NCBI GenBank assembly: GCA_002763895.1
Contig: NSLH01000002.1
Coordinates: 1 to 64,000, forward strand
Length of the DNA: 64,000 nucleotides
Direction of reading: 5' to 3'
From: [Chlorobium] sp. 445
GTDB lineage: Bacteria > Bacteroidota > Chlorobiia > Chlorobiales > Thermochlorobacteraceae
The translations under genes were made by a program, and so were the position numbers. A model generated the notes under the pieces. It made no database searches. It was not told the DNA's origin and saw only the letters and a program-made list of their open reading frames with translations. The stretch's first letter is position 1. Each line of letters opens with the position of its first letter. Shown here one piece after another: positions 1 to 64,000 of the stretch.

Positions 1-223
1 ATTTTTAATTGTTTAAGGTTATGTTCCTGCGTCGTGCAGGTCTGCTGTGTGTTCGCACTATTCATAGAAACAACCTTCGTGCCAGTTCCGCTGCCTGAAG
101 ACAAACAGAAAAAATGTCAGTCGCAGTGCAAGAAGTCTGACAAAGTGAATGAAAATCTGTCAGAACAGAAAACCGACAAAGTGTCAGCGGAAGTAAAAAC
201 AGAAAAAAGAAGTCACAGCAAAT

Positions 224-248
224 AAAAAAGCCTCGCTAAAACGAGGCT
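224..248 (-). terminator. intrinsic terminator of dps
   Basis: Read on the minus strand, a perfect 6-bp stem (GCCTCG 230-235 with CGAGGC 242-247) with a 6-nt loop is followed by six U residues (A-run at 224-229). It lies 43 bp downstream of the dps stop, so it should end that transcript. Confidence 0.85.
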
Positions 249-290
249 CAAAGAGAACCTACTGCAAGAGCAGCAAGGCGACACCTGCCG

Positions 291-773
291 TTAAGCCAAG
301 GCTTTGCGCGCTTTGGTCTCTGCAAGATACCAGCTCTGTTTCTGGTAGGTTTCCACAATGGTGGTGAAGATATCAGCTGTGCCCGGGTCATGATGCTGCG
401 TGGCAAGCTGAATGTGCTGATGCAAAGAATCAATGATTGCATTGGTATCTTCGTAGAGAATTTCGACCATTTCTTGCGGCGTGTAGTTAAGATTCTGCGA
501 TTCATCAATTTCCGCTATCTCAATAAATTCTTTCATCGTGGCAACTGGGTAGCCCCCAATCGCACGCGAACGCTCTGCCAGTGTATCAACAATTTCAAGA
601 AGTTGATTGTAATGCATATCAAAAAGCTCATGCAAGGGCTTGAAGAACGGACCGGAGACATACCAATGAAACTTCTTGTACTTGACTGCGAGCACAAACG
701 TATTGGCAAGTTGAAGATTAAGTGCAGAGAGCACCTCTGTGGAAGTATGCTTGATTTTGACTTCTGTCGACAT
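291..773 (-). CDS. dps: Dps family DNA-binding ferritin-like protein
   Basis: A 160-aa ferritin-like four-helix protein, the usual Dps length. The intersubunit ferroxidase ligands are visible: His in KFHW, His in PLHELFD, and Asp and Glu in VDTLAER. Family role: a dodecamer in the cytoplasm that oxidises and stores iron using hydrogen peroxide and shields DNA. The start at 773 (MSTEVKI) is chosen because GGAAAGGAG sits 7 nt upstream; a longer TTG-started frame would read through this ribosome site. A strong terminator follows. Upstream on the same strand are an MDR oxidoreductase and a Fur-family regulator, a grouping that suggests peroxide or iron control (inference). Confidence 0.93.
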   Translation of the reverse strand: MSTEVKIKHTSTEVLSALNLQLANTFVLAVKYKKFHWYVSGPFFKPLHELFDMHYNQLLEIVDTLAERSRAIGGYPVATMKEFIEIAEIDESQNLNYTPQEMVEILYEDTNAIIDSLHQHIQLATQHHDPGTADIFTTIVETYQKQSWYLAETKARKALA

Positions 774-823
774 AAATGAACTCCTTTCCAAATTTTTTAA
801 GCGTTGAATTCAAGTAAGAGAAG

Positions 824-1822
824 TTAAGAAATTTTAAGAGTGATTTTACCGAATTGTTGCGCATTATCCATATAGCGCAAAGCGTGTTCGGCATCTTCGA
901 GAGAGAACGTGCGGCTGATGATAGGCTGAAGATGCTTTTCGGAGACAAATTTCAGCATAGCATCAAAATCAGTGCGTGAGCCCATGGTAGAGCCGAGCAG
1001 CGAGAGTTGCTTCCAGAACACTTTCCGCAGGTTGAAGTCTTTGACATCGCCACGTGTTGCGCCGACAAATGCGATGCGCGCGCCAGGTGCAGCAAGGTCA
1101 ATGAGAGAAAGAAAGCCATCGCCACCTGCGCTATCCAAAATAACGTCAAACATGCCTGCATTCTGACGTAGCCTCTCAACCCAATTCGGCTGTGTGTAAT
1201 TGGCGCCGCCCTTTGCACCCAGCGCCATGGCTCTTGAGAGTTTCTCGTCTGAGCCTGAGGTAACCCAGACTTCTGCACCTAGTGCTACAGCAAACTGTAA
1301 CCCGAACAACGCCACACCGCCACCAATGCCTGTAATCAAAACTTTGTCCTGCGCTGAAAGCTTAGCACGAGAGAACAAGGCGCGATATGCCGTCAGACCT
1401 GCAAGCGGTAAGGCTGCAGCGGCTTCGAACGAAAGATGCGCTGGCTTGTGCGCAAGATTTTCTGCAGGAACTTTGACAAATTCTGCAAATGTGCCGTCAT
1501 CCGGTAAGCCCAAAATGCGGAAAGATTTTTGCTGAGCACGTTCATCTGTGCCCCAATCCAAACTTGGATTGATAATCACCTCTTTGCCAAGCCAATCTTT
1601 TGGGACGCTCTCGCCAAGCGCTTCAACCGTGCCAGCCCCATCGGAGCCCAAGATAATCGGGAATTTCAAGCCGGCATATAGTCCTTTTTGAATCCAGACA
1701 TCGCGGTGATTGAGCGCCGCATAGCGCAATTTGATGAGCACTTCACTGGCAGCAGGCTTGGGCGTTTCAACCTCTGAAAAGACGAGGGGCGAGTGAGCGG
1801 CATGAAGCACGGCAGCTTTCAT
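824..1822 (-). CDS. zinc-type alcohol dehydrogenase-like (MDR) oxidoreductase
   Basis: A 332-aa medium-chain dehydrogenase/reductase. The N-terminal GroES-like catalytic half contains HRDVWIQKG and LGSDGAGTV; the C-terminal Rossmann half has the nucleotide-binding glycines (GIGGGVALFG, near residues 165-175). The cysteine lobe that binds structural zinc in classical alcohol dehydrogenases is absent, so it resembles the quinone-oxidoreductase/YogA-like branch. Probably a soluble NAD(P)H-dependent reductase; the substrate cannot be read from sequence. It ends 50 bp before dps and begins 98 bp after the Fur-family gene, so co-transcription is possible. No clear Shine-Dalgarno was seen before the ATG at 1822. 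Confidence 0.85.
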   Translation of the reverse strand: MKAAVLHAAHSPLVFSEVETPKPAASEVLIKLRYAALNHRDVWIQKGLYAGLKFPIILGSDGAGTVEALGESVPKDWLGKEVIINPSLDWGTDERAQQKSFRILGLPDDGTFAEFVKVPAENLAHKPAHLSFEAAAALPLAGLTAYRALFSRAKLSAQDKVLITGIGGGVALFGLQFAVALGAEVWVTSGSDEKLSRAMALGAKGGANYTQPNWVERLRQNAGMFDVILDSAGGDGFLSLIDLAAPGARIAFVGATRGDVKDFNLRKVFWKQLSLLGSTMGSRTDFDAMLKFVSEKHLQPIISRTFSLEDAEHALRYMDNAQQFGKITLKIS

Positions 1823-1920
1823 GATGTAATGGGATAAGATTTAAGAGGAAAAATCAACAGCAAAAGCCGATACAAAGAAAGAAAAAGTGGCTAGACGGAA
1901 GACTGACAAAATGTGCACGA

Positions 1921-2307
1921 CTATGTTTCGCCGTAAAATTCAATTTTGTATGCTGTGGCTTTCAAGCCTGTTCTTGCAGCAAGTTCCTCGAGCAAAGAAG
2001 CGTCAAAAGGCAGCTCAACGTCATAGATTTTGCCGGTTTTTGTGCAGATAAAATGATGATGATGACCGAGCTTGCCATCATAGCGCACAACCCCATCGCC
2101 CAGCAGGACACGCTGAATTAAGCCTTCCTCGACGAGTAAGTTCAGGTTGCGATAGACCGTACCCAAGCTGATATTAGGAATGACGGCGCGCGCTTGCTCA
2201 TACACCCAATCTGCTGTGGGATGGTTGTCCGTACCTTGAACGATTTTGAGAATTTCTGCGCGCTGACGCGAATAGCGTTGACCGATTTTCTGCTTTGCCA
2301 CTGCCAT
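1921..2307 (-). CDS. Fur/PerR family metalloregulator lacking the structural zinc cysteines
   Basis: Fur-superfamily repressor. It has an N-terminal winged helix (recognition-helix region ISLGTVYRNLNLL) and a C-terminal dimerisation/metal domain with a His cluster (GHHHHFIC). The usual CxxC of PerR/Fur is reduced to one Cys (CTKTG), and the protein stops at FYGET, before the second CxxC pair, so the structural Zn(Cys)4 site cannot form. The Asp of the PerR-type sensing site may be the one in VRYDG. Start: ATG 2307 (MAVAKQK, about 128 aa); a TTG at 2334 would add nine residues. No ribosome site decides. Position before the oxidoreductase and dps suggests it controls them (inference). Confidence 0.85.
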   Translation of the reverse strand: MAVAKQKIGQRYSRQRAEILKIVQGTDNHPTADWVYEQARAVIPNISLGTVYRNLNLLVEEGLIQRVLLGDGVVRYDGKLGHHHHFICTKTGKIYDVELPFDASLLEELAARTGLKATAYKIEFYGET

Positions 2308-2388
2308 CACTGCTGAAGATTTAGAACGAATCAACTTTTAAGATACGCAAAACATGTAAAAATACCTATCAGTAACCATAATCATTTC

Positions 2389-4548
2389 TTAATCATTTTT
2401 TTCAGCTGTAGGCTTTTGCGCAGCTTTCTCAAAGGTTTCAATCAAAAGTTCAGGTGTGAGCACTTCGGGCAAGACGACAGGTTCATTGAGTTTTCCTGAT
2501 GGAAAAACCACATAGAGCGGCACACCAGAACGACCAAACTTGCGCAAGAGTTGCGTAATCTCATCATTGCGATTGGTCCAATCGGCTTTGATAGCTACAA
2601 TACCTAACTCAGCAATTTTCTTTTCTACCGCCTCGGTTTCTATAACGGTTTTCTCTGTAACCTTGCATGTAAAGCACCAATCTGCAGTGAAGTCCACAAA
2701 AACCGTTTTGCCTGACTGCACAGCGGTTTCAATGGTGCTCAGCGAAAAGGGCTGCCATGGAATTTTGCTGTCAGTGTGTAGGCTTGTTGCAACAAGCGTC
2801 TGGGCGTCGCGCCAGTGCAACTGACGCTCAAACGTGATGATATATGTGCCGACCATGAGCAAGAGTGCGGTTGTCCAAACGATAAACTTGCGTAGCCGTG
2901 TCGAGCCATAGTCAATAAACTGACCGACAAGCCAGAATCCGACACTAACTGAGAGCAGCAATACCAGCGCAGCGGTTATGCCTTGGATGCCAAGTTGTGC
3001 GCCCAACACCGAAAGGAGCCAAACCACCGTAGCAAAAAGTAGAAAACTCATCACTTGTTTGAAGCGATTCATCCATGGTCCGGGCTTTGGAATAAATTTC
3101 AGCCACTCTGGTTTGGCTGCAAATAGAACATACGGTGCAGCAAGTCCGAAGCCGACCATCGTAAAGATGATGAAGATGATGTGAGGCGGTTGTGAGAAAG
3201 CAAAGCCTAATGCGCTGCCTAAAAACGGTGCGGTGCAAGGGGTCGCAAGGGTTGTGGCTAAAACGCCATTTGCGAAGGAGCCCCAGAGGTCATGGCGCAT
3301 CAAGGTTTTGTCTACTTCACCAGAAAGATGCGGCGCAGAAAATTCAAAGACTCCAGCAAGGTTGAGACCGAAAATGAAGATGACCAGCGTCATTATGAGC
3401 ACAAAAGCGGGAGATTGAAATTGAAAGCCCCAACCGACTTGCTGACCTGCTTGCTGCAACACAATCACCGCAAGGGCTAAAATCCAAAACGATAGGAGCA
3501 CACCGAGCATAAAGACTAAGCCATGCTTCAGGCTCTCTACTTTGGATTGAGAAGCGTTGCGCACAAGGCTCATCACTTTGAGCGAGAGCACGGGCAAAAC
3601 ACAAGGCATAATGTTGAGAATGATGCCACCGATAAACGCAAAAAGCATGGCAAGTCCAATCGAGAGAGAAGCAGTTTGCGCTTGCGTGTTGAAAGTTTGA
3701 TTGAGTAAGCTAGTCTGTGCGCGCTCCGTTTGAGGTGCTGTAGAGATTTGGCTGGCAGCCTGCACGCTCGTCTGAATCTCATAGCCTTTTTCGTCGAGCA
3801 TAACAATGCCACGAAGTTCTACAGATGTTGGCATTGCCCCTTGAAGTGTAACGGGCATGATGACTTTACCATTTTCAACTTTGAATTCATTAAATCGGTA
3901 AAGAAAAGCATCATGAGGTTCGGGGAAAAAATCAAGGATACGCTTAGCATCTCGACCACTGAAAGCCAATGAAAGGGTGTATCCATCAAAGAGGGCATGT
4001 TCGACTTGCAGTGTGCTCTGCGAAAGCGGTGTAGGCAAGGTGGCTTTTGCGCGTGCAATCAAGGTATTGGCTTCTTCAATATCGCTGGGCTGCAGGCGAG
4101 AGAGGTCTAAGGAAACTTTGGCATTGCCGGGCACGCACGATTCTTTGCACACCAGCCAATCGATTGAAGCAGAGATAGAAAGTGCTTTAGGCAACTGCTT
4201 TGGGGGGGTGACTTCAGCAAGCAAGATAAGTTCATCACTGTATCCAAACGCAACAAGGTCAGCCTCAATGATTTTGTGCGGTGTTGGAAACTGCAAATCC
4301 CCAACGCTAAATCCGTCAGGCAATTGCCATGTGATTCTGGGCGGGAAGCCTGCATCGCCCGGATTTTTCCAATAAAGATGCCAATCTTTTTCAATCTTGA
4401 ATTTGATAGCTAGCGTGAACGGTTTGGTTAGGTCTGTGCTGTTGGTGTGTAATGAGGGTGTAACGAGGTTTTTACCATCGACGAACTGTGCGTGCAGGTT
4501 TGGCGCAATGAGCACGCCTAGCAAAATGAGTAAGAGAAATTTTTTCAT
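2389..4548 (-). CDS. dsbD: DsbD-like thiol:disulfide interchange protein
   Basis: About 719 aa in three parts. A signal peptide (MKKFLLLILLGVL) leads a periplasmic DsbD N-terminal domain with its Cys pair (CKESC). A central eight-helix CcdA-like membrane domain carries two conserved Cys-Pro motifs (NIMPCVLP and TTLATPCTAP). The C-terminal thioredoxin domain holds WCFTCK. Family role: passes electrons from cytoplasmic thioredoxin across the inner membrane to reduce periplasmic disulfides, for example in cytochrome c maturation; a CcmF-like gene lies at the far end of the window. Start at 4548 is preferred over 4590 because the longer form would encode the promoter element TAACTTTG (4578-4585) inside its first codons. 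Confidence 0.92.
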   Translation of the reverse strand: MKKFLLLILLGVLIAPNLHAQFVDGKNLVTPSLHTNSTDLTKPFTLAIKFKIEKDWHLYWKNPGDAGFPPRITWQLPDGFSVGDLQFPTPHKIIEADLVAFGYSDELILLAEVTPPKQLPKALSISASIDWLVCKESCVPGNAKVSLDLSRLQPSDIEEANTLIARAKATLPTPLSQSTLQVEHALFDGYTLSLAFSGRDAKRILDFFPEPHDAFLYRFNEFKVENGKVIMPVTLQGAMPTSVELRGIVMLDEKGYEIQTSVQAASQISTAPQTERAQTSLLNQTFNTQAQTASLSIGLAMLFAFIGGIILNIMPCVLPVLSLKVMSLVRNASQSKVESLKHGLVFMLGVLLSFWILALAVIVLQQAGQQVGWGFQFQSPAFVLIMTLVIFIFGLNLAGVFEFSAPHLSGEVDKTLMRHDLWGSFANGVLATTLATPCTAPFLGSALGFAFSQPPHIIFIIFTMVGFGLAAPYVLFAAKPEWLKFIPKPGPWMNRFKQVMSFLLFATVVWLLSVLGAQLGIQGITAALVLLLSVSVGFWLVGQFIDYGSTRLRKFIVWTTALLLMVGTYIITFERQLHWRDAQTLVATSLHTDSKIPWQPFSLSTIETAVQSGKTVFVDFTADWCFTCKVTEKTVIETEAVEKKIAELGIVAIKADWTNRNDEITQLLRKFGRSGVPLYVVFPSGKLNEPVVLPEVLTPELLIETFEKAAQKPTAEKND

Positions 4549-4577
4549 GCGTGGTATGTAAAACAGTTGCATTCTGA

Positions 4578-4585
4578 CAAAGTTA
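4578..4585 (-). promoter_or_regulatory. candidate -7 promoter element (TAACTTTG) of dsbD
   Basis: Exact match to the TAnnTTTG -7 element of Bacteroidota-type promoters, reading towards dsbD; the predicted start of transcription near 4572 leaves a leader of about 24 nt. The -33 TTTG partner is not evident. Confidence 0.5.
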
Positions 4586-4650
4586 AACATTATGCGTGAG
4601 TTTATTTATGCATCGCAGATTGCAGATGCAAGTTCTCGGTTGGCGCTTAT

Positions 4651-4682
4651 GTTGGTAGAAATACGCTTGATACCTATTTTTG
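4651..4682 (+). promoter_or_regulatory. candidate promoter of yicC-gmk-rpoZ
   Basis: GTTG (4651-4654), 20 bp, then TATTTTTG (4675-4682): both Bacteroidota-type elements at the expected spacing. Transcription would start near 4689, about 54 nt before the yicC ATG. Confidence 0.55.
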
Positions 4683-4742
4683 TTTTCAGCTAAACGCAAA
4701 AAATCACCATCTCGTCAAAAACAGCATTGAGACAAACTACAC

Positions 4743-5627
4743 ATGATTGAGAGCATGACCGGATACGGCAGAGGAGAATATGCCGAGAACGGTCTTCGCG
4801 CTATTGCAGAGATTCGCTCTGTCAATAGCCGTTTTGTAGAGATTTTGGTCAAGTTGCCACGCGAATTCAGCGCGCGTGAGTTAGAGGCGCGAGAACTTGT
4901 ACGAAAAGAGTTACAGCGTGGAAAAATTTCTCTTTCAGTTCAGCTTGAGCGTGATGCGTTAGTAGCGCCGCCTGTGCGTATTAAGCCTGAGGTCGTTAAG
5001 GCCTATGCCTCGCTGTTGCGTGCGCTGCAAGAGGCGGCACAGATTAGCACGCCGATTACGCTTGACCATCTGCTGAAATTTTCTGATATGTTTGAGTCTG
5101 TGGAAGAAGAACCAGAGGAAGTTGAGCGAGAGTGGCAAATTATCTGCAAAGCAATTGACCAAGCTATTCAAGCTGTGCGCATGATGCGCCGTAAAGAAGG
5201 TGAGGAGTTGAGACGTGATTTTGAAGCGCGTATTGCGCGCCTTGAAGCGACGATAGATCACATTGCGGCACTATCTGCAAAAACGATTGAAGAGACACGT
5301 GAGAAATTGCGCACCAAGGTACGTGAAATTCTGCTCGAAGAGTCCAAAGTGAGCCGAGAGCGGCTTGAGCTGGAAATTGTACTTTTAGCCGATAAAATGG
5401 ATATCACAGAAGAGTGTGTGCGCTTTCGTAGCCATAACAAGTTTTTTCTTGAGACGCTGGCACAGCATGAAGCGCCTGGTCGACGCTTGAACTTTCTGTT
5501 GCAAGAGCAGAACCGAGAAGCCAATACGATTGCTGCTAAATCGCAAAATGCGGAAATCTCTCAGGCTGTTGTTTTCCTCAAAGAGGAGCTAGAGAAAATT
5601 CGAGAACAAGTTCAGAATATTGAGTAA
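4743..5627 (+). CDS. yicC: YicC/YloC family endoribonuclease
   Basis: A 294-aa protein with the family's signature N-terminus MIESMTGYGRGE and the conserved SVNSRF segment. The C-terminal DUF1732 part contains EECVRFRSH and the highly conserved GRRLNFLLQEQNREANT (about residues 243-260). E. coli YicC has been described as an RNase affecting small-RNA stability. It is first in the common yicC-gmk-rpoZ order, with gmk only 3 bp downstream. A Bacteroidota-type promoter is visible at 4651-4682. Confidence 0.93.
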   Translation: MIESMTGYGRGEYAENGLRAIAEIRSVNSRFVEILVKLPREFSARELEARELVRKELQRGKISLSVQLERDALVAPPVRIKPEVVKAYASLLRALQEAAQISTPITLDHLLKFSDMFESVEEEPEEVEREWQIICKAIDQAIQAVRMMRRKEGEELRRDFEARIARLEATIDHIAALSAKTIEETREKLRTKVREILLEESKVSRERLELEIVLLADKMDITEECVRFRSHNKFFLETLAQHEAPGRRLNFLLQEQNREANTIAAKSQNAEISQAVVFLKEELEKIREQVQNIE

Positions 5628-5630
5628 CTT

Positions 5631-6290
5631 ATGTTTATTTCATTTGAAAGTCTTTTGCAAGATATGACAGCTGCTTCAGAGTCGGAGTCTGCTACGCATG
5701 TGTCATCTTCAGTGGCATCTGAACAGCCGAAGGGCAAACTCATTGTCTTTGCTGCACCTTCGGGCACAGGTAAATCCACGATTGCGAAGGCAGTACTTGC
5801 TGCATTTCCAAACCTCGTATTTTCAGTTTCGGCAACAACGCGCCCGATGCGTGAGGGTGAGCAAAACGGTCGAGAGTATCACTTTCTGTCGCGCGATGAA
5901 TTTGAAGAGAAATTGCGTCAAGGTGAATTCATTGAGCACTCAAAGCACTTCGACAATTACTACGGCACACTAAAATCAGTTGCTGACAGTGTGCTCACGA
6001 GCGGTAAGCATTTGCTGTTAGATTTGGACGTCAATGGTTCGATGAATGTCAAAAAGCTGTATGGGGAGCGTGCCTTACTAATTTTTATCAAGCCACCGAG
6101 TTTGGAGGTGCTGCGTGAGCGTCTGCTCAGTCGACGCACAGAGACACCTGAGGCAATTCAACGTCGATTAGAACGTGCAGAGTATGAACTCTCGTTTTCG
6201 AATCAGTTTGATGCGGTGGTCGTCAATGATTCACTTCAAACAGCAATTGACGAAGTGAAGGCTTTAATTAGCCGTTTTCTTGACTCATAA
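5631..6290 (+). CDS. gmk: guanylate kinase
   Basis: Phosphorylates GMP to GDP with ATP in purine nucleotide synthesis. The P-loop APSGTGKST is near residues 42-50, followed by the GMP-binding region (TTRPMREGEQNGREYHF) and the lid (LLSRRTETPEAI). The 219-aa protein is longer than typical guanylate kinases (about 205 aa) because of a Ser/Ala/Glu-rich N-terminal extension of roughly 35 residues. An internal ATG at 5664 (MTAASESE) would shorten it. The gene lies 3 bp after yicC and 21 bp before rpoZ, so it is almost certainly in one operon. Confidence 0.95.
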   Translation: MFISFESLLQDMTAASESESATHVSSSVASEQPKGKLIVFAAPSGTGKSTIAKAVLAAFPNLVFSVSATTRPMREGEQNGREYHFLSRDEFEEKLRQGEFIEHSKHFDNYYGTLKSVADSVLTSGKHLLLDLDVNGSMNVKKLYGERALLIFIKPPSLEVLRERLLSRRTETPEAIQRRLERAEYELSFSNQFDAVVVNDSLQTAIDEVKALISRFLDS

Positions 6291-6311
6291 CTTAAAGAAT
6301 GCACATACGCT

Positions 6312-6629
6312 ATGCCAATTAAAGTTATCGATTTCTCAAAACTGATGCATCAAAGCAATAACATCTATGAAATTGTTGTTGCAATGGCGCGGCGAGCAAA
6401 AGAAATCAACGAGCAGCAACGCGCTGAACTTGAGGAGAAAATCGCACCGTTCAAAGCCAAGACAAGAAACCCGACCAACGAAGCCGAAGCTGATCGTATT
6501 TTCCCAGAACAAGTGGCAATTAGTATCAAGTATGAAAAGTTGCCGAAGCCGACGATTATTGCTATCAATGAGTATGAAAATCGTGAGTACACATTCGAGT
6601 ATCGAGAGCTGCCACCTCGGCGCAGGTAG
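6312..6629 (+). CDS. rpoZ: RNA polymerase omega subunit (RpoZ-like)
   Basis: A 105-aa protein. The N-terminal helix MPIKVIDFSKLMHQSNNIYE and the segment IVVAMARRAKEIN match the omega fold that clamps the beta-prime subunit in RNA polymerase assembly. A divergent C-terminal half (EKLPKPTIIAINEYENREY) resembles omega proteins of the Bacteroidota/Chlorobiota group. Its place right after gmk is the canonical gmk-rpoZ order and supports the call more than sequence similarity alone. Confidence 0.85.
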   Translation: MPIKVIDFSKLMHQSNNIYEIVVAMARRAKEINEQQRAELEEKIAPFKAKTRNPTNEAEADRIFPEQVAISIKYEKLPKPTIIAINEYENREYTFEYRELPPRRR

Positions 6630-6665
6630 CACAGTATCTTAAAACTGTGATTGCCAAAACACATT

Positions 6666-7172
6666 ATGCTTAAACTTACGGGCATCAGTCAGATTACGCT
6701 GCGTGTCAATGACCTGCGCCGCTCCGAGGAGTTTTACACCAAACTCATTGGCTTCAAGTTGCATCATCGGCTGGGCATCAATATGACCTACTTGGAAGCG
6801 GCAGGTGATATGCTGGTCTTGGTACGCGCAGAGACGCCAAGTCCTGAAGAAGCACGCGATATTCGCGTCGATCACTTCGGGCTACGCCTAGCAACCGATG
6901 AAGAAGTCGATGAAGCTGCAGCATTTCTGAAGAATAACAACATTCACTTGCTGACACAACCGGCAAAACGCCGCGACGGTCGTGCCTTTTTCCTGCTCGA
7001 TCCAGACGGCAATCTTGTCGAGATTTACTCCTCGACTGGCGAGGTTTTTCCAAACGATGACACCAATCCTGATGCACCATCTTCTCGCCGACGCGGACGC
7101 AAACCCAAGGCAGACTCACAACCGCGACCGACTCGACCGGCTGTACCAAAGCGCCGACGCAGTCGTAAGTAA
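6666..7172 (+). CDS. VOC (glyoxalase/bleomycin-resistance fold) protein with a basic AT-hook-like tail
   Basis: About 168 aa. Residues 1-120 form a glyoxalase-fold domain: ITLRVNDLRRSEEFYTKLIGF opens the first beta-alpha-beta-beta-beta unit, VDHFGLRL the second, and FLLDPDGNLVEIY closes it. Metal ligands of the family are plausible (His in VDHFG, Glu in LVEIY). The last ~40 residues are low-complexity and very basic (RRRGRKPK, later PKRRRSRK), like an AT-hook DNA-binding tail, which is unusual for this family. Start: ATG 6666 rather than TTG 6651. It follows rpoZ by 36 bp. Enzymatic substrate unknown. Confidence 0.82.
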   Translation: MLKLTGISQITLRVNDLRRSEEFYTKLIGFKLHHRLGINMTYLEAAGDMLVLVRAETPSPEEARDIRVDHFGLRLATDEEVDEAAAFLKNNNIHLLTQPAKRRDGRAFFLLDPDGNLVEIYSSTGEVFPNDDTNPDAPSSRRRGRKPKADSQPRPTRPAVPKRRRSRK

Positions 7173-7202
7173 ACCTGCGTGGTGCACAGCTTGCCTGCTG
7201 CC

Positions 7203-7233
7203 TTGTGCACTCGCTTGACTTTGCGTATCTTAG
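7203..7233 (+). promoter_or_regulatory. candidate promoter of LOG-tmk
   Basis: TTG (7203-7205), 20 bp, then TATCTTAG (7226-7233). The predicted transcription start lies about 23 nt before the ATG at 7263. The -7 element deviates from TAnnTTTG by one base, like the tRNA promoter at 58828-58835. Confidence 0.4.
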
Positions 7234-7262
7234 CTGGCATAACCTACCAATCAAACCGTTCA

Positions 7263-7865
7263 ATGATGACCTCTTCACCATTGCTGCCAAGTCAGAACAT
7301 TTGTGTCTATTGTGGATCTCGTACAGGGTTGCACCCAGCACACCGCAAAGCGGCCATGGAGCTCGGAGAGCAAATTGCTCAGCGTGGCTTACGATTGGTG
7401 TATGGAGGCGGCAATTTAGGACTGATGGGCGTTGTCGCTGATGCGGTCTTGTCGGCTGGCGGTGAAGTGATCGGGATCATTCCTGAAATTTTGGTGCAAA
7501 AAGAAGCCGCACATCGTGCGCTGACACAACTCTTGATAGTCTCCTCAATGCATGAACGCAAAGCTCAAATGGCAGAACTCTCCGATGCCTTCATTGCACT
7601 CTCTGGCGGCTTGGGTACACTCGATGAACTTTTTGAAATCCTGACTTGGGCACAATTAGGGCTACACCAAAAGCCATGCGGACTGCTCAACATCAATGGT
7701 TACTACAATCACTTGATTGCTTTTTTAGACCATGCCGTAGCTGAAGGCTTCATCAAATCCAGCCACCGTGAAGTGCTGCTTGTGTCTGATTCACCCTCTG
7801 CCTTGCTGGAACAACTTTTGCAGCGTCAGACAAAAGCACAGCCGATTGCAAAAAATTTGCTTTAA
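7263..7865 (+). CDS. LOG family protein (TIGR00730, nucleotide phosphoribohydrolase)
   Basis: About 200 aa with a Rossmann-like fold. It shows [10 protein letters not shown] at the start, [11 protein letters not shown], and the catalytic SGGLGTLDE, a variant of the family's PGGxGTxxE with Ser for Pro. Relatives, often misnamed lysine decarboxylases, cleave nucleoside 5'-monophosphates such as AMP or cytokinin riboside monophosphate to base and ribose 5-phosphate. ATG 7263 was chosen (second ATG at 7266); an upstream GTG frame from 7179 would run through the candidate promoter and has no family similarity. tmk follows 26 bp later. Confidence 0.87.
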
Positions 7866-7891
7866 TGCTCGGCTCAAGGTGTGCAATCAGT

Positions 7892-8539
7892 ATGCTGATT
7901 TCATTTGAAGGCATAGACGGCAGCGGCAAGTCGACACAAGTTAAATTGCTCGAAAGCTATCTCCGCTCACGCGACATTAAAGTGTTAGCACTACGCGAGC
8001 CTGGTGGTGTAGCTACCGCAGAAAGTATCCGCGCGCTCCTGCTCAAAAGTCAAAATAAGATTCATCCGACAGCAGAACTTTTGCTCTTTGCTGCAAGTCG
8101 CGCTGAACTCTGCGAGGCGCTCATTTTACCAGCTTTGCAAAAAGGTACAATCATTATTCTCGATCGCTTCTATGACTCTACAACAGCCTACCAAGGCTTT
8201 GGACGAGGTCTGGATTTAAACATGATTGCAACCGTCAATCGCATTGCAACATTTGGACTGGTCCCGACGCTGACGTTTTACCTAGACATTTTGCCTGAAG
8301 ACGCACTGATGCGCAAATTTTCCGAAAAATCCATACCGCTTGCTTTCAGCAAAGATGAATTGCCACTTGATCGTATGGAGCGTTCAGGCTTAGCGTTCTA
8401 CCACCGTGTCCGCGAAGGCTACCAAACCCTTGCACGCCAAGAGCCCGAACGGTTCGTCGTGCTCAATGCCCTCAAATCTATCTCTGACCTGCACAAAGAA
8501 GTCATCTTGCATCTGAACAAAAAACTCGGTGTGGGCTAA
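7892..8539 (+). CDS. tmk: thymidylate kinase
   Basis: Phosphorylates dTMP to d[19 protein letters not shown] supplies the P-loop at residues 5-15, [17 protein letters not shown] the DR(F/Y) catalytic segment, and LPLDRME lies where the lid region is expected. At about 215 aa it has standard length. The start is ATG 7892 because the conserved sequence begins there; the frame is open nine codons further upstream to 7865. The stop codon overlaps the stop of the convergent methyltransferase gene within a single CTAA, leaving no room for a terminator. Confidence 0.94.
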
Positions 8540-9720
8540 TGCTCATCGGCAACATAGAGCAGCGCAAATTTCAGATACTGCGTTTCTGGCATTGCAGGTA
8601 AAATTGGATGATCGGGCGCTTGCGTGGCGCGCTCTAAAATCTTGACACTGCGCTTAGCATCAGCAGCCGCTTGCGCCAAAATCTTCAAAAACTCTGACTC
8701 CGACACATGGTGCGAGCATGAAGCTGTGGCTAAGTATCCACCAGACTTGACAAGTAGAAGACCAAGCCGATTGAGCTTGCGGTAGGCTTTTGTCGCACTC
8801 TCAACGTTTTTCTTTGATTTGGTCAGACTCGGCGGGTCTAAAATGACAAGATCAAAGTGCTCCCCATTTTGGAGCATCTCTTCAAGTAGTAAAAATGCAT
8901 CGCCTTGACGGGTACAAAGGTTTTGAAAGCCATTCAACTCAGCGTTGTGTTGCGCACGTGTGAGTGCATCGGCAGAAGCATCAAGAGCGACAACCTCACG
9001 CGCACCAGCATAAAGTGCATTCAAAGCAAAGCCACCATCGCTTGTGAAAACATCCAGCACACGTGCACCTTTTGCAAACGGACGAATACGCTTGCGATTT
9101 TCCCGCTGGTCAAGGAAAAACCCTGTTTTGTGTCCATGCCGCACATCTACAGCATACTTGATACCAGCATCGACAATTTCAACGCTACCTGCCAACTCCC
9201 CAAACGCAAGACGTGAGTATTGCTCTAAGCCTTCTAACTTTCTTAACTCTGATTCATTGCGCAAGACAATAGCACGCGGTGAAAAGCGTTTGACCAATGC
9301 CGCGCAAATTGTATCAAGCCGCACTTCCATTCCGACCGAAAAAGTCTGGACCGAGAGCACATCAGCAAACTTATCAACAATAAGACCGGGCAAGTGATCT
9401 GATTCGCCATGCACCAATCGAAAGGTATTCGTGAGCGATTCAGGGTAGAGCACTTTTCGCAATCGCCACGCAGCGTCTAAGCGATGCTCAAAAAAAGCTT
9501 GGTCGATAGGTTCTTCATGCGCGCTCAGATGTCGATACGCAATCAGCGAATGACGGTTGAAAAATCCGATGCCTAAAAATTGTTTTGTAAAAGAGTAGAG
9601 TGCAACCACATCGCCGTTTGCGATGGTCTTATCGACATCGAGCAGTTGATTGCTGAAGACCCATTGATGACCAGAGCGCAATCGCTGTTCTTCGTTTTTC
9701 CTAAGAAAAATGTGCTTCAT
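8536..9720 (-). CDS. RlmI-like class I SAM-dependent rRNA methyltransferase
   Basis: A 394-aa protein with an N-terminal PUA-like domain ([20 protein letters not shown]), the RlmI-type middle domain ([22 protein letters not shown]), and a C-terminal Rossmann methyltransferase. The latter contains [15 protein letters not shown] (SAM motif I), LDPPSL (motif IV) and TASCSHHVS, whose Cys matches the catalytic cysteine of m5C methyltransferases. RlmI methylates C1962 of 23S rRNA in E. coli; the same target here is inferred. It is convergent with tmk. Confidence 0.9.
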
Positions 9721-9729
9721 GTGTTTGCG

Positions 9730-10425
9730 CTAAATCGGCTGCTTTTGCAGAGCATCTTTGAGTCGCCAGAGTTTCCACCAAGGTGTGGCAGGTGAGTGAT
9801 GATGTTCCCAGTGGTAGCCGAAAAAATAGCAGGAGAGCATTGCCCAGAGGTGATTGCGTTTCAGGGTACGCGCTGCGTATGGGTGCATATCGTCAGTCAG
9901 AGGCAATTTATGCGGTTGATAGGTGCCGAAATAGAAAAGTTGCAGAGCGCCCCATGCACACGGCAATATCCAGAAAAGCCAGATGCGTGATTCAGGCACG
10001 AAGAAAACACGCTCAAAGAGATTGTAAAGTGCTGCCATAGTCAGAATTTGTGGCACAGTGGCATAGCGGAAAAGAAACGCAGCAAACCAAACCCAAAAAT
10101 TTTGCGACTTGACATGAAAGTCTGGATCAGTAGCTGTAGCAGGTGCGGCATGGTGCTGCTTGTGATGCTCAAGCAAGCGCCGATAAGACATGGCACCAAA
10201 AAGCCAGCAAGCACAAGCTCCAATGGCATGATTGAGCCAGCGCAAAGAGCTAACCGAGCCATGCATGGCATCATGTGCTGTGATGAACAGCCCGGTGGTC
10301 AGATAGCCTTGCACGGCAAGATGCAAGTAGCTCTGCAGTGTCGTCCAAGAAAGCGGGCTGCTGAAGAGATAAATCAGGTGAGCAAGCCACAACATGATAA
10401 TGCTCAGTCCAATCAATACCCCCAT
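9730..10425 (-). CDS. crtW: CrtW-type beta-carotene ketolase (fatty acid desaturase fold)
   Basis: A 231-aa membrane di-iron oxygenase. All three His boxes of the CrtW family are present: TAHDAMH (near residue 50), HHKQHH (near 90) and FGYHWEHHHSPATPWW (near 205), the last being distinctive for carotenoid 4-ketolases. Several hydrophobic segments separate them. The reaction introduces a keto group on a beta-ionone ring using O2, giving products such as echinenone or canthaxanthin, and acts in the cytoplasmic membrane. Start uncertain: ATG 10425, or TTG 10449 adding eight residues. No other carotenoid gene is nearby, so the substrate (for example gamma-carotene) is not shown. Confidence 0.83.
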   Translation of the reverse strand: MGVLIGLSIIMLWLAHLIYLFSSPLSWTTLQSYLHLAVQGYLTTGLFITAHDAMHGSVSSLRWLNHAIGACACWLFGAMSYRRLLEHHKQHHAAPATATDPDFHVKSQNFWVWFAAFLFRYATVPQILTMAALYNLFERVFFVPESRIWLFWILPCAWGALQLFYFGTYQPHKLPLTDDMHPYAARTLKRNHLWAMLSCYFFGYHWEHHHSPATPWWKLWRLKDALQKQPI

Positions 10426-10556
10426 GTGTTGAGATAATTTGCCTCTCAAAGAATTTTTTGCGCAAATGCGTTCCCTCTGCAGACTTAGCCTTGGCTTGAT
10501 GCCGTGAATGCATACGTTTTTGACCGTAAGCTTGAAATTTAATGCTTTTGTGACTT

Positions 10557-11522
10557 TTATGAGATAGCGTCAGAGAAAAATTCTACGGTGCGCTGCTCTG
10601 ACCAATACAAGCCGTTTGAATTAAATGACACAAAGCCAATGTGTCCGCCTGCGCGTGGTGCTTCAAACCAGATGGTGCGTAAGCGTCTTGCTTGCTCGAA
10701 AGGAAAGCAAGCAGGGGATAGAAAAGGATCGTCCATTGCATTGACAATAAGCGTGGGCACGGCAATCGCATCAAGAAACTGCGCTGAACTGCACTTGGTG
10801 TAGTAGTCTTCAGCATTTTTGAAGCCGTGAATAGGGGCGGTGTAGCAATCATCAAATTCCCAAAGCGTTTTGATGCGCTGCAAGCGTTCAAGTGAAATCG
10901 GCTGCGGCACATGCCTTGATTTTTCAACGACCTTGTGCAAAAGTTGGCGCAAAAATCGGCGATTGTAAATCGGCTGACGTGAGATAGCACGAGAACACTC
11001 TGCCAAACTTAGGGGCACAGAGAAACAGACAGCAGCGGCAATCTTTGCTGCTGCGGCACTGCCTTGTTCGCCCAAATACTTCAGCGTTAAGTTTGCACCC
11101 AAGCTAAATCCAACCAGCATGATACGTGCATACCGACCTTGCCCGAGAGCATGCTCTACGACCTCGTGCAAATCTTCCGTAGCGCCGCTGTGGTATGCAC
11201 GCACCTGACGATTCGGCTCGCCACTGCACCCACGAAAATTCCATGCTAACACATCAAAACCGTGCTGATGGAGCGCGCGTGCCATACCCAACATATAACT
11301 ACGCAAGGAATGGCTTTCCAAGCCATGCGAAAGAATAACAAGATGCTGACTGCCGATGCAAAGCCAATCTAAATCAAGAAAATCATCATCGCTTGTTGTG
11401 ATGCGCTCGCGTCTATAGCGCACATTTTTCACGGTGCGGCAGAGAGCAGCGAAAATTGTTTGAGCATGTCCATTTGTTAGAAATGCGGGAGGGCTGTAGG
11501 TTGAGTGCAAAATCAGAGGCAT
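10557..11522 (-). CDS. YheT-like alpha/beta hydrolase
   Basis: About 321 aa. It begins with the YheT-family segment PPAFLTNGHAQTIFAAL, then the oxyanion-loop region ILSHGLESHSLRSYM, the family marker NFRGCSGEPNR, the nucleophile elbow GFSLGAN, an Asp in AMDDPFLSP and a His in AGGHIGF (catalytic triad). Probably a cytoplasmic or peripheral esterase of unknown substrate. Start ATG 11522; a TTG at 11540 is less likely because it would leave only 12 bp to the divergent glycerate kinase start. Confidence 0.9.
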   Translation of the reverse strand: MPLILHSTYSPPAFLTNGHAQTIFAALCRTVKNVRYRRERITTSDDDFLDLDWLCIGSQHLVILSHGLESHSLRSYMLGMARALHQHGFDVLAWNFRGCSGEPNRQVRAYHSGATEDLHEVVEHALGQGRYARIMLVGFSLGANLTLKYLGEQGSAAAAKIAAAVCFSVPLSLAECSRAISRQPIYNRRFLRQLLHKVVEKSRHVPQPISLERLQRIKTLWEFDDCYTAPIHGFKNAEDYYTKCSSAQFLDAIAVPTLIVNAMDDPFLSPACFPFEQARRLRTIWFEAPRAGGHIGFVSFNSNGLYWSEQRTVEFFSDAIS

Positions 11523-11552
11523 AGATGTGCGCCAACGCAATTTTTTGAAGTG

Positions 11553-12668
11553 ATGAAAATACTCCTTGCGCTCGATAGTTTCAAGGGCACGTTTTCTTCA
11601 GAAGAAATTGCTCAGCATATCAAACGTGCTTTGCCCGAACACATGCGTAGGGCTTGCGCAATTCAAGTGCTCTCGGATGGCGGTGAAGGCTTTACGCAGG
11701 TCTTCAAGTCTGTTGCAGGCGCAAAGATACATCGCACAGAAGTCACTGCACCGCTGGCTGAAAAAATTATCGCGGAATTTGTCCAGCTCGGGCAGCGCGC
11801 AATTATGGAAACAAGTGCCGCCGCTGGATTGACGCTGGTCAAAGGCGCATTGCGTCCCGACCTTGCCACGACATTTGGCGTCGGTGAAATGATGCGCGCT
11901 GCAGTTGAAGTCGGTGCATCGGAGCTTGTGCTGGGCTTAGGTGGCAGCGCTACTTGCGATGGTGGCGCAGGTGCACTTCAAGCCTTAGGTGTCTTACTAC
12001 TTGACCAAGCCAAGCACCCTATTCCGTTCGGTAACGCTGGACTTGCTGCACTGGCGACAGTAGATTTCTCCCCACTCGCCCTGCCGCCGTCGCTCTCGCT
12101 GTTGCTTGCAAGCGATGTGAAGAACCCACTCTTGGGTGAAAACGGCGCCATCAAAGTTTTTGGCAAGCAAAAAGGTGTGATGCCAGATGAGGAGCCTTAC
12201 TTCGAAGCCCGTCTAGCGCATTTTGCTAACCTTGCAGAAGCAGCAAGGCATCAAGGCTTTCGGGATGTTGAAGGTGCAGGCGCAGCAGGCGGACTTGGCT
12301 TCGGAATGTTGCTGCTTTCGCCTTTCCTCAAATCCGTAAAAATCATCTCTGGCTTCAAGTTTGTCAGTGAGTTCGTGCATCTCGATGAACAAATTGCGCA
12401 GAGCGATGTTGTCATCACAGGGGAGGGCAAGCTTGACCGCACATCGTTTGCAGGTAAGGTGGTGGGCAGTGTTGCGCGTCTATGTCAACAGCATCGCAAA
12501 CCGTGCGTTGCCATTGCAGGGCTCTGTGAACTGAGCCAACAAGACGCAAAAGATTTGGGCATTGAGAAAGTCTTTGCGATTTTTGAGAGCATGCCGCCGT
12601 CGTTAGAGAAGGCTAAAGCCGACACACCAAGTCGTTTGAAAACACTTCTATCTGACTTTGCTCTATGA
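11553..12668 (+). CDS. glycerate kinase (GlxK/GarK family)
   Basis: A 371-aa protein starting MKILLALDSFKGTFSSEE, the family signature. SDGGEGF (about residues 45-51), FGVGEMMRAAV, GLGGSATCDGGAGALQALG (about 130-150) and VVITGEGKLDRTSF (about 285-298) follow. It phosphorylates glycerate, probably to 2-phosphoglycerate, linking glyoxylate or serine metabolism to glycolysis; no glyoxylate genes accompany it here. ATG 11553 was chosen because conservation starts there. It is divergent from the YheT gene with only 30 bp between starts, and its stop overlaps the next ATG by 4 bp. Confidence 0.93.
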   Translation: MKILLALDSFKGTFSSEEIAQHIKRALPEHMRRACAIQVLSDGGEGFTQVFKSVAGAKIHRTEVTAPLAEKIIAEFVQLGQRAIMETSAAAGLTLVKGALRPDLATTFGVGEMMRAAVEVGASELVLGLGGSATCDGGAGALQALGVLLLDQAKHPIPFGNAGLAALATVDFSPLALPPSLSLLLASDVKNPLLGENGAIKVFGKQKGVMPDEEPYFEARLAHFANLAEAARHQGFRDVEGAGAAGGLGFGMLLLSPFLKSVKIISGFKFVSEFVHLDEQIAQSDVVITGEGKLDRTSFAGKVVGSVARLCQQHRKPCVAIAGLCELSQQDAKDLGIEKVFAIFESMPPSLEKAKADTPSRLKTLLSDFAL

Positions 12669-13087
12669 AGACATCAGCGAGCGCACCACGCAAACGCTCA
12701 CCCGAAGACATCACAACGCTAAGCGAACCGACTCTGTCTGAAGCGCAGCGTGCACAGTTTCTCGATGGCATTGCAAAGTTTAATCGTGAAGCCTACTGGG
12801 ATGCGCATGAAGCGTGGGAACAAACCTGGCAGGCAATGAACGAAGATGCAGAAATTTTCTTGCGTGGCTTGGTGCAACTTGCGGCAGCCTTGCACTGCCT
12901 GAAAACGCAGCGATTAGAATGTGCAGCGCGCAATTTCGAAAAAGCCTATCCAAAACTTGCTGTTGCTCCTGCTCAATTCATGGGCATTGATGTGGAAGCG
13001 CTTCGTGCGTTCATTCGCGCTTATCAAACTTCGCCGAATCCAAGCATGCGCTGCCAAATCCAGCATGTTGCATCTTCAAAAATTTGA
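12665..13087 (+). CDS. DUF309 family protein
   Basis: A 140-aa helical protein. Its central part FNREAYWDAHEAWEQTW followed by FLRGLVQLAAALH is the DUF309 pattern (a His-Glu-Trp helix and a second helix that pack together). The first ~30 residues are polar and unconserved-looking. Molecular function is unknown. The ATG overlaps the glycerate kinase stop (ATGA), so translation is probably coupled, and the rhomboid gene follows 14 bp later. Confidence 0.85.
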   Translation: MKTSASAPRKRSPEDITTLSEPTLSEAQRAQFLDGIAKFNREAYWDAHEAWEQTWQAMNEDAEIFLRGLVQLAAALHCLKTQRLECAARNFEKAYPKLAVAPAQFMGIDVEALRAFIRAYQTSPNPSMRCQIQHVASSKI

Positions 13088-13101
13088 CCGCGATTTGAAC
13101 A

Positions 13102-13671
13102 ATGACGATTCGCTACAATTCTCCTGTGATTTTAACCTATGCGCTCATCTGTGCCGCAGTGATGCTGCTGAGCAACCTCACCAAAGGCTATAGCACGCAA
13201 GCCTTTTTTACTGCGCTGCCGTCAATGTCTTTCTTTAACCCGCTAACATACTTCCGACTTTTTTCGCATGTGATTGGTCATGCCGATTGGACACATCTAA
13301 TCAGCAATTTTTCATACATCTTGCTCATCGGTCCGCTGCTTGAAGAAAAATATGGTTCAATGGCTATTCTGGTGAAGATTCTCATTACAGCGTTTGTGAC
13401 AGGATTGCTCAACACGATTTTCTTTTCGACAGGGCTTTTAGGTGCAAGTGGCGTTGTCTTTATGCTCATTCTCTTAGCCTCGTTTGCAAACATCCGTGAT
13501 GGTGAAATTCCTCTGACTTTCGTGATTGTCGCCGCGCTTTACTTAGGGCAAGAAATTGTCAATAGCTTCAAGCCTGATAATGTCTCGCAGTTTGCGCATA
13601 TTCTGGGCGGGCTTGCAGGTGCAGTGTTTGGCTTTGGAGGTAAGTTCATTGCGCAAACGATTGGCAAGTAG
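13102..13671 (+). CDS. rhomboid family intramembrane serine protease
   Basis: A 189-aa polytopic membrane protein with about six hydrophobic segments. The catalytic serine lies in GASGVVF (about residue 115) and the catalytic histidine in FAHILGGLAGAVFG (about residue 167); HADWTHLISNFSYILL is the conserved His/Asn helix. Family role: cleavage of transmembrane helices in the inner membrane; targets are unknown. Third gene of the glycerate kinase-DUF309 group. It converges on the next gene with 44 bp between stops and no hairpin terminator. Confidence 0.88.
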   Translation: MTIRYNSPVILTYALICAAVMLLSNLTKGYSTQAFFTALPSMSFFNPLTYFRLFSHVIGHADWTHLISNFSYILLIGPLLEEKYGSMAILVKILITAFVTGLLNTIFFSTGLLGASGVVFMLILLASFANIRDGEIPLTFVIVAALYLGQEIVNSFKPDNVSQFAHILGGLAGAVFGFGGKFIAQTIGK

Positions 13672-13715
13672 CCGTAAGGAAGTTATATGCAGCGCGTTGC
13701 AGAAAAAGAACGTGC

Positions 13716-14897
13716 TCAATCTCCGTGCTGATGAGCCTGCGCTTGCAAAAGAAACGCCAGTGCAAGATACATCCACGCGCTTGACCAGCGCATATAAGGA
13801 ATGGCGTTGAGGTAATAGCGATGCTTTTGATAAGCAAAGTGCCCATCTGTGCGCTGCAGATGCTTGCATAGCCAAGTTGCGACCTTGAGTGCTGACTTGA
13901 GCTTGCCAAAGCGCGTGAGGGTAAGAATGGATTGTGCGCCTGCAGTAGCGTCAATCGGATAGAGTGCGTAATCGTAGTACTTCGGCATCAAACCATCAAT
14001 ATCTTCCACGAAAAAATTTGCTTCGTAATACGCAAAGCCTTTTTGCAAACAAGCAGAAAAGGTGTTTTCCCCCGAGCATTTGATAACTTCATCAAGGCAA
14101 TCGAGCACATAGCCGGTGTGAAAATTATCAGCCCATGTGCGTGCATCCCCTTGCGAATACGACCATGCACCACTGGACTGTTGCTTGCTTACCACAAACG
14201 CTACAGTTTTTTTGGCTTCCTCAAGCAGCTGCGCCTGTTTCGTAACGGAATAGACTTGTGCTAAGAGCCGTGCTCCTTTGAGCGTGGCATTCAAAACAAC
14301 CTGTCGATCCAGCGGTGAGTAAGAAAAACAAAACATGCCGTCAAACCAAGTGCGCTGCAGATCGTTGAGGACGAACTGTGTGGCACTTTTGCAAAGCGTA
14401 AGGGCTTGCAGATTTTTCGTGCGGCGGTAATACTCGAAGAGTGCGTTGGTAATAAAGCCTGTGGCAACTACAGTTGGTGTGTAGGCAGGAATGCGAGCGT
14501 AGCGTGCTTCCCAATCAAAGTCGTAGCCCCAGCATGCCCCGCTGTAGCCTTTCGATTGCAAGCGTTCTAATTCTGAAAGACAAAATGCACTGCGCTCATC
14601 GTAAAAGGGAGCTTTTTGAGGAAAAACATCTTTCAGCAGAGTATAAGCGTGCAAAGCAAGACCGAGCGTAACGGGGTTGTAGCCTTTTGGGATGAAGAGA
14701 AGTGGGCGCACATTGATGGGCAAGCGCTTCAAGACTTGCTGTGCGCCCCAGCGCAAAGTTTTTTGCTGTCTCAAAATTGGCAGCTTGAAGAGCGGTGAAG
14801 TCAAAGCATCGTAAGGGTCGTAGCCACGATATGCATCGGCGTGAATGCGTTGCTCAAGGCGCAAAAGTGCATCAGCAAGAAAGTCGTGCGTTGGCAT
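13716..14897 (-). CDS. alpha/alpha-toroid (six-hairpin-like) protein of unknown function
   Basis: A 393-aa soluble protein without signal peptide or membrane segment. Helical pairs recur with aromatic, Gly-rich turns (SGACWGYDFDW, SGAWSYSQGDARTWADNFHTG, DGLMPKYYDYALYPIDATAGAQ, TDGHFAYQKHRYYLNAIPYMRW), the look of glycosidase- or terpene-cyclase-type alpha/alpha barrels. The paired GxW and DNFHTG motifs suggest a carbohydrate-binding or modifying role, but no catalytic residues can be assigned. Relatives occur near polysaccharide genes in Bacteroidota; no such cluster is here. It lies 41 bp after the fumarase stop on the same strand. Confidence 0.7.
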   Translation of the reverse strand: MPTHDFLADALLRLEQRIHADAYRGYDPYDALTSPLFKLPILRQQKTLRWGAQQVLKRLPINVRPLLFIPKGYNPVTLGLALHAYTLLKDVFPQKAPFYDERSAFCLSELERLQSKGYSGACWGYDFDWEARYARIPAYTPTVVATGFITNALFEYYRRTKNLQALTLCKSATQFVLNDLQRTWFDGMFCFSYSPLDRQVVLNATLKGARLLAQVYSVTKQAQLLEEAKKTVAFVVSKQQSSGAWSYSQGDARTWADNFHTGYVLDCLDEVIKCSGENTFSACLQKGFAYYEANFFVEDIDGLMPKYYDYALYPIDATAGAQSILTLTRFGKLKSALKVATWLCKHLQRTDGHFAYQKHRYYLNAIPYMRWSSAWMYLALAFLLQAQAHQHGD

Positions 14898-14938
14898 ATT
14901 GGCGTCTTTAGCTGCTCTCTGCGTCGGATGGCACGAAG

Positions 14939-16477
14939 TTATTTGAACACAGGCTCAGCAAAAGCTCTAAGACGCTCGAGCGACTCTTCCTCTAGCTCTT
15001 TATGCAAGGAATTGCCATGTGAATCCATTGTGCAGATGGCGGCAAAACCTTCGACGTCTAGATGCCACATGGCTTCGGGCACGCCCATTTCTTCAAGAAA
15101 ATCAACACCGGTTACTGCCTTGATGCACTTGGCGTAGTATTGCGCAGCACCGCCGATAGCATTGAGATAAACGGCACCGTGCTCCTGCAAGCCTTTGAGC
15201 GTCTTGGCACCCATTCCACCTTTACCAATGACAACACGGAAGCCGAGGCGCTTAATGACATCAGCTTGGTAAGGCTCTTCACGAATCGAGGTGGTCGGTC
15301 CAGCGGCGGTGATGCGATACTTACCATTTTCTTTTACCACGACTGGTCCGCAGTGATAGAGCACGCCACCGCGCGTGTCCACAGGCATATCTTTGGCTTC
15401 CAGACCATGATGAATTACATAGTGATGAAAAGCATCGCGCCCGGTGTGCATAGCACCATTGATGATAACAATGTCGCCTACCTTGATTTTGCGAATCTGC
15501 TCTTCGCTGATAGGTGATTGCAAGACAATTTCTTTACCAGTCAGCGTAATGCCGTCACCTTTGGCAAGGCGCTTGATTTCATCGGCTTCGCGGTATAGCC
15601 ATTTGATAATCTTGCCATCCTGATCGAGCCACACACCCAATCGTCGATAAGCCCAACAGTTGTAAGCCACGCTGACAAAGAAACTTGCAGGCAAGCGTTC
15701 TGCCAGACCGATTTTGCAGCCAAGAAGTGTAACTTTACCGCCAAAGCCCATCGTACCGATGTTGAGTGCATTGGCGTTGTGCATTACATAGTCTTCAAGT
15801 TCGCGTAGGGTTGGGTCGGGGTTGATGTCGTCGAGTGGGCGCAAAAGCTGTACTTTAGCAAGTTCGTATCCAGAAGTTCTATCGCCACCGATGCCGACAC
15901 CGATAAAGCCAGCCGAGCAACCTTGACCTTGTGCTTGCCAAACGGCATGCATAATACACTTGCGAATCCCATCTAAATCACGACCTGCTTTGCCTAAAGC
16001 TTCAAGTTCGGTGGGGAGTGAGTATTGAATGTTTTTGTTTTCGCAGCCGCCGCCTTTCAAGATGAGTTTAATTTCGGTGAAATCTTTTTCCCACTGCTCA
16101 AAGTGCATGACAGGAACGCCGGGACCGACATTGGTGCCACTATTCTTGCCCGTAATCGGATGCACAGAGTTAGGGCGTAGCTTGCCAGCTTTTGTGGCGT
16201 CTACGATTGCTTCCCTGATTGCTGATTTAATTTCTAACTGATTGACGCCCACAGGGGTATGAATGAAGAAAGTGGGCATACCTGTATCTTGGCAAATCGG
16301 TGAGACATTATCGCACGCCATATCCACGTTGAGCGTAATGGTCGACATAGCTAAGCCAGAACGCGAGGTAGCGTCTTCTCGCTCTGCTGCTGCGGCAATA
16401 GCACGACGCACATCGCTGGGTAAGTTGGTGGAAGTCTCCGTGATAAGCTGGAGAATGGACTCTTTTAGCGCAGACAT
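14939..16477 (-). CDS. fumA: class I fumarate hydratase (iron-sulfur, fused alpha-beta)
   Basis: A 512-aa single-chain class I fumarase that interconverts fumarate and malate in the TCA cycle. The [4Fe-4S] ligands are Cys62 (SPICQDTG), Cys187 (GQGCSAGF) and Cys274 (AYNCWAYRR). The C-terminal beta domain has GDIVIINGAMHTGRD and GPTTSIRE. This class is oxygen-sensitive, unlike class II FumC. Start ATG 16477 with AAAGGAG 6 nt upstream, one of the best ribosome sites in the window. A possible -7 element TAACATTG lies at 16518-16525. The gene symbol follows the E. coli class I enzyme. Confidence 0.94.
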   Translation of the reverse strand: MSALKESILQLITETSTNLPSDVRRAIAAAAEREDATSRSGLAMSTITLNVDMACDNVSPICQDTGMPTFFIHTPVGVNQLEIKSAIREAIVDATKAGKLRPNSVHPITGKNSGTNVGPGVPVMHFEQWEKDFTEIKLILKGGGCENKNIQYSLPTELEALGKAGRDLDGIRKCIMHAVWQAQGQGCSAGFIGVGIGGDRTSGYELAKVQLLRPLDDINPDPTLRELEDYVMHNANALNIGTMGFGGKVTLLGCKIGLAERLPASFFVSVAYNCWAYRRLGVWLDQDGKIIKWLYREADEIKRLAKGDGITLTGKEIVLQSPISEEQIRKIKVGDIVIINGAMHTGRDAFHHYVIHHGLEAKDMPVDTRGGVLYHCGPVVVKENGKYRITAAGPTTSIREEPYQADVIKRLGFRVVIGKGGMGAKTLKGLQEHGAVYLNAIGGAAQYYAKCIKAVTGVDFLEEMGVPEAMWHLDVEGFAAICTMDSHGNSLHKELEEESLERLRAFAEPVFK

Positions 16478-16580
16478 AGTTACTCCTTTACTGATAGGTT
16501 GCAGAACACATAACTTACAATGTTACGCACAAAATGCCGATTTGCATAGAGCCAAGCGTGAGCTGCGCAGAAGTTACATT

Positions 16581-19532
16581 TTAACTTGCAGCAGGCTGTG
16601 GCTCTGTATAAGAATTGATTACGGCAGGCTGTACATGCTCGGTGTAAGATTCAACAGTCTCACATGTGCAGACAAGGTTACGGTCGCCATACGCACCATC
16701 AATACGACGGGTGCTGGGCCAGATTTTTCTTTCGCGCACAAATGGCAAGGGATATGCAGCTTTCTCGCGAGAGTAGGGTTTATCCCAATGATCCGACAGT
16801 AGCATCTCAGCGGTGTGCGGTGCGTTTTTCAAGACATTATTGAGTGGATCGGCTTTGCCTAATTCAATCTCACGGATTTCTTCACGAATGGCGAGCATCG
16901 CATCGCAGAAGCGATCGAGTTCAGCTTTAGGCTCTGATTCTGTGGGTTCAATCATAATTGTACCTGCAACGGGGAAGGAGAGTGTCGGTGCATGGAAGCC
17001 ATAATCCATCAAGCGCTTGGCAACATCTTCTGCTTCAATGCCAACGGCTTTGAATGGACGCAGGTCAAGAATCATCTCATGCGCACATCGACCATTTTGG
17101 TTGGTATAAAGCACATGGTAGGCACCTTCAAGACGCGCTTTGATATAGTTTGCATTGACTATAGCAAGTTTTGTTGCATTCGTCAATCCCTCTGCGCCCA
17201 TCATAGCAATGTAGGCGTAAGAAATGAGAAGAATGGAGGCACTGCCAAAAGGCGCTGCTGAGACTGCACTGATGCCCTGCTCGCCACCAGTCTCAACAAG
17301 GCAGTGTTTGGGCAAAAAGGGTGCAAGATGTTTGGCTACACAAATTGGTCCCATACCGGGACCGCCGCCGCCGTGTGGAATGCAGAAAGTCTTGTGCAAG
17401 TTAAGATGACACGCATCTGCACCAATTGCAGCAGGACTTGTCAAACCAACTTGGGCGTTCATGTTTGCGCCGTCCATGTAGACTTGCCCGCCATAGCGAT
17501 GAATTATCTCACAGATTTCTTTGATGCGTTCTTCGAACACGCCATGTGTTGATGGATAGGTAACCATCAAGCACGCAAGCGTGTTTTGATACTGTTCGGC
17601 TTTGGTCTTCAAATCGTTGAGGTCGATGTTGCCACGCTCATCGCATTTTACGACGACAACTTGCATGCCAGCCATCACCGCACTGGCAGGATTAGTGCCG
17701 TGTGCCGATTGTGGAATAAGCGCAACATGGCGATGTGCTTCACCACGAGCGCGGTGGTAGGCGCGAATGACCATCAGACCTGTGTATTCGCCTTGCGCAC
17801 CTGAATTAGGCTGCAAAGACACAGCCTCAAAGCCGGTGATTTCGCATAGCCATGCACTCAAGGTTTTGAATAGCTCCTGATACCCTTCAGCTTGCGAGAT
17901 TGGCGCAAATGGATGTAAGTCGCTAAACTCTTGCCAAGTGATGGGTATCATTTCGCTCGTGGCATTGAGTTTCATAGTGCAGCTGCCCAGCGAAATCATT
18001 GAGTGCACCATTGAGACATCTTTGTTCTCCAGTTGCTTCAAGTAGCGCAGCATCTCATGTTCGCTGTGATGTGTCCTGAAAACAGGATGTGTCAGAAAGG
18101 GTGAAGTACGCGTGAGCGATGCGGGTAACTCTAACTCAATTTCATGTTGGTACTGCTCAAACTGCTCATCAAGAAAAGCCTGTGCAAGAGGCTGGCGGTA
18201 TGCACCAAGAATCTCAATAAGCTGCTTGACATCTTGAACAGTTGTGGTTTCATCGAGTGAAATGCCGATATGTTTGTCATCGTAGAGGCGCAAGTTAATG
18301 CCAGCTCTTTCAGTGGCTTTGCGATAGCGCTCTCGCTCACGCTTGCTGCCGACATTGACAGTGAGCGTATCAAAATGCGTTTGATTTTTAATGCTAAAGC
18401 CCAGATGGACCAGACTGCGCTTAAGCAGTGCAGTTAAACCATAGACTCGCTCGGCAATTGCACGCAAGCCTTTTGGACCATGATAGATAGCATAAGCGGC
18501 TGCCATCACAGCAAGCAAGACTTGTGCGGTGCAGATGTTTGAAGTTGCTTTTTCACGGCGAATGTGTTGTTCGCGTGTTTGTAGTGCCATACGCAAGGCG
18601 CGTTTGCCATCAGCATCAATTGAAACACCGATGAGACGCCCAGGTAAATTGCGCTTGAAAGTTTCTTTCGTGGCAAAAAATGCGGCATGTGGTCCGCCGT
18701 AGCCCATAGGTACACCGAAGCGTTGTGCTGAACCAAACACCACATCTGCGCCCATCTCCCCCGGTGGTTTGAGCAAAGTTAGAGCCAGCAAATCAGTACC
18801 GACGGCTACGGTTACATTATGCTGGTGTGCGGCAGCAATAAAGTCCGTGTAATCTTCAACATTACCATCTGTGGCAGGATATTGCACAATCGCTGCAAAA
18901 AGATTGGGATGAGCAAGCTCGAGCGTGTGGTGATTGCCGACGATGAGTTCAACGCCAAGCGATGCGGTGCGCGTACGCAGAACATCCAGCGTTTGCGGAT
19001 GCAAAAGCTCAGAGGCAAAACACTGCTTGGCATGTTGCTTGCTTGCAGGACGCACGGCGTAGAGCAGATGCATGGCTTCGGCAGCTGCAGTGGCTTCGTC
19101 TAAGAGCGAGGCGTTGGCAATATCCATGGCGGTTAGGTCAGCAACCATCGTCTGAAAATTGAGGAGCATTTCCAATCGCCCTTGTGAAATCTCTGGTTGA
19201 TAGGGTGTGTAAGCTGTGTACCAACCTGGATTTTCTAAGATATTGCGCAAGATGACGGTCGGCGTAAATGTGCCGTAGTAGCCCATGCCAATGTAGGACT
19301 TGAAGACTTTATTTTTCTTTGCCAGTGATTTTATCGACTGCAAGAATTCTTGCTCCGATTGTGCAGGTGGCAAGTTCAAGGGCTTGTGCAGGCAAATCGT
19401 CTCGGGAATTGTCTGCAAAATGAGTTCATCCAAACTGCTCACGCCAATAGTGTAGAGCATGCCTTCAAGATCTCGGGCAGAAGCATTGTGGCGAGATTCG
19501 AACTTTTCTTGATACTGCACATTGAGTTTCAT
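16581..19532 (-). CDS. gcvP: glycine dehydrogenase (decarboxylating), P-protein
   Basis: A 983-aa fused-type P-protein of the glycine cleavage system. It decarboxylates glycine and transfers the aminomethyl group to the lipoyl arm of GcvH. The PLP-binding lysine is Lys714 (HLNLHKTF), followed by the Gly-rich loop [12 protein letters not shown]. The N-terminal half carries [12 protein letters not shown] and the C-terminal half MIEPTESE. It lies 47 bp downstream of gcvH on the same strand and is probably co-transcribed from the promoter before gcvH. GcvT is not in the window. Confidence 0.97.
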
Positions 19533-19579
19533 AGCTGTAAGATCGGATTTTAGTTAGTCGAGCGTGTTCAGCCGTTGGC

Positions 19580-19960
19580 TTACTTACCAATGTGCGCACG
19601 GTATTCTGTGGCACTCATCAACTTGTCTATATCTGCAGGGTTTGCCACTTTGAGCTTAATCATCCACCCTTCTTGGTATGGGCTTTTATTGACCACTGAA
19701 GCATCTTTCAGGGCAGCATTATGCTCCACGATTTCGCCTGCGACAGGCAAAAAAAGGTCTGAGACGGTTTTAACGGCTTCAACCGTGCCAAAAATGTCGT
19801 TAGCATTAAGTTTAGTGCCAACGTCTTTAAGATCGACGAACACGATATCCCCGAGCTCGGATTGAGCAAAATCCGTGATGCCAACAACGGCAATGTCATC
19901 TTTTTCGAGGTAAATCCACTCGTGTTCTTTGGTGTAGCGTAGTGTTTCAGGGAAGTCCAT
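19580..19960 (-). CDS. gcvH: glycine cleavage system H protein
   Basis: A 126-aa lipoyl carrier. The lipoylated residue is Lys64 in GTVEAVKTVSDLF; FAQSELGDIVFVDLKDVG and PYQEGWMIKL are the other family blocks. It shuttles the aminomethyl group between P and T proteins and hydrogen to the L protein. The start at 19960 (MDFPETLRYTKEHEW) is the usual N-terminus, about 38 nt after the predicted transcription start. First gene of gcvH-gcvP. Confidence 0.97.
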   Translation of the reverse strand: MDFPETLRYTKEHEWIYLEKDDIAVVGITDFAQSELGDIVFVDLKDVGTKLNANDIFGTVEAVKTVSDLFLPVAGEIVEHNAALKDASVVNKSPYQEGWMIKLKVANPADIDKLMSATEYRAHIGK

Positions 19961-20003
19961 TTTTATTTTCGTATGAAGATGCTGTATGAAGTTTGAAATT
20001 GTA

Positions 20004-20011
20004 CAAAGTTA
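20004..20011 (-). promoter_or_regulatory. candidate -7 promoter element (TAACTTTG) of gcvH-gcvP
   Basis: Exact TAnnTTTG match reading towards gcvH, 43 nt before its ATG; no -33 TTTG at the expected distance. No glycine-riboswitch-like structure fits in the short leader. Confidence 0.45.
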
Positions 20012-20100
20012 ACACATTTTTCAGACTTGCGCGATAAGAGCCCCATCAGCTTAGAAATTGCAAAGGAGATTGCAGCGCAGTAAACGCATAAGATAGTGCG

Positions 20101-21180
20101 CTATGGTGAGCTGGTTTTATTTTCAGCTTTGAGTTCAGCAAGTTGTTTTTCTAGCTCTACAATGCGGCGCATCATCTCCTCAAGTTTGCCAAGCATGGCT
20201 TCTTGGCGCAGTTGTTCTCGAATGGGTTTTGCTGGCGAGCCGCGCAGAAATTCGCCCGGTTTGGTGAGCGATTTTGTTACGCCTGACTGTCCACCTAAAG
20301 TAACACGGTCAGCCACTTCCAAGTGTCCGACAAATCCGACTTGTCCGCCAATCATACACGAATTGCCAATTTTTGTGCTGCCTGAAAGTCCTGCTTGCGA
20401 AGCAATGACCGTATTCGTACCGACACTGCAATTATGCCCGACTTGAACAAGATTGTCTAGTTTTGCGCCTTTGCGAATAATCGTCTCGCCCATTGTGGCA
20501 CGGTCAATGCAGGTATTGGCACCAATTTCTACATCGCTTTCAATGACGACAATGCCGATTTGTGGAATTTTTTTGAAACTGCCATCTTTCTGTGGCGCAA
20601 AACCGAAGCCATCTGCACCAATCACAGCTCCAGAGTGAATGATCACGCGCTCACCGATGCGACAGTCGTGGTAGATTGTAACACTAGGATAAATGATACA
20701 TGAGTCGCCAATCGTTGTGCCATCAAGAATGGTAGTATGCGGATAAATCACGGTATTTGCACCGATGTGCACATCAGCACCAATGTAGCAGTACGCGCCA
20801 ATGCACGCGGTCTGATGCACGCGGGCTGAACTTGAAATCACAGCAGTCGGATGAATGCCTACGGGGACTGTCTGTCGCGGCGCTGTAAAGCACTCTAAGA
20901 CAAACACAAACGCCGTGTAAGGATCGCTTACTTTGAGCAGGGCAAGGTCTGGCGGCACTTCTGAGGTATTGAGTGTGTTGGAGACAATTAGCGCGGAGGC
21001 TTGGGTTTGAGAGAGAAATTTTTCATACTTTGAATTGGCAATAAAAGAAATACTGCCTTTTTGAGCAGTCTCAATTGGTGCGACGCTGTCAAGCATCAGG
21101 GTTTTGCTACCGACAAGTTCTGTCTCAGGGAAAATCTCTAAGAGCAGGCGGTAGATTTCACCGAGTGACAAGTTAGGCAT
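20101..21180 (-). CDS. lpxD: UDP-3-O-(3-hydroxyacyl)glucosamine N-acyltransferase
   Basis: Third step of lipid A synthesis. About 359 aa: an N-terminal uridine-binding domain (MPNLSLGEIYRLL; KGSISFIANSKYEKFL), a long left-handed beta-helix of hexapeptide repeats (IGADVHIGANTVI), the catalytic His in VQVGHNCSVG, and a C-terminal helix (LEEMMRRIVELEKQLAELKAE) that trimerises. Start ATG 21180; the frame is open a further 35 codons to 21285, but those residues do not belong to the family and run into the prs promoter region. It implies an LPS-containing outer membrane. Divergent from prs. Confidence 0.94.
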   Translation of the reverse strand: MPNLSLGEIYRLLLEIFPETELVGSKTLMLDSVAPIETAQKGSISFIANSKYEKFLSQTQASALIVSNTLNTSEVPPDLALLKVSDPYTAFVFVLECFTAPRQTVPVGIHPTAVISSSARVHQTACIGAYCYIGADVHIGANTVIYPHTTILDGTTIGDSCIIYPSVTIYHDCRIGERVIIHSGAVIGADGFGFAPQKDGSFKKIPQIGIVVIESDVEIGANTCIDRATMGETIIRKGAKLDNLVQVGHNCSVGTNTVIASQAGLSGSTKIGNSCMIGGQVGFVGHLEVADRVTLGGQSGVTKSLTKPGEFLRGSPAKPIREQLRQEAMLGKLEEMMRRIVELEKQLAELKAENKTSSP

Positions 21181-21209
21181 GAGATTTTCAGTTTCAGGTT
21201 GAAATGTGC

Positions 21210-21217
21210 TATATTTG
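21210..21217 (+). promoter_or_regulatory. candidate -7 promoter element (TATATTTG) of prs
   Basis: TATATTTG followed by CAGCC matches TAnnTTTG. The leader to the prs ATG would be about 113 nt and contains a small hairpin, GGTGC 21301-21305 with GCACC 21310-21314, next to the ribosome site. The -33 element is poor. Confidence 0.45.
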
Positions 21218-21335
21218 CAGCCCTTTTTTTGAGGGCGACTTTGGCGACTTTTAGAGCAGGCGAATATAAATAATAAAAAGAGCACGCGCTGTGCGTTAAA
21301 GGTGCGCAGGCACCGCTAAGCGAGCAGGTACGGTT

Positions 21336-22274
21336 ATGTTTAAGACAATTAAAATTTTTGCGGGGCGCAGCAACCGTCCACTGGCAGAGAAAATCGCCAA
21401 CCAGCTTTCGCTCCCGATTTGCAAAGCGGAAGTGAAGAGTTTTTCTGACGGTGAAATTTCTGTGCATTACAACGAATCCATTCGTGGCAGTGATCTGTTC
21501 ATTATACAATCGACAAATTCGCCTGCCGAAAACTTGCTTGAATTGCTGATTTTGATTGATGCTGCAAAGCGTGCATCGGCAAGTCGCATCACAGCGGTCA
21601 TTCCATACTACGGCTATGCGCGCCAAGACCGTAAAGATCAGCCACGCGTCTCGATTACAGCAAAGTTGGTTGCAAACCTCATTACAACAGCGGGTGCTGA
21701 CCGCGTGCTGACGATGGATTTGCATGCCCCACAAATTCAAGGGTTCTTTGATATTCCGTTTGACCACCTCTATTCGGCAGGTATCATTATCAATCACATC
21801 CAGAAAATGGAGCTTGACAATCTTGTGGTCGCCTCGCCTGATGTTGGGGGAGTCAAATTGGCGCGCAGTTACGCCAGACGCTTAGGGTCAGATTTAGTGA
21901 TATGTGACAAGCGACGCCCACGCCCAAACGAAGCCGAAGTGATGAATATCATCGGCGATGTCAAAGGAAAAAACGTATTGCTTGTCGACGATATGATCGA
22001 CACCGGTGGCACAATCGTCAGTGCCGCAAATGCAATGAAAAAACAAGGCGCGCTGCGCATCTTTGCAGCCTGTACGCACCCGATTCTTTCAGGCTCAGCA
22101 GTCGAACGACTTGAAAATTCAGACATAGAAAAAGTCATTGCAACAGATTCAGTTGTAACAAACCACCCGCCAATGCCAAAGCTCGAGATAGTCAGCGTAA
22201 GTGGATTGTTTGCTGAAGCCATTAAGCGCATCTATGATGATAGTTCCATTAGTTCGCTCTTCGATGGAGATTAA
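21336..22274 (+). CDS. prs: ribose-phosphate pyrophosphokinase
   Basis: A 312-aa class I PRPP synthase that makes phosphoribosyl pyrophosphate from ribose 5-phosphate and ATP. It shows the ATP-binding FSDGEISV, the flexible-loop region YYGYARQDRKD, the metal-binding DLHAPQIQGFFDIPFDHL and the PRPP loop VDDMIDTGGTI (about residues 217-227). ATG 21336 follows a plausible AGCAGG ribosome site. rplY follows 38 bp later, the common prs-rplY order. Confidence 0.97.
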   Translation: MFKTIKIFAGRSNRPLAEKIANQLSLPICKAEVKSFSDGEISVHYNESIRGSDLFIIQSTNSPAENLLELLILIDAAKRASASRITAVIPYYGYARQDRKDQPRVSITAKLVANLITTAGADRVLTMDLHAPQIQGFFDIPFDHLYSAGIIINHIQKMELDNLVVASPDVGGVKLARSYARRLGSDLVICDKRRPRPNEAEVMNIIGDVKGKNVLLVDDMIDTGGTIVSAANAMKKQGALRIFAACTHPILSGSAVERLENSDIEKVIATDSVVTNHPPMPKLEIVSVSGLFAEAIKRIYDDSSISSLFDGD

Positions 22275-22312
22275 GTTTTCCTGAAATTTTTTTTTCTAAA
22301 CGCTAACAAAGT

Positions 22313-22969
22313 ATGCAAACCATTGTTCTTGAAGCTGAAAAGCGCAACACGAAAACAAAAGGTGCGCTAAAAGCCTTGCGCAAAAAAGGTCTGGTGCCCG
22401 CAGTGCTTTATCACAAAGGTGAGCCGTCTTTGACACTTGCTGTCAAAGAATCAGCCTTGCGTAAACTTGTCTATACTACCGAATCGCACCTTGTTAATTT
22501 GAAGTTCAGTGATGGCACAGAAACGCAGGCGATTATGAAAAGTCGCCAATTCGATCCCGTCAGCGATCAGATTCTACATGCGGATTTTCAACTTCTCAAA
22601 GCCGATGAGATGATTGAAACCGAAGTGCCAACGCTGTTCAAAGGCACGCCTGTCGGTACTATTAAAGGTGGTCGTGTGCAGGTGATTATGCATAAACTTC
22701 GCATTCGTACCTTGCCTGCCGATATCCCAGAGCATATCGAGTTTGACATCTCCAAAATGGACATCGGCGACACACTTCACATCAAAGAAGCCAACGAGAT
22801 GTTTACTTCTGCAAAGTGGAAAATTCTGGGCGACCCATCCATTTCTATTGTTTCAGTTGTGGCACCAACGAAGGCGGTAGAGATTATTGCAGCAGAAACT
22901 GCAGCAACTGAGCCGGAAGTGATTGCAAAGGGCAAAGAAAAGTCAGCTGAAAAAGCAGAGAAAAAGTAA
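22313..22969 (+). CDS. rplY: 50S ribosomal protein L25, CTC form
   Basis: A 218-aa protein that binds 5S rRNA. The N-terminal L25 domain (residues 1-90: KGALKALRKKGLVPAVLYHKG; QFDPVSDQILHADF) is followed by the C-terminal TL5/CTC beta domain (ETEVPTLFKGTPVGTIKGGRVQ; DIPEHIEFDISKMDIGDTLHI) and an Ala/Glu/Lys-rich tail. A strong terminator begins 41 bp after the stop. The peptidyl-tRNA hydrolase gene that often follows is absent here. Confidence 0.96.
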   Translation: MQTIVLEAEKRNTKTKGALKALRKKGLVPAVLYHKGEPSLTLAVKESALRKLVYTTESHLVNLKFSDGTETQAIMKSRQFDPVSDQILHADFQLLKADEMIETEVPTLFKGTPVGTIKGGRVQVIMHKLRIRTLPADIPEHIEFDISKMDIGDTLHIKEANEMFTSAKWKILGDPSISIVSVVAPTKAVEIIAAETAATEPEVIAKGKEKSAEKAEKK

Positions 22970-23010
22970 AGACACCTTACCACGTTGCATGCACGGGTTC
23001 CTTAGGGAAA

Positions 23011-23046
23011 AAAGCGGCAGGCAGACTGCCGCTTTTGCTTTTTTCT
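23011..23046 (+). terminator. intrinsic terminator after prs-rplY (probably bidirectional)
   Basis: A 10-bp perfect stem (AAAGCGGCAG 23011-23020 with CTGCCGCTTT 23026-23035) with 5-nt loop and a T-rich tail. A run of A on the left side (23008-23013) supplies a U-tract for the convergent response-regulator gene as well. Confidence 0.88.
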
Positions 23047-23136
23047 TTTCACTGCAGAATGTGTAGTGGCAGCGTCTACCATGCACAGCGCCGATACTTT
23101 GAAATATGCACAGCAAGCTTTAGTCGTATGAGGGCA

Positions 23137-23511
23137 TCAACGCTTGAGCAGGTCATTAAGCAGGCTTTGTAGCTTATCGATGCGAAATGGCTTTTGGAGA
23201 ACTTGAATATTTGCATCTTGTTGCAGGCTCATGGTATTGGTGTCACGCTCATAGCCTGTGATAATCAGAATCGGCAGACTGGGTGAGTGCGTGCGGATGT
23301 GCTGAATGACTTTGTCGCCACTAACTTTGGGCATCACAAGGTCGGTGATGACCGCCGAAATGGTTGAGCGATGTTCATCAAAACTTTTAATTGCCTCTGC
23401 CCCATCTTTGCAGGCAATGATGTTGTACTGCTCTGAGAAAATGTCAGAGAGCAAATCTCTAATAAGTTCTTCGTCATCAGCAATGAGTAGGGTTTTTCTG
23501 GAGTCGGTCAT
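23137..23511 (-). CDS. single-domain response regulator (CheY-like)
   Basis: A 124-aa receiver domain with no output domain. Acidic pocket DD near residues 12-13, phospho-acceptor Asp57 (VITDLVMPK), Thr in LIITGYE and Lys in LQKPF are all present, so it should be phosphorylatable. The cognate kinase is not adjacent. GGGAGAG lies about 14 nt before the ATG, a distant ribosome site. Confidence 0.92.
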   Translation of the reverse strand: MTDSRKTLLIADDEELIRDLLSDIFSEQYNIIACKDGAEAIKSFDEHRSTISAVITDLVMPKVSGDKVIQHIRTHSPSLPILIITGYERDTNTMSLQQDANIQVLQKPFRIDKLQSLLNDLLKR

Positions 23512-23650
23512 GTTCGGTGGATTTTCTCTCCCGCTCGGGTAAATATATTGAAGTTACGCACCTATTGCATTTTTTTCAAGGCACAAGTAAATTGACAGCA
23601 CCACAAAGCCTACATAGCTTACAACTCAAACGAAGCCGAACCTTGAACTC

Positions 23651-24493
23651 ATGAGTGCCAGATTAAGAGGATTAGAAGCAATGTTGCGTTCTATGTCGGA
23701 TGTGCAAGCACGAGTCGATTTGATCAACCAAACGGCTTGGGATTTGCGCCATACTGAAACTGAGAACGCGCTGATGCTCTCTGAGGACGCTGAGGCACTT
23801 GCTCAAGGCGCTGGATACACCCGCGGGCTTGCGGAAGCACTCAAAATCCGTGGTTATTGCAAATGGCGCAAGCACGATTACAACGCCGCACTGCACGATT
23901 GCGACAAAGCCCTCAAAATTTTTCAAGACTTAGACGATAAAGTCAACCAGATTGCAACCCTCACAACGCTTGGCAATATCTACTACAAGATAGGTGATAC
24001 ACAAAGAGCCTTGCAGAATTACCAAAAGTCGCTTGAATTAAGTCGCGCAATTGGCAGCTCCAAAAGTGAAGCGACGGCACTCAATAACATCGGAGGAATT
24101 TATGCCAGCGTGGGCGAGTATAGACAAGCTTTAGAATATCATCAGAACAGTTTAAGGATTCGTGTAGCAATACGCGACCGTGTCGGCGAAGCCAATTCAC
24201 TCAATCATCTGGCTATCATCTATGGGCAGCTAGGAGACCATAAACAAAGTTTGAGCTACCACGAGCGCAGTTTGAAATTGCGCACCGTGCTAGGTGATAA
24301 AAAAGGTGAAGCAATGTCGCTGCAGTCTATCGCGTCAATCTACTACAACGCGGGTAACTCTGAAAAAGCGCTGGAATACTACGAGCGCGCCTTAAAAATT
24401 AAGAAAGAATTGGGCGATCATCAGGGCGAAGCTATCTACTCAATAGCATCGGCACAGTGTATGCATCGCTTGGTAAGTATGAACAAGCTGTAG
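23651..24493 (+). CDS. TPR protein, 5' part of a frameshifted gene
   Basis: Residues 1-~260 of a longer protein. After an N-terminal helical stretch come about six ~40-residue tetratricopeptide repeats with a recurring pattern (GDKKGEAMSLQSIASIYYNAG, SEKALEYYERALKIKKELG), the LGN/kinesin-light-chain type used for protein binding. At 24438-24440 the reading frame is lost: in the next frame the text continues smoothly as LNSIGTVYASLGKYEQA, so one base (most simply a C after TAC) is missing. The 280-aa product shown here ends in unrelated residues (IASAQCMHRLVSMNKL). Intact length would be about 557 aa, ending at 25323. Confidence 0.8.
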   Translation: MSARLRGLEAMLRSMSDVQARVDLINQTAWDLRHTETENALMLSEDAEALAQGAGYTRGLAEALKIRGYCKWRKHDYNAALHDCDKALKIFQDLDDKVNQIATLTTLGNIYYKIGDTQRALQNYQKSLELSRAIGSSKSEATALNNIGGIYASVGEYRQALEYHQNSLRIRVAIRDRVGEANSLNHLAIIYGQLGDHKQSLSYHERSLKLRTVLGDKKGEAMSLQSIASIYYNAGNSEKALEYYERALKIKKELGDHQGEAIYSIASAQCMHRLVSMNKL

Positions 24494-25323
24494 AGTATCA
24501 TCATCGCAGTCTGAAGTGTCAAGAAGAAGCGGGTGATAAACAAGGAGAAGCAGATACGCTGCTTAGAATAGGCAAAATTTTCACGAAGCAGCAAAAGATC
24601 GAGAAGGCAACTGAGCATATTCAACGTGCACTCAAGCTCAGCGAAGAAATAAAAAGCAAAAGTGTAGCTCTCGAGGCAAAGTTGCAACAAAGCAAATCAG
24701 GTGAACTTACTAATGCCAAGATGGAAGCGGTGTCGGAATCCGATTCAGCAGAGCGTCAGTCAGTTTCACGTGCTATACCAGCGCCACAAGCGCCATTGAA
24801 TCCACATGAAAACAATGAAAGTCTCTCGGTCCCGTTAAGTGTGTCCATATCGGAAACTCAAAGCGATGCACAGCCTATCTCTGAAGCTTCTGCTGAAACA
24901 ACTGCGGCGCATCCATTCACACCGCATGCCGCTATGCAGACTAATGGAATTTCAAACGACCTGAACATATCGGAAGGGGAACACTTTGGAAGTACAGGCG
25001 AGACATTTAAGCCTGACCCAAAACCAGAGTTACCTGCACAGCCCCTGCTGCCCACTGAATCGGGTCCTGCACTTTCAAGTGCTGCCGAACTTGCAACAGC
25101 AAGTGAGCCAGAGAGCTCAGCAACTCCTGCACTCAAACGCAAGCGCGGTCGCCCGACAAATGTGCCTGAAGGCATCAAACCAAAGAAAATTACCTACTAT
25201 CTCAAAAATCCAACTTTGGAAAAGCAACTCAAACGCTTGAGTGTCGAGACTGAGCGCGACCTTTCCGATTTGACAACTGAAGCGCTTGAGGATTTGCTCA
25301 AAAAATATGGTTTTGCTCCGTAA
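24457..25323 (+). CDS. TPR/AT-hook/ribbon-helix-helix-like protein, 3' part of the frameshifted gene
   Basis: Continues the gene begun at 23651 after a one-base indel near 24440. It holds two more TPRs (YASLGKYEQAVEYHHRSLK; IFTKQQKIEKATEHIQRALK), a ~140-residue Ser/Ala/Pro/Glu-rich linker, an AT-hook-like KRKRGRPTNVPEG, and a terminal ~45 residues (KKITYYLKNPTLEKQLKRL, then VETERDLSDLTTEALEDLL). That strand plus two helices is the layout of ribbon-helix-helix DNA-binding domains. The whole would be a protein-binding solenoid joined to a DNA-binding tail; I do not know a named family. Its stop overlaps the start of the pentapeptide-repeat gene by one base. Confidence 0.75.
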   Translation: MYASLGKYEQAVEYHHRSLKCQEEAGDKQGEADTLLRIGKIFTKQQKIEKATEHIQRALKLSEEIKSKSVALEAKLQQSKSGELTNAKMEAVSESDSAERQSVSRAIPAPQAPLNPHENNESLSVPLSVSISETQSDAQPISEASAETTAAHPFTPHAAMQTNGISNDLNISEGEHFGSTGETFKPDPKPELPAQPLLPTESGPALSSAAELATASEPESSATPALKRKRGRPTNVPEGIKPKKITYYLKNPTLEKQLKRLSVETERDLSDLTTEALEDLLKKYGFAP

Positions 25324-25700
25324 TGCGCTACCTATCTGACCGTGACCTGTGGATGCTCATTGCGCTGTCTTCTGTAGGTGAGCACTTCCGTCCGCTCAAT
25401 TTTCAAGGTGCTGATCTCTCGGGGGCGCATCTCAAACATGCGTTCTTGCAGAATGCAAATTTCACTGACGCAAATCTCTCGGGTGCAGATTTAGAAAAAG
25501 CAAATCTGTATCAAGCCTACTTACATGATGCCAATTTTTCAGGTGCAAATTTGCAAGGCGCTGATTTAAGCAATGCCTACATACGCGGCACGAATTTTCG
25601 CGGCGCTGACCTGCGTGGCACAAATTTTTCAGGTGCGCTCATCAAAGATGCTGATTTCACTGATGCTAAAATTGACATCAAGACCAAAGGACTTTACTAA
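25323..25700 (+). CDS. pentapeptide repeat protein
   Basis: A 125-aa protein. After a ~25-residue non-repeat start (MRYLSDRDLWMLIALSSVG) it is built almost wholly of A(D/N)LxG/A(D/N)Fxx pentapeptides, about 16 in a row (for example ANLSGADLEKANL), forming a right-handed quadrilateral beta-helix. Some such proteins mimic DNA and inhibit gyrase; this short one has no further clue. The TAATG junction with the upstream TPR gene implies coupled translation and a shared role. Confidence 0.9.
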   Translation: MRYLSDRDLWMLIALSSVGEHFRPLNFQGADLSGAHLKHAFLQNANFTDANLSGADLEKANLYQAYLHDANFSGANLQGADLSNAYIRGTNFRGADLRGTNFSGALIKDADFTDAKIDIKTKGLY

Positions 25701-25766
25701 ATGTAGGGCATAGAAACGAATGCGCCACAGTTGCCGTTTTAATTGCTCTGATAGATTTCCAGCACG

Positions 25767-27344
25767 ATGCCTCAAAGAACACCTCGCTCATCAAGCCCTG
25801 AGCCTGCTGCATCACGACGTGCAGCGTGGATTCTGGGCGATCAGCTTTCGCTGTGCAATTCTGCGTTGCTCTCGCTTGAGCCCTCGCGCGATATTGTCGT
25901 GATGATTGAAGCACTTGAGCATGCACGCCAACTTCAACACCACAAAGCTAAGCTCTATCTCTGCTTTTCAGCAATGCGGCACTTTCGTGAAGAACTTCGC
26001 ACAAAAGGCTACACAGTTTGCTATCAAGAACTTGCGGCAGAGAAAGATTTTTTGTCAGGACTGCGCGAGGCGATAGACGCTTATGGCATCAGCGAAATTT
26101 TCGTGATGGAGCCTCACGAAATCGCTACGGTGCGGTTTGCTGAATCGCTGCCTGAAAAGCTGGGCATCAGCGTCAGGCTTACGAAAAACTCAATGTTTCT
26201 GACCAATCGCACCGAATTTATACGCGAGCACAAAGGCAAAAAGCATCTTGTGATGGAAAATTACTATCGTAAAATGCGGCGTGCGTTAGGTGTATTGCTC
26301 GATGAGAAAGGTGCACCAGTGGGCGGTCAGTGGAATTTTGACAAAGACAATCGGCAGCCGCTGAAATCGCATAAATCGTTGCCGAAAATTTATCAGCCGC
26401 CAAAGGATGCAATTGACCGTGCCGTGATAGAAGATGTAGAGAAATTTTTCCCGCACAACATTGGCACATTGAGTGAAGTGCATCTGCCAACCACGCGCAC
26501 CGAAGCCGAACAATTCTTAGAAGATTTCATTGCGCATCGTCTTGAAAACTTTGGCAAATACGAAGATGCTATGCTCAAAGATGAACTCGTACTGTTTCAT
26601 TCATTGCTCTCGCCGCTTCTCAACATTGGGTTGCTGGATGTTCTGCAAGTCGTGCGCCGTGTCGAAGAAGAATACAAGCAAGGACGCGCCCCGCTGAACT
26701 CGGTCGAAGGCTTTATTCGTCAACTGATTGGCTGGCGCGAGTTTATCTACGGTTGCTACTGGCTGAAAATGTCTGAAGGCGATTATCACGAGCAGAATTA
26801 CTTTGAGCACACACGCGCGCTGCCCGACTTTTTCTGGACAGGGGAAGCCAAATTCAATGGACGCACGCTGAACTGTCTTTCAACGGCAATTGGCAAAGTG
26901 CTTAAATATGGCTACACGCATCATATCGAGCGGCTCATGATTATTGGCAATTTTGCCTTGCTAGCTGGTGTCAGACCTCGTCAAATCAATCAATGGTTTT
27001 GGGAATTTTATGTCGATGCTTACGACTGGGTGGTCTCCCCAAATGTCATTGGTATGTCGCAATTTGCTGATGGCGGTTTTGTGGCAACAAAGCCCTATTG
27101 CGCTTCAGCAAACTACATTGACAAAATGAGCGATTACTGCAAGACATGCGACTTTAACAAGATAGAAAAAGTGGGTGAGTCAGCCTGTCCGTTTAATTAC
27201 CTGTACTGGAATTTTTTCATGCGCAATGAGCAAAAGCTGCGCGGCAATTCACGGATTGCTATGGCGTATCTTGCATTGGACAAAAAACAGAAGCCGAAAA
27301 ATCTGCAATTCAGCGCTCTGCAACTCTGTTTCTTGACGCACTGA
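25767..27344 (+). CDS. iron-sulfur photolyase/cryptochrome (FeS-BCP, PhrB-like)
   Basis: A 525-aa member of the deoxyribodipyrimidine photolyase-related family. The N-terminal Rossmann domain starts at AAWILGDQLS; the C-terminal FAD domain includes GWREFIYGCYW and GVRPRQINQWFWEFYVDAYDWV. Four cysteines match the [4Fe-4S] ligands of Agrobacterium PhrB by order and CxxC spacing: Cys370, Cys458, Cys461 and Cys474. Relatives repair (6-4) photoproducts in DNA with blue light. The ~18 N-terminal residues are Ser/Pro/Arg-rich and unconserved-looking. It follows the pentapeptide gene by 66 bp on the same strand. Confidence 0.92.
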   Translation: MPQRTPRSSSPEPAASRRAAWILGDQLSLCNSALLSLEPSRDIVVMIEALEHARQLQHHKAKLYLCFSAMRHFREELRTKGYTVCYQELAAEKDFLSGLREAIDAYGISEIFVMEPHEIATVRFAESLPEKLGISVRLTKNSMFLTNRTEFIREHKGKKHLVMENYYRKMRRALGVLLDEKGAPVGGQWNFDKDNRQPLKSHKSLPKIYQPPKDAIDRAVIEDVEKFFPHNIGTLSEVHLPTTRTEAEQFLEDFIAHRLENFGKYEDAMLKDELVLFHSLLSPLLNIGLLDVLQVVRRVEEEYKQGRAPLNSVEGFIRQLIGWREFIYGCYWLKMSEGDYHEQNYFEHTRALPDFFWTGEAKFNGRTLNCLSTAIGKVLKYGYTHHIERLMIIGNFALLAGVRPRQINQWFWEFYVDAYDWVVSPNVIGMSQFADGGFVATKPYCASANYIDKMSDYCKTCDFNKIEKVGESACPFNYLYWNFFMRNEQKLRGNSRIAMAYLALDKKQKPKNLQFSALQLCFLTH

Positions 27345-27372
27345 CGCCAAATCCGTACTATGTTTGAGTGCC

Positions 27373-28422
27373 ATGAGACAGTCTCTACGCATTGGTATCG
27401 TGGGTGTTGGCAAATTAGGGGAGTTGCACGCCAAACTGCTCCGTGAACTTTCACTTGAGCGCAAGGATATCGAATTTGTGGGTGTCTTTGATTGCAAAGA
27501 AACTCGATGTAAGGATGTTGCGCGTAAGTATCAAGTTAAGCCTTTTACGTCGCTTGATGCGCTTGCTGCTGAACTTGACGCAGCAATTATCGCTACTACG
27601 ACCGCAGCGCATTTTGAGACCGCCCAAGTCCTGCTCTCAAAAGGTCTGCATCTTTTCATTGAAAAGCCACTGACAGCAACACTTGCCGAAGCTGATGCCT
27701 TGATTGCGCTTGAGCAGCAAAAAGGTGTCAAAATTCAAGTGGGGCATATTGAGCGCTTCAATCCTGCCCTTGTGGCTGTAGAGAAATACATCGGCGAGCC
27801 TGTCTTTATCACAGCAGAGCGCCTTTCAGGCTTTTCCAAGCGGGCTACAGATGTATCCGTTGTGTTGGATTTGATGATTCACGACATTGACCTTATTCTT
27901 TCGCTTGTGCCATCGGTAGTCAGGCAAATTTCGGCAACGGGCGTGCAAGTTTTTTCCAATCAACTCGACATTGCTAATGCGCGCATAGAATTTGAAAATG
28001 GCGCAACGGCTACCGTAACTGCAAGTCGCATCAGCCGCACGCGTGTGCGCAAAATGCGTTTCTTTTGCAAGAATCCTCAGAGTTACGCCTCGCTGGATTT
28101 AATTACAGGAAAATCCGAAGTCTTTCGACTGCTGGAAGAGCCGTCCACACGCAGCGCAACACTCAAAGAACGCGCAGTGCAGAAGACGCTCGCACTGTTC
28201 GGCGATCTTGAAGATGCGCTGCAGGGCAAAGTGCTTGATTTCATCAGTCCCGATGTGCCAAAAATCAACGCGCTCAAAGAAGAGCAGAGAAGTTTCATTG
28301 AAGCAGTGCTCTATGGCAAACCGATTCGGGTCAGCGCACAAGATGGACGGCGTGCGTTGGAAGTGGCAACACATATCACTGCAGATATTGATGAACATCT
28401 GCGACGCCTGCGTGCCACATAA
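27373..28422 (+). CDS. Gfo/Idh/MocA family oxidoreductase
   Basis: A 349-aa NAD(P)-dependent dehydrogenase. The N-terminal Rossmann fold begins LRIGIVGVGKLGELHAKLL; the EKPLT motif that contacts the nicotinamide is near residue 97, and the C-terminal alpha/beta domain contains DLMIHDIDLILSL with the usual active-site His-Asp. Substrate unknown; family members oxidise sugars, inositol or reduce biliverdin. ATG 27373 is preferred to the TTG at 27364. It is 28 bp after the photolyase and converges on the histidine kinase with 11 bp between stops. Confidence 0.88.
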   Translation: MRQSLRIGIVGVGKLGELHAKLLRELSLERKDIEFVGVFDCKETRCKDVARKYQVKPFTSLDALAAELDAAIIATTTAAHFETAQVLLSKGLHLFIEKPLTATLAEADALIALEQQKGVKIQVGHIERFNPALVAVEKYIGEPVFITAERLSGFSKRATDVSVVLDLMIHDIDLILSLVPSVVRQISATGVQVFSNQLDIANARIEFENGATATVTASRISRTRVRKMRFFCKNPQSYASLDLITGKSEVFRLLEEPSTRSATLKERAVQKTLALFGDLEDALQGKVLDFISPDVPKINALKEEQRSFIEAVLYGKPIRVSAQDGRRALEVATHITADIDEHLRRLRAT

Positions 28423-28433
28423 CTCAGGAGCGC

Positions 28434-30122
28434 TCAACCCTGCGGGGGCAAGAACTCTACAGCAGGAATTTGTACAACAAATGTCGTGCCCTTGCCCTCT
28501 TCAGTCTCAAAGTAGAGCTTGCCATGATGTTTCTGCACGATGCTATAGCAAATCGAGAGTCCAAGCCCAGTGCCTTTGCCGACAGGCTTCGTGGTGAAAA
28601 AAGGATCAAATATCTTGGGCTGAATATGCTTCGGAATGCCAGTGCCGTTGTCTTTGATGCGCACACTGACCCAGCCTGCTTCATAAGAAGTAGCAATATG
28701 AATGTGCGGGTCAGGACTTTTTTCGACGGCGTGAACAGCATTTTGAATAAGATTAAGAAAGACTTGATTGAGCTGGGCTGGATAGCAATCGACCTGTGGA
28801 ATAGCGCCGTAGTCTGTAGAGAGCGTAATGTTATGATCCTTGAATTGATGACCAATGATGAGCAAGCAGCTTTTGATGCCTTCATTGAGATCAGCCTTTT
28901 TCATTTCAGCTTCATCGAGACGTGCGAAATTGCGCATGCCTTTGACGAGCGCAGCCATTTGATCTAAACCGGCGCTCATACCGCTGAAAAGTCGCCGTGT
29001 GCGCACAACAAGTTCTTGTAAGGCGTCAACTGTATTGAGGTCGGAGTCTGTAATAGCTTGAAACTGCTCTAGAGCCGCTTCAATCTCGCCGTTGCTAAGT
29101 GCATGAAGCGCATGCAGGCTATTGGCATAGAGTTTTGCGAGTTCTTCGAAGCGACGCTGCGCGATTTCCACATTGTTGCTCACATAACCAATTGGCGTAT
29201 TGAGTTCGTGCGCAATGCCTGCCACCATTTGTCCAAGCGAGCTCATCTTTTCGGATTGAATCAGATGCGACTGTGTTTCTTGAATTTCTCTGAGTCGAGC
29301 GGCAAGTTCCGCTTCGAGGCGCTTACGCTCTGAAATGTCGGAAATAAAGCCGACCACGACCATAGGTAAGTCATTTTCATCGAAGAGCACGCGGGCATGC
29401 TCGAGCGCCCACTTGGTTTCACCAGACTTTGCGACTAGACGATACTCAACCTCAAAAGGCTCACGCTTTTCAATAGCGTGTTGAATGTACTCCCATACCT
29501 TTTCACGGTCATCAGGATGTATAACCTGCTCGCCGAAACTGATGCGGTTGCTCATAAACTCTTTGGCAGAATATCCTGTGAGTTTCTCGCAGCCCGGACT
29601 AACAAACTCCATAGTTCTGGCATGGTCATTTTGTCCGAGATAGACCATGCCAACGATATTGGTCAAAATGTTATCGAGTTGCTGACGGCTAGCTGCAAGC
29701 GATTCTTCTAATTGCTTGCGTTCGGTGGAATCAATTGCCATGCCGTTGAAGAGTGTATCTCCATTTGGCAAACGGCGCGGCTGGGCGGTCCAACGCACGC
29801 ATTTTCGCATACCATTCTTGAAAAAAAGCCAATCCTCAAAGTCAAAGCATGATTGCTTTTGCATCGCTGTTTTGACAGCCGAAAAAAACTTGGCTTGACT
29901 GGAGCTGAGCATCAGTTCAAACAAGCGCTCCGGATGCTGCATGAGCTCTTCAGCAGTCATCAAAAACATCTCTTTGCAGGCAGGGTTGATGTAGCGGAAA
30001 TGAAATTCCATATCTACGGTAACCAAAAACTCGTAGAGCATCACAGGCGAAGATTCCACTATCGTGCGGTAAAGCTCATCGTGTTGGAGCATAGGGTTAT
30101 GCATCGTATCGGAAAGTGCCAT
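28434..30122 (-). CDS. soluble PAS-PAS sensor histidine kinase
   Basis: A 562-aa kinase without membrane segments. PAS1 is roughly residues 15-135 (ESSPVMLYEF to NGMAIDSTERKQ), PAS2 with PAC roughly 145-270 (FVSPGCEKLTGYSAKEF to VVGFISDISERK). A coiled coil (LEAELAARLREIQETQSHLIQ) leads to His305 in the H box (GIAHELNTPIGY), then the HATPase_c domain with NAVHAV (N box), DNGTGIP (G1) and GKGTGLGLS (G2). All catalytic boxes are intact. It lies 11 bp downstream of the double-receiver gene, its likely partner. Confidence 0.94.
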   Translation of the reverse strand: MALSDTMHNPMLQHDELYRTIVESSPVMLYEFLVTVDMEFHFRYINPACKEMFLMTAEELMQHPERLFELMLSSSQAKFFSAVKTAMQKQSCFDFEDWLFFKNGMRKCVRWTAQPRRLPNGDTLFNGMAIDSTERKQLEESLAASRQQLDNILTNIVGMVYLGQNDHARTMEFVSPGCEKLTGYSAKEFMSNRISFGEQVIHPDDREKVWEYIQHAIEKREPFEVEYRLVAKSGETKWALEHARVLFDENDLPMVVVGFISDISERKRLEAELAARLREIQETQSHLIQSEKMSSLGQMVAGIAHELNTPIGYVSNNVEIAQRRFEELAKLYANSLHALHALSNGEIEAALEQFQAITDSDLNTVDALQELVVRTRRLFSGMSAGLDQMAALVKGMRNFARLDEAEMKKADLNEGIKSCLLIIGHQFKDHNITLSTDYGAIPQVDCYPAQLNQVFLNLIQNAVHAVEKSPDPHIHIATSYEAGWVSVRIKDNGTGIPKHIQPKIFDPFFTTKPVGKGTGLGLSICYSIVQKHHGKLYFETEEGKGTTFVVQIPAVEFLPPQG

Positions 30123-30133
30123 AATTTTTGATG

Positions 30134-31360
30134 TTAACGCTTATCATCTTTTTTGATTTTTTGAAGACGCAAGTTCTGCAGAGCTTGAAGTGCTTCTATG
30201 GATGGCAGACTGGTTTTCCCTGCTGAATTTGGTTCTTGAACAGGTTGTTCAAGATAGGCTTCACGGTCCTTGAGTAACATAGAAAGTTGTAACATATACA
30301 TTTCCACAGCCTCATCAATGAGTGCTTTTAGCTTTTGAGCATCCCAGGGTTTTTGAATGTAGCGATAGATTTGTCCCTCGTTAATGAGTCGCACAATATC
30401 TTCTACATCAGTATAAGCCGTAATCAACACTTTAGGCACAAGTGGTGCATAGTTGCGCGACTCAACAAGTAAATCAGCGCCTGTTTTGCCCGGCATGCGT
30501 TGGTCGGTGAGCAGTAGTGCAACAAACGCATCTTGCTCAAGGTAACTAAGCGCCTCAAAGGCGTTAGTGGCACACACCACATCGTAGTCATCATAAAGCA
30601 ATTCAGTAAGGGCATCCAATACTGAAGGCGCATCGTCGACAATCAAGACTTGGGGCTTACCACGCTTGCCATGAAAGGCTGATATGTAGCTACTGACTGG
30701 ATGCACTTGGTACGTGTTTAGCTTTTGACGAAGTCTGGCAAGGAATTTCTCTTCTGCACGTTGCTGTTCGGCAAGACGCATCGCCACGCTTTCAGTTAGA
30801 TATTGGCTTAGTGATGCAGAAGAGTCTGAATCGGAGTGTGATGCTTGCTCTTTTTGCGACGCTGCTTTTTTTGAGAGGGCGCTGAGTGCTGCAAGTGTAG
30901 CGGTCAATGTAGGTTTGAGCGAAGGTTTTTTTTTCTCGTCTCTCTCAGAGGCTGTGGAAGGAGCTTGTGCATGGGAGGGCGCAATCAAGCTGTGGTGTGC
31001 TGCAACGGCAAGACGCATCACTTCTTCTAACTCACTGGGCTTCCACGGCTTTTTCACATAGCGAAAGATGGCACTAACATTCACCGAATCCAGAACGGCA
31101 TCAGCATCGGCAAAACCGGTGAGTAAGATGCGCGTAGCATGCGGCACATATCTCTGCGCTGCTGCTAGTACATCAACACCTTTCATGCCCGGCATGCGCT
31201 GATCGCTAACGACAACAGCTAAGTCCGGCAGTTGCTTCATCATTGCAAGTGCAGCTTCCCCACCAACGGCTGTATAGACATCGTAAGTTGCCTCGAAAAG
31301 CTGTAAGAGCGCTTCTAAAATCTGCGGCTCATCATCCACAAAAAGTACTTTGGGTTGCAT
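30134..31360 (-). CDS. double-receiver response regulator (REC-linker-REC)
   Basis: A 408-aa protein with two complete receiver domains, residues ~1-120 (phospho-acceptor Asp53, VVVSDQRMPG) and ~232-350 (Asp286, LLLTDQRMPG), each with the downstream KPW motif (YVKKPWKPSEL, YIQKPWDAQKL). Between them lies a Ser/Ala/Lys-rich linker with a helix. There is no DNA-binding or enzymatic output domain; the last ~55 residues look helical. The two receivers are similar enough to suggest internal duplication. It is the first gene of a two-gene unit with the PAS kinase. Confidence 0.92.
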   Translation of the reverse strand: MQPKVLFVDDEPQILEALLQLFEATYDVYTAVGGEAALAMMKQLPDLAVVVSDQRMPGMKGVDVLAAAQRYVPHATRILLTGFADADAVLDSVNVSAIFRYVKKPWKPSELEEVMRLAVAAHHSLIAPSHAQAPSTASERDEKKKPSLKPTLTATLAALSALSKKAASQKEQASHSDSDSSASLSQYLTESVAMRLAEQQRAEEKFLARLRQKLNTYQVHPVSSYISAFHGKRGKPQVLIVDDAPSVLDALTELLYDDYDVVCATNAFEALSYLEQDAFVALLLTDQRMPGKTGADLLVESRNYAPLVPKVLITAYTDVEDIVRLINEGQIYRYIQKPWDAQKLKALIDEAVEMYMLQLSMLLKDREAYLEQPVQEPNSAGKTSLPSIEALQALQNLRLQKIKKDDKR

Positions 31361-31729
31361 TGTTCTAAAATGTTTTGCTTACACTCCAACTTTCTGACAT
31401 GCTATAACCTGCTTAATATCGCAAAATTGTTCATCAATCTTTTGCTTGCATTGCAGAAGAGTCGTGCAACTTAGAGCATGCTCTGCTAGTTTGACTAAGG
31501 CAAGTTCGTGCCTCAAGTCAGCATAGCAAAAGTGCTTGGGAACACGCTAACAGCCTCGCACCGCTCTTACACTTCTACCACTAATAATTTGTGGTTAAAA
31601 ATCTTTAAAACCGTTTTTTGAGATTACATTTTTTTGTATACTTGACAGAACAACAGGGCAACGGCAGAACTGCTCCATTTACCGTTTTTCAATCTTTACT
31701 AAATCATAAACAGCAACTTCAAAATACTT
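31361..31729 (+). promoter_or_regulatory. intergenic region with promoter of the exbB-exbD-tonB operon
   Basis: 369 bp without a credible gene between divergent units. Reading right, TTTT (31614-31617), 19 bp, then TATACTTG (31637-31644) fits the Bacteroidota-type promoter pattern, giving a leader of about 80 nt. A weak dyad (ACCAC...GTGGT) lies near 31577-31595. I found no Fur-box-like palindrome despite the TonB system downstream. Confidence 0.45.
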
Positions 31730-32482
31730 ATGAAGCAAGGTACGTTCACAATCGTTTTAATTCTCGTTGCGTTTGCCGTCGGACTCGGCATCTACTTCTG
31801 GTTTGGTTCCCAGCCGAAGGGATCAATTTTCCACGCTATTTATGAAGGTGGACCACTCGTCTCGGTGCTGATTGCATTTATTATCATGATTTTTGCGTAT
31901 GTGATTGAGCGCTCGATTGCGTTAAGTAAAGCCAAAGGCAAAGGCTCAATGTCAGATTTTATCCGTGACATCAAAACCGAGATTGAAGCAGGACGCATTG
32001 ATGGCGCAATTGAGAAGTGCGATGCACATCAGAGCTCGCTTGCGGCGGTGATTCGTGCAGGGCTCGATAAATACAAGTCACTTGTTGCCCGCCGTGTTAC
32101 CGACCCAGAAAAGCGCCGCACCGAAATGCAAAAAGCGATTGAAGATGCTACAGCTGTTGAAATGCCGCTGCTTGAAAAGAACCTTGTGGCACTCTCTACA
32201 ATCGCCTCTATCTCTACGATGGTGGGACTGCTTGGTACAACCATTGGCATGATTCGTGCCTTCACAGCACTTGCAACGGGCGGTGCGCCTGATGCAGTTC
32301 AACTCTCACTTGGTATTTCCGAAGCGCTCTTTAACACTGCAGGCGGAATCTTCGGTGGTATTGCTGCAATCGTGGCATATAATGTCTTTACTAGCCAAGT
32401 CGACAGTTTCTCGTATCAAATTGATGAATCAGCTTTCTACATCGTCGAAACGCTTTCTATGCGTGATGAGAAAACTGCGTAA
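31730..32482 (+). CDS. exbB: ExbB/TolQ/MotA proton channel protein
   Basis: A 250-aa inner-membrane protein with three hydrophobic regions: residues ~5-27, ~43-62, and a long pair covering ~138-215 (LSTIASISTMVGLLGTTIGMIRAF and LFNTAGGIFGGIAAIVAYNVF). The latter helices carry the conserved Gly/Thr proton-path motifs. It forms the pentameric stator with ExbD that powers TonB. First gene of exbB-exbD-exbD-tonB; 26 bp to the first exbD. Confidence 0.92.
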   Translation: MKQGTFTIVLILVAFAVGLGIYFWFGSQPKGSIFHAIYEGGPLVSVLIAFIIMIFAYVIERSIALSKAKGKGSMSDFIRDIKTEIEAGRIDGAIEKCDAHQSSLAAVIRAGLDKYKSLVARRVTDPEKRRTEMQKAIEDATAVEMPLLEKNLVALSTIASISTMVGLLGTTIGMIRAFTALATGGAPDAVQLSLGISEALFNTAGGIFGGIAAIVAYNVFTSQVDSFSYQIDESAFYIVETLSMRDEKTA

Positions 32483-32508
32483 TTTTTAGAATCTCAACAT
32501 GAGCGTTT

Positions 32509-33079
32509 ATGGCAAAAATTAAAAAGGCAAAACGTACGGGCATCAAACAAGATATGACCCCAATGGTCGACGTGGCGTTTCTCTTGCTGACGTTCTTTAT
32601 GCTGACGACGCAATTTTCGTCCGCCAGAACTTACGCCTGTCAACTTGCCTAATGCAACGGCAGAGCGTAAGCTGCCCGACCGCGACATCATGACCGTTAC
32701 TGTTGGCGCAAAAGGCGATGTTTATTTGGGCGTTGATGCACAGCCCACGCGCGATCGCATCTTCAATAATTACATCGCCAAGCGTCTGGGCGAAGCAGGA
32801 ATGGGAGCTGCAGCAGTAGAAGATTCTGCGCGCAAGTTCCGCCTCGCAGAAGGTTTCTACGTGGGCGACGGCAGTGATATGGAGCGTCTGGCAAACAACC
32901 TTGAGACAATGGTGATTCAAGCGCGCCTAGCCGAACCGCGCTTGCGTCCTGTTATCAAAGCTGATGTTACCGCTGACTATCAGTACATCAAACTTGTGAT
33001 GGATACCTTTAAGAAGACAAACATGCCCACCTTTAACCTCATCACAAGCCTTGAAGCCTTACCAAAATCACAAAACTAA
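32509..33079 (+). CDS. exbD: ExbD biopolymer transport protein 1 (frameshifted)
   Basis: Starts [26 protein letters not shown], an ExbD N-terminus with the proton-carrying Asp in [14 protein letters not shown]. The frame breaks at the T run 32614-32617: reading three T instead of four continues as [21 protein letters not shown] into the periplasmic domain that ends at 33079. As given, frame 1 stops at 32649 after 46 aa and the rest is open from 32645. The repaired protein is 189 aa, normal for ExbD. Because an intact exbB, second exbD and tonB surround it, a sequencing error is more likely than a pseudogene. Confidence 0.85.
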
Positions 33080-33097
33080 AAACAAAGGAGAACGGTT

Positions 33098-33751
33098 ATG
33101 GGCGGTGGTGTTGCAGCACCAGAATCACAAAGTTCAAGGAAGAAAGGCAAAAAGAAAAAGACTAAACGAGTTGGGTTTAGCCTTGATATGACACCGATGG
33201 TCGATGTGGCATTTTTGCTACTAACCTTCTTCATGCTGACAACGACCTTTTCTAAACCCAATACGATGGAGGTCAACCTCCCCTCAAAAGATATGAGTGA
33301 AGTCAAAGTAGCAGAATCCAATGTGCTGACCATTCGTGTTACGGAGGGTGATAAAGCCTATTGGAATATCGCCTTTGACGAGCCTAAGCCATTTGAACTC
33401 TATGATAAAAGTGGCAGTAGACCAACGATTAGCTCGGCGTTCCGTGAACTGCTTAAAACAGAAAGTGAAAAAATTCGTCAGCGCGTTGGTGAAGATGTGA
33501 TGGCTATCGTCTTGAAGTTTGACAAAAAAGCCCAGTATCGTAATCTTGTTGATGTGCTAGATGAACTTAATATTTTGAACTATAAGCGATTCAGTATTGC
33601 AGATTTTACTGAACAGGATAGAGAAGAAATTGAAAAACTAAGTGGTGGTGTACTGCCAACTGGCTCTGAGGCAACAGCTGACAAAGAGTCAAAAACCGAC
33701 GCCAAGCCAACAACTGACCGCAAACAAAACTCTAAAAGAAGGAGGAACTAA
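33098..33751 (+). CDS. exbD: ExbD biopolymer transport protein 2
   Basis: A 217-aa single-pass protein. A Lys-rich cytoplasmic start (KKGKKKKTKR) precedes [22 protein letters not shown] with the proton-relay Asp, then a periplasmic domain (residues ~60-185) and a Lys/Thr-rich tail. AAAGGAG 8 nt before the ATG sets the start. It shares the membrane motif with the first exbD but the rest has diverged; tandem exbD genes are common in Bacteroidota and relatives. Confidence 0.93.
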   Translation: MGGGVAAPESQSSRKKGKKKKTKRVGFSLDMTPMVDVAFLLLTFFMLTTTFSKPNTMEVNLPSKDMSEVKVAESNVLTIRVTEGDKAYWNIAFDEPKPFELYDKSGSRPTISSAFRELLKTESEKIRQRVGEDVMAIVLKFDKKAQYRNLVDVLDELNILNYKRFSIADFTEQDREEIEKLSGGVLPTGSEATADKESKTDAKPTTDRKQNSKRRRN

Positions 33752-33756
33752 AGTCA

Positions 33757-34644
33757 ATGAACGAGATTATGGAAAAGGAAACTGCTAAGTCAAGTGCTGC
33801 GCAAGCCGACTACAGCAACGGTCATCAGAGTTCAAATGGCTTCATCAAGTTAGATTACTTAGACACAGAACGCTATCGAAACATTAACTATGGCGCGCTG
33901 ATTCTTCGCAAAGAGATGCATAACTATATGGCGCGCGGCGTCTTTACGACCGTGGCCGTAGTTGTAGGCTTGGTTCTTGGTTATATCACTTGGGACGTTA
34001 TCAAAGAGTTGCTCAAAGATGATAGCGATGACGATGCGCCCGTTGTCGTTCAGAAAATTGACATTGCAAATCTGCAACCGCCACCGCCAATGGATGAAAA
34101 GGCGCCACCGCCGCCACCGCCCGCTGCAATCAAGCCGCCACAAGCACCAGACATTGGTGAAATCAAAAAAGTGAAGGATGAAGAAGCTCCACCAAAGCGT
34201 ACAATCGCCGATCAAAATAAACTCAAAGAAGCTATCGAAAAGAATGCAATCACTGGCGAAGACTCCACAGGCTTTTCTGAAGCGATTAAAATGGTTGCAC
34301 CAGCTGCGCCATCCGGTCCCGCAGTCGCTGTCGATGACAACGCTGACCCGCCAGACTTTGTCGCTGTAGAAAAAGAACCACAGTTTGTCAATCAGGTTAA
34401 GCCAGTTTATCCCGAAATTGCTCGTAAAGCGGGCATTGAGGGACGTGTGGTCTTACGTGTCTTAATCGATAAAGATGGCAAACCAAAGAAAGCCCAAATC
34501 CTGAAAAATCCGGGCTCAGATATCTTTGACGAAGCCGCAATTGCATCAGTGATGCAGTCAAGTTATTCTCCCGCGATTCAAAACGGTAAGCCTGTAAAGT
34601 GCTGGCTGACTGTGCCCATCAAGTTTACGCTCAATACAAAGTAA
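33757..34644 (+). CDS. tonB: TonB energy transducer
   Basis: A 295-aa protein. A cytoplasmic N-terminus of ~60 residues is unusually long; one membrane helix follows (VFTTVAVVVGLVLGYITWDV), then a Pro-rich periplasmic spacer (LQPPPPMDEKAPPPPPP) and the C-terminal TonB domain (VKPVYPEIARKAGIEGRVVLRVLIDKDG). It transfers proton-motive energy from ExbB/ExbD to outer-membrane receptors for iron chelates, cobalamin or polymers. It lies 5 bp after exbD2 and is followed by a terminator. No TonB-dependent receptor lies in the window. Confidence 0.94.
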   Translation: MNEIMEKETAKSSAAQADYSNGHQSSNGFIKLDYLDTERYRNINYGALILRKEMHNYMARGVFTTVAVVVGLVLGYITWDVIKELLKDDSDDDAPVVVQKIDIANLQPPPPMDEKAPPPPPPAAIKPPQAPDIGEIKKVKDEEAPPKRTIADQNKLKEAIEKNAITGEDSTGFSEAIKMVAPAAPSGPAVAVDDNADPPDFVAVEKEPQFVNQVKPVYPEIARKAGIEGRVVLRVLIDKDGKPKKAQILKNPGSDIFDEAAIASVMQSSYSPAIQNGKPVKCWLTVPIKFTLNTK

Positions 34645-34668
34645 CGCTTGCTTTGTACAAAGAAGAGT

Positions 34669-34697
34669 AAAAGCCAGCTGATGCTGGCTTTTCTCTT
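34669..34697 (+). terminator. intrinsic terminator after tonB
   Basis: Stem AAAAGCCAGC (34669-34678) with GCTGGCTTTT (34683-34692), 4-nt loop, then CTCTTT. The A-run also gives U residues on the other strand, so it may stop folE transcription too. A perfect palindrome CTTTGTACAAAG sits just upstream at 34651-34662. Confidence 0.85.
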
Positions 34698-34759
34698 TGA
34701 GTTGTGCGCATATTGCTAGCAAAGCCGTCAAGACCTTGCACGTACTGATGAACTGAAGC

Positions 34760-35416
34760 TTAGTTGAATGATTTGATTAAGCGCATAAACTCAGAGCGTG
34801 TCGCAGAGTTTTTCAGAAATTCACCTGACATTGCCGACGTGGTTGTCGTAGAATTTTGCTTCTCAACACCACGCATCACCATGCAAAGGTGCTTGGCTTC
34901 AACGACCACTGCTACGCCTTTCGGCTCCAAAACTTCCTCAATGACATCGCGAATTTCCTGTGTCATACGCTCTTGCACTTGCAAGCGCCGTGCATACACA
35001 TCAACCACTCGCGGAATTTTGGATAGACCAACAATCTTCCCGTTAGGGATATAGGCAACATGTGCCTTGCCAAAGAACGGCAGCATGTGATGCTCACACA
35101 TAGAAAAGACCTCAATGTCTTTGACCAACACCATCTCATCATACTTTTCATGAAAGACCGCGCTCAGGAGAATTTCTCTTGGGTCAGAACGGTAGCCACT
35201 AGTCAGGTACAGCAAGGCTTTCGCAACTCGCTCCGGTGTTTTCAAAAGTCCCTCTCTATCTGGATTTTCCCCTAAAAGACCAAGATTTTCCCTGATATTT
35301 TCAGCAAGTTTGGCAATCGTTTGATTTTCGTCAACAAAACTGTCGGCGTAGGGATATTCGTCATCATTGCGCAGATTTGAAATGAAGCGCTTCTCATTCT
35401 GACTTTTTCCTTGCAT
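34760..35416 (-). CDS. folE: GTP cyclohydrolase I
   Basis: A 218-aa enzyme converting GTP to 7,8-dihydroneopterin triphosphate. Zinc and catalytic residues are visible: MCEHHMLPF (Cys, His) and KHLCMVMRG (Cys), plus [22 protein letters not shown]. The start ATG 35416 has GGGGAG 7 nt upstream, overlapping the stop of the preceding PTPS gene; a longer frame to 35476 would overlap that gene. The PTPS-folE pair points to tetrahydrobiopterin-type pterin synthesis rather than only folate. Confidence 0.95.
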
Positions 35417-35420
35417 GAGG

Positions 35421-35936
35421 CTACTCCCCACGATAGGCAACGATGTTGCGCTCGGATTCGAAGACTCTGACTTCATATAAGTCGACTCCTTTTAAGTTCA
35501 TGGTTTTGAGTTTTTGACTAATGACATCCCAGAATACTACAGCAATCACTTCAGCAGTCGGCACAGTATCCCGAAACATCTCTACGTCAAAGTTTAGGTG
35601 TTTGTGGTCGACTTTGGAGAGAATTTCTTCTTCGAGAATCTTTTTGAGAATCTTGAGGTCAAAGAGGTAACCTGTCTCTTTATCGACGATGCCGGTGAGA
35701 GTGACTTCCAATTCATAGTTATGTCCATGCCCGTAGAAATTATTGCAGATGTCATAGACCTCGCAGTTTTTCTCGTCAGAGAACGTCGGGTTGAACAAAC
35801 GATGCGCGGCATTGAAATGCACTTTGCGCGTTACATAAACTTTGCGTGGCTGGGTCAGCATTTTGTTAATCTCGCGTGAGCAATCAACATCAGGCGACCA
35901 GCGCACTGGGCTTTGATAGTCTGTGGTGTGTGTCAT
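35421..35936 (-). CDS. 6-pyruvoyl-tetrahydropterin synthase (PTPS/QueD family)
   Basis: A 171-aa enzyme. Zinc histidines lie in FNAAHRLF and in [15 protein letters not shown]; the catalytic Cys within CNNxxGHGHNY is the arrangement of animal PTPS, unlike the CxxxHGH of E. coli QueD. Glu in YEVRVFESE fits the substrate anchor. It should convert dihydroneopterin triphosphate to 6-pyruvoyl tetrahydropterin. The start ATG 35936 (MTHTTDYQ) lies just 18 nt after a TAACTTTG promoter element, so the leader is very short; no ribosome site is seen. Directly upstream of folE. Confidence 0.93.
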
Positions 35937-35953
35937 AGTTACATGCTTTTTTA

Positions 35954-35961
35954 CAAAGTTA
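35954..35961 (-). promoter_or_regulatory. candidate -7 promoter element (TAACTTTG) of PTPS-folE
   Basis: Exact TAnnTTTG match facing the PTPS gene. Transcription starting near 35948 would leave about 12 nt before the ATG at 35936. No -33 TTTG is evident. Confidence 0.45.
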
Positions 35962-35979
35962 CCGCTTTTGCTGTTTTTC

Positions 35980-36501
35980 TCACGGCTTCGCAAAGGCAGG
36001 CAGTGGTTGGCTTTCTACACCTTTCACTTTGAGAGGATTCACAGTATTTGGAGCAATGCCTTTACACTCGGTCAGATATTTTTTGCAATCACGGCAAGAA
36101 AGTTCAAGCCATGCTGGGTTTCCATCAGGGTCTTGAAAAAGTGAGACAAACTTACCTTGTTCGGTTCGCTTCATTCCAAAGCATTGTTGCGTACATTCTT
36201 CAGTAAAATGCGCACTGGCACACTTACCATCAATACTGCGTAGGCAAACAAACTCTGCACAAATCACTGCCTCAGGATTAGGATGTGCAACGGGCTTTTG
36301 ATAGCCACGCAGTTCCCGGCGAATCGTGAGCACCAAGCGCTGTGCAAAGAGTTTAACGCTCTTTAAGTGCCAGAGCGGGTTATACCAACGCACGCCTAAC
36401 CCTTCCAAGAGCAGAAGGCTGTCAAGCGTTTGACGCAAGCGTGAATTTGGCGCGGTGCGATGACGAAGCCGGCTGAGGAGACTTACACGAATTTTTTTCA
36501 T
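35980..36501 (-). CDS. cysteine-rich protein of unknown function
   Basis: A 173-aa protein, not recognised. The first ~70 residues are basic and helical (RLRHRTAPNSRLRQTL; FAQRLVLTIRRELRG). The second half holds eight cysteines: VICAEFVC, GKCASAHFTEECTQQC and LSCRDCKKYLTEC. These spacings could bind zinc or an iron-sulfur cluster, but no known pattern fits exactly. No signal peptide is obvious. It lies 43 bp upstream of PTPS, whose own promoter sits between them. Confidence 0.7.
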   Translation of the reverse strand: MKKIRVSLLSRLRHRTAPNSRLRQTLDSLLLLEGLGVRWYNPLWHLKSVKLFAQRLVLTIRRELRGYQKPVAHPNPEAVICAEFVCLRSIDGKCASAHFTEECTQQCFGMKRTEQGKFVSLFQDPDGNPAWLELSCRDCKKYLTECKGIAPNTVNPLKVKGVESQPLPAFAKP

Positions 36502-36690
36502 AGCTCTAAAAATCTATGCCGCTATAACTGTTTGCAAGTGTAGTAAGTTTCTAATCCAACAGCTCAAGCTCGTCTTAGAGCCAAATTCCCACTTCAATGT
36601 TGATGCGCAGGCGATGGTCTCAAGCGAAGTTACAACAAATTCCTGTCACAGATATAAACAAGCCTGAAGAGTGAAAGTGATTACAACCGA

Positions 36691-38552
36691 TTAGTCTGGT
36701 GCAAAGACTTCTTCGCGTAGGGCTTGCACGTTTGCTTTCGACTGCGCCATTTTGTCAAAGACATAGTTGCCAATAACCAGCATATCCATTTCCGTGCGCA
36801 TAAAGCAGCGGTAAGCATCATCAGGTGTGCAAATGATAGGTTCGCCTCGCACATTGAAGCTGGTGTTGAGCAGCACCGCACAGCCGGTCAGTTCTTCAAA
36901 CATTTTGAGAAGGAGCCAGTAGCGTGGATTGGTCTCACGATGCACGGTTTGAATACGCGCTGAAAAATCAATGTGCGTGATTGCAGGCAAAGCGGAGCGC
37001 ACCGTGTAGAGCTTGTCTTTCAATGGCAAGTCGTGATAGTTTTCGGGCAAGGCGTAACAAAGTTCACTCTGCACATTTTGCACCAGCAGCATGTAGGGCG
37101 AATCGTGATAGAGTTCAAAATACAGGCTAGCGCGTTCGGCAAGGACGGACGGCGCAAACGGACGAAATCCTTCACGAAACTTAATTTTGAGATTGAGCTT
37201 CTTTTGCATCTCAGCATGACGTGCATCGGCTAAAATGCTGCGCGCACCTAAAGCTCTCGGACCAAATTCCATTCGCCCCTGCATCCAACCTACAACTTTC
37301 CCTTCATCAAGCCACTTGGCAACATCACGGCAGAGCTGTTCAATGTCGCTGTAATATCTGGCAACCGCATCATATTTGCGAATGACTTTTTCGACATCCA
37401 ATTCAGAGTATTCAGGACCGAGATAAGCGCCGTTCATCGCATCAAGTGTTTGCGCGACCATGCGCTCTTGTTCGAAGTAAAGATGATAGGCAGCCAGTGC
37501 CGCACCTAGTGCACCGCCTGCATCACCTGCGGCAGGTTGAATAAATAGGTCACGGAAAAGTCCGCTGTTGAGAAGTCGTCCATTTGCCACACAGTTAAGC
37601 GCCACGCCACCCGCCAGACACAGATACTCCGCCCGAGTCAGTCGCTTTGCGGCAGCTGCCATTTTGAGCATAATCTCTTCTGTAACACGCTGAATTGCCA
37701 AAGCAAGATTGCACTGCGACTGCGTGGGCTCGTCTTCTGGTTTGCGCATCGGTACGCCAAAAAGTGATGTCCATGCGCGTTCATCTATCATCTTCAGGCT
37801 TGTGGCATACGTAAAATACTTCTGGTTCAACCACAAAGACCCATCATCATAAATTTTAACCAAGTGCTCTTTGATGAGTTGCTCAAACCGCTGTGTCTCC
37901 GAGGCGTTGGGCTGACCATACGGTGCCAACCCCATGAGTTTGTATTCCCCGGAGTTGACCTTAAAGCCTAAAAAGTAGGTGAAGGCTGAATAGAGCAAGC
38001 CAAGCGAATGCGGAAAATGCAGTTCTCTAAGCGTCGTGATTTTTCGTCCTTCCCCAAGTGCAATTGAAGCAGTTGCCCATTCGCCGACACCATCCACTGT
38101 AAGAATAGCGGCGCGCTCAAAGCGTGAGGGATAAAATGCACTTGCAGCATGTGAAAGATGATGCTCCGAAAAAAGTAATTTCAAGCGCTTGCGATTATAA
38201 GGCATGACTTCTGCCAGAGCCTTCAGCAAAAGTGATTTGAGAAACATCTTCTCGCGTAGCCAGACAGGCATGGCGGCTATGAATGACCGAAGACCTTTGG
38301 GGGCAAAGGCATAGTAAGTCTCCAAAAGTCGCTCGAATTTGAGCAAAGGCTTATCGTAGAAAACAACCGCATCGAGTTGATCGAGTGCAGTGCCTGCGTA
38401 ATCAAGACAGAACTGTATGGCATGGGCAGGAAAACTCGCGTCATTTTTTTGCGCGTAAAGCGTTCTTCTTGCGCCGCAGCTAAAATACGCCCCTCTTGAA
38501 TGAGGGCAGCAGCAGAATCATGATAAAAGGCGGAAAGCCCTAAAATCTTCAT
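36691..38552 (-). CDS. carbamoyltransferase (NodU/CmcH family), frameshifted near its start
   Basis: The intact protein would be about 620 aa. The first codons (MKILGLSAFYHDSAAALIQEG, then AAAQEERFTRKK) are the family N-terminus, but the frame breaks in a run of seven A (plus-strand T run 38444-38450). One extra A restores NDASFPAHAIQFCLDYAGTALDQ and joins the long frame (36691-38346). That frame has HHLSHAASAFYPS, LAGGVALNCVANGR, GPRALGARSILADARH and FNVRGEPIICT. Family members transfer carbamoyl from carbamoyl phosphate to hydroxyls of sugars or antibiotics; the acceptor is unknown. It is divergent from an SGNH/TPR protein, a partnership that suggests surface glycan or lipid decoration (inference). 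Confidence 0.88.
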
Positions 38553-38720
38553 AGCTGTCAGAACAAACCCAAACTTCTTACATTACAGTTTCGGGCATAA
38601 TTTTCTTGAATGCTTGCGCAACTTAAAACGCGAGGCAGTGCAGTTTCATAATTAGTTTGTGCCACAAAATTACAGCAGTATAAGTGGCACGTGAAGAATT
38701 TACAAGTGCACCGCGAAGCT

Positions 38721-39983
38721 ATGGCAAAAACCAAATCAACAGCATCTAAATCTAAGTTGGCAAAACCTACATTGCCTGCTTCTGCATCAGGTCAGAATTT
38801 GACAAAGAAAAAGTATCCCGCATGGTTTTATGGTGTGCTAGTGGCAATTCCTGCGCTATTCTTGCTCGTGTTTGAAGTCGGACTTCGCCTTGCTGACTTT
38901 GGTGAGAGCTATCCTGTCTTCGTTGAGTTTACAAGCAACCGCAATCAACTGCGTCTCAATCCAGAGATTCCAAAAAAGTATTTTCGCTCGCTGAGTAGTA
39001 CCCCATCCACGATTCTGGACGTGTTTGCTAAAGTCAAAGCACCGAATACCTTACGCATTTTCGTCTTAGGTGAAAGCAGCACCGCAGGCTGGCCTTATCC
39101 GCCACATGTTGCATTTTCAAAGGCAATCGAGCGTGCCTTACAGGCACTCTATCCCGAGCACCATGTAGAAGTCATCAACTTGGGCATTGCAGCCATTTGC
39201 ACTTACACAATAAAAGATTTTGTGCTGGCGCTGCTCGAACATCAGCCCGACCTTGTGATGTTCTACAACGGTCATAACGAATACTACGGCGTGTTGGGTG
39301 TGGGCTCTTCTATGCGATTTGCCAGCTCTCGCTTTCTGACAAATCTCACGCTTGCACTTCAAGAATTTCGACTCTATCAATTAGTTCAACGCATCGTGGC
39401 AAGCTTAGCACAGTTAGGTGTTTCATCTAAGACCGAAGACAACGGTACGCTGATGGCACGCGTAATTGGAGAAAGTGCAATTGGCTTTGAGTCTGATATC
39501 TATCGCAAAGGATTAGAACAATTTGAAGACAACATGCACAAGATGCTTAATGCCTTGTCAGCGCAGCGTGTGCCTGTTGTCTTGGGCACGCTGGTTTCAA
39601 ACTGCAAAGATTTGCCACCCTTCGTCTCACTCAATGAAGAGCCAAATGCCGAGGCGCTCTTTAAGAGTGCAACGGAAAAACTGCGGGCTGGCGATTCGCT
39701 AGAAGCTAGATCGCTCTTTCTGCGTGCCAAAGATTTAGATGCCCTACGCTTTCGTGCCCCTGAAGCCATGAACGACCTCATTCGCAGACTGGCTGCTGAA
39801 CATGGCGCCGTCGTCGCAGAAATTCAAGCTGAATTTGAACGCCGCTCACCTTACGGCATTATTGGCAATAACTTGATGTGCGACCATCTGCATCCTACTG
39901 CCGAAGGCTATCAGCTGATGGGAAAATTTTCTGCAAACTGCGCTCGAGCATCATCTTTTACCGCCAGATCCAAAACCGCTTAG
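38721..39983 (+). CDS. membrane-anchored SGNH hydrolase, 5' part of a frameshifted SGNH-TPR gene
   Basis: A Lys-rich start is followed by one membrane helix (WFYGVLVAIPALFLLVFEVGL), then an SGNH/GDSL hydrolase domain facing the periplasm. Block I is FVLGESSTAGW with nucleophile Ser119, block III is FYNGHNEYYG, and block V is CDHLHPTAEGY with the catalytic Asp-His. The frame is lost at GGG 39920-39922: one base fewer reads on as ENFLQTALEHHLLPPDPKPL into the TPR part. Start ATG 38721; a GTG at 38691 would add ten residues. Repaired length about 639 aa. Confidence 0.85.
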   Translation: MAKTKSTASKSKLAKPTLPASASGQNLTKKKYPAWFYGVLVAIPALFLLVFEVGLRLADFGESYPVFVEFTSNRNQLRLNPEIPKKYFRSLSSTPSTILDVFAKVKAPNTLRIFVLGESSTAGWPYPPHVAFSKAIERALQALYPEHHVEVINLGIAAICTYTIKDFVLALLEHQPDLVMFYNGHNEYYGVLGVGSSMRFASSRFLTNLTLALQEFRLYQLVQRIVASLAQLGVSSKTEDNGTLMARVIGESAIGFESDIYRKGLEQFEDNMHKMLNALSAQRVPVVLGTLVSNCKDLPPFVSLNEEPNAEALFKSATEKLRAGDSLEARSLFLRAKDLDALRFRAPEAMNDLIRRLAAEHGAVVAEIQAEFERRSPYGIIGNNLMCDHLHPTAEGYQLMGKFSANCARASSFTARSKTA

Positions 39984-40641
39984 TCCACAGACACTTGACA
40001 GCATCCTGTTTTCACCCGCACTCTCGCAGCTTGACCAGACTATCGCTGACCTCAAACTGCGCATGCTCAAAGGCACCTATCCTTTTGTCCCAAAAGGTCA
40101 GCCAAATGTGCTGTTACAAGCCTTCAAACCCAAGAATGTGATTGATACTTTGGCAATGCGCTGCGTAAGTGAAGACCTCAGTATTGAGGAAGCGCACTAC
40201 ACAGCGGCTGATTTTCTCTTCAGCCAAGGCGATAGCCTGAATGCAGAGCAGGAACTACACTCGTTTATTGCTAAACTCCCATTCTTAGAATTGCCTTACC
40301 GCAAAGCAGGACAACTTTTCATCAAATACAAACGCTTTGAGCATGCACTGCCTTATTTGAAGCGTGCTTACACGCTTGCCCCTACAGCATACAGCGCAAA
40401 ATGGATCGGGCAAATTTTGGTCTATCAAAATCAACCACAGGCAGCAATTCCATACTTGGAAAAAAGCCTTACACTAGGTGGTGCAAATGACAGTCAGACT
40501 TACTACAATCTGGCGGGCGCATACTACCAAACAAACCACATTGAGAAAGCAATCGAATCGCTCAAACGCTGCTTAGAGCTTGCGCCGAACTATCCCAATG
40601 CACGCGCGCTGTATGAGCAACTGACAGCGCCAGAACCGTGA
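39923..40641 (+). CDS. TPR C-terminal part of the frameshifted SGNH-TPR gene
   Basis: Continues the SGNH hydrolase after the indel at 39920-39922; the same frame is open through LSPQTLDSILFSPALSQLDQT to the stop at 40641. The first in-frame ATG in this part is at 40063, but an independent start there has no ribosome site. Residues show at least three TPR units (AGQLFIKYKRFEHALPYLKRA, AKWIGQILVYQNQPQAAIPYL, YYNLAGAYYQTNHIEKAIES). The TPRs may recruit partners of the esterase or acyltransferase domain. Confidence 0.8.
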
Positions 40642-40821
40642 GGATGTGCAATCGCTCTAAAAAATTTTTGAAAATAAGTGTGAAATGTGTAATTTAATTC
40701 CGACAAATTTTATCGGATATTGAAAAATACAGGAACTTTCGTGTGGCTACGGTCGTTGAAAATAGTAGAGATTTGCAATTTTTTTTGAATCAAAATACGA
40801 CTAAAAAAGTCTTATTTAGAC

Positions 40822-40844
40822 AGTGTATAATATTGAGATACACT
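40822..40844 (+). promoter_or_regulatory. inverted repeat over the iscR promoter (candidate Rrf2 operator)
   Basis: Perfect 7-bp arms AGTGTAT (40822-40828) and ATACACT (40838-40844) separated by 9 bp. TATAAT (40826-40831) and TAATATTG (40828-40835) lie within it, so protein bound here would block transcription initiation. It lies 28 bp before the rrf2 ATG. Confidence 0.55.
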
Positions 40845-40871
40845 ATCGAGAAAATTTAGAGAGGAGAGCGA

Positions 40872-41270
40872 ATGTTACGGCTGACGAAGAAGTTTGAATA
40901 CGGCTTACTTGCTGTGCGCTACATTGCCTCTACGCAGAATGGTGATGTTGCTACAGCAAAGGAGATTGCAGAAAACACAAACATTCCATTTGAACTTGTT
41001 GCAAAAACGCTGCAACAGATGGCAAAGTCAGGTTTGATTACATCTGTGCAAGGGGTCAAGGGAGGGTATAGGCTCAACAAGCCAGCGTCGGAGATTTCGT
41101 TCTCTGAAATTGCCGATGCGATTGGCGAGCCGATTCAACTCATTGATTGCGAAACCAATCCAGAGGGCTGCGATGCCTTCGTGGGCTGCGCCGTAAAAAA
41201 ACCGCTGACGAAGATACAGAAGCGATTTAGAGAGATTTTTGACGAGGCAAAAGTGGCTGAAATTCTTTAA
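40872..41270 (+). CDS. iscR: Rrf2 family regulator (IscR-like)
   Basis: A 132-aa winged-helix regulator. The DNA-binding part contains [41 protein letters not shown] and GGYRLNKP. Three cysteines, Cys93, Cys100 and Cys106 ([15 protein letters not shown]), correspond to the [2Fe-2S] ligands of IscR, though the spacings (7 and 6) differ slightly from E. coli. It should repress the isc operon when cluster-bound. GAGAGGAGAG lies just before the ATG. iscS follows 83 bp downstream, and an inverted repeat overlaps its promoter. Confidence 0.92.
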
Positions 41271-41353
41271 TTCAAGTAACTTTTTTATGCCCAAGTTTGC
41301 CGTTTGACGATTTAATTTTACAACACCTTAAACTACCGAGAGGAGATTTGAAT

Positions 41354-42583
41354 ATGGCACTTGATTTGAGCCGACCTATTTATATGGATAACAACGCGAC
41401 GACCCCGATGGATCATCGCGTCCTTGAAGCCATGCTGCCTTACTTTACTGAAAAATTTGGTAACGCAGCATCACGCAATCATAGCTACGGTTGGGAAGCA
41501 GAAGAGGCTGTCGAGAAAGCACGTGAGCAAGTTGCCAAAGCTATCGGTGCAGATGCAAAAGAAATCATTTTCACCAGTGGAGCGACAGAATCTGACAACA
41601 TCGCGCTCAAAGGCGCTGTAGAGATGTATGCCGAAAAAGGCAACCACATCATCACAATGAAAACAGAGCACAAAGCTGTGCTCGATACATGCCACCGTTT
41701 GGAGCGTGAAGGTAAAGCCACAGTAACCTACCTTTCACCTAAACCTGATGGCTTAGTCGACCTCGATCAGCTTGAGGCTGCAATTACTGACAAGACCATC
41801 ATGGTTGCAATCATGATGGCAAATAATGAAATCGGTGTCATTCAGCCAATGAAAGAAATTGGGGAGATTTGTCGCAAGCATGGTGTGCTTTTCTTCACGG
41901 ATGCGGTGCAAGCAGTTGGCAAAGTGCCTGTGGATGTCAATGAGATGAAGATTGATATCCTTGCAATTTCAGGTCATAAAGTTTATGGTCCAAAAGGCAT
42001 TGGTGCGCTCTATGTGCGTCGCAAAAATCCGCGTGTCAAGCTGACCGGTGTGATTGATGGCGGCGGTCAGGAGCGAGGCATGCGCAGCGGTACGCTCAAC
42101 GTGCCGGGCATTGTCGGCTTGGGCAAAGCTTTAGAAATCGCTATAGAGGAGATGCCCACTGAAATGAAGCGACTGACTTACTTGCGCAATAAACTCAAAG
42201 ATAGCATCATGTCGCAGCTTGAAGATGTCTATGTCAATGGCTCAATGGAAAGTCGCTTGCCTGGCAATCTCAACATGAGTTTTGCTTATGTTGAGGGCGA
42301 AGGCTTGCTTATGGGATTGAAAGGCTTGGCGGTTTCAAGCGGCTCAGCCTGCACATCAGCCTCGCTCGAGCCTTCACATGTTCTGAAGGCATTGGGAGTT
42401 GGCGATGAACTGGCACATTCTTCAATTCGCTACGGTCTGGGTCGCTTCACGACTGAAGAGGAAGTGGACTACGCCGCAAAAATCACAGTCGAAGCTGTCA
42501 ATCGTCTGCGTGAGATGTCGCCACTCTATGAAATGGCGAAAGCAGGCATTGACCTTAAGTCCGTGCAGTGGGCGCATCACTAA
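41354..42583 (+). CDS. iscS: cysteine desulfurase IscS
   Basis: A 409-aa PLP enzyme that takes sulfur from cysteine for iron-sulfur cluster assembly and tRNA thiolation. Lys209 ([10 protein letters not shown]) binds PLP, Cys333 ([10 protein letters not shown]) carries the persulfide, and the ATESDN and TDAVQAVGK blocks are present. Conservation starts at [28 protein letters not shown] 9 nt upstream confirms ATG 41354 over the longer open frame. Followed by iscU after 42 bp. Confidence 0.96.
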
Positions 42584-42625
42584 GTTTAACTATCTAACAT
42601 CAGCTAATTTCAAACGGAGGATAAA

Positions 42626-43048
42626 ATGGCATACTCAGAAAAAGTGATCGATCACTACAACAATCCACGCAATGTCGGCAGTTTAGACCCTAATGCCGAG
42701 GATGTGGGGACAGGTCTTGTGGGCGCGCCAGAGTGTGGCGACGTGATGAAACTTCAAATCAAGGTTAATGAAGAAACTGGTGTGATTGAAGATGCAAAGT
42801 TCAAGACCTTTGGTTGTGGTTCAGCAATTGCCTCTTCATCGCTGGCAACCGAGATGCTAAAAGGCAAGACACTCGATGAAGCATTCGCTATCAAAAATAC
42901 CCAACTGGTGCAAGAACTTAACTTGCCACCAGTGAAAATTCACTGTTCAGTCCTGGCTGAAGATGCAATTAAAGCTGCGATTGCAGACTTCAAGAAAAAG
43001 CAAGAAGCAAAGCGTCAAAAGGCGCAAGAAGCACTTGCTAACGCTTAA
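42626..43048 (+). CDS. iscU: iron-sulfur cluster scaffold IscU
   Basis: A 140-aa scaffold. Cluster ligands Cys37, Cys64, His106 and Cys107 are all present, with Asp39 after the first Cys and the HscA-binding motif LPPVK at 100-104. The C-terminus is an Ala/Lys/Gln-rich helix slightly longer than in E. coli. CGGAGGA lies 5-6 nt before the ATG. hscA/hscB/fdx do not follow; iscA does. Confidence 0.96.
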   Translation: MAYSEKVIDHYNNPRNVGSLDPNAEDVGTGLVGAPECGDVMKLQIKVNEETGVIEDAKFKTFGCGSAIASSSLATEMLKGKTLDEAFAIKNTQLVQELNLPPVKIHCSVLAEDAIKAAIADFKKKQEAKRQKAQEALANA

Positions 43049-43053
43049 TTGTA

Positions 43054-43085
43054 ACTAACCAAGAGAAGTACTAACCAAGAGAAGT
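43054..43085 (+). repeat. perfect 16-bp tandem repeat between iscU and iscA
   Basis: Two exact copies of ACTAACCAAGAGAAGT, 43054-43069 and 43070-43085, directly adjacent. The second copy supplies the 5' arm of the hairpin at 43077-43113; the first copy could pair with the same 3' arm. Confidence 0.9.
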
Positions 43086-43113
43086 CAGTGCATCCAAATC
43101 GCTGACTTCTCTT
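43077..43113 (+). promoter_or_regulatory. long hairpin between iscU and iscA
   Basis: A perfect 12-bp stem, AAGAGAAGTCAG (43077-43088) with CTGACTTCTCTT (43102-43113), and a 13-nt loop. The following TTATTG is a poor U-tract, so this is more likely a processing, stabilising or attenuating hairpin than a full terminator. It ends a few bases before the iscA ribosome site. Confidence 0.7.
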
Positions 43114-43133
43114 TATTGAGGAGATGCACGAAA

Positions 43134-43460
43134 ATGATTACGATTAGCGAAAAAGCTTTAGAGCAAGTCAAACGCCTCAAAGCGCAGCAAAACCTTGGTC
43201 CAGAATATGGCTTGCGCGTGAGCGTCAAAGGCGGCGGCTGCTCAGGGCTGTCTTATGGGCTCGACTTCGAAAATGAAGAGCGAAAGGGAGATCAAGTCTT
43301 CGAGGATAAAGGCATTAAGCTCTTCGTGGATATGAAGAGTTTCCTTTACCTTGCAGGTACACAACTTGATTTTTCAGATGGTCTCAATGGCAAGGGATTC
43401 CACTTTGTCAATCCGAATGCAGAGCGTACCTGCGGTTGCGGTCAATCGTTCTCGGTTTAA
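43134..43460 (+). CDS. iscA: iron-sulfur assembly A-type carrier (IscA/ErpA family)
   Basis: A 108-aa A-type carrier with the three cluster-binding cysteines Cys36 (GGGCSGLSYGL), Cys100 and Cys102 (TCGCGQSF). It is thought to receive clusters from IscU and pass them to apoproteins. Start ATG 43134 with GAGGAG upstream; the frame is open from a TTG at 43116 that overlaps this ribosome site. Last gene of the isc group. Confidence 0.95.
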   Translation: MITISEKALEQVKRLKAQQNLGPEYGLRVSVKGGGCSGLSYGLDFENEERKGDQVFEDKGIKLFVDMKSFLYLAGTQLDFSDGLNGKGFHFVNPNAERTCGCGQSFSV

Positions 43461-43517
43461 TTTTTGGCAATTCAAAAAAGTACAACGCTCAAAGAGTATT
43501 GAAAATTGTAAAGTCTA

Positions 43518-43856
43518 ATGGGCGAAGTGCGAAAAATTCCCGTTAAGTCGCAGGATGACGTCTGGTTCTTTGAAAAACAAATCAATTTGTTTGATATGCT
43601 CGATTTCTTCCCGAGTGATGCCATTCAAAAGAAAGATGGCACAGCAGGGAAAATGCTCAAAATCGAGACGGATTTAGGCTGGTCGTTTGAGACTGACATT
43701 GAATATGGTAAGTTTTGTTTTCACAAGAAATCCAAGTCGATGCATGGCACGGGTAAGTGGGTTGTGGAGTCGGGCTTAAGAGCAGGGGATGTTATTTGCA
43801 TTGAAAAAATAGGGGACTATCACTACAAACTTTTCAAAGAATCAAACTCGGCTTAA
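43518..43856 (+). CDS. conserved-looking small protein of unknown function
   Basis: A 112-aa soluble protein, not recognised. It has two parts: an N-terminal DVWFFEKQINLFDMLDFFPSDAI and a beta-rich second half (ETDLGWSFETDI; GTGKWVVESGLRAGDVICIEK; YHYKLFKE). The W...GL..GD....E...LFK pattern is reminiscent of B3-type DNA-binding pseudobarrels, but this is only a visual likeness. It lies 57 bp after iscA on the same strand; no promoter was seen between them. Confidence 0.65.
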   Translation: MGEVRKIPVKSQDDVWFFEKQINLFDMLDFFPSDAIQKKDGTAGKMLKIETDLGWSFETDIEYGKFCFHKKSKSMHGTGKWVVESGLRAGDVICIEKIGDYHYKLFKESNSA

Positions 43857-44049
43857 CTATGGAAGTGATTTCAATGTGTAGCGGTGCTGCACTCTTTTTT
43901 TCGCTTTTTACGGGATTTCCACGCGAAATTGTTTGCAATTCTTTTGCAGTTGCTGCCGACAAAGTGCGTGAAATATACATGCACTCGCAGTTTTACGCAG
44001 TTTTTGGAGACAATGCGCAACCTAACATGAACTAACTCAACGCACAAGA

Positions 44050-44343
44050 ATGGACAACAAAGCATTGATTGAGTTCGATATTCAAGATTTTCTGTGGAAT
44101 GGTATTCTCAAAGAATCGGTGTTTCGAGAAAAATTAGAAGCGCATGACTGGTCGCAATACGATAACCGCAAAGTCATTATCAAAGGCTGCGGGTCGACAC
44201 CGATTCCGACTTGGGCATATATGGTCGTAACAGCGTACCTGGTGCAACATGCCGAAAAGGTAATGTATGGCGAAGCGTGTGCTGCCGTTCCAATTTTCAA
44301 GCGCACAAAAACTGCTGCTACGGAAACTAACGCACCTGCCTAA
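44050..44343 (+). CDS. DUF2480 family protein, short form
   Basis: A 97-aa protein. EFDIQDFLWNGILKESVFREKL, DWSQYDNRKVIIKGCGSTPIPTWAYM and VMYGEACAAVPIFKR match the DUF2480 family of Bacteroidota and Chlorobiota. Family proteins as I remember them are about 170 aa with two similar halves; this one seems to join the start of the first half to the end of the second, giving a single-unit version. Function unknown; a GC-containing loop (IKGCG) and a Cys in GEAC may bind metal. Confidence 0.8.
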   Translation: MDNKALIEFDIQDFLWNGILKESVFREKLEAHDWSQYDNRKVIIKGCGSTPIPTWAYMVVTAYLVQHAEKVMYGEACAAVPIFKRTKTAATETNAPA

Positions 44344-44410
44344 GCTACAACACTAGCGAATGGTGCGGGATACTGTAAACTATTGACAGTGTAAAAAAAC
44401 AGCACAGCGA

Positions 44411-45184
44411 TTGGAAGTTATTGTCCCTACCCTCGTCTCTCTTCTGGCTTCACTTCTGACGCTTTTCTCTGGTTTTGGTCTTGGCATGCTGCTTCTCCCC
44501 GCTTTCACGTTGTTCTTTCCTGTTGAAATTGCTGTGATGATGACAGCTGTTGTCCATTTTGCTAACAATCTCTTCAAACTCTCGCTGCTGGGCAAGTTTG
44601 CCGATAAAGAAGTGGTGCTGAAATTTGGCTTGCCTGCAATTGTTGCGTCATTTTTAGGCGCAAATGTCTTATCAACACTCTCAACGCTGCCTCCAGTTCT
44701 GACCTACCAAGTATTTGGCACGAATGCAGAGGTTTCAGTTGTTAAACTCACACTGGCAATTTTGATGATAGTGTTTGCGCTGTTAGAATTTCAGGAGAGT
44801 GAAGATCGTTTTGCTTTTGACCGAAAGTATCTTTTGCTTGGCGGCGCACTTAGCGGTTTTTTTGGTGGGCTTTCTGGGCATCAAGGAGCATTGCGGACAA
44901 TGTTTCTTTTACGATGCAACTTAGAGAAAAAGACATTTCTTGCCTCTGGCATCCTAATTGCGTGCATGATTGACATCTCACGACTGCTTGTCTATCAACA
45001 TCATTTGGCATGGGCGGCACTTTCAGAAAATGTGCTGACGCTGGTGTCTTGCATCTTGTTTGCGTTTCTAGGTGCGTTTCTTGGTGCAAGATTGGTCGAA
45101 AAAGTTACGATGCGCGGGGTGCAGCGAACTGTTGCCACAATGCTGATACTGATTGCCCTGCTGCTTGGCTTAGGAGTAATTTAG
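44411..45184 (+). CDS. sulfite exporter TauE/SafE (TSUP) family membrane protein
   Basis: A 257-aa polytopic protein with about eight hydrophobic segments and the family signature in two places: TLFSGFGLGMLLLP (residues ~18-31) and GGALSGFFGGLSGHQGALR (~140-158). TSUP proteins export sulfite, sulfoacetate or related anions; the substrate here is unknown. The start appears to be TTG 44411, as no ATG or GTG precedes the first helix. Confidence 0.87.
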   Translation: MEVIVPTLVSLLASLLTLFSGFGLGMLLLPAFTLFFPVEIAVMMTAVVHFANNLFKLSLLGKFADKEVVLKFGLPAIVASFLGANVLSTLSTLPPVLTYQVFGTNAEVSVVKLTLAILMIVFALLEFQESEDRFAFDRKYLLLGGALSGFFGGLSGHQGALRTMFLLRCNLEKKTFLASGILIACMIDISRLLVYQHHLAWAALSENVLTLVSCILFAFLGAFLGARLVEKVTMRGVQRTVATMLILIALLLGLGVI

Positions 45185-45187
45185 ACC

Positions 45188-45218
45188 TTTATTAAAGCAC
45201 ACAAGCGTTGTATATTTA
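45188..45218 (+). promoter_or_regulatory. candidate promoter of metF
   Basis: TTTA (45188-45191), 19 bp, TATATTTA (45211-45218): one mismatch in each element of TTTG-N19-TAnnTTTG. Leader about 26 nt; too short for a SAM riboswitch. Confidence 0.45.
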
Positions 45219-45250
45219 AGTTTTCCTAACAGACAATTGCACGACACGCT

Positions 45251-46144
45251 ATGCTAGTGAAAGATATTCTGCGATCTAATAAAGCAGCTTTCAGTTTTGA
45301 GTTCTTCCCGCCTAAGCAGGAAGCCGATTGGGATAAGCTCTTTCACACGATTGCAGATTTAATGACCCTGAAGCCCTCCTATGTGAGCGTCACGTACGGC
45401 GCAGGTGGTACAACACGGGAGCGCACGCATAACCTTGTCGTGCGTATTCAGCAAGAAACGAGTCTAACTGTAGTCTCTCACCTTACGACTGTCGGCTCAA
45501 GCAAAGAGGAGATTTATCAAATTCTCAAACGCTACGATGAAAATGGCGTGCATAACATTCTTGCTTTGCGAGGTGACCCGCCCAAAAATATGCCGAATTG
45601 GACGCCAGAACATCAAGACTTCAAGTTTGCAGCTGAACTTGTCTCATTTATCAAAATGCATTTTCCACACATGGGCATTGGGGTAGCGGGTTTTCCTGAA
45701 GGACATCCTGCAACGCCAAATCGGCTCAAGGAAATGGATTACCTCAAAATGAAAGTTGATGCTGGTGCAGATTACATTGTTACGCAACTCTTTTTTGACA
45801 ATCACTACTTTTATGACTTTTGCGAGCGATGCGAACTTGCTGGCATTCGTGTGCCGATTATTGCGGGCATTATGCCAATTACGACACGCAGCGGCATGAA
45901 CCGCATGGCGGAGCTTTCGCCTGGAACTTGTTTCCCAGCCAAACTTTTACGGGCTATCAACCGTGTTAAGGATGAAGCGGATGTAGAAAAAGTCGGGGTG
46001 CACTGGGCAACAGAGCAAGTTGCAGACTTAATGCATAACGGCGTGAAAGGCATTCATTTCTATACGCTGAACAGCTCACGCGCTACACTCAAAATCTATG
46101 AAACCCTGGGCGTACAAGACTCCGAGCAACTTGCAGCAGTATAA
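45251..46144 (+). CDS. metF: methylenetetrahydrofolate reductase
   Basis: A 297-aa FAD-dependent TIM-barrel enzyme that reduces 5,10-methylene-THF to 5-methyl-THF for methionine synthesis. FSFEFFPPKQ (catalytic Glu), YVSVTYGAGGTTRERT, LALRGDPP, IGVAGFPEGHP and YIVTQLFFDN are the family blocks in the right order. The C-terminal GIHFYTLNSS is also typical. Single gene with its own promoter. Confidence 0.96.
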   Translation: MLVKDILRSNKAAFSFEFFPPKQEADWDKLFHTIADLMTLKPSYVSVTYGAGGTTRERTHNLVVRIQQETSLTVVSHLTTVGSSKEEIYQILKRYDENGVHNILALRGDPPKNMPNWTPEHQDFKFAAELVSFIKMHFPHMGIGVAGFPEGHPATPNRLKEMDYLKMKVDAGADYIVTQLFFDNHYFYDFCERCELAGIRVPIIAGIMPITTRSGMNRMAELSPGTCFPAKLLRAINRVKDEADVEKVGVHWATEQVADLMHNGVKGIHFYTLNSSRATLKIYETLGVQDSEQLAAV

Positions 46145-46239
46145 ATGCATCTGCTCACGATGTTGAATTCGCACTTCAGTATGCTCATAGGTTTAGCTCC
46201 TAGTAGTTCTACAACATACAACTTTACACCAGTCAGTAG

Positions 46240-46587
46240 ATGAAAATTCCGATTATCATTCAAACCGCTACGCTTCTTGCTATCTCAAATCTATTCATGC
46301 TCTATGCTTGGTACGGACATCTTAAAGACTTAAGCGGTAAGGCGTGGTATGTAGCGGCTATTGTAAGTTGGTTTATTGCACTCTTTGAGTATCTCATTCA
46401 AGTGCCGGCCAACCGCATTGGCTTCACAGAGTATAGCGTAGCACAACTCAAGATTCTCCAAGAAGCAATTTCGCTCATAGTCTTTGTGCCGTTTGTCGTA
46501 TTTTTCATAAAACAGCCGCTCAAACTTGACTATCTTTGGGCTGCACTCTGTATCTTTGCAGCGGTTTATTTCATTTTTCGCTCATAA
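46240..46587 (+). CDS. DUF486 (DMT-like) small membrane protein
   Basis: A 115-aa protein with four membrane helices. SNLFMLYAWYGHLK, FIALFEYLIQVPANRIG and LKILQEAISLIVFVPF are the conserved DUF486 segments. Distantly related to drug/metabolite transporters; function unknown. It ends 3 bp before the methyltransferase gene, so they are probably co-transcribed. Confidence 0.88.
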   Translation: MKIPIIIQTATLLAISNLFMLYAWYGHLKDLSGKAWYVAAIVSWFIALFEYLIQVPANRIGFTEYSVAQLKILQEAISLIVFVPFVVFFIKQPLKLDYLWAALCIFAAVYFIFRS

Positions 46588-46590
46588 TGC

Positions 46591-47418
46591 ATGCAATATG
46601 ACCCGATTAAGCGCAGTCTGGGCAAGGTGTTTAACAAAACGCCCTTTCTGCGTAAAGTCTTTTATCGTTTGCTTGATTTGTTATTCTTGCGTGCCTGGTA
46701 TGTGCACCGTGAGCTCAAAGCGTGGGCAAGTACGCAGCAAAACGGTGCACGCATCTTAGATGCAGGTGCTGGCTTTGGACAGTATGTCTATTTTCTTTCT
46801 CATCTCAATCAAGCGTGGCAAATTCTTGCTGTGGATGTCAAAGCTGAGCAAGTAGAAGATTGCAACCGATTTTTTCAGACAATTGGTAAAACGAACGTTG
46901 TCTTCAAAACTGCAGATCTGACCACTTTCTGTGAGCCTAATGCATTTGATCTTGTCTTGTCGATTGATGTCATGGAGCACATTGAAGATGATGTCGGTGT
47001 ATTTCGCAACCTCTTCAACTCTATGAAAAAAGGTGGACTGCTGTTAATTTCCACGCCCTCCGATAAAGGCGGCTCGGATGCGCATCACGACCACGAAGAG
47101 CACGACGGACACACGCATGGGTTCATTGATGAACATGTGCGAGATGGCTACAGTCTTGAAGATATCGAGCAAAAATTAAAAATGGCAGGGTTTCAGCGCG
47201 TGGAAGCCTACTACACCTACGGCAAGCCCGGCAGTTTAGCATGGCGTCTTTCAATGAAGTATCCGATTCAACTGCTCGGCGTCTCACAAGTTTTTTTCAC
47301 GCTCCTACCGTTTTATTATCTCGTTGTATATCCAGTTGCATTTGTGTTGAACTACTTGGATATGCATATATCGCATCAAAGTGGAACAGGATTATTGGTA
47401 AAGGCATGGAAAATGTAA
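46591..47418 (+). CDS. class I SAM-dependent methyltransferase
   Basis: A 275-aa protein with a Rossmann methyltransferase domain (residues ~45-165): LDAGAGFGQYVYFLS is SAM motif I, DLVLSIDVMEHIEDD motif post-III, LLISTPSDKGG motif IV-V. A His/Asp-rich loop (DAHHDHEEHDGHTHGF) interrupts it, and the C-terminus has a hydrophobic segment (LGVSQVFFTLLPFYYLVVYPVAFVLNYL), suggesting membrane attachment. The acceptor is unknown; membrane-lipid or quinone-like substrates would fit. The stop overlaps the next gene's start region. Confidence 0.85.
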   Translation: MQYDPIKRSLGKVFNKTPFLRKVFYRLLDLLFLRAWYVHRELKAWASTQQNGARILDAGAGFGQYVYFLSHLNQAWQILAVDVKAEQVEDCNRFFQTIGKTNVVFKTADLTTFCEPNAFDLVLSIDVMEHIEDDVGVFRNLFNSMKKGGLLLISTPSDKGGSDAHHDHEEHDGHTHGFIDEHVRDGYSLEDIEQKLKMAGFQRVEAYYTYGKPGSLAWRLSMKYPIQLLGVSQVFFTLLPFYYLVVYPVAFVLNYLDMHISHQSGTGLLVKAWKM

Positions 47419-48653
47419 CTCTGATGCAGAGTGAGAAAAATGCTCTGATGACACATGAAGCCATCAAAGGTATCATTTCAGCAGAGACGGATAAAATTTT
47501 TGAGGAGCTGGTGGCACTGCGGCGCGATTTTCACCGCTATCCAGAATTAGCCTATGAGGAAGTGCGCACGTCGGGCATTGTAGCAGAGTACTTGGAAAGC
47601 TTAGGCTGCGAGGTACAGCGTGGGGTTGCAAAAACAGGTATCGTGGCGCATCTCAAAGGCGATAGAGCAACTGCACAATCTAAAGTTGTAGCCTTGCGTG
47701 CGGATATGGATGCTCTGCCTATGCCTGAAGAGACATCGCATCATTTCCGCTCGCTGATTGAGGGCAAAATGCATGCATGCGGACACGACGCGCACACAGC
47801 CGCGTTGTTAGGCGTAGCTAAAGTGCTAAGTACAATTCGCTGTCATCTTGCAGGCACAGTCAAATTCATCTTCCAGCCGTCTGAGGAAAAAATTCCGGGG
47901 GGCGCAAAGCCAATGCTAGATGAGGGTGTGTTTAGAGATCGACCGCCTGATGCGGTGTTTGGGCAGCATTGCATTCCGCAAGTGCCGGTCGGGAAAATTG
48001 GTTTTTATGCAGGGGCGATGATGGCTGCGGCTGATGAACTCTATATTAGCGTTAAAGGTAAAGGCGGACATGGCTCAGCGCCACACCGTGCAAGTGACCC
48101 GATTGTGGCAGCGGTGCAAATTGTAACCTCGCTGCAAACGATTGTCAGTCGCAATATGCCACCTTCTGCGGCAGTTGTGGTAAGCATCACGGCAATTCAC
48201 GGCGGCAGTGCCACGAACATCATTCCAAATCAAGTGCACATGATGGGCACACTGCGCACAATGGACGAATCGCTCCGAGAACTTGCACACGCGCGTCTCA
48301 AAGATATTGTCCATTTTACAGGCAAGGCAATGGGCGTAGAAGCGGAGATTGAAATTCGCAAAGGCTACCCGGTACTCATTAACGACAAAACCATGACGGA
48401 ATTTGCGTTTCATGCGGCAAAAGAATATGTAGGCGAAGAAAATGCACTGCATGCTGAGCCAATTATGGGCGCAGAAGATTTTGCTTACTTTTTACAGGCC
48501 TGTCCGGGTACATTCTGGCAGTTGGGTGTTGGCAATGCCACGCGTGGCATTGTGCATAACATTCACTCGACGCAGTTTGATATTGATGAAGAAGCCTTGC
48601 GAGTCGGCACAGGCTTTATGAGTTACCTTACTTGGAAATATCTTAGCTTGTGA
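47406..48653 (+). CDS. M20 family amidohydrolase (N-acyl amino acid/hippurate hydrolase type)
   Basis: A 415-aa zinc hydrolase. LRRDFHRYPELAYEE opens the family domain; HACGHDAHTAALLG holds the metal-bridging Cys and His, FQPSEE the catalytic Glu region, KGKGGHGSAPH the dimerisation-domain His and MGAEDFAYF the last metal ligand. It hydrolyses N-acyl amino acids or similar amides; the substrate is not determined. The start is between 47406 and 47448 (three in-frame ATG); the frame is open back to 47241, but that stretch lies within the methyltransferase gene. The stop overlaps the lipase GTG start by 3 bp. Confidence 0.92.
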   Translation: MENVTLMQSEKNALMTHEAIKGIISAETDKIFEELVALRRDFHRYPELAYEEVRTSGIVAEYLESLGCEVQRGVAKTGIVAHLKGDRATAQSKVVALRADMDALPMPEETSHHFRSLIEGKMHACGHDAHTAALLGVAKVLSTIRCHLAGTVKFIFQPSEEKIPGGAKPMLDEGVFRDRPPDAVFGQHCIPQVPVGKIGFYAGAMMAAADELYISVKGKGGHGSAPHRASDPIVAAVQIVTSLQTIVSRNMPPSAAVVVSITAIHGGSATNIIPNQVHMMGTLRTMDESLRELAHARLKDIVHFTGKAMGVEAEIEIRKGYPVLINDKTMTEFAFHAAKEYVGEENALHAEPIMGAEDFAYFLQACPGTFWQLGVGNATRGIVHNIHSTQFDIDEEALRVGTGFMSYLTWKYLSL

Positions 48654-49069
48654 AAAAGCCACTGCCACCGCGCACACTTGCCGCGCTGCGCCCGCCAAGT
48701 TATGAGCATCACTATTTCCAGAATTGGAAGTCGCACCGCTTCAATCCAGATGCCATGACTTTTAACAACTGCAATGCATGGTGGCTTGCAGAAGTTGCAT
48801 TGCTTGCGTATGCAGATGTAGAGTTTATCCAGAAAGTCTTTGACGAAACCGAATTGCATGAGACGGGCGCAAAGGTAAAGACATTTCAAAAAGAAAGTTT
48901 GTGGTGTTTTGTGGCTTACACAGACCAGATACTATTGATTGCATTTCGTGGCACAGAGTTACAAAGTTTTTGGGACAGTGTTCAAGACTTGATAACTGAT
49001 TTTAATTTTTTCCCGGTCAGCGATGGTGCTGGAGCAAAAAGTGCATCGTGGATTTTTGAGCTCAATTGA
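48650..49069 (+). CDS. class 3 lipase, 5' part of a frameshifted gene
   Basis: N-terminal part of a lipase: FNNCNAWWLAEVALLAYAD and LLIAFRGTELQSFWDSVQDLITDFNFFPV are typical of fungal-type (class 3) lipases. The frame breaks in A5 at 49036-49040; with four A it continues GAGAKVHRGFLSSIESVW. As given, the product stops at 49069 after 139 aa. The GTG start overlaps the M20 stop (GTGA), implying coupled translation. No signal peptide. Repaired length about 301 aa. Confidence 0.82.
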   Translation: MKKPLPPRTLAALRPPSYEHHYFQNWKSHRFNPDAMTFNNCNAWWLAEVALLAYADVEFIQKVFDETELHETGAKVKTFQKESLWCFVAYTDQILLIAFRGTELQSFWDSVQDLITDFNFFPVSDGAGAKSASWIFELN

Positions 49070-49556
49070 GAGTGTCTGGCAAGAACTGGAGGCGCATGTA
49101 GCCTCACTCTACATGCAAAAGCCACGCAGAATTTGGCTAACAGGGCACAGTCTTGGTGCAGCGTTAGCAACGCTTGCGGCAGACAAACTGACACGTGAGA
49201 CTGTGCTTCCAGTGCAAGGACTATACACGTTTGGCTCGCCGCGCGTGGGTGACCTAAATTTTCTACAACGCTTTCTTACCTATCCCTTCTCGCGCAATAC
49301 ATACCGCGTTGTACTTGGTGAAGATATTGTGCCGCATGTGCCACCTGTGCGATGGTTTCGGCATATTGGGCGACTGCAGTTTATCAATGAGCGTGATGAA
49401 ATGGTGTCTGTGATGCCCAGTTACCTGTCGCGCCATGCATTGAAGCATGCTCTGAAAGCACTCGTAAGATCGTTAGAGCCACTGAGTTTGAAAAAATTTC
49501 TGAACTTCAACAATCGTTTCTTATTCCTAATTTTTTGGCAGACCATGCGCCGCTGA
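49041..49556 (+). CDS. class 3 lipase, 3' part of the frameshifted gene
   Basis: Continues the lipase after the A-run indel at 49036-49040 (this frame is open from 49023). It carries VHRGFLSSIES, the nucleophile elbow WLTGHSLGAALATL, the Asp region TFGSPRVGD and the His region VLGEDIVPHVPP, completing the catalytic triad. The residues after ~105 of this part are basic and hydrophobic. A cytoplasmic or membrane-associated triglyceride or phospholipid hydrolase; substrate unknown. Confidence 0.83.
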   Translation: MHRGFLSSIESVWQELEAHVASLYMQKPRRIWLTGHSLGAALATLAADKLTRETVLPVQGLYTFGSPRVGDLNFLQRFLTYPFSRNTYRVVLGEDIVPHVPPVRWFRHIGRLQFINERDEMVSVMPSYLSRHALKHALKALVRSLEPLSLKKFLNFNNRFLFLIFWQTMRR

Positions 49557-49620
49557 GCTATGCCATTCGGACATGGAACTGCTATGTTCAATCACTTAAC
49601 CAAAAGCCACGCAAAGCGAT

Positions 49621-50337
49621 ATGGCGCAAGATGCAACCGCTGTGAAAAGAATTGCTTTTATCACAGGTGCCGCTGGGAATCTGGGCACAGCAGTAACCAA
49701 GAAATTTCTAAGCGAAGGCTACCATGTTATCGCCACGCTTGAACCCGGACACGATAACACCGCATTTCTCGCAGCATATCCTGACGCAGAAACGCACACG
49801 ATTGATGTAACACAAGAAGAACAAATAGGGGAACTTGTAAAGCGTACGGCAGCACAGCATCAGCGTATTGATGCTGGGATTTTTTTGGTTGGTGGCTTTG
49901 CAAAGGGGAATCTAGCAGAGACAAATGAGGCAGCATTAGACAAAATGTTTCGGCTCAATTTCAAATCGGCGTTCTTTTCAGCAAAGCCGGTCTTTGAGCA
50001 GATGCTCAAGCAAGGGTTCGGAAATGTGGTGTTCATTGGCGCACGCGCTGGTCTTGATCTTAAAAACGGCAGTTACGCAGTGGCATATGGACTGTCTAAA
50101 TCACTGGTGTTTCGTCTCGCTGAACTCTTCAATGCTGAAGGCAATCCCAAAGGTGTTAGCGCATCGGTTATTGTCCCAAGCATTATTGACACACCACAAA
50201 ACCGCGCCTCCATGCCCAATGCGGATTACAAGTCGTGGATAAAGCCAGAAGAACTTGCAGATGCTATCTACTTTACTTGCTCTACAGTCGGCTCCAAACT
50301 GCGCGATACAGTCCTCAAAGTCTATCACGATGCATAA
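49621..50337 (+). CDS. short-chain dehydrogenase resembling dihydropteridine reductase (QDPR)
   Basis: A 238-aa SDR. The NAD(P) loop is TGAAGNLG (about residues 16-23); the catalytic pair is Tyr156 and Lys160 (YGLSK). The residue 13 positions before Tyr156 is Ala rather than the usual catalytic Ser, as in animal quinonoid dihydropteridine reductase. The stretch IDTPQNRASMPNADYKSW closely resembles the LDTPMNRKSMPEAD segment that I recall from that enzyme. The likely reaction is NADH-dependent recycling of quinonoid dihydrobiopterin, fitting the folE-PTPS pair at 34.8-35.9 kb. Generic SDR activity remains possible. Confidence 0.8.
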   Translation: MAQDATAVKRIAFITGAAGNLGTAVTKKFLSEGYHVIATLEPGHDNTAFLAAYPDAETHTIDVTQEEQIGELVKRTAAQHQRIDAGIFLVGGFAKGNLAETNEAALDKMFRLNFKSAFFSAKPVFEQMLKQGFGNVVFIGARAGLDLKNGSYAVAYGLSKSLVFRLAELFNAEGNPKGVSASVIVPSIIDTPQNRASMPNADYKSWIKPEELADAIYFTCSTVGSKLRDTVLKVYHDA

Positions 50338-50403
50338 CTGTATCTCTTAGACTAAGTCTAGAATTCTATTAACTTTTTATGCATTTTGACAGACAAAAAG
50401 ACT

Positions 50404-50411
50404 TAACTTTG
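50404..50411 (+). promoter_or_regulatory. candidate -7 promoter element (TAACTTTG) of the lipoprotein gene
   Basis: Exact TAnnTTTG match, about 62 nt of leader before ATG 50480. TTTG at 50385-50388 is only 15 bp upstream. A 13-bp palindrome TAGACTAAGTCTA lies further up at 50348-50360. Confidence 0.45.
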
Positions 50412-50479
50412 TGGTGCTGATACAGCCAAATCAGAGGTCGTGGTTGTGTCGGTTTAACCTAAAAGTAAGGAGTATAGCT

Positions 50480-51637
50480 ATGAACTACCGTTATTTTCTT
50501 TCGCTCTTTGTGTTACTGTCTCTACCGTTATGGATAGGATGTTCGGGCAGTAGCGACAACCCCGTTGACACCCAAAGCGAACTTACTGGTCAGGTCATCA
50601 ATACATCTCAAATTGGTGTGCGCAATGCTACTGTTGCCCTCGTCAAACAAGGGGAAAGCTCACCGACTTTTACCACCACCACGAATGACACAGGCGGTTA
50701 TGTGATTCGCAATATCCCAAGTGGTGCATACGCGCTGCGTCTTTCTGCTGCAGGTTATACTGCGCGTGAAGTGACTGGGCTCAACATTGCAGCCAATGCG
50801 CGCCGCATCGATACGCTCCTTGGACCAGCGACGGTATCAGGGCAAATTCTCAACTCTCAAACAGGTCGAGGACTTGCAAATGCTACCGTGAGTTTCAATT
50901 TCGGTACAGATACATCGATTGTACTAACCGCTGTGCGTGCAATTACTGATGCAAATGGCAATTTCACCATTCGCAATGCACCGAGTGGCACATTTGTTTG
51001 CATCGTTCGGGCGTCTGGCTTTATTCCACAAGTGATTCGTAATGTCGTCTTCAATCCAACTGGCACCACGTCATTACCACCCTCGACGATTGTGCAGCGC
51101 CCTGCTGTTGGTGCATTTCGCATCGTGCTGACATGGGGAGAAAATCCTCGTGATTTAGATTCTTATCTGACCGGACCGCTCACAGGCACAAGTCGATTCA
51201 TCTGCTATTTTGCAAATAAGGGACCGACAAACAGCAATGTGGAACTTGATGTGGATGATATAACCAGTTATGGACCGGAGACCATCACTATTGCGGCTTT
51301 TCGAGATGGGGTCTATCGGTATTCTGTGCACAACTATTCTGATCAAAGTGCAAATGGGTTCAGAGGTATTGTAAATTCGCCAGCGCTTGTGCAGGTGTTT
51401 GATAATACTGGGCTGATAAGGGAATTTTCACCACCGACGCCACCAGCGAATGCTGCAGGCAACGCTTGGCGCGTGTTTGAAATCAATGTATCTGGCACAA
51501 CGCGTACGATTGTACCTGTCAATACCTATGTTACAGGCAATGTGGGCGATGTCAGTACCTTTGCAGCAGGTTCAGCATCTGCCAGCGTGCAGATGTCTAA
51601 GAAACACAAAGCTGTGGCACGTCCAGAGGATTTTTAA
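50480..51637 (+). CDS. lipoprotein with two carboxypeptidase-regulatory-like domains and a DUF2135-like domain
   Basis: A 385-aa secreted lipoprotein. The signal peptide MNYRYFLSLFVLLSLPLW ends in a lipobox (IGCSG, lipidated Cys about residue 22). Two beta-sandwich CarboxypepD_reg-like repeats follow: LTGQVINTSQIGVRNATV...GGYVIRNIPSGAYALRLSAAGY and VSGQILNSQTGRGLANATV...GNFTIRNAPSGTF. The C-terminal part RIVLTWGENPRDLDSYLTGP resembles DUF2135/YfaP. AAGGAG is 9 nt before ATG 50480, so the longer GTG frame from 50411, which starts in the promoter, is rejected. Probably an envelope adhesion or polymer-binding protein. Confidence 0.87.
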   Translation: MNYRYFLSLFVLLSLPLWIGCSGSSDNPVDTQSELTGQVINTSQIGVRNATVALVKQGESSPTFTTTTNDTGGYVIRNIPSGAYALRLSAAGYTAREVTGLNIAANARRIDTLLGPATVSGQILNSQTGRGLANATVSFNFGTDTSIVLTAVRAITDANGNFTIRNAPSGTFVCIVRASGFIPQVIRNVVFNPTGTTSLPPSTIVQRPAVGAFRIVLTWGENPRDLDSYLTGPLTGTSRFICYFANKGPTNSNVELDVDDITSYGPETITIAAFRDGVYRYSVHNYSDQSANGFRGIVNSPALVQVFDNTGLIREFSPPTPPANAAGNAWRVFEINVSGTTRTIVPVNTYVTGNVGDVSTFAAGSASASVQMSKKHKAVARPEDF

Positions 51638-51678
51638 GGTGAGTATCTGAGAAAGACCCATCAGTAGGGGATCAGTAG

Positions 51679-51717
51679 GGGATTGATGCTGAAAAGTTAT
51701 CAATCCCTTTTTTATTT
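51679..51717 (+). terminator. intrinsic terminator after the lipoprotein gene
   Basis: Perfect 9-bp stem GGGATTGAT (51679-51687) with ATCAATCCC (51699-51707), 11-nt loop and T6 (51708-51713). Just before it, the 11-mer ATCAGTAGGGG occurs twice in tandem (51660-51681). Confidence 0.9.
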
Positions 51718-51807
51718 GCTATCATCGTCGAGTGGCTGAAAACCCTTGATTTTACAGGCTGCTGCGCATAGCGTTGGCGCTGGAGCTTGAAGAGCGATGT
51801 ATAAACA

Positions 51808-51838
51808 TTTGATTTTGTCGTATTGCCAAGTATCTTTG
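51808..51838 (+). promoter_or_regulatory. promoter of topA (full Bacteroidota-type consensus)
   Basis: TTTG (51808-51811), exactly 19 bp, TATCTTTG (51831-51838): a complete match to TTTG-N19-TAnnTTTG, the best promoter in the window. Transcription start near 51845, leader about 68 nt. Confidence 0.75.
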
Positions 51839-51912
51839 ACCAAATTTTGGAACCTTTTTTGTTCAGATAAGTAGTAGTTCTTGAATCGTTGTCGTTAAAC
51901 GGAAGTAGGCGT

Positions 51913-54402
51913 ATGCCAGCAAAAAAGAAATCGATTAGTCAAGAGTCTGCATCAGAAAATCATCAAGCAAAGAGCGAAAAAAAGTCGCCCGTAAAACGTG
52001 CTGTGCAGAGCGATGATGATGTACAGTTTAAGGGCGATGCAACAGGCAAGCGTCTGGTCATTGTAGAATCGCCTTCCAAAGCCAAAACAATTAACAAGTA
52101 CCTAGGAAAAGACTTCGCTGTTTTTGCCTCGATTGGACATATCAAAGAACTGCCGCGCAAAGAAATTGGGATCAATTTTGAGCATCACTATGAACCACGT
52201 TACGAAATCATTGCAGGCAAGGAAAAAGTGGTGCGAGAGATGAAAAAACTTGCCAAAGCGGCTGATGAAGTGCTGATTGCAACCGACCCAGACCGTGAGG
52301 GTGAAGCAATCGCATGGCACATTGCAAATGAACTAGAAGACCTGCATAAGCCGACGCACCGTGTGCTCTTCAACGAAATTACGCCCAAAGCTGTACGCGA
52401 AGCAATTGAACAGCCACGTGAGATTAATTACAACCTCGTGCGCTCACAGCAAGCGCGTCAAGCCATGGATAAGATTGTGGGCTATAAAGTGAGTCCTTTT
52501 CTGTGGGAGACAGTACTGCGCGGTCTTTCAGCAGGGCGCGTACAGTCCGTGGCTCTGCGTCTTGTGTGCGAGCGTGAGGCTGAAATCGAGGCGTTTCAGC
52601 CCAAAGAGTATTGGTCTATCATCGGCGAGTTTCTGACCGAGCGCGGTGAAAAAATTGTCGCCAAGCTGACTAAAGTGGGCGGCAAGGATGTGGAGATTCC
52701 AAATGAAGAAACCGCTAAAGCGCTTGCTGCAAGAATTAAATCACGACTTTATGCCATTGCTGAGATTCGCAAGCGCAAGACCAAACGCAATCCGCCTGCA
52801 CCTTTTACAACATCACTGCTACAACAAGCGGCGTCTAATCAACTTGGTTTTGGCTCAAAGAAGACTATGCTGCTTGCGCAACAGCTTTATGAAGGCATTG
52901 AACTTGGCGCTGATGGTGCAGTAGGGTTAATTACTTACATGCGTACGGACTCCAAGCGCATTAGCAAAGAAGCACAAAGCGAAGCGCGCGACTTCATCAG
53001 CAAGCAGTTCGGGAGTGAGTTTATTCCGGAGATGCCTATTCAATATAAGTCGTCGGAAAGTGCGCAGGATGCACACGAAGCCATTCGACCTACAGCGGTT
53101 GACCGCACACCTAAAGCCGTAGAGCGTTTTCTCAACCGTGATCAATTTCGGCTTTACGAACTCATTTGGAAACGCTTCCTTGCCTCGCAGATGTCGCCAG
53201 CAGAACTGGAGCAAACCAGCGTCGATATTTTGGACAACGAGCAAGAGTTTCTCTTCCGCGCTTCAGGCAGTGTGGTGCTCTTTGAAGGATTCCTCAAAGT
53301 GTTTGGCGATGCAAAAGAATTGGATTATGAAGAGCGCAAATCTACCAAAGAAGAAGGCGAGAGCGATGAGAGCCGTACGCTCTTGCCCAAAAACCTACAA
53401 GAGCGCGATAAATTGAATTTGGCTGCGCTCAAAGAAACACAGCACTTTACAAAACCACCTGCACGCTACACTGAAGCCAGTTTGGTCAAAGAACTTGACA
53501 ACTACGGCATTGGTCGACCCTCAACATACGCCACGATTATGTCGACCCTCGTCGAGCGCAATTATGTTGAAATCCGCGACCGCCGACTTTTCCCGACTGA
53601 ACTTGGCAAAGATGTCTCAAAAATTCTTGTAGCCAACTTCCCTGAACTCTTCAATGTAGAGTTCACGGCGAAAATGGAAGATGACCTCGATAAAGTTGCT
53701 ACAGGTGAAGATGAGTATGAAAAATTGCTCGATAGATTTTACTTGCCGTTTGAGAAAGCCTTGCAACTGCGCCAAGCCGCTCCAATTCTACCGCAGAACG
53801 ACAATGCTGAAATTTGCGACGTATGCCACGAAGGACGAATGATTGTCAAATGGACAAAGTCGGGCAAGTTTTTAGGCTGTTCGCGCTATCCGAAATGCAA
53901 AAACATCAAGCCAATTGCTGTACCCAAAGCCGCACCAGTTGAGACCGGCATCAAATGCCCGAAGTGTGAAACAGGACGAATGGTAATCAAGCAAGGCAAG
54001 TTTGGGAAGTTTCTAGCTTGCACGAATTATCCAAGTTGTGACAGTATTTTGAACCTGGATAAGTATGGCAGAATTGCTCCGCCGAAACTACCGCCACTGC
54101 AAACCACAGTCTCTTGTCCAAAGTGCAATGCGCCGATGTATCTACGTGAGAGCAAGCGTGGGCTATGGTTTAGTTGCACACGCTTCCCGAAGTGCCGAGG
54201 CATTCGCTCGTGGAAGGAATTTGATGAACAGGAACAAGCAAAGTGGTCTTTTGCGTTCGAGCAGCATCGGCAGAAATTTCCGCCAGTTGAAATTAAGATG
54301 TTAGATGGCACACCACTCGACTTTTCTATCAAGTTAGATGACCTGATTGCGGCAAATGTTGAAGCCGTACCCGCTCTCAGCGTAGAACAAACCGAAGAAT
54401 AA
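51913..54402 (+). CDS. topA: DNA topoisomerase I
   Basis: A type IA topoisomerase of about 829 aa that relaxes negative supercoils. A Lys/Ser-rich N-terminus precedes the Toprim domain (RLVIVESPSKAKTINKYLG; IATDPDREGEAIAWH). The active-site tyrosine is Tyr342 (GLITYMRTDSKRIS). Three C-terminal four-Cys zinc ribbons follow (CDVCHEGRM...CSRYPKC; CPKCETGRM...CTNYPSC; CPKCNAPMY...CTRFPKC). ATG 51913 is used, with GGAAGTAGG upstream, rather than the TTG at 51889. A full-consensus promoter and a terminator on the left isolate the transcription unit. Confidence 0.97.
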   Translation: MPAKKKSISQESASENHQAKSEKKSPVKRAVQSDDDVQFKGDATGKRLVIVESPSKAKTINKYLGKDFAVFASIGHIKELPRKEIGINFEHHYEPRYEIIAGKEKVVREMKKLAKAADEVLIATDPDREGEAIAWHIANELEDLHKPTHRVLFNEITPKAVREAIEQPREINYNLVRSQQARQAMDKIVGYKVSPFLWETVLRGLSAGRVQSVALRLVCEREAEIEAFQPKEYWSIIGEFLTERGEKIVAKLTKVGGKDVEIPNEETAKALAARIKSRLYAIAEIRKRKTKRNPPAPFTTSLLQQAASNQLGFGSKKTMLLAQQLYEGIELGADGAVGLITYMRTDSKRISKEAQSEARDFISKQFGSEFIPEMPIQYKSSESAQDAHEAIRPTAVDRTPKAVERFLNRDQFRLYELIWKRFLASQMSPAELEQTSVDILDNEQEFLFRASGSVVLFEGFLKVFGDAKELDYEERKSTKEEGESDESRTLLPKNLQERDKLNLAALKETQHFTKPPARYTEASLVKELDNYGIGRPSTYATIMSTLVERNYVEIRDRRLFPTELGKDVSKILVANFPELFNVEFTAKMEDDLDKVATGEDEYEKLLDRFYLPFEKALQLRQAAPILPQNDNAEICDVCHEGRMIVKWTKSGKFLGCSRYPKCKNIKPIAVPKAAPVETGIKCPKCETGRMVIKQGKFGKFLACTNYPSCDSILNLDKYGRIAPPKLPPLQTTVSCPKCNAPMYLRESKRGLWFSCTRFPKCRGIRSWKEFDEQEQAKWSFAFEQHRQKFPPVEIKMLDGTPLDFSIKLDDLIAANVEAVPALSVEQTEE

Positions 54403-54405
54403 GTG

Positions 54406-54849
54406 ATGACGGAATTGAAACTGTACTTAGAGACACCGCAGAGCCGAATTCCCCATCTTGGCACACAAATCTTCATGGCGCTCTCTTGGCTAATCATTGG
54501 CGGCTTAGTGTTGCTGGTGTATCGTGATACATTTTTTCTGGTCTCATTTTCTCTCATCTCAATATGCTGGCTGGGGCTAGCGTGGTGGCATACACACAAG
54601 CAACCTAAGTTTTTTGTGGCGCTCAACCCTAACGGCATTACCATTAAGACCTCTCATCTCTCTGAAATCGAATTTTTCTGGCGTGACCTTTCTTTTATTC
54701 GTGTTGAAGTTAGCGCAATGACACTGCGCTTGAAGTCTGGCGATGAATATGACATCGGATTAGATCGCCTGTCTGCAGAACAGCGTCAGCAGTGGAAAGA
54801 GGCGCTCAATGATGCAGCTACAAAGCATGGTGTGGAGATAAAACTGTAA
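54406..54849 (+). CDS. small two-helix membrane protein of unknown function
   Basis: A 147-aa protein with two membrane helices close together (residues ~22-39 and ~46-62) and a cytoplasmic beta-rich domain (FFVALNPNGITIKTSHLSEIEFFWRDLSFIRVE; MTLRLKSGDEYDIGLDRLS) that looks like a PH-like/YcxB-type membrane domain. It follows topA by 3 bp (start ATG 54406, or GTG 54403), so it is co-transcribed. No function can be assigned. Confidence 0.72.
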   Translation: MTELKLYLETPQSRIPHLGTQIFMALSWLIIGGLVLLVYRDTFFLVSFSLISICWLGLAWWHTHKQPKFFVALNPNGITIKTSHLSEIEFFWRDLSFIRVEVSAMTLRLKSGDEYDIGLDRLSAEQRQQWKEALNDAATKHGVEIKL

Positions 54850-54913
54850 GCAACCTGCAAGAAGTCGTCAGCAGATTGTCAGAGATACAGTGTAGCCTCA
54901 AAGAGCAGATGCA

Positions 54914-54921
54914 TAACTTTG
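54914..54921 (+). promoter_or_regulatory. candidate -7 promoter element (TAACTTTG) of pepA
   Basis: Exact TAnnTTTG match, about 64 nt of leader before ATG 54992. The -33 position (54891-54894) reads TGTA, a poor match. Confidence 0.45.
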
Positions 54922-54991
54922 TCTTGTGCTATCAAAAACTCTATCTTAAAAGATTCAAACTTTAACACTTCAACTTACAATACTTTCAACA

Positions 54992-56521
54992 ATGAGAGTT
55001 GTTATTTCAAAAGTCGACATTCGCTCGCAAGTCTTAGATGCGGCAGGATTTTTTATCTCTAAAGCAGCGCGTGAAAGAGAGCTAAGCGCGCTTTCTGCAA
55101 TTGTCGGCGTCAACACGGCTGGAATAAATGGCGATTTCAAAGCTGGTGAAGGCGATATTCTGATGCTGTATCCAAAGTCTGACACTATTGAAGCCACACG
55201 AGTTTTTTTATTAGGACTCGGCGAACTGACTTCACTGGAGTCTATTCGCAAAGCTGCTGCGGCATTTGCCAGCAAAGCTAGAGAAATGCAACTCGTAAAA
55301 GCTGGCATCGACCTCACAAATGTGCAAACGCTCGCTCAAACTTTGAATGAAGACCTCTCCTATGTGGCGCAAGCTGTCGTCGAAGGATTTGAGTACGGAT
55401 TGTATGAATATACTGCACATAAGACAGACAAAGTCAGCCAGTTGAAGAAAGGTAAAGCCTTCAAGCCTGAAAAGAAAGCGCAGTTCAAAGAGTTAATACT
55501 TTTCACAACCGAACAAGACTTCGACGTCGTCAAGGACGGTGCTGATGTTGGATACATCATCGCCACGTCGCAGTCTATGGTGCGTGACCTTATCAATGCC
55601 CCGAGTAATTATATGACAGCAACAGATATAGCTAATGCTGCAAAGGCTTCTGGCAAAAAGTATGGTTACAAGGTTACCGTATTTGGTAAGGAAAAATTGC
55701 AGCAACTGGGTTTCGGCGGGTTGCTTGGCGTCAATAAAGGAAGCAGTGAGCCGCCCACGTTCTCAATTTTGGAGTATAAGCCTGCAGGCAAAGCGAAAGC
55801 CAAAATTGCTCTCATCGGCAAAGGGGTAACATTTGATACAGGTGGCATTTCGCTCAAACCGTCAGAAAATATGGGCGATATGAAAGCTGATATGTCGGGT
55901 GCCGCTGATGTGATTGGTGCCGTAGAAGCAATTGCACGCCTGAAACTGCCGATTCATGTTATTGGCGCTATCCCAGCAACGGATAACAAACCCAGTGGCA
56001 CAGCTCAAAACCCAGGTGATGTATTAACCACTTACTCTGGAATTACAGTCGAGATCGATAACACCGATGCAGAAGGTCGACTGATTCTGGCTGATGCGCT
56101 CACATACATCAAAGAGCAGTATGAGCCAGATGCAATCATTGACCTTGCAACGCTGACCGGTGCGTGCGTTATTGCTCTGGGCAATCCTGTCGCAGGGCTC
56201 TTTAGCAACAATGATCAACTTGCTGATGCACTCTACAGAGCTGGGCTGCGCTCTGGAGAGAAAGTATGGCGCCTGCCGCTTTGGGACGATTATGACAAGC
56301 AAATCAAATCTGAGGTTGCTGATGTCAAAAACACAGGTGGTAGAGGAGCAGGGGCAATTACAGCGGCAAAGTTTCTGGAAAAATTCATCGGCGATCATCG
56401 CGCGTGGGCGCACCTTGATATTGCTGGTCCTGCATTTCCATCAATGGGTGGTGGACAAAGCAAAGGTAGTTCAGGTTTTGGGGTACGCTTGCTTGTGGAA
56501 GTCTTACGCAACTGGAATTAA
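54992..56521 (+). CDS. pepA: leucyl aminopeptidase (M17 family)
   Basis: A 509-aa cytosolic aminopeptidase. The N-terminal macro-like domain is residues ~1-170; the catalytic domain has LIGKGVTFDTGGISLKPS (Lys and Asp metal ligands), MKADMSGAADVIGAV, and the family signature NTDAEGRLILADAL (about residue 356). It binds two divalent metals and forms hexamers in known members; it recycles peptides. Monocistronic by appearance: promoter upstream, a separate transcription unit starting just downstream. Confidence 0.96.
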   Translation: MRVVISKVDIRSQVLDAAGFFISKAARERELSALSAIVGVNTAGINGDFKAGEGDILMLYPKSDTIEATRVFLLGLGELTSLESIRKAAAAFASKAREMQLVKAGIDLTNVQTLAQTLNEDLSYVAQAVVEGFEYGLYEYTAHKTDKVSQLKKGKAFKPEKKAQFKELILFTTEQDFDVVKDGADVGYIIATSQSMVRDLINAPSNYMTATDIANAAKASGKKYGYKVTVFGKEKLQQLGFGGLLGVNKGSSEPPTFSILEYKPAGKAKAKIALIGKGVTFDTGGISLKPSENMGDMKADMSGAADVIGAVEAIARLKLPIHVIGAIPATDNKPSGTAQNPGDVLTTYSGITVEIDNTDAEGRLILADALTYIKEQYEPDAIIDLATLTGACVIALGNPVAGLFSNNDQLADALYRAGLRSGEKVWRLPLWDDYDKQIKSEVADVKNTGGRGAGAITAAKFLEKFIGDHRAWAHLDIAGPAFPSMGGGQSKGSSGFGVRLLVEVLRNWN

Positions 56522-56548
56522 AAAAATGAAAAAATTTTCTTGCATGTT

Positions 56549-56580
56549 CTTGCGTTTTTCAGATTGAACGTTTATCTTTG
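56549..56580 (+). promoter_or_regulatory. promoter of the candidate small RNA
   Basis: CTTG (56549-56552), 20 bp, TATCTTTG (56573-56580). The -7 element is identical to that of topA. There is no ORF in the following ~230 bp on this strand. Confidence 0.6.
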
Positions 56581-56586
56581 TGTTCA

Positions 56587-56662
56587 CAAGTGGCAAACAG
56601 GTCGCGCCCGCGGCCTGTGGCATACGGTGTGGGGGACGTATGCCAGCCACATTTTTTATTTT
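56587..56662 (+). ncRNA. candidate small RNA with three-way-junction fold and terminator
   Basis: A ~75-nt unit without ORF. The closing stem GTGGC (56590-56594) pairs with GCCAC (56646-56650). Inside are hairpin A, 8 bp (56598-56605 with 56610-56617, loop GCCC), and hairpin B, 9 bp (56618-56626 with 56637-56645, 10-nt loop containing GGGGG). A and B abut without unpaired bases, and B abuts the closing stem. ATTTTTTATTTT follows, so the closed structure ends in a terminator-like U-tract. CCC in loop A could pair with the G-run in loop B. A Bacteroidota-type promoter lies 6-10 nt upstream. It may belong to the described Chlorobi-1 class, which I cannot test; tRNA, SRP RNA, 6S and tmRNA do not fit. 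Confidence 0.6.
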
Positions 56663-56809
56663 AAACCAGCCTTAGACCTGCCTCGATAATCATTGCTTGC
56701 ACAAGCGCACTTTTGCTCTACGCATTGAGCCAACGCTTCATCATCATGACAAGCGTGTTGAAAAGTCCGCTGCATCCAACACGAGTCTAGTACAACTCTC
56801 CTGATAGCA

Positions 56810-58468
56810 TCACTCTTCGGGGAACATTGCTTTAAATAAGTGCTCTACTTTTTCCTGTCTAGCGCGTCCCTCTGTGAAGCCTATTGCTGCATAGAAATCA
56901 GCATCGTAGTTGCGCGTGCGAATAACAATAGGCATTGGAACGGCATGACCTAAAATTAAGACTTGCTGGCGCGTATCTAAACTTGCTAAAACATTGCGCA
57001 TGCCACCAGCATTGCTGACACCGCTCAGCACCGCATTGATATCCTTTTCATCGGAGAGTGCCGCAATGATTTTCGTGCCGATTTGGCTGAGCACCTCATC
57101 ATCAATACCAGAGGGGCGCTGGTCGACAAGCAAAAGCGAGACATAATACTTTCGCAGTTCTCGTGCGATTTTGCCAAACGAGGTTTGCGAGGCAGCACGC
57201 GGATTGAGAAACTTGTGTGCTTCCTCAATGGTAATGACAAGTTGCTTTGGCTTATTTTGTAAGCTTTGTGTGCACAGATACTTATCGGTTGCATCTTTGT
57301 AGGCTTTCTCGACGTGGCGCGTGATGATATTGGCAACAAGCAAGTAGCTAAGCATGTTGTCATATTTACCAAACTCGATAACGACACTGACACCGCGCTG
57401 CAAATCCTTAATAAGTTCTTCGATGACATTCAACTTATCTTTATTGTTACTAAAATCTAGAAATTCGCACACTGAGCGGAGTCTACGCAAGCGTCTCAAA
57501 AGGGCTTGCATAGAATTCAGCATGAGATTTTTCTTTTTTGCAAATTCTTGTGCTTCTTCTGGATTGTCCATCAGATTCATGGAGTGGCGTAACCAATCTT
57601 CCCCAAACTCGCCTTTGAGAATGCTTGTATATTCTGCAGCTGTTGGGGGGAGCCCCAGTTCATCTTGCAAAAGCAAAATGTCTTCTGGCTCAATTGTGTT
57701 GGTGCCAAGGCGTACTTCACGATCGCAGTATGCACCACGACTTCGGGTACTGGCAGGGTCGAGCGAGTATATTTTGACCTTGCCGCGTGAGGCAAAGAGC
57801 GGTTGCAAGCCTTTCACAGAAGATTGCCCCGGAGCCTCAGATGTGCCTTTTGTACCATATTCACTGTGCATATCAAAGACGAGATTAACTGCTGTGTCGG
57901 TTTTGATAAGTCCAGCAAGCAATAAGCGCGTAATGAAGGTTTTGCCTGTGCCTGTGCGACCAAAGACTGCACTACTGCGCTCGGCAAAGCGTTCCAAATC
58001 AAGGCAAACAGGTTGCGACATATTGAGCGGCGTGCCAATGTAAAAGAATTTGCGCTTTTCGGTTTCGTTGCGTGATTCTGTGCCGAATACGCTAGCAATG
58101 TCTTCATCAGTAGCTTCAGCTACAGCAGCAAAGTGAGGGGGGATGGTCTTAACTGGTTCTATCACAGCGTCCTTGTGTTTTTCACGCATGAGCATCGGAT
58201 GCAGCGAGACAATCGAGTAGGTCAGCGTGCCAGAAACAATGTGCCGAATTAAGTCATGATGAAAGTTAGGTGGGCTGGAGAGCAAGTCCTCATTTTTAGC
58301 CGCAAGACGCATATCGGTGATAATAGAGAAAAAATCGTATTGCTCGCCTTCCACGACAAGAAATTTTCCAGCTCTGATACTCTCAAGCGGAACATGCTCC
58401 AAGAGCTTCATATCAAGCCCTTCTAAAAGTGAGCCACGAATGATGTTACCAAGTACAGTTCTATTCAT
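56810..58468 (-). CDS. HerA-like ATPase/helicase (DUF87)
   Basis: A 552-aa protein. The N-terminal HAS-barrel (residues ~1-110: GNIIRGSLLEGLDMKLLE) is followed by a FtsK/HerA-type ATPase: AVFGRTGTGKTFITRLL (Walker A), LVFDMHSEYG, LVITIEEAHKFLN (Walker B with Glu) and LLLVDQRPSGID, then a C-terminal helical part. HerA hexamers translocate DNA, usually with the nuclease NurA in end resection; no NurA gene is adjacent. AGGAG 9-10 nt before ATG 58468 supports the start. A TAACTTTG element at 58573-58580 may be its promoter, with a ~100-nt leader. Confidence 0.88.
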   Translation of the reverse strand: MNRTVLGNIIRGSLLEGLDMKLLEHVPLESIRAGKFLVVEGEQYDFFSIITDMRLAAKNEDLLSSPPNFHHDLIRHIVSGTLTYSIVSLHPMLMREKHKDAVIEPVKTIPPHFAAVAEATDEDIASVFGTESRNETEKRKFFYIGTPLNMSQPVCLDLERFAERSSAVFGRTGTGKTFITRLLLAGLIKTDTAVNLVFDMHSEYGTKGTSEAPGQSSVKGLQPLFASRGKVKIYSLDPASTRSRGAYCDREVRLGTNTIEPEDILLLQDELGLPPTAAEYTSILKGEFGEDWLRHSMNLMDNPEEAQEFAKKKNLMLNSMQALLRRLRRLRSVCEFLDFSNNKDKLNVIEELIKDLQRGVSVVIEFGKYDNMLSYLLVANIITRHVEKAYKDATDKYLCTQSLQNKPKQLVITIEEAHKFLNPRAASQTSFGKIARELRKYYVSLLLVDQRPSGIDDEVLSQIGTKIIAALSDEKDINAVLSGVSNAGGMRNVLASLDTRQQVLILGHAVPMPIVIRTRNYDADFYAAIGFTEGRARQEKVEHLFKAMFPEE

Positions 58469-58803
58469 GCTACCTTTCTCCTATAAGGTGATGTGTTTTG
58501 TGACTTTAACATTGCAAATGTTGCCTTTTTGGATATTGCTTATGTTTTTGTGTTGCCTCTGTGGTGTTACGGCAAAGTTAGCGCTCTGCAAATCATTTGG
58601 CTTAAAGAGCATGTGCAGAACGTCGGGCAAGACAAGTGCTTTCTCAACACTTCGCATCGTAGCAAGTAAAAAACTTGGTGCAACAGAGTACAAGTATTAC
58701 GCATATTCGTGAACGCAGGCGCGTGAGACGTTCAGCAAAATACAGTGTGCTTGAGCAATTTCAATTCAGAATATCGCAAAATGAGAATGTCCTTCTTGGA
58801 GAC
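58469..58803. other. intergenic region between herA-like gene and tRNA-Thr
   Basis: About 335 bp with no convincing gene. It contains the candidate minus-strand -7 element TAACTTTG (58573-58580). Short open frames on both strands overlap each other and lack ribosome sites or recognisable protein sequence; no terminator hairpin was seen. Confidence 0.6.
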
Positions 58804-58835
58804 TTTGAGAAAAAAAGCAGTAAGTTGTATATTAG
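58804..58835 (+). promoter_or_regulatory. candidate promoter of tRNA-Thr (and atpD-atpC)
   Basis: TTTG (58804-58807), 20 bp, TATATTAG (58828-58835). Transcription would begin around 58842, about 9 nt before the mature tRNA. Confidence 0.5.
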
Positions 58836-58850
58836 AATTTCAAAATTTTT

Positions 58851-60397
<1,547 letters not shown>

Positions 60398-60401
60398 AAC
60401 G

Positions 60402-60659
60402 ATGCCCTTTCAAGTTGAAGTCGTTACGCCAGTTAAGCAGGTCTTTGAAGGCGAAGCTGTATGTCTGACATTGCCCGGTGTAGTAGGTAGTTTTCAGATT
60501 TTGCAAAACCACGCACCGATTCTTTCAGCATTGAAAGAGGGTACACTCCGCATTGATTTAGCTGATAAATCATCGCAAACCTTTGTCATTTCAAGTGGTT
60601 TTGTAGAGATGAACAACAATCGTGCGATTGTTATTGCCGAATCTGTTCAAAAAGCCTAA
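60402..60659 (+). CDS. atpC: ATP synthase F1 subunit epsilon, short form
   Basis: An 85-aa protein comprising only the N-terminal beta-sandwich (MPFQVEVVTPVKQVFEGEAV; PGVVGSFQILQNHAPILSALKEG; FVISSGFVEMNNNRAIVIAE). The C-terminal two-helix domain that inhibits ATP hydrolysis in most bacteria is missing, as reported for Chlorobium epsilon. ATG 60402 lies 4 bp after atpD; a longer frame from 60345 sits inside atpD and is rejected. Confidence 0.95.
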   Translation: MPFQVEVVTPVKQVFEGEAVCLTLPGVVGSFQILQNHAPILSALKEGTLRIDLADKSSQTFVISSGFVEMNNNRAIVIAESVQKA

Positions 60660-60674
60660 CAACCTTCTTTACGC

Positions 60675-61622
60675 TTGACCGTCCTAAAACCAAGGCGTCT
60701 CCGAAAGGGCGATGTTATCGGTATTGTTGCGCCTGCAAGCCCAGTATTTCCTGAGGACAAATTGGAGCGTGCTGCCGAATACATCGAGAGTTTGGGTTAT
60801 CGCATCAAGTTTGGTAAGGCAGTGCGCAAGGTATATGGTTACTTAGCAGGTACGGATAAAGAACGCGCGCAAGACCTCAACGAAATGTTCGCTGACCGAT
60901 ATGTCTCAGCGATTTTTTGTTTGCGTGGTGGCTATGGCTCGCCGCGTATTCTCCCCCTGCTCGATTACGCCATGATAGCACGCAATCCCAAAATTTTCGT
61001 AGGCTTCTCTGACATCACTGCGCTCTGCAGCGCACTATTTGCAAAGTGCAAACTCATCACATTTTTAGGACCGATGCTTGTCTCCGATATGACACAGCCA
61101 GATGACTTTGCGCAAGAGCACTTCTGGCAAATGATAACATCGGCAAGCGTTGTCGGCGAACTGCCAAACCACGCTTCCCATCATGCTACAGCGCTGCAAG
61201 TCGGCGAAAAGACCGGACGCCTTAGCGCAGCAAATCTCTCGCTGCTGACAACCCTTATCGGCACACCCTATTTGCCAAGTCTGAAAAAGAGTATCTTGGT
61301 AATAGAAGACATCGGCGAAGAACCTTACCGCGTGGATAGGATGCTCTCGCAAGTTGCAAATTCGGGAGTAATGCAAGCATTGCACGGCTTTGTGGTAGGA
61401 CAATTTACAGACTCTGAGCCAGAGGATGATAAACCTTCGCTTTCAATGAAGCAAGTGATTGCGGACTATGTCAAAAAGCTGCCGAAACTTGTGCCAGCAT
61501 TTGCAAACTTTTCATTCGGTCATATCAAATCCAAGTTGACTTTACCATTTGGCGCGAGAGCAAAACTGAGTGTAACGCGCCGTCATTGCAAGTTAGAGAT
61601 AACAGAGCGCGTTGTAACATAG
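60675..61622 (+). CDS. LD-carboxypeptidase (peptidase S66, LdcA/MccF family)
   Basis: A 315-aa serine peptidase. RKGDVIGIVAPASPV is the conserved N-terminus; the nucleophile Ser is in FVGFSDITAL, the Glu in VIEDIGEEPYRVDRML and the His in FSFGHIKSKLTLPFG, completing the Ser-Glu-His triad. LdcA removes the terminal D-Ala from murein tetrapeptides in cytoplasmic recycling; MccF-type specificity cannot be excluded. The start is probably TTG 60675, 15 bp after atpC, since no ATG or GTG lies before the conserved part. Confidence 0.9.
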   Translation: MTVLKPRRLRKGDVIGIVAPASPVFPEDKLERAAEYIESLGYRIKFGKAVRKVYGYLAGTDKERAQDLNEMFADRYVSAIFCLRGGYGSPRILPLLDYAMIARNPKIFVGFSDITALCSALFAKCKLITFLGPMLVSDMTQPDDFAQEHFWQMITSASVVGELPNHASHHATALQVGEKTGRLSAANLSLLTTLIGTPYLPSLKKSILVIEDIGEEPYRVDRMLSQVANSGVMQALHGFVVGQFTDSEPEDDKPSLSMKQVIADYVKKLPKLVPAFANFSFGHIKSKLTLPFGARAKLSVTRRHCKLEITERVVT

Positions 61623-61652
61623 TTGAGTGTATGCTCGAGCAACTTGCTTTGA

Positions 61653-62354
61653 CTACGCTTTAATTCGGTAGCCAATCCCTTTGATGGTCTCCAAGTGTTC
61701 ATGTCCGAAAGCCCCTAAACGCTGACGAATTTTGCAGATATGCACATCAACGGTGCGGTCTGTAACATAGACATTTTCGCCCCACACACGGCGCAAGAGC
61801 ATCTCACGTGAAAAGACCTTGCCTTTGTTAGAAGCTAAAATCCAGAGTAATTCGAATTCTTTGCGTGGTAGGAAAATATCTTTGTGATTGAGGCGAACCG
61901 AGTAGAAAGCCTTGTTGATTTCAAGTTGATTGATTTTAATGTATGAGACATCATCGGTCGTGGGCGATTCGACATAACGTCCATAACGCCTGAGAATGTT
62001 GCGTAAGCGTGCTGAAAATACACGCAAACTGGCTGACTTGTGAATGAAATCATCAGCCCCAACTTCAAGGCAGACAACCTCGTTGGACTCACCTTCTTTG
62101 TTGGTAAAAATAATGATAGGTAGGTATCGCCATTCAGGCTGCATGCGAAGTTTGCGGCAAAGGTCAAGTCCAGATGATTGCCCACGCATGAGATCGACAA
62201 CCACAGCATGGGGTTTGGCAGAAATTTTTGCCATTGCCTCAGCTGCATTTTGTGCCCAAATAACCTGGTATCCTTCCTTTTCTAAATGAGCACGTAAAGA
62301 CGACACATAATTTAATTCGTCATCGGCGATGAGGATAGTTTTATGGTTTGACAT
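61653..62354 (-). CDS. OmpR/PhoB family response regulator
   Basis: A 233-aa protein: receiver domain residues ~5-120 with phospho-acceptor Asp54 (VVVDLMRGQSSGLDL), and a C-terminal winged helix (LPRKEFELLWILASNKGKVFSREMLLRRVWG; RTVDVHICKIRQRLG). After Asp54 the usual MP is replaced by MR, and the later Lys is in FIHKSAS. It regulates transcription; no kinase gene is adjacent. Genes converge here with LD-carboxypeptidase (30 bp between stops). Confidence 0.94.
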   Translation of the reverse strand: MSNHKTILIADDELNYVSSLRAHLEKEGYQVIWAQNAAEAMAKISAKPHAVVVDLMRGQSSGLDLCRKLRMQPEWRYLPIIIFTNKEGESNEVVCLEVGADDFIHKSASLRVFSARLRNILRRYGRYVESPTTDDVSYIKINQLEINKAFYSVRLNHKDIFLPRKEFELLWILASNKGKVFSREMLLRRVWGENVYVTDRTVDVHICKIRQRLGAFGHEHLETIKGIGYRIKA

Positions 62355-62661
62355 ATTGTTTTGGTTTGTGTTGTATAAGTTTGTTTCATTCGTTCAGATA
62401 ATTAGAATGTTCTCTGCTTAAAACAACATAAAGAGCATAACTAAGAGAACCTCTAAAGAACTCGGGGCAATATGCAAGTCTAAACTTATTTGCGACGCAG
62501 CAACCACTGTGTTGGTTGCTCTACAAACTTTGAGCCTTGCTGACTGGAAGGCTCTTTCTACAGGGAGAGGAAACAAGTTCAGTCATACAAATATAACAAA
62601 AACGCAACACACTTGCAATCGATATGTTGAATGAACTTGATTTGCTGTGTTAGAGCTGTGT
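62355..62661 (+). other. intergenic region with two adjacent hairpins
   Basis: 307 bp without a gene. On the plus strand, AGCAACCA (62499-62506) pairs with TGGTTGCT (62513-62520), and 11 nt later GAGCCTT (62532-62538) pairs with AAGGCTC (62548-62554), followed by TTTCT. Two stem-loops with a short U-tract could be a small RNA end, but no good promoter precedes them. Confidence 0.4.
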
Positions 62662-63405
62662 TTAGAAGCGAGCAGAAAGTGAGAGCATCAAGCCTTCTGT
62701 GCGTAAGGGAAGTGTAGTAAATGCGTGAGACGAAATTAAGATGTTAGAGCCAAGTTTGCTTTCTTGCCCTTCATTTACAAGTCTTACTGCGTTAATTGCA
62801 CTAAGCAATCGGTTGATGCCCATAGCAGCAATGACATAATAACTTGACTGAAATGCAGTTTCGCTCGATACCCAAATCTCACGGTAGCGCTGGCGATGCA
62901 GATTGCTTTGCCATTGCCAATCATCGGCAACTTCATAAATAGCACCATATTGACGCCGACGCAAGCGTGACTCATTAAATGCAGCTCGGCTTTGCCAGTC
63001 AGCAATATCGCGCCAAAACTCGCTACTCTTGTTTCCATCAGCTACATTAGCATACAATCGCGCAAAAGTTTGATAATCTTCACGTTGGATATTGCCATAG
63101 ACGGTGAGTGTCGTAACGCCAAGAATCAGAGCCGCGTCAGCCGCTAAGAAATACTGTCCACTCTCAAAACGCCCTGCATACAATTCTCCCAAGCCGGGCA
63201 GAATAAAAGAAAGCAACGCAGCAAGCGCTGGCGATTTTGTAGGCGGTGCGCTCTCAATATCTAAAGTAATCGGGCTTAAAGAGTCCTTGATGTGAAGCGT
63301 AGACGGTGCATTAGCAAAAATTTTAGGCGAAAGTAACTTCTGTGCGAGCAAAAGTTGAGGTGTTAGGCTAAAGATAATGGTCAGTAAAATCACTGCTAAT
63401 TGCAT
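62662..63405 (-). CDS. DUF5683 domain protein, exported
   Basis: A 247-aa protein with an N-terminal signal peptide (MQLAVILLTIIFSLTPQLLLAQ). SPALAALLSFILPGLGELYAGRFESGQYF is the DUF5683 hallmark, with hydrophobic segments after it, then a charged Arg/Trp-rich middle (SRLRRRQYGAIYEVADDWQWQ). The last strand ends LSLSARF, with a terminal Phe as in outer-membrane proteins. Function unknown. It lies 10 bp after the CcmF-like gene and is likely co-transcribed. Confidence 0.83.
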   Translation of the reverse strand: MQLAVILLTIIFSLTPQLLLAQKLLSPKIFANAPSTLHIKDSLSPITLDIESAPPTKSPALAALLSFILPGLGELYAGRFESGQYFLAADAALILGVTTLTVYGNIQREDYQTFARLYANVADGNKSSEFWRDIADWQSRAAFNESRLRRRQYGAIYEVADDWQWQSNLHRQRYREIWVSSETAFQSSYYVIAAMGINRLLSAINAVRLVNEGQESKLGSNILISSHAFTTLPLRTEGLMLSLSARF

Positions 63406-63415
63406 ATCTTATTGC

Positions 63416-64000
63416 TTATGAAGAAGTAATCAAAGATTCTTTTGCTTTTGACGGCTCGGTAGCGCCAGAGAATTCATTTGGCAAGGCTTTGTGCGAAACA
63501 CTAAGCTGACGCTCTTGCCAACGACGATAAATCGAGAGACAGAAGCCGAAGAATACAATGTAAGTGCCAAGCCAAAGCACATTGATAAAGGGCTTAACAC
63601 TGGCTTCCACGATCAGTGTTTCAGCAGGTAATGAAGAAGGTGAAAGACCCTGTACTTCAATCATCACTTTGCGGTTGTTGGCATCGATGTTGATGAGAGA
63701 GACTTTTATTGAGGAATTGCTTTGAAGCGAAGCTGGTTGAAGCTCGGGAGCAGTGCCGGCTTTAATCGTCAGCGTAGGCTCAAGGCGCTCAACCATATTG
63801 TCTTTGCTGACTTCCAAATACGCCCCAATCTTTATAGGCTGCGAGCCATCTGGACTTAGTGAATTCGGATCTTGATACATCTTAAAGCCAGTGAATTTCA
63901 CACTGTAGCCTTGCAGGGTTTGCACTTCATCTTTAGCTAATACCAAACGTTCGCCAGAGGGACGGCGCATCAAATTGACAGGAGCGATATAAAAATCTTT
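63416..64000 (-). CDS. CcmF/CcsA-type cytochrome c heme lyase, C-terminal part (runs off the window)
   Basis: The frame is open to the window edge, so the N-terminus and the WWD heme-handling region are outside. The visible ~194 residues are a periplasmic domain (KDFYIAPVNLMRRPSGERLV; AYLEVSKDNMVERLEPTLTIKAG) and a last membrane helix in EASVKPFINVLWLGTYIVFFGFCLSIYRR, the CcmF ending. Family role: attaches heme to apocytochrome c on the periplasmic side. DsbD at the other end of the window would supply reductant for the same pathway (inference). Confidence 0.85.
   Translation of the reverse strand, partial: KDFYIAPVNLMRRPSGERLVLAKDEVQTLQGYSVKFTGFKMYQDPNSLSPDGSQPIKIGAYLEVSKDNMVERLEPTLTIKAGTAPELQPASLQSNSSIKVSLINIDANNRKVMIEVQGLSPSSLPAETLIVEASVKPFINVLWLGTYIVFFGFCLSIYRRWQERQLSVSHKALPNEFSGATEPSKAKESLITSS

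Follow-up and report, generated by a model that had tools for sequence, protein, structure and literature searches.

Between pepA and a herA-like gene in the genome of [Chlorobium] sp. 445, a hot-spring relative of the green sulfur bacteria, lies a short, strongly folded stretch that a preliminary description of the sequence had read as a free-standing small RNA, without deciding between the known Chlorobi-1 class and a new one. We asked whether this element is a gene in its own right, to which class it belongs, and how it might act. The window is the whole 64,000-nucleotide stretch of DNA that was analysed, and its relevant features are as follows.

54992..56521, plus strand: pepA, leucyl aminopeptidase M17 (PF00883, E 2e-126), upstream neighbour.
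56549..56580, plus strand: predicted housekeeping promoter of the Bacteroidota/Chlorobi type, with CTTG at 56549-56552, a 20-nt spacer and TATCTTTG at 56573-56580.
56585..56657, plus strand: predicted transcript of the Chlorobi-1-type small RNA, with its 5' end at about 56585-56588 and its 3' end in the U-tract.
56590..56594, plus strand: 5' strand (GUGGC) of the closing stem P0, from the fold, pairing with GCCAC at 56646-56650.
56597..56618, plus strand: hairpin 1 (H1), 9 bp, with loop GCCC at 56606-56609.
56619..56644, plus strand: hairpin 2 (H2), 8 bp, with loop GUGUGGGGGA at 56627-56636.
56646..56650, plus strand: 3' strand (GCCAC) of P0, from the fold, the partner of GUGGC at 56590-56594.
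56652..56657, plus strand: U-tract U6, from the sequence, with one A between P0 and U6.
56810..58468, minus strand: HerA-like ATPase (PF01935, E 3e-30), convergent downstream neighbour.
58851-58923, plus strand: tRNA (Rfam, 68.4 bits), between the herA-like gene and atpD.

The promoter, the closing stem, the two hairpins and the U-tract were all recovered by sequence and fold at the positions originally proposed; the 9 bp and 8 bp hairpins are H1 and H2, respectively, and no nucleotide separates them in the sequence. The P0-H1-H2 structure was the minimum-energy fold (-36.7 kcal/mol, z -4.03), with 0 of 200 shuffles as stable. The TATCTTTG element also stands ahead of topA, at 51831, so the -7 element shared with that gene is real, and the absence of an ORF of note was borne out as well, with the mechanically listed ORFs touching only the upstream part of the RNA region (the ORF at 56160-56567 shares sequence with pepA in a different frame). 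A sigma-70 scan, which is uninformative for the phylum Bacteroidota, gave 0 matches, and the best sigma-54 site at the window copy reached 7/12 against the -24/-12 element. RNA polymerase would start about 5-8 nt past the TATCTTTG box, and transcription would end in the U-tract behind P0. The window copy and that of the sister species end in P0 and a U-tract, and in the window copy P0 and U6 appear to replace the separate rho-independent terminator hairpin found in the majority of other copies, among them the second one of the window genome.

The closest copy was identified in the sister species (G001), likewise 3' of pepA, with 71 of 74 nucleotides identical over 56584-56657 (96%); identity elsewhere was 73.5% in pepA, 59% in the upstream flank and 43% in the downstream flank. 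The sister promoter reads CTTGC...TATACTTG at the matching place, the remaining spacer having diverged. The location between pepA and herA was thus kept on the pepA side only, since a DCC1-like gene lies downstream of the RNA in the sister species and herA is not retained.

We searched the window with the Rfam models, as the preliminary description had proposed for deciding the class. Under a permissive threshold, 56594-56651 matched Chlorobi-1 (RF01696) across the full model with 27.8 bits (E 9e-6 in 401 bases), below the gathering cut-off of 50 bits for RF01696, and at the gathering threshold only the tRNA, and no Chlorobi-1, was reported in the window. The homology is bridged by Chloroherpeton-type copies, which score 52.9 bits with the Rfam model and 68.4 with our own covariance model (R1), and by the recovery with R1 of Chlorobiaceae copies that score >80 bits with Rfam. 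On these scores the window RNA is a divergent Chlorobi-1 variant with an extra closing stem, outside the Rfam cut-off, rather than a new class. It has the linkerless pair of consecutive stem-loops that defines Chlorobi-1 and the same conserved loops, ACGCC(A/C)GU and UGGGGGAC, the latter present here as GCGCCCGC, with loop 1 as GCC(C/A); its inferred independent transcription unit and its restriction to Chlorobi also agree with the class. It differs from RF01696, whose consensus has no P0, in the covarying P0, a loop 2 of 10 nt versus 8 nt, an A-rich linker between P0 and H1, the use of P0 and a U-tract versus a separate terminator hairpin, and a housekeeping versus a sigma-54 promoter. The class itself is known, having been described by Weinberg et al. 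2010 (PMC2864571); what is new is the P0 form under the Rfam cut-off and its distribution.

R1 was built from ten hand-aligned closing-stem copies, and it scored the window copy, a seed member, at 73.7 bits; copies outside the seed scored like seed copies (73.0 bits in G001, 74.0 in G007 and 68.8 in G004). At E <= 0.001, R1 was positive in 9 of 9 genomes of the window's family, in 2 of 2 and 1 of 1 genomes of two other families, and in 36 of 86 Chlorobiaceae, so that all 12 non-Chlorobiaceae Chlorobiales carried a copy. The search of relatives suggested at the outset therefore finds the RNA across the order, and none beyond it: R1 matched 46 of the 394 genomes sampled from the phylum, all in Chlorobiales. 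The Rfam model matched 48 of 61 relatives, some of these matches being weak and possibly due to chance, with 24-37 bits in most genomes of the window's family, 36-53 in the Chloroherpeton-like family and >60 in many Chlorobiaceae; the family labels Chlorobiaceae and Chloroherpeton were inferred for these relatives partly from kinship. A loose pattern scan of named genomes gave two Thermochlorobacter matches and one GBChlB match, which place the window species in Candidatus Thermochlorobacter, and 15 others resembling chance, and the only one of the 15 that was folded, from Alistipes, did not form the structure.

We analysed the conservation of the structure in the ten hand-aligned copies and on an R1-fitted alignment. 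In the former, paired cells amounted to 100% in P0, 98% in H1 and 100% in H2, and all 5 P0 pairs formed in 10 of 10 divergent copies, every pair having changed on both sides. The P0 register was picked per copy from about eight possible ones, which makes the P0 shuffle statistics optimistic, yet chance is still far from explaining ten perfect 5-bp stems of many differing sequences. For the 83 distinct copies of the R1-fitted alignment, covariation scored 0.54, whereas shuffles gave 0.22 and slid partners 0.08-0.12. P0 pairing was 79% outside Chlorobiaceae, a register-limited value, and 50% inside, where the stem is weak or absent.

The promoters separate the Chlorobiaceae copies from the others, most of the former being preceded by a near-perfect sigma-54 promoter. 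A sigma-54 site of at least 10/12 was identified within 90 nt upstream of 47 of 84 copies, versus 262 of 20,000 random windows at the same loci (1.3%); all 47 belong to Chlorobiaceae, with the site mostly at a short, constant spacing ahead of the RNA, and copies of other families never exceeded 9. Chlorobiaceae genomes (29) held 59 perfect sigma-54 sites, compared with 7 for the reversed pattern; 13 of these 59 belong to Chlorobi-1 genes, and many of the rest are found some 100 bp ahead of nifH. One genome (G028) has four perfect sites, three at Chlorobi-1 genes and one 87 bp before nifH, 18 kb from a tandem array. Such arrays comprise 2-4 units spaced by some 230-320 bp, and every unit has a sigma-54 promoter and a terminator to itself (L001, L004, L007, L012 and other Chlorobiaceae loci; G028:C1:1700066-1700576); at least four genomes (G016, G024, G028 and G030) have nifH 12-18 kb away from the array. 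A different arrangement, with two Chlorobi-1 units per putative transcript, has the second unit 64-95 nt downstream with no evident promoter of its own (L035:5421-5546, L036:5586-5742, L111:5294-5451 and L112:5375-5528). Chlorobiaceae also include subtypes without sigma-54 sites, of a loop 2 CCGUGGGGGAAC type and, at other loci, a loop 1 AUGCAAAU type (L042-L046; L021, L041, L047).

Strong nifH matches were found in Chlorobiaceae and Chloroherpeton-type genomes; in the window's family, whose copies have housekeeping promoters, there was no strong match to nifH, and the matches at about 1e-90 there fit bchL. In the window genome a NifH/BchL-like gene is split over two frames as two adjacent matches (G000:C1:226716-227508), perhaps because bchL carries a frameshift or was misassembled. 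Loss of rpoN was rejected as the reason for the promoter change, the gene being present in 31 of 31 genomes searched, and gain or loss of nitrogenase fits only partly, as Chloroherpeton types have nifH with a sigma-54 promoter and Chlorobi-1 copies without one. The restriction of the sites to Chlorobiaceae copies, the presence of rpoN in all genomes searched and the distribution of nifH together point to a sigma-54 control of Chlorobi-1 specific to Chlorobiaceae, which, by inference, is likely part of the nitrogen-fixation regulon. Activator sites (NifA TGT-N10-ACA and NtrC-like) were not enriched upstream of the sigma-54 sites, where the strongest dyads resemble terminators of the tandem copy just ahead. 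We count the sigma-54/nif promoter association of Chlorobi-1 as new, its priority over the 2010 description not being certain.

Whether the element is a gene or a part of one of its neighbours can be judged from its loci. Copies occur at unrelated loci, by pepA, nurA, mdh/agmatine deiminase and CitMHS/TauE genes; those of Thermochlorobacter and Chloroherpeton types are divergent from nurA, and Chlorobiaceae copies lie between mdh and an agmatine-deiminase-like gene. With the pepA end 69 nt upstream, no pepA terminator in the gap and the order of pepA and RNA kept in the sister species, pepA read-through could take in the RNA, and the element might be no more than a pepA 3' UTR or transcription terminator; this seems very unlikely, as the sister species retains the promoter elements that belong to the RNA itself, the RNA recurs away from pepA both in the window genome (second copy, C38:10141-10198, found with R1) and in other families, and the loop and the 96% identity go far beyond what a terminator needs. 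A compact conserved structure with an invariant loop could suit a cis-regulatory element or riboswitch of a neighbouring gene, a reading to which we give next to no weight: neighbours and orientations vary by lineage and no homologous gene consistently follows the RNA, copies frequently diverge from the adjacent gene or face it head-on, every copy ends in a terminator or U-tract, and Chlorobi-1 was scored as not cis-regulatory by Weinberg et al. 2010 (PMC2864571). The varied loci argue against cis elements of one gene as well as against a mere pepA 3' UTR, and with sequence conservation, covariation and the conserved promoter they favour the free-standing small RNA gene originally proposed. 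As separate observations, a nurA-adjacent second copy (L107:4902-6199, equivalent to G000:C38; L031, L032, L110 and L113) extends across Thermochlorobacter and Chloroherpeton types, and the window copy adjoins a herA-like gene, the usual partner of nurA, maybe by coincidence given that the sister species has no herA neighbour.

A trans-acting small RNA is very probably the right description, whether it works by pairing or by binding a protein. The RNA would fold as a three-way junction of P0, H1 and H2 that displays the H2 loop UGGGGGA; its UGGGGG is invariant in every aligned copy while the stems drift freely, which suggests that the loop is the working surface. The reading that we prefer, and consider reasonably probable from these sequence patterns, is an independently transcribed, Hfq-independent RNA of about 70-75 nt, a divergent Chlorobi-1, acting through the G5 loop as a short G-rich seed that would pair with C-rich stretches of target mRNAs. 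Hfq was found in 0 of 15 genomes, contrary to what an Hfq-dependent small RNA would need. The 9-nt loop complement GTCCCCCAC was not enriched outside RNA genes in 9 family genomes and marked no shared gene, and TCCCC showed no enrichment close to start codons in the stretches examined, a low-power test; these results leave seed pairing without positive target support and protein binding nearly as likely, so that pairing is favoured only narrowly. In the protein-binding reading, possible if somewhat doubtful, the UGGGGGA hairpin loop would be a recognition site by which the RNA sequesters a protein or guides it, and tandem copies would raise the dose as in Csr/Rsm decoys with a different protein. 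The invariant loop on drifting stems, the arrays of 2-4 complete units and the lack of enriched complementary sites all agree with it; against it, each unit has one such loop only, no candidate protein gene is consistently linked, and CsrA, the best known protein of this kind, is absent from 16 of 16 genomes, which removes a CsrA decoy from consideration. The loop-loop contact suggested in the preliminary description, a kissing of the H1 and H2 loops (GCCC with GGGGG), is improbable as an intramolecular functional core. The window copy offers CCC:GGG complementarity and GCC opens loop 1 in most copies, as GCC(C/A/U), but the contact is limited to 3 bp, and in about 15 copies loop 1 becomes GCAA, GAAA or GUGA (GCAA and GAAA in Chlorobiaceae) with loop 2 constant, i.e., without covariation, so kissing was dropped as a conserved feature.

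We tentatively propose that Chlorobi-1 could be an order-wide, Hfq-independent regulator of green sulfur bacteria and their relatives, that its ancestral three-way-junction form used a housekeeping promoter, like the form in the window, and that in nitrogen-fixing Chlorobiaceae it may have lost the closing stem, multiplied in tandem and been rewired to sigma-54/NifA, as the first small RNA regulator of nitrogen fixation there. Its coming under sigma-54 control in tandem arrays would most likely have been shared with the nitrogen-fixation genes. Nitrogenase is missing from the window species and a sigma-54 site from its copy, both of which count against our preferred reading with its nitrogen link. 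To our knowledge Chlorobi-1 has no known function and stands in Rfam without one; the question is now testable, since there is a three-way-junction form that covaries and falls outside the threshold, since the working site must be the one invariant loop, and since culturable Chlorobium species carry nifH-type sigma-54 promoters. If true, the proposal would add an RNA layer to the nitrogen control of green sulfur bacteria whose genomes have neither Hfq nor CsrA, and would provide a clear case of one small RNA switched between sigma factors.

Among known systems, the CsrB/RsmZ decoys resemble Chlorobi-1 in their G-rich hairpin loops ending in GGA and their multiple copies, and differ in their dependence on CsrA, which the 16 genomes searched lack. 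Qrr and GlmY are RpoN-controlled small RNAs of other bacteria, and Chlorobiaceae likewise have several similar copies, each with a sigma-54 promoter and a terminator; the window copy has no such promoter, the order is without Hfq, and the likeness rests on promoter arrangement, not on sequence or structure. NsiR1 is a nitrogen-fixation regulatory RNA that lies in tandem repeats, and NfiS is another RNA that regulates nitrogen fixation (PMC6755748). The nif link of Chlorobi-1 is drawn from promoter type and gene distance only, and for Chlorobiaceae only, the window species having no nifH; within that family, the tandem repeats, as in NsiR1, and the possible co-expression of the RNA with nif genes suggest a common logic.
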